Below are positions 1-40,119 of a stretch of 40,119 nucleotides of DNA, piece after piece. Numbering within the stretch: position 1 is the first letter of the stretch; each line of letters starts with the position of its first letter. This DNA is from a virus. Position numbers and translations under genes: made by a program. The notes under the pieces are model-generated. The model searched no databases. It was not told the DNA's origin and was given only the letters and a program-made list of their open reading frames with translations. The stretch lies in IMG/VR virus record IMGVR_UViG_3300010396_000032, positions 1 through 40,119 of that record; one strand, written 5' to 3'.

Positions 1-93
1 ACCTCGAAGAAGTGGTACGAACGAAACAAGCAAAGCCGAAAACTCGCTCGATTGAATCGGCTGCCGGCCGAAGCGCCCAATCCCGGACTTTAG
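1..93 (+). CDS. 3' end of the zinc-finger gene that starts at 39883 (crosses the circle join)
   Basis: Frame 1 reads the last 30 residues, from the second base of the window to a TAG at 91-93, identical to the end of the gene at 39883-40089. It is the same gene seen twice because of the 123-bp overlap, not a separate copy. Confidence 0.85.
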   Translation, partial: TSKKWYERNKQSRKLARLNRLPAEAPNPGL

Positions 94-123
94 TGAGCGC
101 TTGGTTCGGGACCAAGAGGTCGC
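1..123. repeat. Terminal overlap of a circular genome (left copy)
   Basis: These 123 bases are identical to 39997-40119. A gene (39883-40089) continues into this copy in frame and stops at 91-93, so the two ends join as one circle of about 39,996 bp. An exact repeat of this size that cuts through a gene and through the tRNA-like segment at 96-147 is best explained as assembly overlap of a circular or circularly permuted molecule, rather than a biological terminal repeat. Confidence 0.93.
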
Positions 124-147
124 TGGTTCAAATCCAGTCAGCCCGAC
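96..147 (+). other. attP: 3' half of tRNA-Pro(CGG): candidate attP core
   Basis: Bases 100-116 form a perfect 5-bp anticodon stem (CTTGG/CCAAG) with loop TTCGGGA, so the anticodon is CGG (Pro). A 5-nt variable loop follows, then a T-arm (GCTGG-TTCAAAT-CCAGT, 122-138), an acceptor 3' strand CAGCCCG (139-145) and discriminator A. The matching 5' acceptor (CGGGCTG) and a D-arm are absent upstream, and no CCA follows. A tRNA 3' end without its 5' half is the classic attP arrangement of phages that integrate into tRNA genes and restore the tRNA. Inference: attP for the integrase at 13986-14966, although that gene lies 14 kb away, which is unusual. Confidence 0.7.
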
Positions 148-254
148 TGCTACCCCGATCGCGACGGGGATGGCACTTCTGTGCCGTGACGCTAAAATGT
201 CTCTGCACGGAGGGGTCGGCTTCTCTGCCTCCTAACGGAGAAGACGGACCATCA

Positions 255-300
255 ACGCCGCCATCGTGATTTGCTACACGATGGCGGCGTCATCTTTTTT
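255..300 (+). terminator. Rho-independent terminator
   Basis: A perfect 14-bp stem (255-268 pairing with 277-290, GC-rich) with an 8-nt loop is followed by ATCTTTTTT. It reads on the plus strand and would end transcripts of the plus-strand pair 39338-39874 and 39883-93 after they pass the tRNA-like segment. Two shorter hairpins precede it: CCCCG/CGGGG near 154-170 and GGCAC-TTCT-GTGCC near 173-186. Confidence 0.85.
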
Positions 301-311
301 GGGATTCGTCC

Positions 312-1028
312 ATGCCCCGACACGAACACCGCGCAAAGGGAATGTTCGGCTCGGCCTTCGGTGGCTCCGCAGGATGCGTTTTTGGGACAGTGTTTGCTCT
401 CGCGGCCTTGGCAGTCGTCAGCGTCCTTCTTTGCACAGGAATACTTGGCGGTGGTTGCTTCGCGGCGAAGAAGGCAATCGATCACATCGACGATCAAATC
501 GAGACTGAGAAGAAAGAAAAGAGCCGCAAAGCGGAGGAGACCGCAGTCGGTGCAGGCTATTGGAATGTCATTGGAGACATTCGCGTTGGGGTCACAGGCG
601 GCAAGGTAGCCAAGCCTATTGTGGTGAATCAGCGCGGCGAGGAATCGGAATGGAGCGAGGAACTTTTGCAAATCGGCCTCAGAATCCAGAACGCTTCGAA
701 GACCAAAAAGATCGACTATAGCTCGCCGAGTTCGGCTCTTTTCGGTGAAAGGAACGTGAAACTCGTGGATGAGCATGGAAACGTTTACCACTACCACGCT
801 TTCGAAGATTCGATTCGACTTAAGCACGGCGCCCGCCCGAAAGCGCTTTACCCCGGCGACGAGATTTCCGACCGTCTCTGCTTTGACATTCCCGTGAGTG
901 CTGCGAAAACTCTGCGCCTGTCGATCCGCTCTTCTCAGAATCCGCGAGAGTGGCACGAATTCCGATTGCCGAACCCCTTGGACAAGAATCCAGCCCCTAA
1001 AGGAACGGCGACGGAACTTCAGGACTGA
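312..1028 (+). CDS. Membrane-anchored hypothetical protein with extracytoplasmic beta domain
   Basis: 238 residues. One hydrophobic segment (about residues 22-48, Gly/Ala/Leu/Val-rich, ending near GGGC) acts as an N-terminal anchor or signal sequence. It is followed by a charged helix (KKAIDHIDDQIETEKKEK) and a polar domain of alternating hydrophobic residues that resembles DUF4352-type immunoglobulin-like exported domains (inferred from pattern only). The start is uncertain: an in-frame ATG at 342 has purine-rich AAAGGGA just before it, while 312 has no clear Shine-Dalgarno. It lies between the terminator and another exported protein, in the attP-adjacent accessory block, so a lysogenic-conversion (moron) role is possible. 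No known function recognised. Confidence 0.7.
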   Translation: MPRHEHRAKGMFGSAFGGSAGCVFGTVFALAALAVVSVLLCTGILGGGCFAAKKAIDHIDDQIETEKKEKSRKAEETAVGAGYWNVIGDIRVGVTGGKVAKPIVVNQRGEESEWSEELLQIGLRIQNASKTKKIDYSSPSSALFGERNVKLVDEHGNVYHYHAFEDSIRLKHGARPKALYPGDEISDRLCFDIPVSAAKTLRLSIRSSQNPREWHEFRLPNPLDKNPAPKGTATELQD

Positions 1029-1066
1029 AGCTACACCGCTGGGGCAGATAATCTCATGCTGTCGGC

Positions 1067-1672
1067 ATGTACCGCAGCATCCTCGCCTCACTCGTCCCGT
1101 CCCTCGCCATTCTGGTGGCGCCCGCCGATCCGCCCAAAGCGGCCGAGCCGAAGCCGGTCGAAATCGAGGTAATCGGGATCGACGACAGCAAGCTCAAGGC
1201 GAAGCTGCTCGACGTCCACGTTGAATTGAACACGAAGTACGGGCGGCTCGTGATCCCGGCTGCGGAAATCCAAAAGATCGAGTTCGCGACGCGGATTCCA
1301 GACGACGTGGCCAAGCGAGTCGAGCGACTCGTCGCCGGCCTGGGCGATCCCGTCTTCGAGACCCGCGAAAAGGCCGAGGCGGACTTGCGCCAGCTTCGCG
1401 AGCGAGCCTACCCCGCACTCGTCAAAGCAACCAAGAATCCGGACGCGGAGATCAGCCGCCGAGCCCTCGCCAGCGTCCACTGGATCGAGAATCACGCACC
1501 GGGCTACACCTGGAACCGCGGCGTCAAGGATGAAGTGTGGATCGAGGACGGCCGGATCAAGGGCACGATCGCCGCGGCGTCGATTCGCGTTCGCACTTCC
1601 ATGTTCGGCGACCAGACGATTCGACTCACCGAGGTTCGGACCCTGATCCGCCCAACATCTACTCCACCTTGA
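1067..1672 (+). CDS. Exported HEAT-like protein of planctomycete type
   Basis: 201 residues. A signal peptide (about residues 1-20, hydrophobic SILASLVPSLAILVA) precedes a Pro/Lys linker. Residues about 30-75 resemble a small beta domain (VEIEVIGIDDSKLKAKLLD). Residues about 90-150 contain the pattern LGDPVFETREKAEADLRQL...AYPALVKA...DAEISRRA, a HEAT-like motif I recognise from many Gemmataceae/Planctomycetes secreted proteins. The C-terminal part is beta-rich. No good Shine-Dalgarno precedes the ATG. It is a host-like gene carried beside attP and probably an accessory cargo gene. Its function is unknown, but it is one of the best host clues in the window. Confidence 0.75.
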   Translation: MYRSILASLVPSLAILVAPADPPKAAEPKPVEIEVIGIDDSKLKAKLLDVHVELNTKYGRLVIPAAEIQKIEFATRIPDDVAKRVERLVAGLGDPVFETREKAEADLRQLRERAYPALVKATKNPDAEISRRALASVHWIENHAPGYTWNRGVKDEVWIEDGRIKGTIAAASIRVRTSMFGDQTIRLTEVRTLIRPTSTPP

Positions 1673-1676
1673 TCGA

Positions 1677-2084
1677 TCACTCGCTTCCGCCAAATGCCAG
1701 AAGGTGCACAACCACTTCCGCCGCGTCTTTTGGAAGTGTCAAACCCGTCGCATGATCGTTGTCGCTGAAAATGGCGCCGCCCTGGCCCAACGTGAGTGAA
1801 GAAACGTTCCGCCGCGGCGGGTTCTTTTCGTCGCCAAGCGATAGTACGATTCGGCTCTGAATTGAGCCGCCGCCCGTCCAACTAAAGTGATGTTTCAGCT
1901 CGTATTCGCGACCGGCGAACTTGAAATAAATGAGGTGAGGAGACTCCGGCGTTCCTCCGGCTGTGATTTGCAGAGTAGGGATGGCTTCCTTAAGTTCGTT
2001 GACGGCGGCCACAACGCTGCAATGCAGTTGCCGATCGGAAGAGTACCTCTTTCCCAATTCCACGATGCGTTCTCGGGCCGTCAT
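1677..2084 (-). CDS. Hypothetical protein
   Basis: 135 residues, opposite in direction to the preceding gene and ending only a few bases from it (convergent). A good Shine-Dalgarno (GGAG, about 9 nt upstream) supports the ATG at 2084. The N-terminal half is helical (ARERIVELGKRY...AAVNELKEAI) and the C-terminal half beta-rich (LIYFKFAGREYELKHHFSWTGGG). No signal peptide or membrane segment is seen. It lies downstream of the SieB-like gene on the same strand, separated by the large inverted repeat at 2116-2166. Family not recognised. Confidence 0.7.
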   Translation of the reverse strand: MTARERIVELGKRYSSDRQLHCSVVAAVNELKEAIPTLQITAGGTPESPHLIYFKFAGREYELKHHFSWTGGGSIQSRIVLSLGDEKNPPRRNVSSLTLGQGGAIFSDNDHATGLTLPKDAAEVVVHLLAFGGSE

Positions 2085-2115
2085 TGAAAGGCTCCTTCTC
2101 CGTTTTGGTGGCGGG

Positions 2116-2166
2116 CCGAGCCAGCGAACAAGGGAAGGAAACCGAACCCCTTGTCCGCTGGCTCGG
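2116..2166. repeat. Long intergenic inverted repeat
   Basis: CCGAGCCAGCG...ACAAGGG (from 2116) pairs with CCCTTGT...CGCTGGCTCGG (ending 2166), about 19 of 20 positions paired around a purine-rich loop. There is no T-run on either side. It sits between two minus-strand genes and could be a terminator/attenuator or an mRNA-stabilising hairpin between the SieB-like gene and its downstream neighbour. Confidence 0.6.
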
Positions 2167-2204
2167 CTTTCGTCGGGTAGCTACTCCCGCCGGCCATGTC
2201 GAGA

Positions 2205-2729
2205 TTATAGCCCATCCTGATAGACGTGAGTTCGAAGATAAAGGGCCGTCTTGGCCTCGATCACGAACAATTCAATCACGGCGCCGGCGTGGACCACTCG
2301 TCGGCCTTTGTATCGTGCAAGCCCGAGCCGAGCGAGACTTCGGGCCGTCGCAACGCTCCCGCTTTCGGATTGAATCTCGACACCGCGGAGCCCCGCCAGA
2401 AAAAGATCGCGGAGAAGCTCCATCTCACTGGAATTCAGAGACTCGATCGTTTCGCGTCGGCGCTCGCGTTCTTCCCTCCGGTCGCGAAGGCCGAGAAGTC
2501 CCCGCCAACAAGGAGGCAGCGAAAGAACGAAGAGGCCGGCACAGGCGAACAGGAACACGATCCACAGCCAAAAGTCATTGAGGCCAACCCAGTCTTGAAG
2601 CTTTTGCGGCATCCACGGCGTCGCAAACAGAAGCGCACCGACGACCAGGGCGATGACGAGAACCGGCTTCCAGCCTTGTGCAAGAATCCTGAGGCCGGCG
2701 GCAACGAACCATTCGGTCATGGGAAGCAT
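2205..2729 (-). CDS. SieB-like superinfection-exclusion membrane protein
   Basis: 174 residues. Two hydrophobic segments (about residues 17-38, PVLVIALVVGALLFATPWM, and about 50-71, DFWLWIVFLFACAGLFVLS) are separated by a short loop with LQDWVGL. A basic/acidic helical stretch (RDRREERERRRE) and a soluble domain beginning LNSSEMELLRDLFLAG follow. This order matches the Pfam SieB family (phage superinfection exclusion protein B), where two membrane helices precede an 'L-x-x-x-E-x-x-x-L-R-x-F' helix. The family blocks related incoming phages at the membrane. Its place among immunity-type genes, divergent from an HTH regulator, fits expression from the prophage. Assigned by family pattern, not by search. 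Confidence 0.6.
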   Translation of the reverse strand: MLPMTEWFVAAGLRILAQGWKPVLVIALVVGALLFATPWMPQKLQDWVGLNDFWLWIVFLFACAGLFVLSLPPCWRGLLGLRDRREERERRRETIESLNSSEMELLRDLFLAGLRGVEIQSESGSVATARSLARLGLARYKGRRVVHAGAVIELFVIEAKTALYLRTHVYQDGL

Positions 2730-2937
2730 CCCGAACTGAAAATCGCGTGCGGATGATTCCCTGAACTCGCCCCTCGGACAAGATCGTTTGTGAAATTTCG
2801 CAGTTTCCCGCCCAAGCCGGCCTTCAGCTCACGGTTTTCTTGGCTAAAATCTTGCTGGTTAACCGGGGTCCGGCCGGCCCTTCCAGCTCAAAGACATTTT
2901 GAAGCCTGAAAACGCTCCTCTTTCGGAGGTTCCGAAG
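2730..2937. promoter_or_regulatory. Divergent promoter region between the SieB-like gene and the HTH regulator
   Basis: A 208-bp region separates two divergent genes, so promoters in both directions are expected. Near 2835-2862 there is a locally AT-rich stretch (TTTTCTTGGCTAAAATC) in otherwise GC-rich DNA. The plus gene has a clear GGAGG Shine-Dalgarno 8 nt before 2938. No convincing -35/-10 pair can be fixed by eye. Confidence 0.35.
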
Positions 2938-3447
2938 ATGCACTTACGTCGAAAAATGGTTCTCGAACGCGAGAAGGAAATCCGCAAGATGCGCGCGGCT
3001 GGAATGAAGTGCCAGGAGATCGCGGACAAGCTCGGCGTGTGCAAGCAGCGCGTTTATAACTTCTTCCAGCAGTGCAAGCGGCGCGAAGCGAACGACGGCG
3101 TGTTCAAGGGCATGGCCGAGCAAAAGGAACTTCGCCGCAAGAAGGTTTGGATCGATCCAGGATGGGAAAAACCGTTCGCCGAGGTGTACCGCGACATTGA
3201 AGAGGTCCTGTCGCGATCGACGTTCTACTCCCGCTGCTACGAAAAGGCTCCCTGCGGGTTATTCATCTTCGCGACAATCAAAATGGGTACGCGATGGCTG
3301 AGGAGCGGCGACACAGACGCGGCGCTAGCGCTTCTCCGCCGGACCGTCGCTCGCGCGGCACTCGTTCTCGTAAGTCACCGAAGGACCTACGCGGAAAACC
3401 GCGACGTGATCGGGCATCAGTGGATGTTCAGTTTCACGAAATACTAG
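2938..3447 (+). CDS. HTH DNA-binding protein, candidate phage regulator
   Basis: 169 residues from the ATG at 2938, chosen because CGGAGG lies 8 nt upstream; the frame is open back to a TTG at 2899. Residues about 5-45 form a basic helix (REKEIRKMRAAGMK) and a helix-turn-helix (QEIADKLGVCKQRVYNFFQQC) of the resolvase/sigma-region-4 type. The middle and C-terminal parts are unfamiliar; a Cys/aromatic-rich stretch (TFYSRCYEKAPCGLFIF) is seen. It diverges from the SieB-like gene and precedes the long inverted repeat at 3529-3595 and the early operon, so it is the best candidate here for an immunity or early regulator. That role is inferred. Confidence 0.65.
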   Translation: MHLRRKMVLEREKEIRKMRAAGMKCQEIADKLGVCKQRVYNFFQQCKRREANDGVFKGMAEQKELRRKKVWIDPGWEKPFAEVYRDIEEVLSRSTFYSRCYEKAPCGLFIFATIKMGTRWLRSGDTDAALALLRRTVARAALVLVSHRRTYAENRDVIGHQWMFSFTKY

Positions 3448-3528
3448 ATGGTTAATACTTTTTTATGACGACAAATCGGCGACCCCTCTTGCCGATCATC
3501 GTGCAAAAAATAATCACCAGCACGTGCC

Positions 3529-3595
3529 GGTATCGGTAGCGGTAAAGGCTGGGTATTTCTTAAGAAAGCACCCAGCCAGTACCGATACCGCTACC
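3529..3595. repeat. Nested inverted repeats between regulator and early operon
   Basis: Outer arms: GGTATCGGTAGCGGTA (3529-3544) against TACCGATACCGCTACC (3580-3595), complementary at 14 of 16 positions and themselves built from a (T/G)CGGTA unit. Inner arms: GGCTGGGT (3547-3554) and ACCCAGCC (3570-3577). Core: a perfect 12-bp palindrome TTTCTTAAGAAA (3556-3567). AT-rich DNA follows. No T-run is present, so it is more likely an operator cluster or a replication-origin-like element than a terminator. Confidence 0.7.
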
Positions 3596-3711
3596 CGTTA
3601 CTTGTATTATCAATTAGTGTTCGCCCGAACAGCTAGCCGGGCCATTTGGTTCATGTTAGACTCTCCCTCGCCTACAGTGGGCGGTTAGCAAAGTTTTTTT
3701 GGTCTTAGGAG

Positions 3712-3769
3712 CCATTCCTCCTTCTTCCGAGTCCTTCGGATATAGGAATGGTCACCGGGCAAACCGGTG
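3712..3769 (+). promoter_or_regulatory. mRNA leader hairpins masking a start codon
   Basis: CCATTCCT (3712-3719) is complementary to AGGAATGG (3744-3751), which contains the AGGA and the ATG at 3748. Nested inside is TCCGA/TCGGA (3726-3730 with 3736-3740). A second hairpin, CACCGG-GCAAA-CCGGTG, follows at 3753-3769. As RNA this would bury the first start codon of the early operon, suggesting translational control or a start further downstream (ATG at 3817). Confidence 0.6.
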
Positions 3770-4353
3770 GGGCCAAGAGACGCCGAATCCACTCGCGGGC
3801 ATACAAGAGTCCACGAATGTCTCCCATTGCTTGGGTAGACGGTGCGCCATCGTCACATGGCGAACCGGAGATTCCTTTTTTCAGTGCGCCTTCGCACAAG
3901 TGCTTTGTTCGAGCGATCGGCGGTTTCCGCAAAGCACTGACTCACTTCTGCGGCAAGACGTTGCCATGTCTCGGCAGCGACTGCGCGAACTGTCGCAACG
4001 GCGTGCAGGCGAAAGTCAGTGTCTTCCTCGGGGCGCTGCTTTATAGCGGCGTCGACAACAACCAGAAGGCGATCTGGGACCAGGTCATCTGGCACTTCCC
4101 GGATCGCGTCCTTCACAGGCTCGGGGATGTCCCGTATCGAGGATTTCTATTCTCGACCTGGCTGTCCGGTGCTTCTCCCAATCGTCGAATCATGATCGAG
4201 AGAACCCCCAAGCCAGCGATCGAACTGGACCACGCCCCACTCGACATCGAACATTTGCTTCACATGAAGTGGCGGATTCCCAAAGCGGAATCTCAGCCGA
4301 TTCACGTCTATGACGGCGGCGATCTCCCCGAAGTGCAAGGAGGTGCCGCGTGA
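3748..4353 (+). CDS. Early protein with Cys-rich motif, first gene of the early operon
   Basis: Up to 201 residues; the start may instead be the ATG at 3817, because the first ATG is only touching AGGA and lies in a hairpin. Residues about 45-95 contain FFSAPSHKCFVRAIGGFRKALTHFCGKTLPCLGSDCANC, a pattern (C-G-x-x-x-P-C-x-x-x-x-C-x-x-C) I have seen in planctomycete mobile-element proteins of unknown function and that could bind zinc. The C-terminus is followed by a GTGA overlap with the next gene, starting a chain of coupled genes. It may be a DNA-associated early protein, but no activity can be assigned. Confidence 0.65.
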   Translation: MVTGQTGGAKRRRIHSRAYKSPRMSPIAWVDGAPSSHGEPEIPFFSAPSHKCFVRAIGGFRKALTHFCGKTLPCLGSDCANCRNGVQAKVSVFLGALLYSGVDNNQKAIWDQVIWHFPDRVLHRLGDVPYRGFLFSTWLSGASPNRRIMIERTPKPAIELDHAPLDIEHLLHMKWRIPKAESQPIHVYDGGDLPEVQGGAA

Positions 4354-4577
4354 GCCTCTCCACCCTTCAAGCGCGCCTCAAGGAACGATTGCTTCAGTCG
4401 CTTCACAAGGCGGACTCCATCGATCGCGTCAATCAGTTGGCCGGCGCGATCCGCCACTTCCGCGAGAACGAGAAGCTGACCTTCTCGCAATACCAGGAAC
4501 TGATCGGCGCCTCCGAGGTTGCGAAGCTCCGGATCGCTCCAGGAAGCTCCGCCGCGGCGAAAGGCGGTGCCGCATGA
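4350..4577 (+). CDS. Small helical early protein
   Basis: 75 residues from a GTG that overlaps the TGA of the preceding gene (GTGA). Mostly alpha-helical (LQARLKERLLQSLHKADSIDRVNQLAGAIRHFRE), ending SSAAAKGGAA. The end of this gene (GCGGCGAAAGG, 4554-4570) is repeated just before the gene at 5011, which suggests the two genes were once adjacent and overlapping. Function unknown. Confidence 0.7.
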   Translation: MSLSTLQARLKERLLQSLHKADSIDRVNQLAGAIRHFRENEKLTFSQYQELIGASEVAKLRIAPGSSAAAKGGAA

Positions 4578-4600
4578 ACATGCTCATGGCGAGGTCGTTG

Positions 4601-4759
4601 TCACTTCGCCGACTTCATTGGATCGATGTCGCGGCGAACCAACTCGACCATGTAATCCACGATGGTCATCCCCTTCGCGGCCGCCTTTGCCTTCATCTGC
4701 CGATGAAGGCTTTCGGGGAGTATGAAGCGAACGTGAGTCTGCGCTTCGACGGTTGTCAT
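4601..4759 (-). CDS. Ribbon-helix-helix (Arc/CopG-type) DNA-binding protein
   Basis: 52 residues from the ATG at 4759. A short beta strand (QTHVRFILPESLHRQMKAKA) is followed by two helices (AKGMTIVDYMVELVRRDI), the RHH layout of Arc/CopG/MetJ-type repressors and antitoxins, which bind operators as dimers. It lies on the minus strand inside the plus-strand early operon, downstream of a tRNA on the same strand. The 18-bp palindrome at 4927-4944 upstream of both is a candidate operator. No toxin partner is seen, so a stand-alone repressor is preferred to an antitoxin. Confidence 0.65.
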   Translation of the reverse strand: MTTVEAQTHVRFILPESLHRQMKAKAAAKGMTIVDYMVELVRRDIDPMKSAK

Positions 4760-4794
4760 GTTTTCGTCCCGTGGAGTTTGAAGTATAGTGATAG

Positions 4795-4867
4795 TGGCCC
4801 TGGTGGGATTCGAACCCACAACCTGCAGCTTCGCGAGAGCGCTGCTGATCCATTCAGCTTCAGGGCC
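4795..4867 (-). tRNA. tRNA, anticodon read as CGC (Ala?), with a one-base bulge in the anticodon stem
   Basis: The acceptor GGCCCTG (4867-4861) pairs perfectly with CAGGGCC (4802-4796). The D-arm is GCTG-AATGGAT-CAGC and the T-arm GTGGG-TTCGAAT-CCCAC is perfect. The anticodon loop is CTCGCGA, giving CGC. The anticodon stem pairs as GCGCT with AGC-(T)-GC only if one extra T is bulged, making the tRNA 73 nt instead of 72. No CCA is encoded (ACT follows). There is no G3:U70 pair, the usual alanine identity element, so charging with Ala is uncertain. Confidence 0.75.
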
Positions 4868-4926
4868 TCGACGACCTCGGCGTTCACAGCGTCGGGGTCG
4901 TTTCACGCGCCTGTCGCTTCCAACCT

Positions 4927-4944
4927 GGAACGCAATTGCGTTCC
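4927..4944. promoter_or_regulatory. 18-bp perfect palindrome, candidate RHH operator
   Basis: GGAACGCAATTGCGTTCC is fully self-complementary. It lies about 60 bp upstream of the minus-strand tRNA and about 170 bp upstream of the RHH gene, and downstream (minus sense) of a TACCCCCTGAAAT box. Autoregulation by the RHH protein is inferred from position. Confidence 0.5.
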
Positions 4945-4977
4945 GGACAATTCGTGCCATCTCGCATCTGGAATGTT

Positions 4978-4991
4978 CATTTCAGGGGGTA
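4978..4991 (-). promoter_or_regulatory. TACCCCCTGAAA box upstream of the tRNA/RHH cassette
   Basis: Minus strand TACCCCCTGAAATG matches the box found before five late genes (17485, 23964, 25315, 35500, 36222) in its first 12 bases and in the same orientation relative to transcription. The companion GCATGATGC is not found 49 bp downstream here. A promoter element is inferred. Confidence 0.45.
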
Positions 4992-5010
4992 GCGCGGCGA
5001 AAGGGGGTGC

Positions 5011-5451
5011 ATGATGCACTCTCGCACTTACCGCGGCACGCGGATTCACGGATCGCCGCTCATCTATGTCGAGCTAAACGGGTCGCAGGGCCAAGTTCTC
5101 TCGGTCCACCAGTTGACACCGGAGTCCTCGCTCAAAGTGTGGGCGCATTCACCGACCGGATTCGAGTGGGGCTACTGTGGCTCGGGTCCAGCGCAGCTGG
5201 CGCTTGCGATCGTGCTTGACGCGACGGGCTCTCCGAAGTTGGCCGAGCGCATCTATCAGCAGTTCAAGTTCGACCACGTCGCCAAGTGGGGAAATGTTTG
5301 GGAGATTTCCTCCGACGAGATCATGACCTGGTTGGCGACTTCGAGCGCTCTCCAGTTGAACCCGCCGTCTGTGGACGATGAGGACGCCGATAGCTGCGTC
5401 CAGCTTGAATCGGGCTGGGGTCAGCCGGTTCAGGAAGGCGGTCCTTCATGA
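5011..5451 (+). CDS. DUF6166-family protein
   Basis: 146 residues. YRGTR-(x)-G near the start, then HSPTGFEWGYCGSGPAQLALAIVLDATG and AERIYQQFKFDHVA...WEISSDEI are the signature blocks of the DUF6166 family, found in phages and mobile elements of many bacteria; its function is unknown. The C-terminal 35 residues are acidic and not part of the usual family core. The start is taken at ATGATG 5011 after AAAGGGGG. It overlaps the next gene by ATGA and belongs to the early plus-strand chain. Confidence 0.85.
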   Translation: MMHSRTYRGTRIHGSPLIYVELNGSQGQVLSVHQLTPESSLKVWAHSPTGFEWGYCGSGPAQLALAIVLDATGSPKLAERIYQQFKFDHVAKWGNVWEISSDEIMTWLATSSALQLNPPSVDDEDADSCVQLESGWGQPVQEGGPS

Positions 5452-5651
5452 AGCGCACGCCTTCCTTAAACGAGTTCGCGCGGTTGGTGTTCGACTTGCG
5501 AATGAAGCAGAAGAAACTGGCAAAGCTTGGCCAAGCGCGGCCGGATCGCCATCTTCTTGCAGAACTCCGCGACCTCGAACGCCGCGTCGACGCGGCGGTC
5601 GCGGTGATTCACATGCCTTCCCTTCCTCTGATGGAAGGAGGCGAACAGTGA
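5448..5651 (+). CDS. Small basic helical protein
   Basis: 67 residues, starting in the ATGA overlap with the DUF6166 gene and ending in a GTGA overlap with the next gene. Rich in Lys/Arg/Leu heptad-like spacing (NEFARLVFDLRMKQKKLAKLGQ...ELRDLERRVDAAVAVI), so probably a helical hairpin or coiled coil. No known family; early-operon context only. Confidence 0.7.
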   Translation: MKRTPSLNEFARLVFDLRMKQKKLAKLGQARPDRHLLAELRDLERRVDAAVAVIHMPSLPLMEGGEQ

Positions 5652-5833
5652 AGGGCCACATCGAATTCATCCGCGATCTCAACCGGCGGATTCAATTGCT
5701 CGAGCACGTTCTCCGGCTGACTCGGGACCGCAAGGATCGCCGCAAGATCAAGCTGCAGATTCGCGAGCTTCGCCGCCAATGCTACACGGCCGACGGCGAC
5801 CGGGTCTCGGTGTTGAAAGCGGGTGCGCTGTGA
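5648..5833 (+). CDS. Small basic coiled-coil protein
   Basis: 61 residues from GTG (GTGA overlap). Almost entirely a basic helix (HIEFIRDLNRRIQLLEHVLRLTRDRKDRRKIKLQIRELRRQCY). It has similar size and composition to its upstream neighbour, so the two may be distant duplicates or partners. It ends in another GTGA overlap. Function unknown; nucleic-acid binding is plausible from charge alone. Confidence 0.65.
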   Translation: MKGHIEFIRDLNRRIQLLEHVLRLTRDRKDRRKIKLQIRELRRQCYTADGDRVSVLKAGAL

Positions 5834-6165
5834 GCACCATCTACATGCCGATGCCGGCGAGGCCGCTGCCCATCTGCCCTCCCGCCGATCCCGCGCTCTG
5901 GCACAAGCTCACCGCCGTGGTGGACCTGTTCCGCCGCATCGTCGGACCGTCCTGCACGCCGATTGATGGCTCGATCATCGGCGAGTGCGTCTCGTGCGAT
6001 TGCAAAATCTGGATCGGTCCCAACCAGCAAATGCTCATGCCGGCGCCGGCGCTCTGCCTGGTGTGCGGCATCACGCCCGCGGTCGAGGGGTCGCCTTTCA
6101 CCGACTTCCGCGGCCGCGGCACGATCTGGTTCGACCAGACCTTCCTGGAAGGAGGCAATCCATGA
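5830..6165 (+). CDS. Zinc-ribbon-like early protein A
   Basis: 111 residues from a GTG overlapping the previous stop. A short Pro-rich start (MPMPARPLPICPP) is followed by a two-knuckle Cys motif: GECVSCDCKIWIGPNQQMLMPAPALCLVCG, i.e. C-x-x-C-x-C then C-x-x-C, which would form one zinc site. The same layout recurs in the next gene (QCGCKVWVNPTQQIARLH...CLPC), indicating a tandem duplication that diverged. Ends in an ATGA overlap. Probably a small zinc-binding adaptor; no activity assigned. Confidence 0.7.
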   Translation: MSTIYMPMPARPLPICPPADPALWHKLTAVVDLFRRIVGPSCTPIDGSIIGECVSCDCKIWIGPNQQMLMPAPALCLVCGITPAVEGSPFTDFRGRGTIWFDQTFLEGGNP

Positions 6166-6440
6166 ACCCGATCCCTCCGATCATCGCGTGCGTTCCCGAC
6201 GACGCCGAGGTCCGCCGCCGGATCGAGCAGGTCATGGGCGACGGCCACATTTGCGAGCCCCACCCCGACTCGGGGCCGGCCGAGTGCACTCAATGCGGCT
6301 GCAAGGTTTGGGTGAATCCGACCCAGCAGATCGCGAGACTGCACGTCCCGGAAGCGTCCATCCACTGCCTACCGTGCGCGTTGCCCGAGGTCGTGTTCGG
6401 CGCCCCGATCTTGGCGCTGTCACGAAAGGAGGCAGCATGA
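6162..6440 (+). CDS. Zinc-ribbon-like early protein B (paralogue of A)
   Basis: 92 residues, ATGA-coupled on both sides; Shine-Dalgarno GGAAGGAGG 6 nt before the ATG. It contains CTQCGCKVWVNPTQQ and IHCLPC, aligning with CVSCDCKIWIGPNQQ and LCLVC of the upstream protein. This gives shared 'C-x-C-K-(I/V)-W-(I/V)-x-(P)-x-Q-Q' and a final C-x-x-C. The N-terminal half (IIACVPDDAEVRRRIEQVMGDGHICE) differs from protein A. Likely a duplicated zinc-binding module. Confidence 0.7.
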   Translation: MNPIPPIIACVPDDAEVRRRIEQVMGDGHICEPHPDSGPAECTQCGCKVWVNPTQQIARLHVPEASIHCLPCALPEVVFGAPILALSRKEAA

Positions 6441-8017
6441 AAACGAAACCCAAGCCGGCCAAGGCCAAACCGCGGAGTGATCTCCCTCAACTTGTCTCGT
6501 ACGACAAGCTGGTCCGGCTCCCCGAACTGCAGATGCGGGCGGCGCGGAACGACGAGCACGTCCGCGACATGGTCGAGGCCCTGCATTCCGGCAGGAAGCT
6601 GCCGCCGATCAAGCTGTATCGCCTCCCAGATGGCCGGCTCGTCGTCGTGGACGGGTTCCACCGCCTCGACGCCTACGATGTGGTCCAGGCCGGAATGATC
6701 CCCTGCGTGATCGAGCGGGGCACATACTTCGAGGCCCTCACCGCCGCGGCCGCGGCGAACCAGGAGCACCTCGGGCTGAAACGCACGAACGAGGACAAGC
6801 GGCGCGCCGTTGAGTGTTTTCTCCGCGGCCTGGCCGTGGCCGGACAGAACTGGTCGGACCGTCAAATCGCCTTGCATGTAGGGGTTACGCACCCGTTTGT
6901 CCACACGATTCGGAAGCACGTCGAAGAACATTCAAACGATGGTCAACTGGTAACCGTTTCCAGTCGAGTGGGCGCTGATGGGCGCGTGCGGAGCCTTCCC
7001 TCGAAGCATATTTCGCTGGCGAAAACTACGCTCCCCGCGGCGATCCGCGACATCGCCCCGCCCTGCGATCCCAGCTTCCGGAAGAAGATGGCCAGCGCCG
7101 GGGTGGCGACCACGGTCGAGGCCTACTCTCGGCTCCGAAGCGGCGATAACTGCGGCCTTGCGCCGAACGAAGCCGACACCGTTCGCGACGGCATTTTCCT
7201 TCTGGCGCTCAAAACGGCCTGCGCGGCCGTGTCCCCGCAATTCTCACGCGTGCAGCCGGAATGCGATTCGTCTCTGATTGCCATGTGCAAATGGGTGGCG
7301 ACCTTGGCCGACGAGAAGGCGGTCGAGCAGACCATCATCAAGATGCGAATCCTTCGGGGCGAGGGCCCTCGCCCGATGCCCTCCAATCTCGTGGACGCCA
7401 TCGACCCCAAGAACGGCCGCGAGGCGCTGGAGATCATGGCCGCCCTGGCCGCCTGCACGGAACTGCTCCGCGGCGCCCGGAGAATAAGCTTCTTCGAAGC
7501 GATCGAAGGGGGACACTCAAACGATGGTCAACTGGTAACCGTTTCCACCTCGGCGGAGCCGCCGGCGGAAAGTCCCACGATCGACAAGACGCCGCCGACG
7601 CTGAAGAACGGTCCGGTCGATCCTCTGGCACAGAAGCATTCCGGCTGGCCGTCGGACGAAGTGGTCGTCGCCGCGGTGCTGAAGCATCGCCTGAAGAAGA
7701 TCGAGGCCTATCTCGGCCGGGAGAAAGCCGACTTCGAAATCGATTCGAAGGAAGAGGCCTGGATGATTGCGCGGTTCACCTGCCAACTGGCCTCGGTGAA
7801 AGGGTTCTCCGTGCCGGTCGCCGGCAAGCTCGGACTCCAGGGGATTCGGACCGTCCGCGACCTGCTGGAGAAGAAGGACGAGGATGAGGACATCATCACG
7901 GGGGCGAAGTTGACGCTCGAAGCGTGCGGGTGCGACGGCCATCAGGTCCGCTCTTGCCTCGACGCACTTGAGACGCTGTTCCGACTGCCTTCGTCGTCGA
8001 AAGCGAGGGCGGCATGA
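6437..8017 (+). CDS. ParB-like nuclease-domain protein with HTH
   Basis: About 526 residues. Residues about 20-105 are a ParB/sulfiredoxin-fold domain: it starts with YDKLVRLPELQMR, has LPPIKLYRLPDGRLVVVDGFHRLDAYDVV (the ParB D-G-x-H-R motif) and ends with an Ala-rich helix and NQEHLGLKRTNEDKRRAV. Residues about 115-155 contain an HTH (WSDRQIALHVGVTHPFVHTIRKH). The rest is helical, with a second copy of the peptide SNDGQLVTVS at about residue 360. Phage ParB-like proteins act in partition, replication or transcription control. It is ATGA-coupled on both sides. The 31-bp repeat inside the gene could be a binding site. Confidence 0.8.
   Translation: MKTKPKPAKAKPRSDLPQLVSYDKLVRLPELQMRAARNDEHVRDMVEALHSGRKLPPIKLYRLPDGRLVVVDGFHRLDAYDVVQAGMIPCVIERGTYFEALTAAAAANQEHLGLKRTNEDKRRAVECFLRGLAVAGQNWSDRQIALHVGVTHPFVHTIRKHVEEHSNDGQLVTVSSRVGADGRVRSLPSKHISLAKTTLPAAIRDIAPPCDPSFRKKMASAGVATTVEAYSRLRSGDNCGLAPNEADTVRDGIFLLALKTACAAVSPQFSRVQPECDSSLIAMCKWVATLADEKAVEQTIIKMRILRGEGPRPMPSNLVDAIDPKNGREALEIMAALAACTELLRGARRISFFEAIEGGHSNDGQLVTVSTSAEPPAESPTIDKTPPTLKNGPVDPLAQKHSGWPSDEVVVAAVLKHRLKKIEAYLGREKADFEIDSKEEAWMIARFTCQLASVKGFSVPVAGKLGLQGIRTVRDLLEKKDEDEDIITGAKLTLEACGCDGHQVRSCLDALETLFRLPSSSKARAA
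6932..7547 (+). repeat. 31-bp direct repeat inside the ParB-like gene (6932-6962 and 7517-7547)
   Basis: The sequence starting TCAAACGATGGTCAACTGGT and ending AACCGTTTCCA is present twice without a mismatch, 585 bp apart (a multiple of three), so both copies encode the same peptide SNDGQLVTVS. Exact identity at every third-codon position is more than protein constraint needs. Each copy contains a partial palindrome (AAACG...CGTTT around GGT...ACC), consistent with a cis-acting site such as a ParB or repressor binding site. Confidence 0.75.
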
Positions 8018-8826
8018 ACAAGGAATGCCTCCACTGCAACCGAACAACGGTAGCTATCCACGCCCGCGGGCTTTGCTCGCTCTGCTACCTGCATCATCGA
8101 GATGGATACCCGGCGTCGCGAAAGCTCCGGCCGTTCACCGCGGCCGATCGGGAATTCATTCGCTCCAACTGGGATCGGCTCAATGCGAAGGCAATCGCCG
8201 CTCGGTTGAATCGCGACGTGAAGGACATTTACAGCGCGGCGGCGCGGTTCGAAATCTCCCGGCCTCGGTTCACGCTCAAAACCAATCCGCGAATTCGCAG
8301 CCGCATGATTCGCCTGCACGGCAAAGGCCTCTCCGACCGCGAGATCGGTAAGCGGATGGGATTCGGCCACAACACGATTTCCCGCTGGCTGCGCCGTGCC
8401 GGGTTGCGTTCGAACTGCCGGACGAGGAACACCGAATCGTTCTGCGAGCGGACCCGCGACAAAATTCGCCAGGCGGTGCTCAACCGGATTCGCGAGGTAG
8501 GGCTTGAGACGGCCGTCCCATTCATGCGCAAGTTCGCTGAGGGCCGAGCCACGGCGATCCGCATGGGCTGGCCCCAGGCCCAAACGCTTCTCGAAGCGCG
8601 CGTTCTCAGTTGCCTTCAATCCGACGCGCGAACCGTCGATGACATTTGCGCGGCGCTCGCGGTACGCCGCAACTGGACGGGCACCGTAGTCCGCGATCTG
8701 CGCCGCCGCGGCGTGCTCACCCGCGTCGGCCGCCGCGGTCGCGACATGGTTTATGCACTCGCTTCGAACGTGAATCGCGCGAAGACGATTGAATCAAGGA
8801 CGTGCCCGATGGAACGGGGCCAGTGA
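8014..8826 (+). CDS. Zinc-ribbon plus multi-HTH DNA-binding protein
   Basis: 270 residues, ATGA-coupled to the ParB-like gene. N-terminal zinc knuckle (CLHCNRTT...GLCSLCYLHH). A SANT/Myb-like or homeodomain-like HTH follows (FTAADREFIRSNWDRLNAKAIAARLNRDVKDIYSAAARF), then a resolvase-type HTH (MIRLHGKGLSDREIGKRMGFGHNTISRWLRRAG). A C-terminal winged helix is at about residues 200-250 (VDDICAALAVRRNWTGTVVRDLRRRGVLTRVG). Several DNA-binding modules and no catalytic motif suggest a transcription factor or replication-initiator-like protein of the early region. Which of these cannot be decided from sequence alone. Confidence 0.75.
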   Translation: MNKECLHCNRTTVAIHARGLCSLCYLHHRDGYPASRKLRPFTAADREFIRSNWDRLNAKAIAARLNRDVKDIYSAAARFEISRPRFTLKTNPRIRSRMIRLHGKGLSDREIGKRMGFGHNTISRWLRRAGLRSNCRTRNTESFCERTRDKIRQAVLNRIREVGLETAVPFMRKFAEGRATAIRMGWPQAQTLLEARVLSCLQSDARTVDDICAALAVRRNWTGTVVRDLRRRGVLTRVGRRGRDMVYALASNVNRAKTIESRTCPMERGQ

Positions 8827-8875
8827 GCGCTCGCGCCAAGGGCGATGTCGGCGGAGCCGGCCGGCGCGAGCGCTC
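8825..8875 (+). repeat. 13-bp inverted repeat between HTH gene and RdgC-like gene
   Basis: GAGCGCTCGCGCC (8825-8837) is the exact reverse complement of GGCGCGAGCGCTC (8863-8875), with a 25-nt loop. The left arm starts inside the stop codon of the upstream gene. No T-run follows, so it may act as a transcript-end hairpin or a protein-binding site. Confidence 0.65.
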
Positions 8876-8913
8876 GCGTCTCGGTCGCCAATCGAAGGAT
8901 CGAAAGGAACGAG

Positions 8914-10065
8914 ATGGGATTTCTCAGCGGAAAGGTTTCAATCCTGAGGTTCCGAGTCGAGGGCGGTTCGCCGCGGGCGTTCACGGAGGAACATCTCGAT
9001 CAATTGAGATCGTTCGCGGCCGGGATGCCACGCGTGAGAGGCAAGCATTTGCAGCACGTGAAGGACCTGGGCTGGACCGCCGGCGAGGACGTACTCGATA
9101 CGCGCTTCAAACAGCAAAAGAACATTGCGAGCGACATGATGCTTTTTGCGTTTCGTCACGACACGAACAAACTGCCGACCGATTTGCTTCGGGCGTACGA
9201 GTCCCAGGAGCTTGCCAACCTCACCGAGAAAAAGGGCGACGAGGGGCTCCGTAAGCGTGCCAAGGAGACGGCCCGCGAGAGAATGGAAAAGCAAGCGGCC
9301 GACGGCAGGTTCATCAAGTACAAGACGATTCCCGTCTATTGGGACCGGCTCTCGAACGAGGTCCTGTTCGCGGCTTCTTCGCCGCTTCATGCTTTCGAGT
9401 TTTGTCAGTTGTTTCACGAGACGTTCGGGGCGCCGCTCGATGTGATCGCCTCGGGGACGCATGCGTTCCACCTGGCCGAGGTTCACGGGCTGACCCGCCA
9501 GGCGGACGATAGCGTGCTTTCGAAGTTTGTGCCGGACTCGCCGGCCGAGGTGGCCTGGATCGATCGGACCGACGAACATGTCCGCGACTTCCTCGGCAAT
9601 GAGTTTCTCCTCTGGCTCTGGTATCGCACTAGATCGGGCAGCATCACGCTCTCGGACAAGTCGGAGGCCTGGGTCCTTTTGGCCAGATCAATGCTGTTGG
9701 AATGCGCCCGCGGCATGCACGGCCACGTCGTGATCGCTCACGAGCAACCGGCCACGAGGGGCGAATCCCTGGTCGCTGCGAGAACGGGGAAGCTGCCGCG
9801 GCAAGCAGGCCTGACGATCAATCGGAATTCCGAGCAGTTTGATTTCGCGCTCACCGCCGAGACGCTGGCGATCGGCGGATTGCGGCTGCCGCTCAAGTTC
9901 ACCGATGAGCCACTAAGCGACGCCCAGATTCTTGAAGAACGAATCGCCAAGCTAAGGCGGTTCCTGGAAAGCTTTGATCTGCTATTCGACGCGTTCATTC
10001 GCGTTCGATTCGGACGGCAGTGGGAGAAAGAACTCGCTGGGATGCAGAAATGGCTACAGGCGTGA
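8914..10065 (+). CDS. rdgC-like: RdgC-like recombination-associated protein
   Basis: 383 residues from the ATG at 8914 (AAAGGAACGAG upstream). The order GFLSGKVSILRFRV, LGWTAGEDVLDTRF, LFAFRHDTNKLPTDLLRAY, FIKYKTIPVYWDRLSNEVLFAASS, FLGNEFLLWLWY and a C-terminal IAKLRRFLESFDLLFDAF...EKELAGMQKWL matches a planctomycete-type RdgC-like family I recognise. RdgC proteins are ring-shaped DNA-binding dimers that modulate RecA-mediated recombination, and phages often carry them. A truncated second copy of its C-terminus is at 11463-11600. The TGA at 10063-10065 is followed by GACGCGTCG repeats. Confidence 0.65.
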   Translation: MGFLSGKVSILRFRVEGGSPRAFTEEHLDQLRSFAAGMPRVRGKHLQHVKDLGWTAGEDVLDTRFKQQKNIASDMMLFAFRHDTNKLPTDLLRAYESQELANLTEKKGDEGLRKRAKETARERMEKQAADGRFIKYKTIPVYWDRLSNEVLFAASSPLHAFEFCQLFHETFGAPLDVIASGTHAFHLAEVHGLTRQADDSVLSKFVPDSPAEVAWIDRTDEHVRDFLGNEFLLWLWYRTRSGSITLSDKSEAWVLLARSMLLECARGMHGHVVIAHEQPATRGESLVAARTGKLPRQAGLTINRNSEQFDFALTAETLAIGGLRLPLKFTDEPLSDAQILEERIAKLRRFLESFDLLFDAFIRVRFGRQWEKELAGMQKWLQA

Positions 10066-10119
10066 TACACCGGTCGCTACCAGCTGCCACCGACGAATCC
10101 GTCGCCAGCCGCGGCGAGA

Positions 10120-10203
10120 GACGCGTCGTGTCGATCGCACGCCGACACGCGTCGTCCGGAGCTGCGGCAGACGTGTCGCTGGTCGACCGCGACTGCGCAT
10201 GGT
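10120..10203. repeat. GACGCGTCG repeat locus 1
   Basis: Three copies of GACGCGTCG or a near match (10120-10128, 10146-10154, 10170-10178) lie just after the RdgC-like gene. The spacer CCGGAGCTGCGGCA and the following CTGGTCGAC...GACTGCGC also occur, slightly changed, at locus 3 (35558-35678); CCGGAGCTG recurs at locus 2 (25351-25503). The unit contains the palindrome ACGCGT. Confidence 0.75.
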
Positions 10204-10265
10204 GCCGGCAAGCCGCCTTCCGGATCCGTCGACGACACCAGGTCGAGGCGCGAAACAGTTTGCCC

Positions 10266-10667
10266 ATGCGCATGGCCTACGCCGATCCTCCCTATCCGGG
10301 TTACGCCTGGATGTACGCCGACCAACCCGAGTTCGCCGGCGAAGTGGATCACCGGGCGCTCGCGGGCCGTCCGTGTCTGTGCCTGGGTGAAGCCGATCGG
10401 CACAAGCGGGGCGACGTTCGGCCTCCACAACACGTGGGAGCCGGTAATCGTCGTGCCCGGCGTGAGCTACGCCCAGGCAAGCGAGACTGGATCGCGGCTC
10501 AGCCGGCTCGCCGCGGTGGCGACCTGATTGGCCGAAAGCCCGAGGCGTTCGCGACATGGCTGTTCGGCCTGTTGGGGCTGCTTCCCGGCGACCAGTTCGA
10601 GGACCTCTTTCTGGGAAGCGGCATCATCAGCCGGGCCTGGTCCGAGGTTTGCCGCGCGGCCGGGTAA
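10266..10667 (+). pseudogene. Decayed DNA methyltransferase-like gene
   Basis: Starting at ATG 10266 the frame reads MRMAYADPPYPG (a D-P-P-Y catalytic motif) to AGEVDHRAL. The recognisable sequence then moves to another frame from about 10366 (VRVCAWVKPIGTSGATFGLHNTWEPVIVV) and returns to the first frame near 10460 (RELRPGKRDWIAAQPAR...GRKPEAFATWLFGLLGLLPGD...DLFLGSG). The last part has a [F/L]-x-G-S-G SAM-binding motif. Together these resemble the D-P-P-Y type of phage DNA-adenine-methyltransferase-like proteins. Two frame changes plus a segment that looks about 25-30 residues short indicate a broken gene. No start signal is evident. Confidence 0.6.
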
Positions 10668-10671
10668 CGAC

Positions 10672-10692
10672 CGCTTGCATGGCGAGCAAGCG
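10672..10692 (+). repeat. Start-associated hairpin 1 (CGCTTGC/GCAAGCG)
   Basis: CGCTTGC (10672-10678) and GCAAGCG (10686-10692) form a 7-bp stem between the end of the decayed methyltransferase and the Shine-Dalgarno (AAAGGAAA) of the gene at 10713. It is the first of five related hairpins, each preceded by GACC or a variant. Confidence 0.75.
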
Positions 10693-10712
10693 CATTTGAA
10701 AGGAAACGACAG

Positions 10713-10934
10713 ATGAACAAGGTATCCGCCACGCTGATCCTGATGGATCGCCTCAAGATGCTGACGTACGAGTGCGACGAGGCCGAGGCATTGCGTGTGA
10801 CGATCCGCCGTTCACTCGGCCTGACCACATGGGACGACGTAATCGAACTGACAAACGGTTGGTACGCCGCGCGTCGTGCTTCGCGCGAACTCGGCGACGA
10901 AATCAGCGGCCGCACCTTTGAGGCCTTCAAATGA
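10713..10934 (+). CDS. Small hypothetical protein
   Basis: 73 residues with a clear Shine-Dalgarno (GAAAGGAAA) 8-10 nt upstream. Predominantly helical (LILMDRLKMLTYECDEAEALRVTIRRSLG...DDVIELTNGWYAARRASRELGDEI). Overlaps the next gene by ATGA. Preceded by the repeated hairpin. No family recognised. Confidence 0.7.
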   Translation: MNKVSATLILMDRLKMLTYECDEAEALRVTIRRSLGLTTWDDVIELTNGWYAARRASRELGDEISGRTFEAFK

Positions 10935-11101
10935 TCTTCGACGTTTACCTTCGGCCCACTGGCGGCGGCCGGCGGCGATGGATCGCTCACATCGCTGCGG
11001 CCAACATTGAGGAAGCTGCAGCGAAGGCTCGCGAGCAATACGGAGTCAAAGGATACGTCGCCGTCGTGGATAAGTCTGGGGACGAAAAGACATTCAGTTA
11101 G
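10931..11101 (+). CDS. Small hypothetical protein (56 aa)
   Basis: ATG at 10931 within the ATGA overlap, stop TAG at 11099-11101. It reads MIFDVYLRPTGGGRRRW, IAHIAAANIEEAAAKAREQYG and YVAVVDKSGDEKTFS. The beta-alpha-beta character resembles small phage proteins that begin with a beta strand and a helix rich in 'EEAAAKARE'. The next hairpin repeat starts directly after its stop codon. Coupling and codon pattern support it as a real gene; function unknown. Confidence 0.65.
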   Translation: MIFDVYLRPTGGGRRRWIAHIAAANIEEAAAKAREQYGVKGYVAVVDKSGDEKTFS

Positions 11102-11103
11102 AC

Positions 11104-11124
11104 CGCTTGCTGGTCTGGCAAGCG
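11104..11124 (+). repeat. Start-associated hairpin 2
   Basis: CGCTTGC (11104-11110) and GCAAGCG (11118-11124) with a 7-nt loop, directly after a stop codon and 19 nt before the ATG at 11144. Confidence 0.8.
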
Positions 11125-11143
11125 ATCGATCGATGGAGGCGCA

Positions 11144-11434
11144 ATGGAAACCTGCGAATCGTGCCGGTTCTGGAAACCGGAACCGGAAAGCGATGACAGC
11201 TACGAAGGTCTTTGCCGACGCTATCCGCCGCGGTTGAACCTAGCTGTTCTGGAAGAGGAAGTGAAAGCTGGGCGCGAAACGACCGAGGTGCCCATCTGGG
11301 CTTGGACCAGGTGCCAGACGGCAGCCGACGATTGGTGCGGCGAGTATCAGTTTCGCATTGGATTCAGCACCAGTGATTCCCTCACGGTTGGGATCGCGGT
11401 GGCCTTCCACGGGGAAGAACCCGCCGACAACTAG
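11144..11434 (+). CDS. Small Cys-rich hypothetical protein
   Basis: 96 residues; GGAGGC lies 3-8 nt before the ATG. The start METCESCRFWKPE...LCRRYPP (C-x-x-C...C) resembles the N-terminal metal-binding motif common in small phage proteins ('C-x-x-C-x-(F/W)-...-C-x-R-(Y/F)-P'). A second Cys pair (TRCQTAADDWCGEY) completes a likely zinc site near residue 60. The C-terminus is unrelated. Function unknown. Confidence 0.7.
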   Translation: METCESCRFWKPEPESDDSYEGLCRRYPPRLNLAVLEEEVKAGRETTEVPIWAWTRCQTAADDWCGEYQFRIGFSTSDSLTVGIAVAFHGEEPADN

Positions 11435-11462
11435 GAGTTCGTAGTTGCGTTCGAATTCGAGG

Positions 11463-11600
11463 GTGCGCGAGGATCGCACGGCGAAGCTCCGTGATTTCAT
11501 CGAGTCGCTCGACTTGCTTTACGATGCGTTCGGAAGGATTCGCTTCGGCAAAGAGTGGGAGAAGGAACTCAGGGAGATGCAGAAATGGCTGAAGAGCTAA
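11463..11600 (+). pseudogene. C-terminal fragment of a second RdgC-like gene
   Basis: 45 codons read VREDRTAKLRDFIESLDLLY, then DAFGRIRFGKEWEKELREMQ, then KWLKS stop. This aligns with the last 45 residues of the RdgC-like protein at 8914-10065 (ILEERIAKLRRFLESFDLLF...RQWEKELAGMQKWLQA) at roughly two thirds identity. A TAG stop lies in frame 19 bp upstream, so only the tail of the gene remains. The divergence from the intact copy indicates an old duplication or a remnant of another phage acquired by recombination, not a recent tandem repeat. Confidence 0.8.
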
Positions 11601-12032
11601 GGCCGGCCGACGAAGCATCATCCGCCGATCGGCGATCAGGCCGAGCGATACGCCACGATCAGGGAAACAATCCTGATTGCGGCGAAGGAATGCGTCGATC
11701 TGACGCCGGTCTCCCCTGAGCAAACCAGGGCCGTGAACTCGCTCGATGAAGCGATGATGCTGTTCAACGCGGCTGTCGCCCGCAACGAGCCTTCGAATCA
11801 GTCCTTCGAGATCATGATTAACGGCAAACCGTATCGGACCGAGAGGGCGATGCTCACGTACAAGGACGTTGTTGAACTGGCATTTCCAGGCCATGGTCCG
11901 ATTCACGTTTTTGACGTCAGCTTCTCGGGAGGTATTGGAACCAATAAGGAAGGCATCCTGGATCCCCGATCCGGATACGTCTTCATCCACAATGGAACCA
12001 AGTTCAGCGCGTACGACACCTCGAACGCGTAG
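11601..12032 (+). CDS. Acb2/Tad1-type helical hairpin joined to a ubiquitin-like (Multiubiquitin-type) domain; start unresolved
   Basis: The frame is open from 11601. Residues encoded from about 11640 read AERYATIRETILIAAKECVDL then PVSPEQTRAVNSLDEAMMLF then NAAVARNEP, the pattern of the Acb2/Tad1 hairpin family (typically '(S)RE-x-SLA-x-TKLEEA-(M/L)-WANA-x-IARN'). Members of that family include sponges for cyclic nucleotide immune signals. Then FEIMINGKPYRTERAMLTYK, DVVELAFPG...FDVSFSGGIGTNKEG and IHNGTKFSAYDTSNA match the Multiubiquitin beta-grasp pattern. No ATG/GTG/TTG precedes the hairpin in frame; the first is GTG 11733. An ATG at 11585 in the frame one base away reads MAEELRPADEAS, so a one-base shift near 11620 (mutation, assembly error or programmed) is suspected. 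Domain calls are by eye. Confidence 0.6.
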   Translation, partial: GRPTKHHPPIGDQAERYATIRETILIAAKECVDLTPVSPEQTRAVNSLDEAMMLFNAAVARNEPSNQSFEIMINGKPYRTERAMLTYKDVVELAFPGHGPIHVFDVSFSGGIGTNKEGILDPRSGYVFIHNGTKFSAYDTSNA

Positions 12033-12034
12033 AC

Positions 12035-12055
12035 CTCTTGCACGATCAGCAAGCG
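12035..12055 (+). repeat. Start-associated hairpin 3
   Basis: CTCTTGC (12035-12041) and GCAAGCG (12049-12055), one mismatch from the others, directly after the stop of the Acb2/Tad1-ubiquitin-like gene and 13 nt before the ATG at 12069. Confidence 0.75.
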
Positions 12056-12068
12056 AAGGAGTCGATCC

Positions 12069-12257
12069 ATGAATCCGATGGTGCCTTACCTCACGGGCTG
12101 GTTGGCCGGGAACGTGACGGGCAAAGCCGCGGAAGTGATGAAGATCGTCGAAATGGAACCTCAGCCTCCGGATGCCTTTCTCGTGAAGCTCGAATCCGGA
12201 TTAATGCTGAGGGTAAAGGTCTCTGAAGTTCCGAAACTTCGAGGCGGTAAGGAATGA
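12069..12257 (+). CDS. Small hypothetical protein
   Basis: 62 residues; AAGGAG lies about 7 nt before the ATG. Residues 4-22 are mildly hydrophobic (MVPYLTGWLAGNVTGKAAEV), then a small beta-rich part (DAFLVKLESGLMLRVKVSEVPKL). Flanked on both sides by the repeated hairpin. Function unknown. Confidence 0.7.
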   Translation: MNPMVPYLTGWLAGNVTGKAAEVMKIVEMEPQPPDAFLVKLESGLMLRVKVSEVPKLRGGKE

Positions 12258-12258
12258 C

Positions 12259-12279
12259 CGCTTGCTCAAGCAGCAAGCG
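12259..12279 (+). repeat. Start-associated hairpin 4
   Basis: CGCTTGC (12259-12265) and GCAAGCG (12273-12279) with a 7-nt loop, starting right after the TGA at 12255-12257 and ending 12 nt before the ATG at 12292. Confidence 0.8.
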
Positions 12280-12291
12280 AACGGAGGGACC

Positions 12292-12534
12292 ATGAGAGCG
12301 AAAGAAAAAGCCACCAAGGAGGAGGCCGCGATCGCGATGGAGCGCCTCAACGCAATGGCTTGGGACCACCATGTCACGACGTTCCACGGCGGGAAGCTCC
12401 ACGAAATCCGCAAGTTCATCGAGGCGGCGCAGAAGCGGCTCCCCTCGCGCTTAGCGATCGACAATGACCGCATCCGAAAAAGGGGCCGTATTCGGGCCTC
12501 CGAATTGAAAGCCGCGGGTAGACCGGCTCGTTGA
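12292..12534 (+). CDS. Small basic hypothetical protein
   Basis: 80 residues from the ATG at 12292, chosen because CGGAGGG lies 4-10 nt upstream and a hairpin repeat occupies the sequence before it. Helical and basic (KEKATKEEAAIAMERLNAMAW...KLHEIRKFIEAAQKRL...RKRGRIRASELK). No domain recognised. Confidence 0.7.
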   Translation: MRAKEKATKEEAAIAMERLNAMAWDHHVTTFHGGKLHEIRKFIEAAQKRLPSRLAIDNDRIRKRGRIRASELKAAGRPAR

Positions 12535-12543
12535 GCAAGCGGT
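12522..12543 (+). repeat. Start-associated hairpin 5 (diverged)
   Basis: ACCG (12522-12525) pairs with CGGT (12540-12543) and an inner GCTC-GTT-GAGC (12526-12536) forms a stem; GAGCAAGCGG keeps the right arm of the other hairpins. It lies between the previous stop and the Shine-Dalgarno of the gene at 12566. Confidence 0.6.
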
Positions 12544-12565
12544 TCGACCGAGGAGCGAGCGACGG

Positions 12566-12772
12566 ATGTTTCAATTAACGGAAGAATCGAAGTGTTCGGA
12601 CTGCGGCAAAGTGGCACCCATAGGCGCTCAGTTGGTCGGACAGGCGTCGATTCCCAAAGGCGATCGCTGGTTCCGCGAACATTGGACCTGCGGGCATGAA
12701 TCGCTTCACTGCGACAAAGAGGACTGCGGCGAGCGATGCCCGGAATGCGGATGCACGGAAGCCTATACCTGA
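12566..12772 (+). CDS. Small zinc-ribbon protein
   Basis: 68 residues; AGGAGCGAG upstream of the ATG. Cys pairs KCSDCGK (residues 9-12), WTCGHE, HCDKEDCGERCPECGC and a His suggest two zinc sites typical of small nucleic-acid-binding zinc ribbons. It is the last plus-strand gene of the hairpin-separated set, and its end overlaps the end of the convergent HTH gene by 10 bp. Confidence 0.7.
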   Translation: MFQLTEESKCSDCGKVAPIGAQLVGQASIPKGDRWFREHWTCGHESLHCDKEDCGERCPECGCTEAYT

Positions 12773-12984
12773 GCAGGCCGGCCACGGGGCGGCCGCTTGA
12801 ACGATTTGAGGTCTTTCTCTCGGACAAGGAAAGTGCGTTTGGGTCCGCTGCCGGCGACCACGACAGGAAGCAGCCCGGCCGCGGTCCACTTCTGAACGGC
12901 GCTGAGCGAGCATTCCAGGCGGCCGGCCACGTCCTGGAGCGTGAGAAGCCCGACGCTGGATAAAGGGATTTCGACGATCGACAT
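12763..12984 (-). CDS. Excisionase-like HTH protein
   Basis: 73 residues from the ATG at 12984 (GAGGAGAA about 8 nt upstream). Residues about 12-60 form a MerR/excisionase-type winged HTH (LLTLQDVAGRLECSLSAVQKWTAAGLLPVV...KRTFLVREKDLKSFKR) of the HTH_17 group. It shares the strand with the integrase and diverges from the sigma-like regulator. The palindromes at 13015-13086 lie in its promoter region. A role as excisionase or lysis-lysogeny switch regulator is inferred. Confidence 0.6.
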   Translation of the reverse strand: MSIVEIPLSSVGLLTLQDVAGRLECSLSAVQKWTAAGLLPVVVAGSGPKRTFLVREKDLKSFKRPPRGRPAQV

Positions 12985-13014
12985 TTCGCAGTTCTCCTCG
13001 ACTTCAAAGTATCT

Positions 13015-13086
13015 TACGCGGGCCGCAGAAATAAATCCAGAAAAAATGGCCGACTGGCCTTGCCAAAAGATACGCGGACCGCGTAT
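13015..13086. promoter_or_regulatory. Operator pair in the HTH/sigma-like divergent region
   Basis: A perfect 17-bp palindrome ATACGCGGACCGCGTAT (13070-13086) and an imperfect second copy TACGCGGGCCGC (13015-13026) lie about 56 bp apart upstream of the minus-strand HTH gene. Two copies of one palindrome in a divergent promoter are typical repressor operators; which protein binds them is unknown. Confidence 0.6.
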
Positions 13087-13111
13087 ATTAAATGCGTGGG
13101 GATGAGTGATC

Positions 13112-13143
13112 TTTGACAACTTGACGCGGCCGGTGATGTCAAA
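13112..13143. repeat. Inverted repeat TTTGACA / TGTCAAA
   Basis: TTTGACA (13112-13118) and TGTCAAA (13137-13143) are exact complements 18 bp apart. The left arm includes TTGACA, the consensus -35 hexamer, on the plus strand. Candidate operator or promoter for the sigma-like gene at 13230. Confidence 0.45.
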
Positions 13144-13229
13144 ACCGGCGGGCCACGGCGGACCGGTGGCAAGGACAGAAGGGCGGCGTGTGCTGCTCGT
13201 CCTGCGGAAGGGCTTTCAAGGGGTTCAAC

Positions 13230-13700
13230 ATGGATCGCTTCACGCTTGAAATCTTCCCGGTGGTGGTTCGATTCGCGGCCCTGTGCTTCAAGTGCCCGGA
13301 TCAACAGTCGATGGCCCTTACCTTCGCGTGGCATAGCTGGTTCACGGCCGAACCGGAAAAGCAAAGCTTGCCCGCGTCGGTTTGGGCTCGAATCGGCGTC
13401 ATGCGGGTTCGGGGCGAACGCGACCTGCCGGGCATCCGATCAAAGTTCCGCGACGCTTTGCACAAGGCTCAACGGTGCGGAACGATGGAAGGGTTGCCCG
13501 ACAGATACCCTGGACCGGAGCAAATCGCGATGGACCGCGAGCGGTACACCGTGGTGCTAAACAACGCCACGGACCGCGAGCGGGTTCTCATCGAACGCTT
13601 CGAATCCGGAGCGAGAACCGGTGACGTGGCCAAAGAGTTCGGAATCTCGGCCGGCCGCGTCAGTCAACTCCGCCGGAAGCTGATGGGACTGGACAGATGA
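13230..13700 (+). CDS. Sigma-factor-like HTH protein of planctomycete type
   Basis: 156 residues from ATG 13230 (AAGGGG about 6 nt upstream; the frame is open to 13188). The N-terminal part (FPVVVRFAALCFKCPDQQSMALTFAWHSWF...RIGVMRVRGERD) and middle (SKFRDALHKAQR) follow the layout of a compact sigma-70/ECF-like family common in planctomycete genomes. The C-terminal HTH (ATDRERVLIERFESGARTGDVAKEFGISAGRVSQLRRKLM) is region-4-like. It could direct RNA polymerase to a phage promoter, and the TGAAAC-containing box before late genes is an obvious candidate target (inference). Some residues outside the HTH diverge, so a pure regulator is also possible. Confidence 0.65.
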   Translation: MDRFTLEIFPVVVRFAALCFKCPDQQSMALTFAWHSWFTAEPEKQSLPASVWARIGVMRVRGERDLPGIRSKFRDALHKAQRCGTMEGLPDRYPGPEQIAMDRERYTVVLNNATDRERVLIERFESGARTGDVAKEFGISAGRVSQLRRKLMGLDR

Positions 13701-13922
13701 ACCAACGGGGCAAGGATGCCCCGTCTTCATTTCGACGGCTTCGGCCTCGGCGATCGCCAGCTTGACGGCCAGGTAATCCAAGGCCACGTCCTTGAAGCGG
13801 CGCCAATGCTGCGCGGCGAATTCGTGAGCGGCTTCCTCGTCGGCGGGGTTCTGCCGCAAGCGATGCCGAAAAGCGAATAGCTTGGCGTGAATGCGCACGT
13901 CATCGTGCGAGAGCGGTTTCAT
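13557..13922 (-). CDS. Possible helical protein, convergent with the sigma-like gene
   Basis: Up to 121 residues. The first 75 look coding (SHDDVRIHAKLFAFRHRLRQNPADEEAAHEFAAQHWRRFKDVALDYLAVKLAIAEAEAVE). The last 48 codons lie antisense to the sigma-like gene and look like its shadow, so the real end is in doubt. It sits directly downstream of the integrase on the same strand. Kept at moderate confidence because the upstream half fills an otherwise empty stretch. Confidence 0.45.
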   Translation of the reverse strand: MKPLSHDDVRIHAKLFAFRHRLRQNPADEEAAHEFAAQHWRRFKDVALDYLAVKLAIAEAEAVEMKTGHPCPVGSSVQSHQLPAELTDAAGRDSELFGHVTGSRSGFEAFDENPLAVRGVV

Positions 13923-13985
13923 GCGGTTCTCCAGGAATGGGAACGAAGCATGAGATAATGCCGCGGAAGTGCGCGGATTTTAGCG

Positions 13986-14966
13986 CTATCCGACTTTCGC
14001 CATGACTTCGCGGGCCAAGTCGCGATCTTGCTCCGCGTAGATTTGCGTCGTGGCGACCTCTCGGTGGCCGCCGCACACGCGGCTCGCTTCGAGGCCGAAT
14101 GTCTTGCGCAATTCGGTGAGGCGATTGTGCCGCAAACGGTTGGGCGCCCAGATCGGCACCTTGGCCCGGAGGCACGCCCGGCGAATCGCCTGGCGGTAGC
14201 TGGCCACCGTGTAATGGGACGCGGAGCGTTGCGTCGTGAATACATACGCCGACGGATCATCAGTCAGGAACGGCTTGAGAATCGACTGACATTTTGGACC
14301 GAGATACACGATCCGTTCCAACTCCTCGCGCTCGTCGTCGTTGTGGTGCTCCGTCTTGTAGCTGCGCGGCCGATACTCCCAAACTGTCCCGCTCATGTCG
14401 ATGTCGGCCTGGCGAAGCTGCACAACGTCTTGAGGCCGGCAGCCGGCGAGCTTCTGGACGTCGATCATGGCCCGGACAGTGCGAGGCACGTCGATCCCCG
14501 CAATGTGTTCGTCGGGGACTGGCTTCACGCGACCGGTTTCGCGCGCTTGCGATTTGCCGCGCTTCAGACCTTTGACCCTGAGAATCGCGTTGTGTACTTC
14601 GACGGGCAGCATCTCCTCCTCGACGGCCCACGCGAACATTCGCCGCACGCGACCGATCAACTTGTTGACGCACTTTCGCGCGAGGCCCTTCCGCACGACG
14701 TGAATTTCCCAGGCGACGTTCCCCTTCTCGTCGGTCACCTTGCGCCGGCGCGTGATCTCGTGCGCGATCATCGCGTCGCGCACTTCCTTCAGTTTTCGCG
14801 GCGAGAATTCGACGGCGGGCGAGGAGCCGAAAAGACGTTCGACGAAGCTGAGCGCCAGCTTGATGGCGTGGACCTCGCTCGTCGGCTTGCCGCCCTTCAC
14901 GTAGTACCCCTGAGCGTGACGCATGTAGGTCGCGATCACGTCAGTGATGGTGAGTTGGGCAGGCAT
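13986..14966 (-). CDS. int: Tyrosine integrase (site-specific recombinase)
   Basis: 326 residues. The N-terminal SAM-like core-binding domain runs to about residue 130 (ITDVIATYMRHAQGYY...NKLIGRVRRMFAWAVEEEMLP). The catalytic domain has the first Arg in KLAGCRPQDVVQLRQADID, a Lys in the beta hairpin (RSYKTEHH), the second box in PNRLRHNRLTELRKTFGLEASRVCGGH and the nucleophile Tyr in TQIYAEQD. The first His of the classic H-x-x-R box is Asn here, a variant I recall from planctomycete integrases. It integrates and, with a directionality factor, excises the phage at the attP core, likely the tRNA-Pro segment at 96-147. Unusually, that site is 14 kb away. Confidence 0.93.
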   Translation of the reverse strand: MPAQLTITDVIATYMRHAQGYYVKGGKPTSEVHAIKLALSFVERLFGSSPAVEFSPRKLKEVRDAMIAHEITRRRKVTDEKGNVAWEIHVVRKGLARKCVNKLIGRVRRMFAWAVEEEMLPVEVHNAILRVKGLKRGKSQARETGRVKPVPDEHIAGIDVPRTVRAMIDVQKLAGCRPQDVVQLRQADIDMSGTVWEYRPRSYKTEHHNDDEREELERIVYLGPKCQSILKPFLTDDPSAYVFTTQRSASHYTVASYRQAIRRACLRAKVPIWAPNRLRHNRLTELRKTFGLEASRVCGGHREVATTQIYAEQDRDLAREVMAKVG

Positions 14967-15038
14967 ATGACGATCTAGGGCGCACGGTAAAAGCCATCAA
15001 TCAATTTGGAATCAGACAATGTGGGCGAGAGGGCGAAA

Positions 15039-15242
15039 TCATTCGCCCTGGGCGGAGTTTGCCGGTTGCGCGGCCGAAGCGTATTGCTGCAAGCGTTCGC
15101 CGACGAACTGCAGGTCTTCGAGCGATTCGCGGAGAATTCCGCCCCATTCCAAGTCGCCCTCGGCCTCGATCGCCTTTTTGATACTGCGGATCGCGGCCTG
15201 CACTTGTCGGGCGGCGGTGCAATGGCGCTCGCTGTTGCTCAT
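15039..15242 (-). CDS. Small helical protein at the end of the late operon
   Basis: 67 residues; GGGAGAACGG precedes the ATG. One long amphipathic helix pair (AARQVQAAIRSIKKAIEAEGDLEWGGILRESLEDLQFVGERLQQYA). Its stop codon lies in a hairpin AGGGCGAA-ATCA-TTCGCCCT (about 15029-15048) that may end late transcripts. Function unknown; could be a lysis accessory or a regulator. Confidence 0.65.
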   Translation of the reverse strand: MSNSERHCTAARQVQAAIRSIKKAIEAEGDLEWGGILRESLEDLQFVGERLQQYASAAQPANSAQGE

Positions 15243-15314
15243 CCGTTCTCCCGAAAGAAAGGGACCGATCGGCCTCTGCCGCCCCTAGGCATCGGACCGA
15301 CCGGCCCCAGGTCT

Positions 15315-16697
15315 TTACGCCGCCAGGCTGAACTCGAGCTGGCGCTCGAAGCCTGGGGCATCGATCGTCGAGGAAGTGGCGCCGAAGAGCGCAACGATCT
15401 CCATGACGAACTGCATGATCGCGGGGCCATTGGTAATCAACCACTGGAGCCAGCCGCCTGCAGGCGCTTGCTTGCCCTGGTTAGGAAGCGTGAGTCCGGC
15501 GTCGCTCAGGCCGCCTGCGAGCAGATTGTCCGTGAGAATGTCGCTCGCATACTGCTGAGCATCGGCGCGGCTCTTGCCGGCCTTTACGGCTTGGCGCACG
15601 AACTGCGCGCGAAGGTAGTCCCCGATCAGTGAAGGCATGGAAGTGACCACCGGCGGCGGCGTCGGCGGCACCGGCGGGACGATCGGCCCCGGAGGCGTCG
15701 GCGGGGTTGGCGGCGTCGGGGGCGTCGGCGGTGCCGGATCGGGCAACGGAGGAATCTGACCGTTGGCGATCAACTGCAGGTCCGCCGCGAGCGTAGCCGC
15801 GTTGAGCCCGCTCGGCGAAAGGTTCGTCGAGGAAATCCAGTCCGGCGTCAGGGACGTGTACGTCTCGTCGATCCATTGCGTGCTCGTGAACGCCGCATTC
15901 AGAATCCGGCGTTTGCCGCCCCAGGTCGCGATCCACACGCCCTGCGAATCGTAGCCGAAGGCCTGGACCTCATGACCGCCCACGATCGACGTATCGGTCG
16001 GCGCCCAGTCACTGCCCTCCGCGGATTGGTACCAAGCGTTGGGAAGGTTCAACCCGACGTTGACGGTCCCGAAAATCGCGATGCCGGCCCGCACCTGGTC
16101 GAGGTTGGTGTTGTCGATCGACACTGCGCCGGAGATCTTGTGGATGACGCCATTGACGGACAGGCCGTGAGACTGCTGGTACTGGTTGACCGCGCTCATG
16201 TCGCAGCCGTTGTCGCCGCGGCCGCACGCCGACTGATAGCTCTGGTAAACCTCGTCGTCGGTGCCGAAGACTTCGGTGCCCTTGGCGTTCGCGCTCAAAA
16301 TGCCGATGGCGTGGTACCGCGAAGCGATCACGCAGTCGCCGTATTGATCGTTGAGGTACATCCTCGCGATCACGTTCGGCGCCTTGGCCGACCAGTCGAC
16401 GGAGGCCGGTAGCGGAGCCGTTCGTTTCGCCGCGTCCAGGTGTTTGCTCATGCGCGGGAAGTACCTTGTCTTACCGTCTTGGCCGACCACTGCCCGGAAA
16501 TGCCCGTAATCGTATTGCTGCTTCGGCTTGGCCCGGCCGACCCAGGCGAGATTGCCTTTGGCGACCGGCAGGTTGCCGTCGCAACACTTCGGTCCCGCGG
16601 CCCGCGCTTCGCGGGGCGTTTGCGGCGGGGTCGGCGGATTGGCGGTGATCGAAGAACAGGCGAACGCGAAGCCGAGCAACAGAAGCAATCGTTTCAA
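15315..16697 (-). CDS. Secreted papain/C39-fold cysteine protease-like protein, putative lysis or virion enzyme
   Basis: 460 residues from a TTG at 16697, chosen because CTGGAGG lies 5-9 nt upstream and a signal sequence (KRLLLLLGFAFACSS) follows. Residues about 95-260 have LNDQYGDCVIASRYHAIGI (Gln and Cys of a papain-type active site), GGHEVQAFGYDSQGVWIATWGG (His) and a following Trp, as in C1/C39 cysteine peptidases. A Pro/Thr-rich linker (PPTPPTPPTPP) and a C-terminal helical part with a hydrophobic stretch (WLQWLITNGPAIMQFVMEIVALFG) follow. The neighbours upstream are three small membrane proteins, as in a lysis cassette. No peptidoglycan hydrolase was recognised in the window. Confidence 0.7.
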   Translation of the reverse strand: MKRLLLLLGFAFACSSITANPPTPPQTPREARAAGPKCCDGNLPVAKGNLAWVGRAKPKQQYDYGHFRAVVGQDGKTRYFPRMSKHLDAAKRTAPLPASVDWSAKAPNVIARMYLNDQYGDCVIASRYHAIGILSANAKGTEVFGTDDEVYQSYQSACGRGDNGCDMSAVNQYQQSHGLSVNGVIHKISGAVSIDNTNLDQVRAGIAIFGTVNVGLNLPNAWYQSAEGSDWAPTDTSIVGGHEVQAFGYDSQGVWIATWGGKRRILNAAFTSTQWIDETYTSLTPDWISSTNLSPSGLNAATLAADLQLIANGQIPPLPDPAPPTPPTPPTPPTPPGPIVPPVPPTPPPVVTSMPSLIGDYLRAQFVRQAVKAGKSRADAQQYASDILTDNLLAGGLSDAGLTLPNQGKQAPAGGWLQWLITNGPAIMQFVMEIVALFGATSSTIDAPGFERQLEFSLAA

Positions 16698-16728
16698 GGG
16701 ACACCTCCAGGAGTGGAACAGTGGTCGG

Positions 16729-16890
16729 TTACTGCGGGATCGGGGGCGGCAACGGGATTGGTTGATGGGCATGAATCGCGTTCCACGCCATGACGGCCCA
16801 GGCCAAGAAGGCGCTGGCCCAGGCGAAGTACGCGTGATTGCGCCGGCACCAGGCGGCCGCGGCGGCGACGAACGTGAAGAACCGGGTCAT
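16729..16890 (-). CDS. Small membrane protein (53 aa)
   Basis: ATG at 16890 overlaps the stop of the preceding small gene (ATGA). The sequence starts TRFFTFVAAAAAWCRRNHAY and continues FAWASAFLAWAVMAWNAI, then a Pro-rich tail (HQPIPLPPPIPQ). Two short hydrophobic segments separated by basic residues resemble holin- or spanin-like small phage proteins. Too short for standard gene finding, but the coupling on both sides supports it. Confidence 0.6.
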   Translation of the reverse strand: MTRFFTFVAAAAAWCRRNHAYFAWASAFLAWAVMAWNAIHAHQPIPLPPPIPQ

Positions 16891-16985
16891 TGCGGTGCTC
16901 GATGGAAACGGAGGAAGACCTTGGCGGCGGCGATCGCCGCCGTCACCGAGCCGACCATCAACGTGATCGATTGGATCAATGACAT
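16887..16985 (-). CDS. Very small membrane peptide (32 aa)
   Basis: ATG at 16985, TGA at 16887-16889. It encodes SLIQSITLMVGSVTAAIAAA followed by a basic end (KVFLRFHRAPQ): one hydrophobic helix with a positive C-terminus. It lies 2 bp after the stop of the four-helix membrane protein and overlaps the next gene by ATGA. A holin or antiholin-like peptide is possible from position only. Confidence 0.5.
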   Translation of the reverse strand: MSLIQSITLMVGSVTAAIAAAKVFLRFHRAPQ

Positions 16986-16987
16986 GG

Positions 16988-17422
16988 TCAGGCCCTCCCC
17001 GCGAGAGGGTGTTGACACAGGACGAACCGCCCCATCAGGCCGCCGGCGACGAGCGCGGCGAGCATCAACGCAGCGAATTTCAGTTGGTTGCTGGGGTCGA
17101 GCACATTCGAGGAAACCGCTTCGCCCTCGCCGGCGAGAATGATGATGAGCGCGGCGAAGATCGGCGACAACCCGAGCACCATGCGGGCTAGCATTTCGTG
17201 ACTTGCCGGCATCACGATCGCGGACGACGGGAAGAACACGTGGCCGAGGAACGCACCGAAGGCATAAGCGGTCGAGTGCGCGACCAGCGGGTACTTCACT
17301 CGGATGGCTAGCATGACCGCGCTAATCGTGGCCGCGTTGCCGCCGAGCCAATACAGGAGCACGTCCAAGAGCCCGAGGGCGGGCAGGATCGCGGCGACGA
17401 TGAAGGCGGTCCGGCGATACAT
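16988..17422 (-). CDS. Polytopic membrane protein, holin candidate
   Basis: 144 residues with about four hydrophobic helices: residues 6-28 (AFIVAAILPALGLLDVLLYW), about 50-66, 80-100 (ARMVLGLSPIFAALIIILA) and 113-132 (FAALMLAALVAGGLMGRF). The ATG at 17422 has no Shine-Dalgarno but lies exactly 4 nt after the GCATGATGC of the bipartite element at 17427-17498. Position just ahead of small membrane peptides and the secreted protease suggests a holin-type role; no holin family was recognised. Confidence 0.65.
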   Translation of the reverse strand: MYRRTAFIVAAILPALGLLDVLLYWLGGNAATISAVMLAIRVKYPLVAHSTAYAFGAFLGHVFFPSSAIVMPASHEMLARMVLGLSPIFAALIIILAGEGEAVSSNVLDPSNQLKFAALMLAALVAGGLMGRFVLCQHPLAGRA

Positions 17423-17426
17423 ACCG

Positions 17427-17498
17427 GCATCATGCGGCCGGCCTCTGGCGCGGAGAAGTTGGTGCCGAGGAGATTGGTGCGGGTAGTTTCAGGGGGTA
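17427..17498 (-). promoter_or_regulatory. Bipartite late element, copy A
   Basis: Minus strand TACCCCCTGAAACT (17498-17485), 49 bp, GCATGATGC (17435-17427), then 4 nt and the ATG at 17422. The upstream gene's TGA stop lies inside the first box. Identical box and spacing in copies B, C, E and F. Confidence 0.75.
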
Positions 17499-18601
17499 TC
17501 GGAGGGCGTGTAATCGGGGCACGTCGAGCACATCGGGAGCGCCGCCCGCTGGTTGCCGCGGGTGCAGGTCTCGCGGGAGTCGGACGGGTGCAGGCAATGT
17601 CGGACGTGGTTCTGCTCGGCGACGGCGGTGCAACACGAGGTGCAGAATTCAACGACCGAACCTTCCCACTTGCACGCCTTCTTTGCGTGCGTCGGCGAAG
17701 GATGCGATGCTGTAGCCAGCGATTTCCCGTCGGCCAGACTGAAGACATACATGGCTGGATCGGAGGGAACCGTGCTCTTGAAGATTACTGTTGAACCATC
17801 GATTTTCACGCAAACGAATCCAAAAGGAAAAGCACCGGTGAGGAACCAACCTTGGAAACCGCAACAGGCATTCATCGGAATTCCCATCACATCGAACGCC
17901 GCGCATCCTCCGCTCCAGGTCGAGAAGAAAGTGCCGTCGTTTCCCGTGCCTGTCGCGACAAGTTTCACGCTGGTTCCAACGGCGATCTTCGGACACAAAG
18001 GATATTCCAATGGCGGAGGCGACGGAGGAAGAGGCGAAGCTCCATCGCAACCCGAATCGGTCTCGGTTACGGCCACCTGGACACTTCCGTCACCGAACCG
18101 TGAGTCCCCAAGAGCCGCGCCAAAAACCGGCAATCGCGAATCCCCATCGGCTTGTCCAATCGCAAAGAACAACCCGGATGGCCCCGCGAAAATGGGCGGG
18201 ATCGCGAAGAATCCTGCGATCGACACCTGCCAGCCAGAGGCGACGAAGGAGTTTCCGTCGTTCGAACATGTCGCGACTGACACTGGCGAGAATGCTCCAC
18301 CAAGGGCCAGGATGCCGCCTCCGGGCAATGCGAGTATTTTTCTCCAATCCGTGTTCACCCAACTACTGATGCCGTCGAAGTTCACCGCGCCGCCTGGGGA
18401 GGCAGATCCAGGGCTCACCGTAATGGCTGTGCCGTCGAGTGGAGCGTAGATGCCCGTGGCCCCGTAAAGGCGGACGCACAAGTTCGAGGGAGTGGAACGA
18501 CAAGGCACGGGGCTCGGGCCGCCGCAACAGATCGGGCCGCCCATCCCCTTGCAGCAGCACGGGCAATTGACGACTTGGGTGGTGATGACCGGGGGCATCA
18601 G
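17489..18601 (-). CDS. Cys-rich putative virion protein
   Basis: 370 residues from the ATG in a TGATG overlap with the preceding gene. The N-terminus is unusually rich in Cys (CPCCCKGMGGPICCGGPSPVPC), as is the C-terminus (ACKWEGSVVEFCTSCCTAVAEQ, CSTCPDY). The middle is beta-rich with repeated Gly/Ser/Val strands (LGGAFSPVSVATCSNDGNSF). It lies in the tail-fibre end of the late operon. Probably a tail tip or decoration protein stabilised by disulfides or metal; no homologue named. Its stop codon overlaps the late element. Confidence 0.65.
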   Translation of the reverse strand: MMPPVITTQVVNCPCCCKGMGGPICCGGPSPVPCRSTPSNLCVRLYGATGIYAPLDGTAITVSPGSASPGGAVNFDGISSWVNTDWRKILALPGGGILALGGAFSPVSVATCSNDGNSFVASGWQVSIAGFFAIPPIFAGPSGLFFAIGQADGDSRLPVFGAALGDSRFGDGSVQVAVTETDSGCDGASPLPPSPPPLEYPLCPKIAVGTSVKLVATGTGNDGTFFSTWSGGCAAFDVMGIPMNACCGFQGWFLTGAFPFGFVCVKIDGSTVIFKSTVPSDPAMYVFSLADGKSLATASHPSPTHAKKACKWEGSVVEFCTSCCTAVAEQNHVRHCLHPSDSRETCTRGNQRAALPMCSTCPDYTPSDTP

Positions 18602-19254
18602 AGTGTCTTCACGGAGAGGTTGGAACCCGTCACCTGGAGCGTGGTCTTGGTGACGCTCAATGTGCACGCGTCGGAATCGAACGAGGCGTCGGTAACGACA
18701 GAAAACGTGATCGATTGGACTGCGCCGCCGCCGCCCAGGAGCACCACGGCCCATTTGAGTCCGGTCCCGGTATCTTTCCAGAGGATCGGCACGCCGCCGG
18801 CTGAATCGCTGGTCAGAGCGGCGCTATTGCCATCCGCGGGCAAGGCGAAGCCGTGCGTCGGGTCGGAGACGTTGATCTGCACGACAGCGGCGCCGGCGAT
18901 GATGCCTTCGCCGATCTCGCCCGGCGCGAGCGATCCGGCGAGAATGGCGAACGGGCCTACGGCCGTCGGCGTGGTGGCAAGGAAGAGCGGCTCGTCGATG
19001 GCGTCGAGCGGCCGCGACGTGGGCGGCGCCGGCATGTTCCCGAAGCCGACGACGCTGAACTCGGGCAACTCGGGCCCAGAATTGAACACCCAAATCCGGC
19101 ACGACGGCGTTAGCTTCGAATCGAGTACCCCACCGGTTGCCGTGCCGTACTTCCGGCGTGAATAATCCTGGCCAGCCTTCAGCAGGCCGTTCCAGGTGCG
19201 CGCGGTGACCTGAATCTGGCCATTCTGTTGTACGGGCTGGTAGGGATCAGCCAT
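18598..19254 (-). CDS. Putative tail/virion protein
   Basis: 218 residues. It starts MADPYQPVQQNGQIQVTART and continues WNGLLKAGQDYSRRKY, a start I associate with planctomycete phage and prophage tail-region proteins. The body is beta-rich with Thr/Val/Gly (ILAGSLAPGEIGEGIIAGAAVVQI, GVPILWKDTGTGLKWAVVLLGGGG). ATG overlaps the stop of 19247-19477 and its end is TGATG-coupled to the next gene. Likely a virion surface or fibre-attachment protein. Confidence 0.7.
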   Translation of the reverse strand: MADPYQPVQQNGQIQVTARTWNGLLKAGQDYSRRKYGTATGGVLDSKLTPSCRIWVFNSGPELPEFSVVGFGNMPAPPTSRPLDAIDEPLFLATTPTAVGPFAILAGSLAPGEIGEGIIAGAAVVQINVSDPTHGFALPADGNSAALTSDSAGGVPILWKDTGTGLKWAVVLLGGGGAVQSITFSVVTDASFDSDACTLSVTKTTLQVTGSNLSVKTL

Positions 19255-19477
19255 GACGGCCCTCGAAGGACTTACGCACGATTTCCTCGACCGAGCCCCG
19301 GAGCGGTCGAGGCAAGACGATCCGCGCGGCGACGACGAGCGCCGCGGCAGCCCGCCGGCTGAACCACGCCGATCGGCCGGAGGTGATTCGCCGCCAGGCG
19401 TAAGTGCCGAAGAAGAAGCCGGCCCGCGACAATTCGGCCGCAAGCTTGCAACGGACCAACCAGATACTACCTCTCAT
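19247..19477 (-). CDS. Small basic protein
   Basis: 76 residues; overlaps its upstream neighbour by 11 bp and its downstream neighbour by 8 bp. Arg/Ala-rich with aromatic patches (GFFFGTYAWRRITSGRSAWFSRRAAAALVVAARIVLP). One weak hydrophobic segment. Function unknown; kept because of tight packing in the operon. Confidence 0.5.
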   Translation of the reverse strand: MRGSIWLVRCKLAAELSRAGFFFGTYAWRRITSGRSAWFSRRAAAALVVAARIVLPRPLRGSVEEIVRKSFEGRHG

Positions 19478-19835
19478 GGCATTCCACCGGTGGCGAAGGA
19501 GTGACGGTCAAAAACCCCCAGACGAGCACTGCTCGCTGACCGACGTTGGTGCGCTGCACTTCCCACGAATAGACTTTTTCTCGCGGCCTCGGCGTGGTGC
19601 ACGCGGGGAGCGGGCCCACGGTCGCAGCGTAGGTGCGCTCCGCCGCATCCGTGACGACGACTGTCGCGGGAATCGACGTAGGGTTGTCAGTGTCCCACGC
19701 GACGGTGCCGGTCTCATCCCAGCCGACGAACCGCAGCGCCGCGCCGGCCAGCGACTGGACCGCGAAGATCGTCCCGTAGACCTCGGCGTCCTCGTAATCG
19801 AACACTTCGCACTTGTAGGGGGCGCGTTGTTTCAT
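19467..19835 (-). CDS. Hypothetical late protein
   Basis: 122 residues, beta-rich and without signal sequence: YKCEVFDYEDAEVYGTIFAV, ALRFVGWDETGTVAWDTDN, then RTYAATVGPL and a C-terminal WEVQRTNVGQRAVLVWGFLTV. It starts with an ATG 4 bp inside the previous gene. Probably a small virion or fibre-associated protein. Confidence 0.6.
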   Translation of the reverse strand: MKQRAPYKCEVFDYEDAEVYGTIFAVQSLAGAALRFVGWDETGTVAWDTDNPTSIPATVVVTDAAERTYAATVGPLPACTTPRPREKVYSWEVQRTNVGQRAVLVWGFLTVTPSPPVECHER

Positions 19836-21826
19836 GGATCACCTCGCAAGCTGCCGTCGCAGAGGAATTGAGGTAGGCCTCGCCCATTGCAGCGAAACCG
19901 CCGCATTGCCGGCCAATAGAGCGGCCGCACGCCGATCGGCACGCTAGGGGCCGACCCACTTGGCGAAGTGGCGGCTCTGATCCCGGCCCCACCGAAGATG
20001 CTCGATTGAGCCGCGGCCGCGGCGGAGACGCCGGCGACGAGCCCGCCGGCGGCAGCAGGAGCCGAGAGAAGCGTCGCATGACCTGCGGCTGCCGCCGTCA
20101 CGGCGGCCCGAGCCGCGGGCGTCGTGCCGTCGTGCACGTCGCCGGCCGCTCCCAGTCTCATGCCAGGGCCTGGGATGGGCCGCGACAGGGCTACGCTCGC
20201 TCCAGGAGCTTCCAGGGCGGCTGCCGGAGGCGCGATCGGGCACGAGATCGATCGGGCACCCGCGGTGACTGAGGCTGCGAGCCCGCCTTCGCCGCGGCTC
20301 TCGGTGCCGTTGGAAATGGCCCCCCGGACGGCGGCAGCGGCCGCAGCGGGGGCAGTGGCATTCGCGGGAGAATGCGACCTGGCGGCCGCCGCCGCGATCG
20401 CGGCCACGGGAGAATGCTCCGCGGCAAGCGCGATCGCGCTCCCCGCGATCGCTAGCCTGCCGCCGGCGCCGCCGAAAACGCGATTGGACGATTCTGCGCT
20501 GCCGCGGCACGCAATCACCCCGCCCGGCATACCCACCCCATGAGCTATCTCACGGACTAGGGCCGCAGCCGCGGCCGCAAACCCGCCGGCACCGGCCTCG
20601 ACGCCGCCGGCCGCGATCTGGACGGGGCAGATCACTCGGGTGGCGGCCGGCGCATGGACCATTGTCATCGCCGTCGGGAATCCACTGCCCGTCATGGCCA
20701 CGGTACTGCCGGCGCCGCCTCGCACGGGCTGGACGCTCTTAGCAATTCCGGCGGCGCCTCGGCCGAGTGCATAGAGCGCCCTCGGGAGGCTCGCGCCGGC
20801 CAGGGTAGGGCTGTTTGTCGCGGCGATCGTTGGCGGAGTTTTGGCGACCGCGGTCGCCGTCGATCGGCCGGTAACTGCGGCGCGTGTTCCGGGGAGCGTG
20901 GCCAGGATGGACATTGGGACCGATCGGCCGACGATTGGCGCGACAATGTTGGCGCCGGCTGTCGATCCAGTGATCGCAGCGGCCGCGGCCGCTGCGGCCT
21001 TGACCGCAGCCGCGGGGGCGATTCCCGAGCCGAGCGATCGCATCGTCGGAGTGCGGGGCGCCGGGACGCTGCCTGGCGTGGCACAGGCTCGCGAGCCCGC
21101 AACTGAACGACCGGCGCCGCCCCGTTTGACCGCGGCCGCGGCGGAGGGCATCGAGAGCGAGACGCTCATCGCGTCAGGAGTGAGCCAGAGGACCACGACG
21201 ACGCCGCCGCCGCCGGCGGCGCCAACTTCGTGATCGCTTTCGGGGATTGAAGCGCCGCCGCCGCCGCCGCCAGGGAATGAACCAGGCTGAGGGGCTACCC
21301 CTTCGAATCCTGCTTCGCCGCCGAGTCCGCCAGCTCCGCCAGAAAGCTGGGTAATGCTTCCGGCGGCCGCATCTCCGCCCTCGCTTAAGTTGCCATCGTT
21401 GGCAGCCGCTCTATCGCTGGGGGCGCCGCCGCCGCCGCCGCCGGCGTCGCCCACCGCTGGTGCGCCTTCGCCGCCGGATCGAACGCTTACATTGCCGATG
21501 CACGCGGCCGCCGAGCCGCCGATGCTCCCCGATGCCGCCGCGGCGAGCATCAAGACGGTTGAGTCCGGCGCCACGACCCGGCTTGAATCCGCGTCGATGA
21601 CAATCGTTACGACCTCGTCGGGAACCATTTCGACGAGGGACATCGCCTCGGCTCCGCCGCCTCCGCCCGCCCCGCCGGCGATCGCGCCGCCTGAAGACTC
21701 CAGTGCGTCGGCGCCGGCCGCGCCTCGGCCGATGCCGAAGAAATACGCGGCGCTCGACCCGGGTGGAAGCAGCCATGCCCCGGTGGTGGTGAAAACCTGG
21801 AAGTTGTAACCGTCCGGGAACGGCAT
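19832..21826 (-). CDS. Ala/Gly-rich tail fibre-like protein
   Basis: 664 residues. The start (NFQVFTTTGAWLLPPGSSAAYFFGIGRG) matches the Gly-rich phage tail-fibre pattern 'vf-t-sGtw-PaG...v.v.G-x-G'. A Gly-rich section with GGGGGG runs is followed, from about residue 225 to the end, by an alanine-dominated low-complexity region (PAAAVKAAAAAAAAITGST and similar). Only the first third looks like a normal Gly-rich fibre. The Ala-rich extension has no counterpart I recognise, and its GCC/GCG runs also leave other frames open. Probably a host-contact fibre. Confidence 0.65.
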   Translation of the reverse strand: MPFPDGYNFQVFTTTGAWLLPPGSSAAYFFGIGRGAAGADALESSGGAIAGGAGGGGGAEAMSLVEMVPDEVVTIVIDADSSRVVAPDSTVLMLAAAASGSIGGSAAACIGNVSVRSGGEGAPAVGDAGGGGGGAPSDRAAANDGNLSEGGDAAAGSITQLSGGAGGLGGEAGFEGVAPQPGSFPGGGGGGASIPESDHEVGAAGGGGVVVVLWLTPDAMSVSLSMPSAAAAVKRGGAGRSVAGSRACATPGSVPAPRTPTMRSLGSGIAPAAAVKAAAAAAAAITGSTAGANIVAPIVGRSVPMSILATLPGTRAAVTGRSTATAVAKTPPTIAATNSPTLAGASLPRALYALGRGAAGIAKSVQPVRGGAGSTVAMTGSGFPTAMTMVHAPAATRVICPVQIAAGGVEAGAGGFAAAAAALVREIAHGVGMPGGVIACRGSAESSNRVFGGAGGRLAIAGSAIALAAEHSPVAAIAAAAARSHSPANATAPAAAAAAVRGAISNGTESRGEGGLAASVTAGARSISCPIAPPAAALEAPGASVALSRPIPGPGMRLGAAGDVHDGTTPAARAAVTAAAAGHATLLSAPAAAGGLVAGVSAAAAAQSSIFGGAGIRAATSPSGSAPSVPIGVRPLYWPAMRRFRCNGRGLPQFLCDGSLRGDP

Positions 21827-21830
21827 GGCC

Positions 21831-23192
21831 TCACCGGGTGAAGATCACGCATCGGCTACAGATGCAGTTGGTTTGGGCTCGAAGGTCTTTCCCGATGCCG
21901 TTCCTGGCCATGAGAGCCTCAAATGCCGCCTCGTCGTGGACATCTTCGATAACCAGCGTTCCGCCGGGCTTGAGCGCCTGCATTAACTTCTCTTGCACAA
22001 GAAGCTGATGCTGGGGCCGATGCGAAGAATCATCCACAATAAGATCGAAGCGTCCGGAGTTGCGTCTTCCGAATCGACCGAGGCCCTCGGCGTCGCTGAC
22101 ATCGAGGCTGACGAATGATGCGATGCCTTTCACTCGATTGGCGCGGCCGTGATCGATGTCCGCCGCAACGATCGAAGCGTGCGGGAATACGCGCGACCAG
22201 GCCTTGATCGACTGACCTTCGAGAACGCCGATTTCGAGGACAGCCGTGACGTTTCGCTTCGCCCGGACGATTTCGTCGTAGAGGGGGCCATAGTTATGCT
22301 GCCATCCCTTATCGGTGTGCGTCTCCGCGAAGGCCTGGCTCGGTAGCACGCCGTTGTAACCACCTGCGAGGACGCTCTCGATTACCGGACAGATCACGAG
22401 CTTCCCGGTGAGTCGTTGAATCAATGCGGCCTGCTCGGGTTCGGATTCGAGGAAGAACCCGAACGGTTCCGACCCGAACCAGCGTGCTTTGTGTGCTGCA
22501 ATGTGTTCCGCCGTCGGTGCGACGCCGTCGGCGAGCATTTCGAGACGTTCCCAGCGTGCTCCGTGTTTGCGGAGCCAGTCTTCCGTCTTGGCTCGCTCGC
22601 GCTCGTGGCGGCCCGTCGCGATCAACCGGCACGGATGTACGCGCGGGACGAGGTACGGCGTGCCTGGCACTCCTCCCGACGCATGATCGTGGCAAATGAT
22701 CCCATCGAAATCGCACGCGACGCCGCTGCCGTAAATCGGATTCGCCGCCCGCCCCACGAACTGCTGCGAGTTCATCAAGTTCCATTCCAGGATTTGCGGG
22801 CTCGGCAGTTGTCGGCCGAAGTAGTCGACGGCGGCCGTGCGATCGGGGCGAACGAAGACTGAGCAGAACAGAGCCTTGCGATTGGCCAGGGCCGCCCGGG
22901 CGCGGGCCATCGAGTTCCCGGCATAGACCGTGTCATCGATGACTGCCAAGGGGCCGTCGCGATCGCGGGGGAAGCCGAAGGAGCGGCCGCGATTGCCATA
23001 GCCGAGCAGCTCGAGCTTCCCGTCCTCCGTCAGTTGCCAGAGCGGCAGATGCCGCTGCGTCGCGATCACCGAGGCCGGGATCATCCCGGACCGGGGGATG
23101 CCGACGATGCCGCTGATGTTGGTAGGCAGCTTCCCCGCAAGGCTGATCGCCTCGGCGATCATCCTGCGCGTCGAAATCCATTCCAGGGACAT
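21831..23192 (-). CDS. Three-domain phosphoribosyltransferase-HAD-methyltransferase fusion
   Basis: 453 residues. Domain 1 (about 1-130) is a type I PRTase fold: GIVGIPRSGMIPASVIA and the PRPP loop LAVIDDTVYAGNSMARA. Domain 2 (about 155-275) is HAD-like: GVACDFDGIICHD (motif I D-x-D), RLIATGRHERERAKTEDWL (motif II) and a later FFLESEPEQ. Domain 3 (about 300-450) is a class I SAM methyltransferase of the Methyltransf_24/CmcI type: VLEIGVLEGQSIKAWSRVFP, AADID, FDLIVDDSSH and LKPGGTLVIEDVHD. It sits between two tail-fibre genes and touches both, so it is translated with virion genes. Function unknown; modification of glycans, fibres or nucleotide-derived precursors are possibilities. Confidence 0.8.
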   Translation of the reverse strand: MSLEWISTRRMIAEAISLAGKLPTNISGIVGIPRSGMIPASVIATQRHLPLWQLTEDGKLELLGYGNRGRSFGFPRDRDGPLAVIDDTVYAGNSMARARAALANRKALFCSVFVRPDRTAAVDYFGRQLPSPQILEWNLMNSQQFVGRAANPIYGSGVACDFDGIICHDHASGGVPGTPYLVPRVHPCRLIATGRHERERAKTEDWLRKHGARWERLEMLADGVAPTAEHIAAHKARWFGSEPFGFFLESEPEQAALIQRLTGKLVICPVIESVLAGGYNGVLPSQAFAETHTDKGWQHNYGPLYDEIVRAKRNVTAVLEIGVLEGQSIKAWSRVFPHASIVAADIDHGRANRVKGIASFVSLDVSDAEGLGRFGRRNSGRFDLIVDDSSHRPQHQLLVQEKLMQALKPGGTLVIEDVHDEAAFEALMARNGIGKDLRAQTNCICSRCVIFTR

Positions 23193-23893
23193 CAGAACAC
23201 CGTGATCGTGGTGCCCGTGGTCAACTGCGGCGTGACGGCGATGCCGTTCCCCATGGGAATCGGCGTGACCTTGTAGCAGATGAACTCGCCGTCGGCCGTG
23301 ACGTCCACGGCCGCACCGCCGCTCGTCGTCGACAGCTTGAGTTGATTGCCGCTGACCGAGATCGCGAAATACAAGGTCCCGCTGGTGAGGCCGGTCGGAA
23401 GGGATTCGTTCGGCGGCGCGAAGACGGCGATGCGATCGCCATTCGAGACCCCGGTGAGGCCCGGCACGGTGAGGAAATCCGTGGCGGCCAGGGCCGTGCC
23501 CATTCCCTGGTAGGTTCCGATCGGACCCGAGTAGAGGATTTCGCCGGTACCGGTCAACAGCGTGCCGACGCTAAAGTACGAAAGCACGTCGGTATCCGTG
23601 GTGGCGCCGGGCGGGAAACTGATCGTCGAAGCGAGGGTGACCGATTCGCCGGTGACAGTCCAGCCGGCGGACGTTCGCGCCACGGCTTCCCGCGCATAGC
23701 CCGTATAGGTCGTCTCGCTCGTGCTTTGGTTGCCGCCGGCGCCGGGGTCGGCCGTGTGGAGCGCGAGATAAAGATTGGTGAGCGGGCTGGAGGCGGCGTT
23801 GTCCGCGATGTTGGCGATCGCCGTCGCGTTGAAGAGGAGCAGGAGAAGCGAGTGCAGGAACGCATTACCGCCGGCCATGGGAAGACCCTCCAC
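23192..23893 (-). CDS. Tail fibre protein (phage tail-fibre family with ALHTADPG motif)
   Basis: 233 residues from GTG 23893, or 228 from ATG 23878 (MAGGNAFLHS), which has GTGGAGGG 7 nt upstream and is preferred. LTNLYLALHTADPGAGGNQS...TYTGYAREAVARTSAGWTV is the signature of a widespread phage tail-fibre/tail-terminator-like family. The C-terminal part is beta-rich (YQGMGTALAATDFLTVPGLTG...TLYFAISVSGNQLKLSTTSGG). The start lies downstream of copy B of the bipartite element. It ends 1 bp inside the start of the PRTase fusion gene. Confidence 0.75.
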   Translation of the reverse strand: MEGLPMAGGNAFLHSLLLLLFNATAIANIADNAASSPLTNLYLALHTADPGAGGNQSTSETTYTGYAREAVARTSAGWTVTGESVTLASTISFPPGATTDTDVLSYFSVGTLLTGTGEILYSGPIGTYQGMGTALAATDFLTVPGLTGVSNGDRIAVFAPPNESLPTGLTSGTLYFAISVSGNQLKLSTTSGGAAVDVTADGEFICYKVTPIPMGNGIAVTPQLTTGTTITVF

Positions 23894-23905
23894 GAGTGTT
23901 TGCTT

Positions 23906-23977
23906 GCATCATGCCGAGGGATTCACAGCGAACGGAGATGCCGCGGCGGCAATCCTCCAAGGGAGTTTCAGGGGGTA
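23906..23977 (-). promoter_or_regulatory. Bipartite late element, copy B
   Basis: Minus strand TACCCCCTGAAACT (23977-23964), 49 bp, GCATGATGC (23914-23906), upstream of the tail-fibre gene. Here the next ATG is 28 nt further on and has its own Shine-Dalgarno. Confidence 0.75.
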
Positions 23978-23983
23978 GGCGAA

Positions 23984-25252
23984 TCACGAAACGACGAGGA
24001 AGTTGACCTTCGTCATGAAGCCAGAGCCGGCTCCATTGGTGACCGTCAGGCTGACGGTGTAGAAGCCAGGGACCTCGTACGAATGGGCCGGGTCCTTTTG
24101 CGCGGAGGTAAAGCCGTCGCCGAAATCCCAGAGCCAGGTCAGCGGCGTGCCCGTCGAGAGGTCCTGGAACTGCACGTCGAGGGGAGTCATTCCGTTTTGC
24201 ACGTTGCTTGTGAAATTGGCGACGGGCGGATCGAGCCGAAGCAAATTGAAGTCGGCCGAATCGTACACGCGCTCGACGTATGCGGCCAGCGGCGTCTGCA
24301 CCGGGAAGCCGTCATTGAGGGAGCGCTGGTAGGTGCACCAGACGTAGTTCCAGGCCGACTTGGCGACCACTGTGATCTGCGGACTGATCGGCACGTTGAT
24401 GAGGTTCTCGCCGACGGCGAACTTGTGGTTCAGGTGCCAGTAGTCGTCGGGGTCAGCCTGCCCAGTCAGGCCGAGGTAAAGGACCTCCCCGGCAGCAAAC
24501 CCCTTCCACGGCGCGTTGTTCACTTTCCCCGAGATCGAGCGGAATTGCCGAATGTCGGCAAGAGTAACGGGGAAGAGCTTGACGTTAATCCCGAATTCGA
24601 ACTTCGGCGTGTAAATGTCGGTGCCGGCGATGCCGTCCTTCGAGACGCCGATCGCCTGGTCGTAGATTGGCACGGTCCGGTTCGGTACCGTCGAGGTCCA
24701 CGCCCCCAGATTCGCCTTAAGGGGAAAGATCGCGGTTTCGCCCGTTTCCCACCCGCCGTTGAAGATGCCGGTGATCGTGAAGGTGCCCTGAGAGGTGGTG
24801 AACGTAAGCCCGATGTCGGCCGTGTCGGCGACGACGCCGTCGGGGAAGACGAGGTTGCGGGCCAGGTAGTCCACCGTCATCGCGTTGCCGCGGACGGAGG
24901 GCGTCGCCACGAGCACCGTTTCTTTGCTCTGCGTGATGTGCGTCTGGCCGGCCATCAGGTCGATCGAGTAGGCCAGGCCGAGCGGTTCGTCGTCCTCGTC
25001 GACGTTCTCGGGGGCCTCGGGGACCTTGTAGGAATAATTCGCCTCGCATTGCCAGACGCCTCCGCCGACCGGGGTCGCTTTGACGTTGTCGAGGGGAAGG
25101 CCGTCCCAGTTCAGGCCGGCAAGCGTGAGAAGCTCGCCCTTGATAATGGTCTCATCCGATTCGCCGTACGCGAGCCACTTGCGTTGCACGCTGGCCTGAT
25201 CGACCGACTGCGTGATCGCTCCCGAATCGAATAGCTCGGAGAATACGGCCAT
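23984..25252 (-). CDS. Tail/baseplate protein with C-terminal PKD domain
   Basis: 422 residues. Residues 1-335 resemble a siphovirus distal-tail/tail-associated protein (beta-rich, ELFDSGAITQSVDQASVQRKW at the start), but no family is named. Residues about 340-422 are a PKD domain: PPVANFTSNVQNGMTPLDVQF, DLSTGTPLTWLWDFGDG and YEVPGFYTVSLTVTNGAG, including the hallmark W-D-F-G-D-G. PKD domains are immunoglobulin-like and often bind surface polymers, so this is a host-recognition candidate. The ATG at 25252 lies 4 nt after GCATGATGC of copy C and has no Shine-Dalgarno. Confidence 0.8.
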   Translation of the reverse strand: MAVFSELFDSGAITQSVDQASVQRKWLAYGESDETIIKGELLTLAGLNWDGLPLDNVKATPVGGGVWQCEANYSYKVPEAPENVDEDDEPLGLAYSIDLMAGQTHITQSKETVLVATPSVRGNAMTVDYLARNLVFPDGVVADTADIGLTFTTSQGTFTITGIFNGGWETGETAIFPLKANLGAWTSTVPNRTVPIYDQAIGVSKDGIAGTDIYTPKFEFGINVKLFPVTLADIRQFRSISGKVNNAPWKGFAAGEVLYLGLTGQADPDDYWHLNHKFAVGENLINVPISPQITVVAKSAWNYVWCTYQRSLNDGFPVQTPLAAYVERVYDSADFNLLRLDPPVANFTSNVQNGMTPLDVQFQDLSTGTPLTWLWDFGDGFTSAQKDPAHSYEVPGFYTVSLTVTNGAGSGFMTKVNFLVVS

Positions 25253-25256
25253 GCTG

Positions 25257-25328
25257 GCATCATGCCGAGTACGGCGGAGCCATGAGAGCGGTGCGGCCGA
25301 AGAAAGGGACGCGGAGTTTCAGGGGGTA
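25257..25328 (-). promoter_or_regulatory. Bipartite late element, copy C
   Basis: Minus strand TACCCCCTGAAACT (25328-25315), 49 bp, GCATGATGC (25265-25257), 4 nt, ATG 25252. Directly upstream lies GACGCGTCG repeat locus 2. Confidence 0.8.
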
Positions 25329-25350
25329 GGCGTCGCCGCTCGAGCAGTGC

Positions 25351-25503
25351 GACGCGTCGGCAGGATCCGGCGGCGACGCGTCGCCTCTGCAGGCACGCGA
25401 CGCGTCTGCCGGAGCTGGGTCGCGACGTGTCGCTGTACGATCGACACGACACGTCGTTCTCGGCCGGGGCCGACGCGTCGTCCTTGGCCAGGAGCGACGC
25501 GTC
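25351..25503. repeat. GACGCGTCG repeat locus 2
   Basis: Seven copies of GACGCGTCG or near matches (starting about 25351, 25375, 25399, 25424, 25448, 25472, 25496) at a regular 24-bp interval fill the gap between the tape measure and the PKD gene; the last copy runs into the tape-measure stop codon. The spacer CCGGAGCTG after the third copy is shared with loci 1 and 3. Confidence 0.85.
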
Positions 25504-27298
25504 AGGTGAATACCGGGACCGGCTTCCCATTAATCTTCTCCAGCCAGCCGTTCACCTGGATGATGCCGTCGGCCATTTTGTTCTGCGCATCGAGTTGCCG
25601 TTGGCCAATCGTGTCGGCGTATCCGAGTTGCTGCTGCAAAGGCCCGGAGAACACGCCTTTCTGGGTCGCGGCCAGTTGTGGGATCGACGGGATGGAGCGA
25701 TTCTCTTTTTGTTTGGTCCCTGGTTCCTGGGCCTTGTTCCGTTTCGCCTCTTCGGCCGCCTTTGCGTCCGCGGCCTGCTTCTTGAGTTCCTCCAGGGCTC
25801 TTGTGGCGGCATCGAGGTCGGCGCGCGATCCCTGCATTTGCTGCTCGCGGGACTGCTGCCTCGCTTTTTGCTCTCTCGCGTAATCCTCGTCGATGACATT
25901 GTTGACGCCGCTCAAATCGGGACCGACCCTCTCCGGCATCTTCCCGTCTTTCCTGAGCGACATGCCGAAACCGAGAGAAAAAGGCGACTTACTAGGCTTG
26001 ATGACCTTTTGGAGAAGCTGAGCGGCATTCACCATCGCCTTGCTGATGTCGCGGATTGCCTCGTGCCAGGTATCGACGAAATGGTCCTTGAAGCCGACCC
26101 ATGCGATCGTCAGGCCGTTCACGAACTTCTTCCACGCCACGTCGGCAGTCGCGACGCCGATTTTGAACGCCAGCCCCCAATCGCCGGCGGCGAGTGCGTC
26201 CTTCACGCCTTGCCACGATCCGCCGAGGAAATCGACGAAGTCGCTGAAGGCGTCCTTGATGTCGCGCAGTGTCCCCTTGCCTTCTTCCGTGGTTGACCAC
26301 AGATAAGCGAAGGCGGCCACGATGGCACCGACGGCTACTGCCGCGATGCCGATCGGCGAGGCGATCGCCGCCAGGATCGCGCCGGTCGCGGTAATGGCCA
26401 TCTGTAGCCCGGTGATGATCGGAATGGCTATCATCACCGCTGCACTGAGCGTGCCGAGGGCGACGCCGGCCGCGACGAAGCCGGCTGCTACGCCCGCGAC
26501 GATAACGATCGTCGCTTTGTTGGCCGCCACCCATTCACGGACGACGCCCAGGCCATCGCGAATGTCCTGACCGAACTCGGCGAAGCCCTTGCCCGTGGGC
26601 AGGAGTGTCTTCCCCACGGAGATGAGGGTGGATTTCACCGCCATCAGGGTCCGGTTGTACTGCTTCATGATTTCGCTTGCGGCCTTCGCATCCTCGCCGC
26701 TCATCACGTCGCCGTTGGCGACCGCGGCGGCCCGCAGAGCATCCATACCCGCTTTGCCCTTCTTCAGGTGTTCGATCATCCCGCCGAGGCCGAGTTGATT
26801 GGCGACGCGGATTTGATCCTCGCGGGCCACGATCGTCTTGAACTTCTCGGCGATCGCGTCGAGTTGGGTATCGAGGTCCTTGCCGAGAAGCATGTCGCCG
26901 CGGAGTCCCTGCAAGCCCTGGATCAGTTCATCGCGCGAGTCGGCGGCGGACGCGATCTTCTCCGACAGGCCGCTGAGAATGCCGCCGAATTCCTCTCCAC
27001 TGACGCCGGCCTGGGCGAAGGCGCCCTTGAGCGTCGAGATGCTTTCAGCGGTCGTGTTGAATCGTTTGGCGAGCGATTCGATGCCGGCGCCTTCCTTCAC
27101 GGCATCGGTGAAGAGCTTGGAAAGCGGACCGAGGAGCGTTCCGCCGGCCGCGGCGGATACGGCGCCAGCCTTCGCCATCATTCCGGCAAATGCGGTCACG
27201 CGAGCCTTGGCCTTGTCGAGCGCGGCGTTGAGCTTCGACGAGTCGGCATACATCTCGACGAACGCGCGGCCGGCCCGAATTCCTCCGCTCAGCGACAT
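25502..27298 (-). CDS. Tape measure protein
   Basis: 598 residues from ATG 27298 (a further upstream start at 27310 is possible). Features: a start like other phage tail-length proteins (IRAGRAFVEMYADSSKLNAALDKAKARV), Ala/Gly-rich helical segments, a central hydrophobic block (ATIVIVAGVAAGFVAAGVALGTLS...AIASPIGIAAVAVGAIVAAFAYLW) and a coiled-coil C-terminus (QKARQQSREQQMQGS...ALEELKKQAADAKAAEEAKR). It follows the tail chaperones as in most siphoviruses. By the usual 1.5 angstrom per residue, the tail would be about 90 nm. Confidence 0.9.
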   Translation of the reverse strand: MSLSGGIRAGRAFVEMYADSSKLNAALDKAKARVTAFAGMMAKAGAVSAAAGGTLLGPLSKLFTDAVKEGAGIESLAKRFNTTAESISTLKGAFAQAGVSGEEFGGILSGLSEKIASAADSRDELIQGLQGLRGDMLLGKDLDTQLDAIAEKFKTIVAREDQIRVANQLGLGGMIEHLKKGKAGMDALRAAAVANGDVMSGEDAKAASEIMKQYNRTLMAVKSTLISVGKTLLPTGKGFAEFGQDIRDGLGVVREWVAANKATIVIVAGVAAGFVAAGVALGTLSAAVMIAIPIITGLQMAITATGAILAAIASPIGIAAVAVGAIVAAFAYLWSTTEEGKGTLRDIKDAFSDFVDFLGGSWQGVKDALAAGDWGLAFKIGVATADVAWKKFVNGLTIAWVGFKDHFVDTWHEAIRDISKAMVNAAQLLQKVIKPSKSPFSLGFGMSLRKDGKMPERVGPDLSGVNNVIDEDYAREQKARQQSREQQMQGSRADLDAATRALEELKKQAADAKAAEEAKRNKAQEPGTKQKENRSIPSIPQLAATQKGVFSGPLQQQLGYADTIGQRQLDAQNKMADGIIQVNGWLEKINGKPVPVFT

Positions 27299-27558
27299 GG
27301 TTCGCTCCAATCCTGCTGCTTACTCCAGGACCTCAGACCGATTTCCAGGCTGGCGAACGCCGCGTCGGCGGCCGCCTCCTCGTCGGCCAGCGAGATCGAC
27401 TGCGGAGCTTCGCGATACCGCTCGGGAATAATCTCGGCGATGCTCGGCAGCCCCTTTGCGCCCATTGCCTTCGCGAACATCAGGCCGATGGCCAGCGTGT
27501 GGTTCCAGGCCGTCTTTTGATGGCCGTCGGCCATGTGCTGCAGTTGACGCAGCGTCAA
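27289..27558 (-). CDS. Tail assembly chaperone, frameshift extension (gpT-like)
   Basis: The separate ORF begins at a TTG (TTGA overlap) and encodes LTLRQLQHMADGHQKTAWNHTLAIGLMF, the typical 'LT-x-(R/E)-(Q/E)-L-x-x-M-(A/V)-x-G-x-x-x-x-x-W-x-H-x-A' chaperone C-terminus. The same frame is open upstream without a stop to the slippery site at 27714-27720, reading FPESPRPIGN...GSGDEAFEVLAICWELAGLVGVDPSQ. It is therefore most likely made as a -1 frameshift fusion with the upstream protein, as in lambda G/GT. Followed by the tape measure. Confidence 0.8.
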   Translation of the reverse strand: MTLRQLQHMADGHQKTAWNHTLAIGLMFAKAMGAKGLPSIAEIIPERYREAPQSISLADEEAAADAAFASLEIGLRSWSKQQDWSEPCR

Positions 27559-28007
27559 CTGGCTGGGATCGACTCCGACGAGTCCGGCGAGTTCCCAGCA
27601 GATTGCAAGAACCTCGAAAGCCTCGTCTCCACTTCCCGATTGGTCTCCTCGACCATCCGCGCCATCGCCCGCGGCAGGGCCGCTTTCATTGCCGATCGGC
27701 CGCGGGCTTTCGGGAAAAAATCGATCGCCGCTTCGATCAGCGCCTCGATCGCCTCATCGAGAGCATCGCCATCGATCCCGCTCGCGAACTGTTCGGGAGA
27801 CAGCCCGGCGGCCGCGATTTCCGATTCGCAGACCAGGAAGAGAATCTGCCCGAGGATCTCGGGATCGCACGTCACGATCGCGGCGAATTTTTCGCCGCTC
27901 GCCAGCATGCCGGCCAGGTCGATGCCCGCGTCGCGCTTAATCGTGCCGAGCAGCCCGATGTTTAGGTGGATTTTCCACGAGCGCCCGCCCGCCTTGAATG
28001 ACGCCAT
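27555..28007 (-). CDS. Tail assembly chaperone (gpG-like)
   Basis: 150 residues. It begins MASFKAGGRSWKIHLNIGLL then GTIKRDAGIDLAGMLASG. The N-terminal 110 residues (to IEALIEAAIDFFP) are the conserved part; the last 40 after the slippery site are low-value sequence, as expected if the functional long form leaves this frame at F-F-P. Lies between the tail completion protein and the tape measure. Confidence 0.8.
   Translation of the reverse strand: MASFKAGGRSWKIHLNIGLLGTIKRDAGIDLAGMLASGEKFAAIVTCDPEILGQILFLVCESEIAAAGLSPEQFASGIDGDALDEAIEALIEAAIDFFPKARGRSAMKAALPRAMARMVEETNREVETRLSRFLQSAGNSPDSSESIPAS
27714..27720 (-). other. -1 ribosomal frameshift site T-TTT-TTC
   Basis: On the minus strand the zero frame reads GAT TTT TTC CCG (D F F P). 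The heptamer T-TTT-TTC fits X-XXY-YYZ. A -1 slip gives TTT TTT CCC GAA and enters the frame that runs open into the gpT-like gene. GC-rich sequence (CCCGAAAGCCCGCGG) follows and may help pausing. Confidence 0.75.
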
Positions 28008-28021
28008 TTTTTTGCTCTCCT

Positions 28022-28459
28022 TTATCGGATGAGGCCTTTGAATTCGTCCGCGGCCCGCGTCCGCTCGATCGCGAACGCGGGCCCGAGGTGCGGATGCTGT
28101 TCTTCGATCTTCGCCGGCAACGATCCTGCGGGGCCTTGCTTACTCGAGTAAGTCGCCGGGCCGATGACGACAGACTTCGTCGCGTCGTCGTAACCGAAGA
28201 AGATCAACTCCCGCAGCGGGCTCGCCGCCTGTTGCGACGCCACTCCCTTGGTCGTTTTCTTGCGAGTGAACCGCTTTCGGCGGTGCACGTGCGGCGGTTT
28301 GCCCTTGGCTGCTGGGCCGTCGAGATATTTCAGGCTCGATTTGTCGCGGCGGCGAGTATAGGCGCCGATCTTCGAGAGCGCCCGCTTCACGGCCGGGTCG
28401 ATCTTGTCGGCGACGGCCTTCACGTCGAAGAACGACTTTTTGAAGCTCGCGATGTCCAT
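28022..28459 (-). CDS. Tail completion / HK97 gp10-like protein
   Basis: 145 residues. SFFDVKAVADKIDPAVKRAL then SKIGAYTRRRDKSSLKY, followed by a basic, flexible middle (KGKPPHVHRRKRFTRKKTTKG) and a C-terminal beta/alpha part (ELIFFGYDDATKSVVIGPATY...HPHLGPAFAIERTRAADEF). This order (N-terminal helices, basic loop, then 'V-I-G-P' and 'P-F...A') is that of HK97 gp10-like or minor tail proteins. Located between tail tube and chaperone, where tail completion proteins sit. Confidence 0.65.
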   Translation of the reverse strand: MDIASFKKSFFDVKAVADKIDPAVKRALSKIGAYTRRRDKSSLKYLDGPAAKGKPPHVHRRKRFTRKKTTKGVASQQAASPLRELIFFGYDDATKSVVIGPATYSSKQGPAGSLPAKIEEQHPHLGPAFAIERTRAADEFKGLIR

Positions 28460-28461
28460 GG

Positions 28462-28935
28462 TCAGATGAACGTGAACACGGGGGCGCCGCTAATTACCTT
28501 GACGGTGGCCGGTGGATTGGCTCCGATCGGCGTCGGCATGAACTTCAGGTCCTCGAAGATCACCGTGCTGAGCCCCTGGTCCTCGTTATCGCTCGTGACC
28601 TGGGCCTGGTAACGCACGCCGTAGGCGCCCGGCGTCGTCATTGGGCCGTTCAAAACCATGATGTCGAGGAAGGAATCCGGCGACATGAACGCGTCCATGA
28701 TCGCGACGGTATTGGCGTCGCCGGCGACGAACTTCAATTTGCCGCCGACCGAGAGGTCGACCATCGTCTTGACGGACTGCTTGACCGCGGATTCGCGCGT
28801 CGAGCCGTCCGCCGTCTCCCATTCGCCGTTGCGAGTGAGGTCGGAGATGTTCGGAACTTCGGCAAACGACGGCGAACCGAAGAGGCCGAAGTTCAGATAG
28901 AATTTTGCCTTGCGGCCAAGCCATGCACCGGTCAT
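28462..28935 (-). CDS. Major tail tube protein
   Basis: 157 residues from ATG 28935 (GGAGAGGTATTGCT upstream). GRKAKFYLNFGLFGSPSFAE then VPNISDLTRNGEWETADGS, then ESAVKQSVKTMVDLSVGGKL and YGVRYQAQVTSDNEDQGLST give a beta-rich protein with the layout of siphovirus tail tube subunits (long N-terminal loop, then beta sandwich). Position before the tail completion protein and chaperones agrees. Confidence 0.75.
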   Translation of the reverse strand: MTGAWLGRKAKFYLNFGLFGSPSFAEVPNISDLTRNGEWETADGSTRESAVKQSVKTMVDLSVGGKLKFVAGDANTVAIMDAFMSPDSFLDIMVLNGPMTTPGAYGVRYQAQVTSDNEDQGLSTVIFEDLKFMPTPIGANPPATVKVISGAPVFTFI

Positions 28936-29432
28936 AGCAATACCTCTCCAGCCAGGTCCGTGTCCTCGGCGAAATAGAACGTCGCCTGGCTCCAGAACGT
29001 CTTGAATTTCAAGAGCGTGTCGATGTCGTAAAGCACGTCGATGGTCGGTCGCTCGTCCATCGCCGGCGTCATCTGGTCGATCAGTTCGACCGACTGATTC
29101 GCGAGCACGTTGAACACGTTCTGCTCGACGAACTCGGTGCGAGCGTCGATCCATTCCCTCGGCGGCGGTCCGCTGTCGTCGGTGTAGCGCTCGACCGTCA
29201 GCGTCCGCAGCGTGTACGTCCGCCACTGATCCGCGCGGTCTAGGAGGCTCGCCGCATACGGCCCCGGAAAGACGAACACCTTCCGGCCGCGAAGGACCGG
29301 CTGGGAATCCTCCGTGAGGCTGACTGGCGGAGCGTAGATTCGCTCCACGCAATCGTGTTTTCCCTTATCGCTCCAGCTTGCGAGGATGAGGGCAGCCGCG
29401 GCGTCCGCGGCCTGGAGGATTCGAGCAGCCAT
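28932..29432 (-). CDS. Head-tail connector / tail terminator candidate
   Basis: 166 residues. Start ATG 29432 in a TGATG overlap. It contains KVFVFPGPYAASLLDRADQW and TLRTLTVERYTDDSGPPPREW then VLANQSVELIDQMTPA, giving a mixed alpha/beta protein of the size of tail terminators (lambda gpU-like). Assigned mostly from size and position just before the tail tube gene. Confidence 0.6.
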   Translation of the reverse strand: MAARILQAADAAAALILASWSDKGKHDCVERIYAPPVSLTEDSQPVLRGRKVFVFPGPYAASLLDRADQWRTYTLRTLTVERYTDDSGPPPREWIDARTEFVEQNVFNVLANQSVELIDQMTPAMDERPTIDVLYDIDTLLKFKTFWSQATFYFAEDTDLAGEVLL

Positions 29433-29662
29433 CACGCCTTCGCAGTCTTCACAGCCGGCGCGGCCACCCCGAGGATTTTCGCGAGGTGGTGCGTCCGATG
29501 AACGGAGATTCGCGCCTTCGGATTACAGCCGCTGACGTGGCGGCCGAGTTCCGTCTTGTCCTCGGCCACTTCCTTGAGAGCGGCGAACAGGTCGCCCGCG
29601 GCCACCTCGACGTAGTCGTCGGTGTGGGCCGCGGCCGCCGCCCGAATTTTTTCGATGCTCAT
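29432..29662 (-). CDS. Small head-tail region protein
   Basis: 76 residues from ATG 29662 (ATGA overlap). Helical; MSIEKIRAAAAAHTDDYVEV then AAGDLFAALKEVAEDKTELG, with an H/K-rich middle (KARISVHRTHHLAKIL). Coupled on both sides in the connector cluster. Function unknown. Confidence 0.65.
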   Translation of the reverse strand: MSIEKIRAAAAAHTDDYVEVAAGDLFAALKEVAEDKTELGRHVSGCNPKARISVHRTHHLAKILGVAAPAVKTAKA

Positions 29663-29853
29663 TTCGGCTCCCATTGGATCACCACTCGCCATCGGCCTGG
29701 CGTGCCGTCGGCCGATACGGTTTTGGCGATCAAGCTCCCAGGTTCGTACCCACCGATCGCGTCGCCGTTTGGTTTGCCGAGCAGGCGCTCGGCGAATGAC
29801 TTCACGTCGGCGAGGGTTTTTTCCTGACGCCGCATCCTGGTTTTGATGCTCAT
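29659..29853 (-). CDS. Small basic head-tail region protein
   Basis: 64 residues from ATG 29853 (ATGA overlap). Basic N-terminus (SIKTRMRRQEKTLADVKSFAE) and a short beta part (RWRVVIQWEPK). Coupled to both neighbours. Function unknown. Confidence 0.65.
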   Translation of the reverse strand: MSIKTRMRRQEKTLADVKSFAERLLGKPNGDAIGGYEPGSLIAKTVSADGTPGRWRVVIQWEPK

Positions 29854-30251
29854 GGTTCTTCGTCGCGCTCGCAAACTCGCTTGGGTTGCCGCTTCGTGTT
29901 CACGCGGATCGTCGTTCGCATCGAATCGCTAAAGCGCCAGGGCGGTTCCCCGGTCGCGGTTTGCAGTTCGAACTGCACTTCTTCCCCGTCGATCGTCTCG
30001 ATGATCCGATCCCCGAGCATCGGCAACGTCATGCGGCCGTCGATGACCAGATCCGCGGCCAGGAACAGGTAATCGCGTTCGCCCCACACAACCGAGGCGC
30101 CAGGTTCCTCGGTATTCCGCGCGAAGAGCGTGTTGCCGAGCCAGGCTTCTAGCATCACGCCCGAATCGCCGCGGGTGTAGACCACCCTGCGGCCGATGGC
30201 CTGCTTCTGGCGGCGCACCAGTGCCGCCTGGCCGCGATCGAGCAATCCCAT
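29850..30251 (-). CDS. Head-tail joining-like protein
   Basis: 133 residues. The start RGQAALVRRQKQAIGRRVVY then TRGDSGVMLEAWLGNTLFAR and LFLAADLVIDGRMTLPMLGD gives a beta-rich small protein resembling planctomycete prophage head-tail joining proteins, in the right place after the capsid cement gene. Function inferred from synteny. Confidence 0.6.
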   Translation of the reverse strand: MGLLDRGQAALVRRQKQAIGRRVVYTRGDSGVMLEAWLGNTLFARNTEEPGASVVWGERDYLFLAADLVIDGRMTLPMLGDRIIETIDGEEVQFELQTATGEPPWRFSDSMRTTIRVNTKRQPKRVCERDEEP

Positions 30252-30257
30252 GACGAA

Positions 30258-30989
30258 TCAGGCTCCAATCTGACTGTACACCGTGTACGCCTCGGTCCCC
30301 GAACCGACGTTGGTGAGCAGAATCTTCAGGGTGGCCGCCTTGTTTTGCGCAATCGAGGTGCCGCCCCTCAAGGTCGCCCCTCCGGCGGCGAGCGTGATTG
30401 CGTTCGCGCCGCCGGAGGTGTTCTCGATCATCACCGAGAAGCTGTCCCCGACCTTGGCTCCGACGACGCCGGCGACCATGTTCGCCGCAGACGGCAGCGT
30501 CAACGTGATGCCCGCTGCGGGTGCCGAGTTGATGAAGCCGGCAAGCAGCTGCGCGGCCGTCAGGGTCGCCGTGGTGCTCTGCGTGACTTCGGACTTCTTG
30601 GCGAACTCCGAACTGGAGTTGCCGTTGGGAGCGTGCAGCGCGTAGCCGAGGTCCCCGTCGGCCGCTGGACCAGCTCCGAATAGGTCGCCACTGGGGCCCG
30701 CGAGCAGAATCCCGAAATGCACGTTCGCCTGCGAGGTGGCCGTGAGTTTCTTCGACGTGGAATTGAAGAATACGTCCTCGCCGATGACTGGCGTCCCGTC
30801 GGTGGCGATCTCGTAAATGCCGCCGCGAACGGCGAGCGCATCCTCGATCGGATCGGTGCCGAAGAGCGGATTGTCGTTGTGGGCCACGAAAGGCGTGGAG
30901 CCGATCAAGACCACGTCGCCCGCCGACCAGGCATCGGTCGGCGTCGCGGCTTGCATGATCGGCTTGCCGTCAATGAAGGTGGCAATCAT
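30258..30989 (-). CDS. Capsid cement (DUF2190-like) protein
   Basis: 243 residues. The N-terminal 110 residues (SAGDVVLIGSTPFVAHND...LAVRGGIYEIATDGT...EDVFFNSTSKKLT) match the DUF2190 capsid-decoration pattern: 'GdVV-x-v', a small-residue 'G-v-a', then 'l-x-G-x-(Y/F)'. The C-terminal half is a second beta-rich domain (ITLTLPSAANMVAGVVG...FSVMIENTSGGANAITLAAG). It follows the capsid gene. These proteins stabilise the capsid after expansion. Confidence 0.75.
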   Translation of the reverse strand: MIATFIDGKPIMQAATPTDAWSAGDVVLIGSTPFVAHNDNPLFGTDPIEDALAVRGGIYEIATDGTPVIGEDVFFNSTSKKLTATSQANVHFGILLAGPSGDLFGAGPAADGDLGYALHAPNGNSSSEFAKKSEVTQSTTATLTAAQLLAGFINSAPAAGITLTLPSAANMVAGVVGAKVGDSFSVMIENTSGGANAITLAAGGATLRGGTSIAQNKAATLKILLTNVGSGTEAYTVYSQIGA

Positions 30990-31029
30990 CTCAAAATCCT
31001 CGCGACGGAATTCGTGGGTGAAGGATCGA

Positions 31030-33462
31030 TCAAGCGCCGACGGATTTGACTCCGCCGCGGAAGTTCTGGATGTTGACGCCGAAGTCGAACACGCCGCGGA
31101 TCGAGATCCCGAGCCGGTCGAACTGGAAGTCCGGTCCGGCTTGCTGGACCATCGGCACGTCGACGCCGTTGAGGAACGCGCACTCGATGACCGGGAAGAG
31201 CCCCGGCGAAGCCAGGAGATACCAGGCCGTCGTCGAATTCCCCGTGAAGGCGGTGTTCGACAAATAGCGTGACATGACCGGCTTGAAGCGGCCGGCCCAC
31301 ACGTTGGTGTTCGGCTGCTTCGAGGCCGAGCCGCCGCCGTACACGAGGAACTGGGCGTTCATGAGTTCGCGGGCCGCCACGTCGAGTTCGGGCGGATAGA
31401 GCAGAAGCTCGGCATCGACTCCGAGCGGGAAGCCGGCCGGATCGACCTGTTTGTTGAACAGGATGATCGCCGCCTTGAGCCCGTCCGAAGTGAGCGTCGT
31501 CGTTCCGCCGCTCTGGGAATTGGCTCCGGCCGCTTGCTGGCCCGCGGGAGCGGCGCCGTGCGTCCCGGTCGAGTTGTTCCAGAAGGGATTGCCGTCGTCG
31601 GCATTCCCCGGGTTGAGGAACACCGTGTAGAACTCCTTGAGGAGTTTGAGCCCGGCTCCGCGGCCCATGAGCATCGGCACCGTGGTCAGGCCGCTGATGT
31701 CGTCGTTGATAATCGCCTTGCGGCCGATCGTCATGATGCGGCCGTACTGATCGACGACGTTTGAGAACGCCTGGTCGGAGAGGCTCGCGTTCTTGAGTTC
31801 GCCCGTGGTTCCCACGGTGTCGTAAATGAAGTCGCCGAACAGGTTCACCGACTTCGACGGTTTGAAATCCTTCATCGGCCGAATGGCCGCGAAGTCGCGC
31901 CAGCTTTGCTCGGTGAAGAGATAGCCGCCGAGCAAGAATTTGTTGAGCACGTTGGCCAGCAGGTTCTGCAGGCTGTAGTTGCTCGCTCCTTCGGCCTCGA
32001 TGCGCTGCCGGCTCCAGTTCGCGGCCCGCAGCACGCCTTCCACGTCCCCGTCGTCGCGGAGCACCTCCGGGCCGTGATAGCCGTTGGACCGCGCCGCTTC
32101 GACGAGCATTTGCTGGAGGCCAATGCGGCCGCGGAAATGCGTGTGCGCGGCCTGCATCACCTGATCGGGATAGCGAGCCGCCAGTTCCGACTTGATTCGT
32201 GAGGCCAGGTAGCCCGGCACGGAGCTTCCGCGGTCCTTGTTGAATTCGTAGAAGGAGGAATCGAACAGCCGAAACTCGGTCGGCGACGCGGCCTGCATGA
32301 CCGCGGCCTCGAGCACTGCCGCGGTCATCCCCGGACGGTTGGGAATATGCAGGTGAGGGCCGCCGCCGAATTTCGGGCGGTCCTGACGCAGCGCGTGTAG
32401 CTCCACCTTGTCGGGCGACCAGCCGGCCTTGATCGCGTGCGGGATCAAATCGACCTCCTTGCCGTCGATTTCCAGCTTGAGATTGCCGCCGTATTTCTGG
32501 CAGCGAGCGGCGATTTCATTTTGTCGCCGCATCTCGGTCGCCGTCACCGATCGAAGCTGACGGACGGCCTTCTGCGAAGCCGTCAATCGACCCGGCCCGC
32601 GGCCGCTTTGCTGGCGGTTCTTCTTCGCCGCCTTGGCCTTCTTGTCGTCGTCGGAGGGCGGATCGTCGTCGGCTTCCACGTCCGAGTCGTCGCCGTCGGC
32701 GTTCACGTCCGAATCGTCGTCGGCGTCCACGTCCGAGTCGTCATCGGCGTCGACCTTGTCCTCGGCCATGCACTCGCGGAGCGCCGCCTTGGCCTCCGTG
32801 TCGCTCATCTTCTCAATCTGATCGTCGCTGTATTTGGCGGCTTTCAGATTGCCGTTGGCCTTCGCGGCCTTGAGCATGTTCTTGAAGTACATGGCCCGAA
32901 TCCCCCTCTTGGATGCCTGGACGGTTGCCGAGGTGTTCCCGTCGGCGCCCAATGGAACGAAAGAAATCTCTCCCAGTTCGGTTTCCCGACTGATCGTCAG
33001 CGGCCCGATCACTTCGCGGCCGTTGACCGTGGTTGTCTCGCCGGCTTCGAGATACTCCGTGCGAACCGGATCGGCCCCGATCGACAGTTCCCACTGGAAG
33101 CCGTTCTTGGCCAACACGGTGACCGTGTCCGTATGCTGCTTCTCGCCGCTCAGCACGCCGGCGATCTTGATCCCGTCCTTCTCGACCTTCACGTCCTCCG
33201 TGTGGCCGACGATCTGTTGGTGATCGTGTTGCCGGAGAACCGGCCGCTGCTGCTTAGGCACCCGGACGCCGTCCAGGTCGATAATCATCCGGCCCCACCA
33301 GCCCAGATGCTCCATCACCGCGCCCGTGTAGGCATTGCCGGCGAAGGAGCCCATTTTCTTTTCGTCGCCGGCGGCCGCCTCGATCCGGCACGACTCGCCC
33401 GAGACCGCGTTAAAAGGAATGCGCGTCGCGGCGATGTTCGGGCGTCTCCGTTTAAGCGACAT
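31030..33462 (-). CDS. Prohead protease-scaffold-major capsid fusion
   Basis: 810 residues. Residues 1-185: prohead protease-like domain (YTGAVMEHLGWWGRMIIDLD...LRQHDHQQIVGHTEDVKVE...VTVLAKNGFQWELSIGADP...LGEISFVPLGAD). Residues about 230-270: very acidic repeats (DDDSDVDADDDSDVNADG) then Lys/Arg-rich sequence, scaffold-like. Residues about 290-810: major capsid domain, including IGRKAIINDDISGLTTVPML and a gpT-like downstream part (KEFYTVFLNP...DGNPFWN). Protease, scaffold and coat in one chain is known from some phage groups. Its 5' end overlaps the portal gene by 11 bp. Confidence 0.85.
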   Translation of the reverse strand: MSLKRRRPNIAATRIPFNAVSGESCRIEAAAGDEKKMGSFAGNAYTGAVMEHLGWWGRMIIDLDGVRVPKQQRPVLRQHDHQQIVGHTEDVKVEKDGIKIAGVLSGEKQHTDTVTVLAKNGFQWELSIGADPVRTEYLEAGETTTVNGREVIGPLTISRETELGEISFVPLGADGNTSATVQASKRGIRAMYFKNMLKAAKANGNLKAAKYSDDQIEKMSDTEAKAALRECMAEDKVDADDDSDVDADDDSDVNADGDDSDVEADDDPPSDDDKKAKAAKKNRQQSGRGPGRLTASQKAVRQLRSVTATEMRRQNEIAARCQKYGGNLKLEIDGKEVDLIPHAIKAGWSPDKVELHALRQDRPKFGGGPHLHIPNRPGMTAAVLEAAVMQAASPTEFRLFDSSFYEFNKDRGSSVPGYLASRIKSELAARYPDQVMQAAHTHFRGRIGLQQMLVEAARSNGYHGPEVLRDDGDVEGVLRAANWSRQRIEAEGASNYSLQNLLANVLNKFLLGGYLFTEQSWRDFAAIRPMKDFKPSKSVNLFGDFIYDTVGTTGELKNASLSDQAFSNVVDQYGRIMTIGRKAIINDDISGLTTVPMLMGRGAGLKLLKEFYTVFLNPGNADDGNPFWNNSTGTHGAAPAGQQAAGANSQSGGTTTLTSDGLKAAIILFNKQVDPAGFPLGVDAELLLYPPELDVAARELMNAQFLVYGGGSASKQPNTNVWAGRFKPVMSRYLSNTAFTGNSTTAWYLLASPGLFPVIECAFLNGVDVPMVQQAGPDFQFDRLGISIRGVFDFGVNIQNFRGGVKSVGA

Positions 33463-34939
33463 TGGCCACCTCGGCGTCCGCCGTCTTGTCTTCGTTTGCC
33501 GAGACCGAAATGCTGCGCTGGACCACGTCTCCGAACGTCAGGCCCAGCCGCTCCATCTCCTTCTTCTCGATCGCCAACTGGCGGAGAACGCGCCGCCAGT
33601 TCTGGCCGCGTTCCGCCCAGAAGGCCTGCCACGTCGTCTGGCCGGCGGCGATCTTGACCTGGTCGGCCTGGGCGTCGACCATCACGTCGAGCGACGGGAA
33701 GGCCGGCCAGTGCCAGCCGATCCGCGGCGGTTCCAGACCCTTCAAGAGAGGGATCGTTCCGGAAAGCACGCCTTCGTAATGCCACGCTCGAAAGAGCGGG
33801 ATAAGATTGATCCGTTCGCAATCCCTCCGCTCAACGCGGAGGCCCTGGCGATAGTTGATGTGGTCCAACTTGGCCGACGAGAAATTGAATTTCTGCGAGG
33901 TTCCGAGGGCGAGGTTCAGGGGGTAGGCGAGGGGCCGAATGGCCTCCCCCAGGACCTTCTCCTGGAACTGCTCGTAAGTGGTCGTTGGCTGTTTGGGGTC
34001 GAACGGCGAGAGCTTGACGCCCGGCGGGAGCATCATCAGCATGCCGCGGTCGATCGGCACCTCGTCGAACGCTTCAAGAGGCGTCGTGTCGTCGCCGTCG
34101 GCCAGGGCGTATTCCTGTTCGCCCACGGCCGTGAAGTTGGCGGCCACCTGGCTGGCGCTGAGCACCGCCTTTCGGTAGGCGCGCAGGTCGGCGAACATAT
34201 CGAGCGACGGCGTGAAGATCGGTACGCCGCGGACCTGGCCCGGCCGGAATTTGTGAAACCAGTGCAGCACGTACTTCGCGCTGATCTGCTCGGTCTGGAA
34301 TGGATTGAGCGACGGCGGGTAGTAAAAGTCGCCAGGGTGGTGCTTGAGCACGTGGAAGGCCGTCGGCCGGCCGGTGACCGGGTGAAGGGTGAGTCCATCG
34401 ACCCACAGGTCCATCATCGTCCCCGGCCCGAGCGTGGTGACCTGGTCGGCCTCCATGTCGACGGGATAAATCTTGATCGGATGCTCCATGTCGGAGAGCG
34501 TCCGAAGGACGAGGAACCCTTCGCCGTCGATCGATTTGGCCAGCTTCTGGGTGCGGAGTTTCTCGACGAGATCGACCTCGCGACACCACTCGTCCCAGAG
34601 GTCCTGGACGAGTAGGTTGTAAGCCTTATCTTTCGTCTTCACTTCGAGCGTCGGGCCATCGCCAATCAGGTCGTCGGCGTTGGATGTGCAAATCCCGTAG
34701 AGGTAGGGGTTGTTGCTGACCTCGTACCGGCTGCGGATGCGAAGCTGCCGGCGGACTTGGAAGCTGTTGGCCGATTTCGCCGACAGGTAATCGGCTCCCC
34801 ACCATTGCCGGCGGTTCTCGTCGACCGTCAGGGAATTGTCATAGCGGGCCTCGATCCGCGGCCGTGGCGCAAGAGCGACGCTGCGGCCCGCAAGCGGCAG
34901 CGATCCTCCGGCGAACTGACCCTGGGAGACCTTAATCAA
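33452..34939 (-). CDS. Portal protein (lambda gpB type)
   Basis: 495 residues from a TTG in a TTGA overlap with the upstream gene. RYDNSLTVDENRRQWWGADY near the start, then LRIRSRYEVSNNPYLYGICT, GPTLEVKTKD, DGEGFLVLRT and FHKFRPGQVRGVPIFTPSLD are the Phage_portal_2 family blocks. The next blocks are DRGMLMMLPPGVKLSPFDPK and YPLNLALGTSQKFNFSSAKL. It forms the dodecameric DNA entry ring. Followed immediately by the protease-capsid fusion. Confidence 0.92.
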   Translation of the reverse strand: MIKVSQGQFAGGSLPLAGRSVALAPRPRIEARYDNSLTVDENRRQWWGADYLSAKSANSFQVRRQLRIRSRYEVSNNPYLYGICTSNADDLIGDGPTLEVKTKDKAYNLLVQDLWDEWCREVDLVEKLRTQKLAKSIDGEGFLVLRTLSDMEHPIKIYPVDMEADQVTTLGPGTMMDLWVDGLTLHPVTGRPTAFHVLKHHPGDFYYPPSLNPFQTEQISAKYVLHWFHKFRPGQVRGVPIFTPSLDMFADLRAYRKAVLSASQVAANFTAVGEQEYALADGDDTTPLEAFDEVPIDRGMLMMLPPGVKLSPFDPKQPTTTYEQFQEKVLGEAIRPLAYPLNLALGTSQKFNFSSAKLDHINYRQGLRVERRDCERINLIPLFRAWHYEGVLSGTIPLLKGLEPPRIGWHWPAFPSLDVMVDAQADQVKIAAGQTTWQAFWAERGQNWRRVLRQLAIEKKEMERLGLTFGDVVQRSISVSANEDKTADAEVANVA

Positions 34940-35181
34940 GTTCGGTCGCCTTTCGTGAACGGCGAATTCACCTGCGGAGCCAGCGGTTGTAGCGGGGCGT
35001 TGTACGTCAGCGTCATGAGCCACAATCGGCCGGTGGCGAGCAGCTTGACGCGCTCCCACCAGGTCAGCCGCCAGCACGACACCACCAGGCCGTCGCGTTG
35101 TCGGTGCACGGGCAAAGGCAGGTACTCCTTCTGATCCTTGGCGAGCACGTGCGTGCATTCCGGAAACTTCACCGGCTTCAT
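34936..35181 (-). CDS. Small conserved protein before portal
   Basis: 81 residues; GTGAGG lies about 5 nt before the ATG. KFPECTHVLAKDQKEYLPLP then VVSCWRLTWWERVKLLATGR then LWLMTLTYNAPLQPL is a pattern I recognise from many bacterial and prophage small proteins ('AKDQ-x-Y-x-PLP', 'SCW-x-(L/M)-(T/S)-W-x-ER-x-(K/R)-x-(L/V)'). The function is unknown. Stop overlaps the portal TTG start. Confidence 0.75.
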   Translation of the reverse strand: MKPVKFPECTHVLAKDQKEYLPLPVHRQRDGLVVSCWRLTWWERVKLLATGRLWLMTLTYNAPLQPLAPQVNSPFTKGDRT

Positions 35182-35188
35182 GCGTGCC

Positions 35189-35437
35189 TCACAGGTGCCC
35201 TGGCCGATCGAAGCTGTGGGGAAGGCGACAGCGATCGGAGAGCGCTCCGGGATTAATCAGCTTCGAGAACCGTATACCGCGGCGGCCCTGTCGGGCTGCC
35301 TTGACGCCGGCGGCGAACTGCGCTCCCTGGATCATGTCGCCGACGGAACGGCCGGTCGCTGTATGACCGTCCGCTCCGGAACTCAGCGGTTCGAGGGATT
35401 CCCGCTCGATCCTTTCGGCGGCTTCGTCTTCGTACAT
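35189..35437 (-). CDS. Small late protein
   Basis: 82 residues. The acidic N-terminus (MYEDEAAERIERESLEPLSS) continues into SVGDMIQGAQFAAGVKAARQGRRG. The ATG is exactly 4 nt after the second box of copy E, with no Shine-Dalgarno, like the genes at 17422 and 25252. Position before the portal suggests a head or packaging accessory protein. Confidence 0.6.
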   Translation of the reverse strand: MYEDEAAERIERESLEPLSSGADGHTATGRSVGDMIQGAQFAAGVKAARQGRRGIRFSKLINPGALSDRCRLPHSFDRPGHL

Positions 35438-35441
35438 GCCT

Positions 35442-35513
35442 GCATCTTGTCCAGTGCAGGAGGGGCGTGAGAGGAGCGGCGGGGAATAAAGACGTGTGGA
35501 GTTTCAGGGGGTA
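35442..35513 (-). promoter_or_regulatory. Bipartite late element, copy E
   Basis: Minus strand TACCCCCTGAAACT (35513-35500), 49 bp, ACAAGATGC (35450-35442, two changes from GCATGATGC), 4 nt, ATG 35437. Directly upstream lies GACGCGTCG locus 3, as at copy C. Confidence 0.75.
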
Positions 35514-35557
35514 GAGAATCGGGCTGGACGAGCAACCCGTCGGGCCAGGTCCTGGGC

Positions 35558-35678
35558 GACGCGTCGCCCGGAGCTCCGGTAGACGCGTCGGCCGATCCTG
35601 CCGACGCGTCGCTGGTGGACGTCGGCTGCGCGGCCGATCCTGCCGACGCGTCGCTGGTGGACGTCGGCTGCGCGTGGT
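35558..35678. repeat. GACGCGTCG repeat locus 3
   Basis: Four copies of GACGCGTCG (35558, 35582, 35603, 35645). The third and fourth are each followed by the same 22 bases (CTGGTGGACGTCGGCTGCGC and two more), an internal 42-bp tandem duplication (with CGGCCGATCCTGC between units). The spacer CCGGAGCTCCGGTA matches locus 1. Confidence 0.85.
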
Positions 35679-35679
35679 C

Positions 35680-36129
35680 TCAGCGAGGACACATGCCGCC
35701 GGCGCACGGCGACGCGATCGCCCTGGGCGGCGCCGCAGGCTGCAGACTCGGGATGCCGCCGAACAAGAGGCATTCGTAGACACCATCGGCCAGGCCGCAG
35801 AACTTGCTCGGAACGTCGCAGTGCGGCATGTACGAGTTGTCGAAGGGATTCTTCACGCCGACGGCGAGGTAGCCTGTGTTGCCCGCAGCAATGTAATCCT
35901 TGAACTCCACGTAGCTCTTGAACCGGTACGGGTCCTTGCTGTCGGACTTGGCGCTCGGCTTCCAGGCCGGATCGGCCGTGTGCTCATTGCACGACTTGCA
36001 CTTGCAGACGCCGGTGGTCGCGCAACCGCAGCCGCACGAAGGCACCTGGCCGGCGGCGACGCCGACGCCGGCGAACGAAAGCATCGCGAGCGAGAACATC
36101 GCGCTCGCAACGAAACTGAAGAGGCGCAT
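35680..36129 (-). CDS. Secreted Cys-rich planctomycete-type protein
   Basis: 149 residues from ATG 36129 (TTGGAG 8-13 nt upstream). A signal peptide (RLFSFVASAMFSLAMLSFAGVG) is followed by a Cys-rich stretch (SCGCGCATTGVCKCKSC) of a kind frequent in planctomycete exported proteins, then a domain with KSYVEFKDYIAAGNTGYLAV and more Cys (CDVPSKFCGL, YECLLFGG, CAGGMC). An exported protein inside the head-gene cluster is unusual; surface modification or lysis timing are possible roles. Downstream of copy F. Confidence 0.7.
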   Translation of the reverse strand: MRLFSFVASAMFSLAMLSFAGVGVAAGQVPSCGCGCATTGVCKCKSCNEHTADPAWKPSAKSDSKDPYRFKSYVEFKDYIAAGNTGYLAVGVKNPFDNSYMPHCDVPSKFCGLADGVYECLLFGGIPSLQPAAPPRAIASPCAGGMCPR

Positions 36130-36163
36130 TGGCACTGCTCCAAGAAGAAGGGTTGGGACATTG

Positions 36164-36235
36164 GCATCATGCCGAGCAGTGCGCGAGGAAGAGAGGCTTC
36201 CGAACCGGAAGGAAGAGAGGAACTTTCAGGGAGTA
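36164..36235 (-). promoter_or_regulatory. Bipartite late element, copy F
   Basis: Minus strand TACTCCCTGAAAGT (36235-36222, two changes), 49 bp, GCATGATGC (36172-36164), upstream of the secreted Cys-rich gene. Confidence 0.7.
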
Positions 36236-36239
36236 GCGA

Positions 36240-36614
36240 TTACTGGTTGGCCGCCGGCGGCAATGCCGAGGCGCCGTACTCAGCGGTTCGAAGCTCAGCC
36301 TCTTGCATGGCCAGGCTCTGCTGGTTCGCCGGATCGTCGCTCGGCAAGCCGTCGGCCGCTCCCATTTGCCCCGGCATCTGCACGCCGCCTGACAGCGACG
36401 GACAAGGATCGGGAGGGCGCGAGAAGTCGGTGACGGCCGCGGGCGGCGTCGAGACGGACGTGAGAGATCGAACCTCGTTCAGCGCGAACTTCAACTGGAG
36501 GCGCAAGTCACCTATCTCCTGGTCGCGCTCTCCCATCGCGCCCCGGAGCATCTCCTGCATGCCCTTGGCGCCCTGGTTGCGGTACCGATTCCACCAATAA
36601 TCGAAGCTTTGCAT
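36240..36614 (-). CDS. Late hypothetical protein
   Basis: 124 residues. MQSFDYWWNRYRNQGAKGMQ then EMLRGAMGERDQEIGDLRLQ then LKFALNEVRSL form a helical/coiled-coil N-terminal half; the C-terminal half is Pro/Ser/Gly-rich and disordered (TPPAAVTDFSRPPDPCPSLS...). Located between the zinc-finger gene and the bipartite element. Function unknown. Confidence 0.65.
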   Translation of the reverse strand: MQSFDYWWNRYRNQGAKGMQEMLRGAMGERDQEIGDLRLQLKFALNEVRSLTSVSTPPAAVTDFSRPPDPCPSLSGGVQMPGQMGAADGLPSDDPANQQSLAMQEAELRTAEYGASALPPAANQ

Positions 36615-36624
36615 GGGATACTAT

Positions 36625-36978
36625 TCAACCGAAAAGGGCTTCGAGCAACTCGATGCACCGGAAACGATGCTTGCAGTGCCGGCATTCGCGCACGCGGCGG
36701 CGAACTGGGATGCTTTGCAGGGCGGGCGCCCCGACGATCGGCAGCTTCTTCGTCTTGAAGTCGGCCGCCGTCGAGTAGGCCGGGATGCGGATGTCGAGGC
36801 ATTTCGGGCAGCACAGGCCCGGCTGCTCGTGGAGCGCAAGCGGAACGCTTTCCTCGCAGACCATGCAGGTCCGCACGTAGTAGACCCGTGAGTCCTTCGA
36901 CTCGTTTTCCTGCACGCTCTCGATGGCGTGAAGGCGTTGGGCCTGGCAAGCGGAGCAATAATAGCCTTTGGGCTTCAT
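36625..36978 (-). CDS. Zinc-finger protein coupled to terminase
   Basis: 117 residues from ATG 36978 (ATGA overlap with the terminase stop; AGAGGAACCG upstream). Several C-x-x-C pairs: YYCSACQAQ, RTCMVCEES, LCCPKCLDI and RECRHCKHRFRC, enough for two zinc ribbons. It follows the large terminase directly; a small DNA-binding packaging partner is plausible but unproven. Confidence 0.7.
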   Translation of the reverse strand: MKPKGYYCSACQAQRLHAIESVQENESKDSRVYYVRTCMVCEESVPLALHEQPGLCCPKCLDIRIPAYSTAADFKTKKLPIVGAPALQSIPVRRRVRECRHCKHRFRCIELLEALFG

Positions 36979-39158
36979 CGGTTCCTCTCGCGGGTGCGGG
37001 CCGCGGCGTACATCTCGGAGATACTTCGAGTCGATTTGGCAGCGGGAGCGTTCGCCGGCTGTGCGGCTTCCCGAGCGTCCTGCGCCCTGGCGTAAAGTTC
37101 GCTCGCTCGCAGCGGCTTGGCAGGCTTTGCCGGGGCCGCCGGTGCCGAATTCGAGCTCCACTTCAACCCGGCGATCGCCGCGGCCGCGGTGGCATACACC
37201 AAGCAATCGAACCAGTGGTTGTCGGGCCGTCCCGAATTAGATTGCCATTCGTCCACGGTGCGGCCGTTGACATTCGTGCGGATGGGATGCTCGGCGGCGA
37301 GGTGATCGGTGAACGTGCGGTGGGTGGCCGGATTGGTTCCGAAGAGGTAGAGAGTTCCATACGTGCCCGCCGGCGATCGCAGCCGCTCGGCCATGAACGA
37401 CTTCCAGTGGTTGACGTCGAGCAGTGCCAGCCGGCCACGCGCATTCGGAGCCGCTTTCAATCGCCAGCCGGCGCCGTGGCGCTCGCCGCGTTGCGGTTTC
37501 CATTCGGAAAACGCGGTCTTCTTGGCGCCGACGTACATCCCTTTCGCCGGAGTGACCACGCCGCCGAGCGGCGTCTGGCGGCACCACTGATGCACCGTGT
37601 CGGCGAGGTAGCCGGTGTCGATCAGACACCGTTCGACTCGCATCGGTGCCCCGCCGTCGGCTCGCTTCCAGGCCTTGGCGAGCACGTCGCCGGCGAGACC
37701 CTCCAGCCCGGCGTAGATTCGGGCTTCGAGGGAGAGTCCGGGAAAGACCGCTGAAAGCGATGGGGCCGGGTCGGATGCCGAGAACTGCAGGAGAGTTTGC
37801 CGGGGCCACGCTCCATAATCGACCACGGCCCCGCCGAAGCGCTCGTCCCACGCGACGACGGTCCAGAAGAGGATTTCTTGCTGGATGTCGATGCCGCATG
37901 TGAGCCTGGTCGACTCGGCCGGAACTTCGCCGCGCGCGACCCGGTTGAGCTTCTGGGCGGCCTGTTCGGCGTCGATCGGCTCGGCGCCGTTGGCGTCGCC
38001 GGCGTTCGCCTCGGGGTCGCACTGATATTCCGCGTAAAAGGTGGCCGGCTTCAGAAGGAACAGGTCCATTCCGAACTGGATCGCCGAAAGCTGGTCCTCG
38101 TTGAATCGTGCTTCCCAGCTTGCTTCCCCGCCGCGATCCATCTCCACCCGCTGACGACGATAGAACTCGTTTGCATCACTCCGATCCGGCGGATCGAGCC
38201 GCAGCCCTTCGCGAAGCAGTTCGCCATATTCCTCCCAAAGGTCGAGACGGATCGGCATCGAGTTGAGGAGGTGACAGCGGCAACCGTGCCAGTCGGGGTG
38301 CTTGCCGCGGTCGAGAACGCGATCGACCATGTCGCCCGGCCGGATCGGCGTGCAGGGCATAATGGCGGCGATCTTCTTGCCGGGTCCGGCCAAGCCGAGC
38401 ACGGCCCCGCTGATGATCGATTCACGGGTCTGATTCTGAATTGGAGATCGCGCCGAATCGTCCGTCTGAGGATCGTCGATGATCACCAGGTCGGGGCGGA
38501 CTTTGGCGCCCTCCTTCATCCTGCTCATACCCCGGATCGACCCGGTCAGCCCCTCGGCGGCGATCGCGGCCCCAGACGCCGGCGAGCCGGCGACGGTGGG
38601 GAAGACGCAAAGCTTGCCCGTCCATTCGATCCGGGTTCGCTCGCCGTCGAGCAGCTGGCCCGGCGCCCGATTGTTGATCCCTTCGAGCTTGACCACGGGA
38701 TAGCACAACTCGGGGAAATCCTCGATCAGCAGGTCATTGGTCTCGATCTCGGCACGGACATTGTCGAGCAGGTCCTCCGCTTTCCCCTGGGTCGCCCCGA
38801 TCATGACCACGAACGAGCGGTGGCCGTAGGCGACGGCCCAAAGTGCTCCGACCTCGCAGAGCGTCGTCTTGCCGCTTCCCCGCGGCAGCGATTCGGCCTG
38901 CTGGCCGCCCTCCAAGATGATCCGCTGCAGGTCGGCGATGAAACTCAACTGGTCGGTCCCCCACTTCAAATCGAACCGCTTGGGGAAATAGACCTCACAG
39001 AAAAGACGCAGGTGGTCGAGGCAAAGGTGCTTCCGAGGCAGGTCGGCGACTCCGGGCAGCGGTCCGATGTCGCGGCCGCTCTTCGACGCCTCGGCGTTCC
39101 GCGTTCTTTCCCGCTCGCGTTTTTTGTCGTGGGTGGACATTGCGGGCAACCAACTCAC
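36975..39158 (-). CDS. terL: Large terminase subunit
   Basis: 727 residues from GTG 39158 (or ATG 39140, MSTHDKKRE). The ATPase part has LPRGSGKTTLCEVGALWAVA (Walker A), VVMIGATQGKAEDLL, PDLVIIDDPQTDDSARS (Walker B with following acidic residues) and KIAAIMPCTPIRPGDMVDR. The C-terminal nuclease part has CGIDIQQEILFWTVVAW, RCLIDTGYLADTVHQWC and a closing DNHWFDCLVYATAAAA. This is the GpA-like motor that cuts and pumps DNA into the prohead. It starts the late minus-strand operon. Confidence 0.93.
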   Translation of the reverse strand: MSWLPAMSTHDKKRERERTRNAEASKSGRDIGPLPGVADLPRKHLCLDHLRLFCEVYFPKRFDLKWGTDQLSFIADLQRIILEGGQQAESLPRGSGKTTLCEVGALWAVAYGHRSFVVMIGATQGKAEDLLDNVRAEIETNDLLIEDFPELCYPVVKLEGINNRAPGQLLDGERTRIEWTGKLCVFPTVAGSPASGAAIAAEGLTGSIRGMSRMKEGAKVRPDLVIIDDPQTDDSARSPIQNQTRESIISGAVLGLAGPGKKIAAIMPCTPIRPGDMVDRVLDRGKHPDWHGCRCHLLNSMPIRLDLWEEYGELLREGLRLDPPDRSDANEFYRRQRVEMDRGGEASWEARFNEDQLSAIQFGMDLFLLKPATFYAEYQCDPEANAGDANGAEPIDAEQAAQKLNRVARGEVPAESTRLTCGIDIQQEILFWTVVAWDERFGGAVVDYGAWPRQTLLQFSASDPAPSLSAVFPGLSLEARIYAGLEGLAGDVLAKAWKRADGGAPMRVERCLIDTGYLADTVHQWCRQTPLGGVVTPAKGMYVGAKKTAFSEWKPQRGERHGAGWRLKAAPNARGRLALLDVNHWKSFMAERLRSPAGTYGTLYLFGTNPATHRTFTDHLAAEHPIRTNVNGRTVDEWQSNSGRPDNHWFDCLVYATAAAAIAGLKWSSNSAPAAPAKPAKPLRASELYARAQDAREAAQPANAPAAKSTRSISEMYAAARTRERNR

Positions 39159-39337
39159 TCTGCGAGCGGCTGTTCCCCGAAGGGGTCGGCTCTGAAACCA
39201 TAGTTTCCAAGGACCCGCGAAGGCGGGAGGGCCTCGACCCCCCGAGGGGAAAAAATCCTTTCAGGAGGTAAATTGATCCGGCTGCCGGCGGCTGCCGACC
39301 GCTCGCGGCCTTGGCCGTGGCGTTCTTGAAAGGAGGC
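39159..39337. promoter_or_regulatory. Divergent promoter region of the terminase and the plus-strand pair
   Basis: 179 bp between divergent genes. It contains GAAAC-CATA-GTTTC (about 39194-39207, an inverted repeat) and, on the minus strand at 39270-39257, TACCTCCTGAAAGG, a weak match to the late box; the same bases read AGGAGGT on the plus strand and could be a ribosome site. A late promoter toward the terminase is expected here. Confidence 0.35.
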
Positions 39338-39874
39338 ATGGACTGCAGCCAGCAAGAACTGATCCAGGCCCTGCTCGACGCGCGAGGCGCCCAGCCCATT
39401 TCCTTCTGTGCTCGAACTGATGCTCGCGCACTCGCAAAGGACCAGGCCAAGAACCCGAACCCGTTCTCGAGACCTGTTTGGAAGATCGCCACGATCAGCG
39501 CGATGGTGAACTTCTGGTATGACAGGGGCGTACTTCGACGACTCAAGAAGGAAGGCAAATCACCAGGGCAGTTTCGTCGCGGCACAAGCTGGCATGAACC
39601 GGTGCTCGTCGCTGGTCGACTGACGCCGCTCTGCCGCGGCAAGAACCAAACGGATTCGATCCTGTACCTGCGAGTGATGTATCTCGCCACGAACGCTGTC
39701 GCCTTCGAAGATGCGAACGGCGTGTCTATCGCGGCCAGTGCGATCGAGCGGTTTCTCCCTGCTCGCAGCGAGTACCTCAACCAAGGCCTCGATTGTGCTC
39801 TACGATTCAAAACGTACCGAATTGATGGGATCCGTTGGCTCACTCTGAAGGGACAAACCTTCCACGTCTTGTGA
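39338..39874 (+). CDS. Hypothetical protein, divergent from terminase
   Basis: 178 residues from ATG 39338 (AAAGGAGG unusually only 1 nt before it; an alternative upstream start at 39311 is weaker). MDCSQQELIQALLDARGAQP then ARTDARALAKDQAKNPNPFS then IATISAMVNFWYDRGVLRRL then KEGKSPGQFRRGTSWHEPVL. The last quarter is basic and beta-rich. Family not recognised. It shares a transcript with the zinc-finger gene and ends near attP, so an early or accessory role is likely. Confidence 0.65.
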   Translation: MDCSQQELIQALLDARGAQPISFCARTDARALAKDQAKNPNPFSRPVWKIATISAMVNFWYDRGVLRRLKKEGKSPGQFRRGTSWHEPVLVAGRLTPLCRGKNQTDSILYLRVMYLATNAVAFEDANGVSIAASAIERFLPARSEYLNQGLDCALRFKTYRIDGIRWLTLKGQTFHVL

Positions 39875-39882
39875 GGCGCCTC

Positions 39883-40089
39883 ATGATCTGCGAGTATTGC
39901 AAGACCCGCCCTCTGTGCCGATCAAATCGTTTCCCGGCCAAGACGTGCGGAACTGCGGAATGCCGACATGCACGAATGCTGGAGAAGGGAAGACTCACCT
40001 CGAAGAAGTGGTACGAACGAAACAAGCAAAGCCGAAAACTCGCTCGATTGAATCGGCTGCCGGCCGAAGCGCCCAATCCCGGACTTTAG
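39883..40089 (+). CDS. Small zinc-finger protein crossing the circle join
   Basis: 68 residues from ATG 39883 (GAGG 4-7 nt upstream), 8 nt after the previous stop. MICEYCKTRPLCRSN...KTCGTAECRHARML has C-x-x-C and C-x-x-x-x-C-x-H, a likely zinc finger of the kind found in small phage HNH-associated or recombination proteins. A basic tail (KWYERNKQSRKLARLNRL) follows. The gene continues identically at bases 1-93. Confidence 0.7.
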   Translation: MICEYCKTRPLCRSNRFPAKTCGTAECRHARMLEKGRLTSKKWYERNKQSRKLARLNRLPAEAPNPGL

Positions 40090-40119
40090 TGAGCGCTTGG
40101 TTCGGGACCAAGAGGTCGC
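39997..40119. repeat. Terminal overlap of a circular genome (right copy)
   Basis: Identical to 1-123; see the left copy. It ends inside the T-arm of the tRNA-Pro-like segment, which is completed only in the left copy (96-147). Confidence 0.93.

Follow-up and report, generated by a model that had tools for sequence, protein, structure and literature searches.

Bacterial multi-ubiquitin proteins are part of Bub-like operons, and several multi-ubiquitin structures have been solved, two of which (9d59 and 9d5b) refer in their PDB titles to multi-ubiquitin filaments. Anti-phage protection by the Bub/multi-ubiquitin operons has not been demonstrated (PMC13373217). The sponges of the Acb2/Tad1 group are likewise already known: Acb2 and Tad1 are hexamers that capture cyclic nucleotides and thereby stop CBASS and Thoeris (PMC12043709). 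Judging from the sequence, two protein pieces normally found apart, an Acb2/Tad1-type hairpin and a ubiquitin-like (Ubl) domain, are joined in one phage gene of the locus described here. This arrangement, proposed in an earlier note on the same DNA, finds support in the sequence itself, in profile searches and in fold comparison, and in its architecture it is almost certainly a genuine phage-encoded fusion.

The window, that is, the whole 40,119-nucleotide stretch that was analysed, is the virus record IMGVR_UViG_3300010396_000032; it carries 123 identical bases at each end (1-123 = 39997-40119) and is probably a closed 40-kb genome. Bases ~85-145 resemble the 3' half of a tRNA gene and might be a phage attachment site. 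Profile matches identify phage genes for a terminase, a portal protein, a head protease/capsid fusion, a tape measure protein and a tyrosine integrase, and a SieB-type superinfection exclusion protein is encoded on the minus strand (2205-2726, 41.6 bits). No closely related phage emerged from scans with either the RdgC-like or the portal protein. The protein encoded at 1067-1672 has no Pfam match; its style is presumably that of planctomycetes, which is a guess at the host only.

The fusion frame sits in a block of small phage genes. It is open on the plus strand from 11601 to 12029, followed by a TAG stop codon (12030-12032), and encodes 143 residues (hereafter P0001) with no internal stop. 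A single frame carries both halves: the N-terminal hairpin (residues 5-63, 11613-11789, supported by PF24729, phrog_1454, the best relative and the predicted helices), a four-residue linker, PSNQ (11790-11801), and a single C-terminal beta-grasp domain of the multi-ubiquitin family (residues 69-143, 11805-12029, supported by tblastn, profiles and fold search) that ends in TSNA. By codon statistics, the hairpin frame is the preferred one from ~11609 on and the other frames are disfavoured, apart from a weak stretch at ~11861-11905.

An HMM search identifies the Acb2_Tad1_hairpin profile (PF24729) in residues 5-61 with an E-value of 1.1e-6 and 29.2 bits, above the curated cut-off of 27 bits and over the whole length of the profile (1-58 of 58); phrog_1454 also matches the hairpin (E 2.5e-9). 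AlphaFold2 predicts helices at residues 18-34 and 39-62 (pLDDT 95-98); the resemblance to the Acb2/Tad1 hairpin group, which the earlier note had read off the sequence, holds for the profile and for the two-helix hairpin fold alike. BFVD matches named Acb2/Tad1 hairpin reach a probability of 1.00, but with E-values above 0.1. A scan of IMG/VR yields 80 hairpin loci, and almost every relative is a stand-alone protein some 70 residues long; the best of them, a stand-alone phage protein from IMGVR_UViG_3300044825_003095, shows 62% identity over 58 residues. Across 55 aligned sequences, the invariant residues R21, E40, M53, N56 and A60 are retained in P0001, as are the motifs HxP and DQ..RY..R and the second helix, whereas position 4, which is F or Y in 54 of 54 relatives, is T. 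Started from a profile of the hairpin relatives, a search of the PDB identifies Acb2 homolog 43 (9ptq) with an E-value of 1e-5 and Tad1 chains at about 1.5e-4.

For the second half, the Pfam profile Multi_ubiq (PF14452) gives an E-value of 0.0018 and 18.9 bits, below the curated cut-off of 24.5 bits; thus, the Pfam search suggested as a check falls short, and this half is treated as homologous to the family rather than as a Pfam member. The resemblance to the Multiubiquitin family itself is corroborated by tblastn, by a profile of host domains and by the fold. A tblastn search with the whole protein against plasmids retrieves 17 records, most of them with a gene annotated as "multiubiquitin domain-containing protein" that has a ThiF E1 as its neighbour; the regions inspected have the order multiubiquitin – DUF6791-ThiF – DUF6527, often preceded by a UvrD helicase. 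The Ubl domain is 29-35% identical to the host multi-ubiquitin domains. A profile of six host domains, with P0001 left out, scores P0001 at 54.5 bits, while 20,000 shuffled versions of the domain reach 11.0 bits at most, a somewhat favourable comparison in that the six were picked among P0001's own matches; a second Ubl profile, with P0001 included, finds 9cd2 at an E-value of 7e-14.

A single-sequence model of the Ubl domain alone (pLDDT 70.5, pTM 0.59) adopts a beta-grasp fold, and the structure prediction that had been proposed as a check returns multi-ubiquitin structures as the top fold matches. Foldseek gives 9cd2 as the best PDB match (E 2e-3, probability 1.00), and VIA places 9cd2_B first (Z 7.7, rmsd 2.8, 71 aligned) and ranks five multi-ubiquitin entries at the top (Z 7.7 to 6.0), with ubiquitin variants and ISG15 lower. 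A VIA Z below 8 is weak alone; together with the sequence evidence, the Ubl assignment is convincing. The model of the full two-domain protein yields no significant PDB match in Foldseek and unspecific rows in VIA. The domain retains the core motifs of the multi-ubiquitin family and its own C-terminus, and host proteins with a single Ubl also exist (L006, L007 and L011). A distinction between phage Ubls ending in Ala and host Ubls ending in Ser was considered and dropped, given that the host protein L131 likewise ends in Ala.

A stem-loop element, GACCGCTTGC-N7-GCAAGCG, overlaps the stop codon of the fusion on the plus strand (12032-12057), before the next start. On both strands of the window there are 9 matches to it, with 0.47 expected; further copies (10669-10694, 11101-11126 and 12256-12281) are found at the ends of three other small phage genes, where each overlaps or closely follows the stop codon and precedes the ribosome site of the next gene. 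That the stop codon abuts this phage-specific repeat places the 3' half within the phage's own gene layout, which argues against a chimera. A chance resemblance, or a misassembly joining two unrelated pieces, would be compatible with the Multi_ubiq score below the Pfam cut-off and with the lack of a second copy in the searches described below; it is nevertheless strongly disfavoured and highly improbable in the face of the separation from shuffled sequences, the fold match to 9cd2, the codon usage that runs continuously across the fusion like that of the other genes of the phage, and the flanking repeat.

The survey of relatives that the earlier note had suggested gave no other copy of the fusion among the 80 hairpin loci in IMG/VR (0 of 80), and tblastn detects none among 50,697 phage and 72,556 plasmid records. 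Scans of IMG/VR aimed at the Ubl domain or at the fusion found no relative with either, and a scan for fusion patterns, which were narrow, gave 31 chance matches only. A scan of genome contigs with P0001 identifies ribosomal protein S9 only (L003), and 301 genomes of the phylum of that contig contain no match to P0001, although the host probably belongs to a different phylum. The fusion can safely be called rare but not unique, the searched scope being one without planctomycete genomes.

Hairpins with other, unrelated appendages are encoded by Streptomyces phage KimJongPhill (gp38) and Curtobacterium phage AddiRose (gp60). At phage locus L087 (4953-5573), the hairpin has a C-terminal extension, Big-like in look; at L075 (4614-5177), it has an N-terminal HAD-like part; and across these and the phage loci L149 (535-1053) and L147 (568-972) the domains joined to the hairpin are mostly unnamed. 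These cases make a modular use of the hairpin plausible and weaken any inference drawn from fusion alone.

The likely original start is the ATG at 11585-11587 on the plus strand, preceded at a distance of eight bases by AGGGAG (11571-11576), which resembles a ribosome-binding site. This ATG overlaps the end of an upstream mini-ORF (11445-11600) and opens MAEELRPADEAS (the MAEEL frame), one base off the hairpin frame. Initiation there would place some ten residues ahead of the HHPP motif, in line with 9-13 in many relatives. The first ATG, GTG or TTG of the hairpin frame itself is the GTG at 11733, none being present for 44 codons. The difficulty with the start codon pointed out earlier is real. 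Of the one-base frame change placed near 11620, the change stands and the position does not: starts, reading frames and codon statistics confine it to 11588-11615. Assembly error, real mutation and programmed frameshifting are all possible explanations and, because the likely start is one base out of frame, the fusion gene may have decayed, may contain a frameshift or may be wrongly assembled here. The MAEEL frame was considered as a separate gene and rejected, its codon statistics being negative and the frame never favoured. The mini-ORF has 51 codons, starts with TTG on the plus strand and repeats the C-terminal end of the RdgC-like protein encoded at 8914-10065; on sequence evidence, it derives from a partial duplication of that gene, and its TAA stop (11598-11600) just precedes the hairpin frame. 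This partial copy directly upstream indicates that the region has been rearranged and, like the 44 codons devoid of a start, is compatible with a gene in decay, whose frame change would be genuine and whose fusion would be a recent, functionless remnant. We consider this unlikely, since the 143-codon frame is open, has phage-like codon usage and retains the residues invariant in the family.

With regard to function, the likeliest of the readings considered, although at less than even odds, is that P0001 would be a bifunctional counter-defence protein, an oligomeric nucleotide sponge displaying ubiquitin-like decoys. The intact gene would make the counter-defence protein, the hairpin of which would form an oligomer like that of Acb2; this oligomer would capture cyclic nucleotide signals and at the same time present several Ubl domains, which would compete with host multi-ubiquitin for the E1 (DUF6791-ThiF), or for the filament or the DUF6527 partner, and the competition would block the Bub-like pathway. 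Such a double action is favoured by the membership of the hairpin in its family, the reach of its profile to 9ptq and Tad1 and the retained invariant residues; by the homology of the Ubl domain, with 9cd2 as the best fold, the phage repeat at the stop codon and the continuous codon usage; and by the existence of another phage protein with a Multi_ubiq end, in LR756511. It is weakened by the failure to find a second copy of the fusion, the out-of-frame start, the T at position 4 and the lack of demonstrated phage protection by Bub operons (PMC13373217). That one phage protein actually blocks two immune layers, with the hairpin oligomer soaking up cyclic nucleotide alarms and the Ubl ring poisoning ubiquitin-like conjugation, is doubtful.

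The main rival, nearly as likely as the reading of P0001 as a sponge with decoys, is that the hairpin works alone and the Ubl domain is a passive appendage that merely stabilises, solubilises or spaces the oligomer. The unrelated appendages on the hairpins of KimJongPhill gp38, AddiRose gp60, L087 and L075, and the stand-alone state of nearly all relatives, are compatible with this possibility; the Ubl domain retains, however, the core motifs of the family and its own C-terminus, as a mere spacer need not. Conversely, the hairpin could be an oligomerisation platform only, binding no nucleotide, with a multivalent Ubl decoy as the working part. The occurrence of hairpins fused to several different domains and the replacement of the otherwise constant aromatic residue at position 4 would fit such a role, but it appears quite improbable given that the HxP and DQ..RY..R motifs and the second helix are retained.

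If P0001 is indeed a sponge with decoys, it would be the first case of a phage decoy directed against multi-ubiquitin systems and would speak indirectly for an anti-phage action of such systems. A decoy-like Ubl joined to the hairpin of a sponge would offer a direct route to the question of whether Bub operons have an anti-phage role, and a testable reagent; the fusion also adds to the view of the hairpin as a reusable module.

Bub-like operons encode a ThiF E1 and DUF6527 or JAB next to the multi-ubiquitin gene. None of these was found with P0001: ThiF, Prok-JAB and DUF6527 have no match anywhere in the record, in agreement with the earlier statement that the window contains no E1 or JAB gene. 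The huge phage LR756511 (595 kb) also encodes a protein ending in a Multi_ubiq domain (L008, 3782-4228; 24.6 bits against the cut-off of 24.5), with the C-terminus TGDA; this protein has an N-terminal cysteine-containing stretch where P0001 has the hairpin, and LR756511 has ThiF and JAB matches as well. At 280703-282427 of LR756511.1, away from the Multi_ubiq-ended gene, a ThiF match and a Prok-JAB match are no more than 1.5 kb apart; this phage possibly carries a ubiquitin-like system of its own. With the Acb2/Tad1 hairpin family, P0001 shares the full-length profile match and the invariant residues, and it differs in the C-terminal Ubl domain, found in none of the 80 IMG/VR relatives, and in the replaced aromatic at position 4. 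In Tad1 (7uav, 8kbb-8kbh), the hairpin is joined to a beta-rich part, as in P0001, but the order is reversed: the antiparallel beta-sheet of Tad1 precedes the helices, whereas the beta-grasp domain of P0001 follows them. With the multi-ubiquitin proteins of bacteria (PF14452; 9cd2, 9d59, 9d5b and 8u38), P0001 shares the fold, 9cd2 being the best match, and the C-terminal T-x-x-[SA] ending; in place of tandem Ubl repeats it has one Ubl, fused to a hairpin and borne by a phage.
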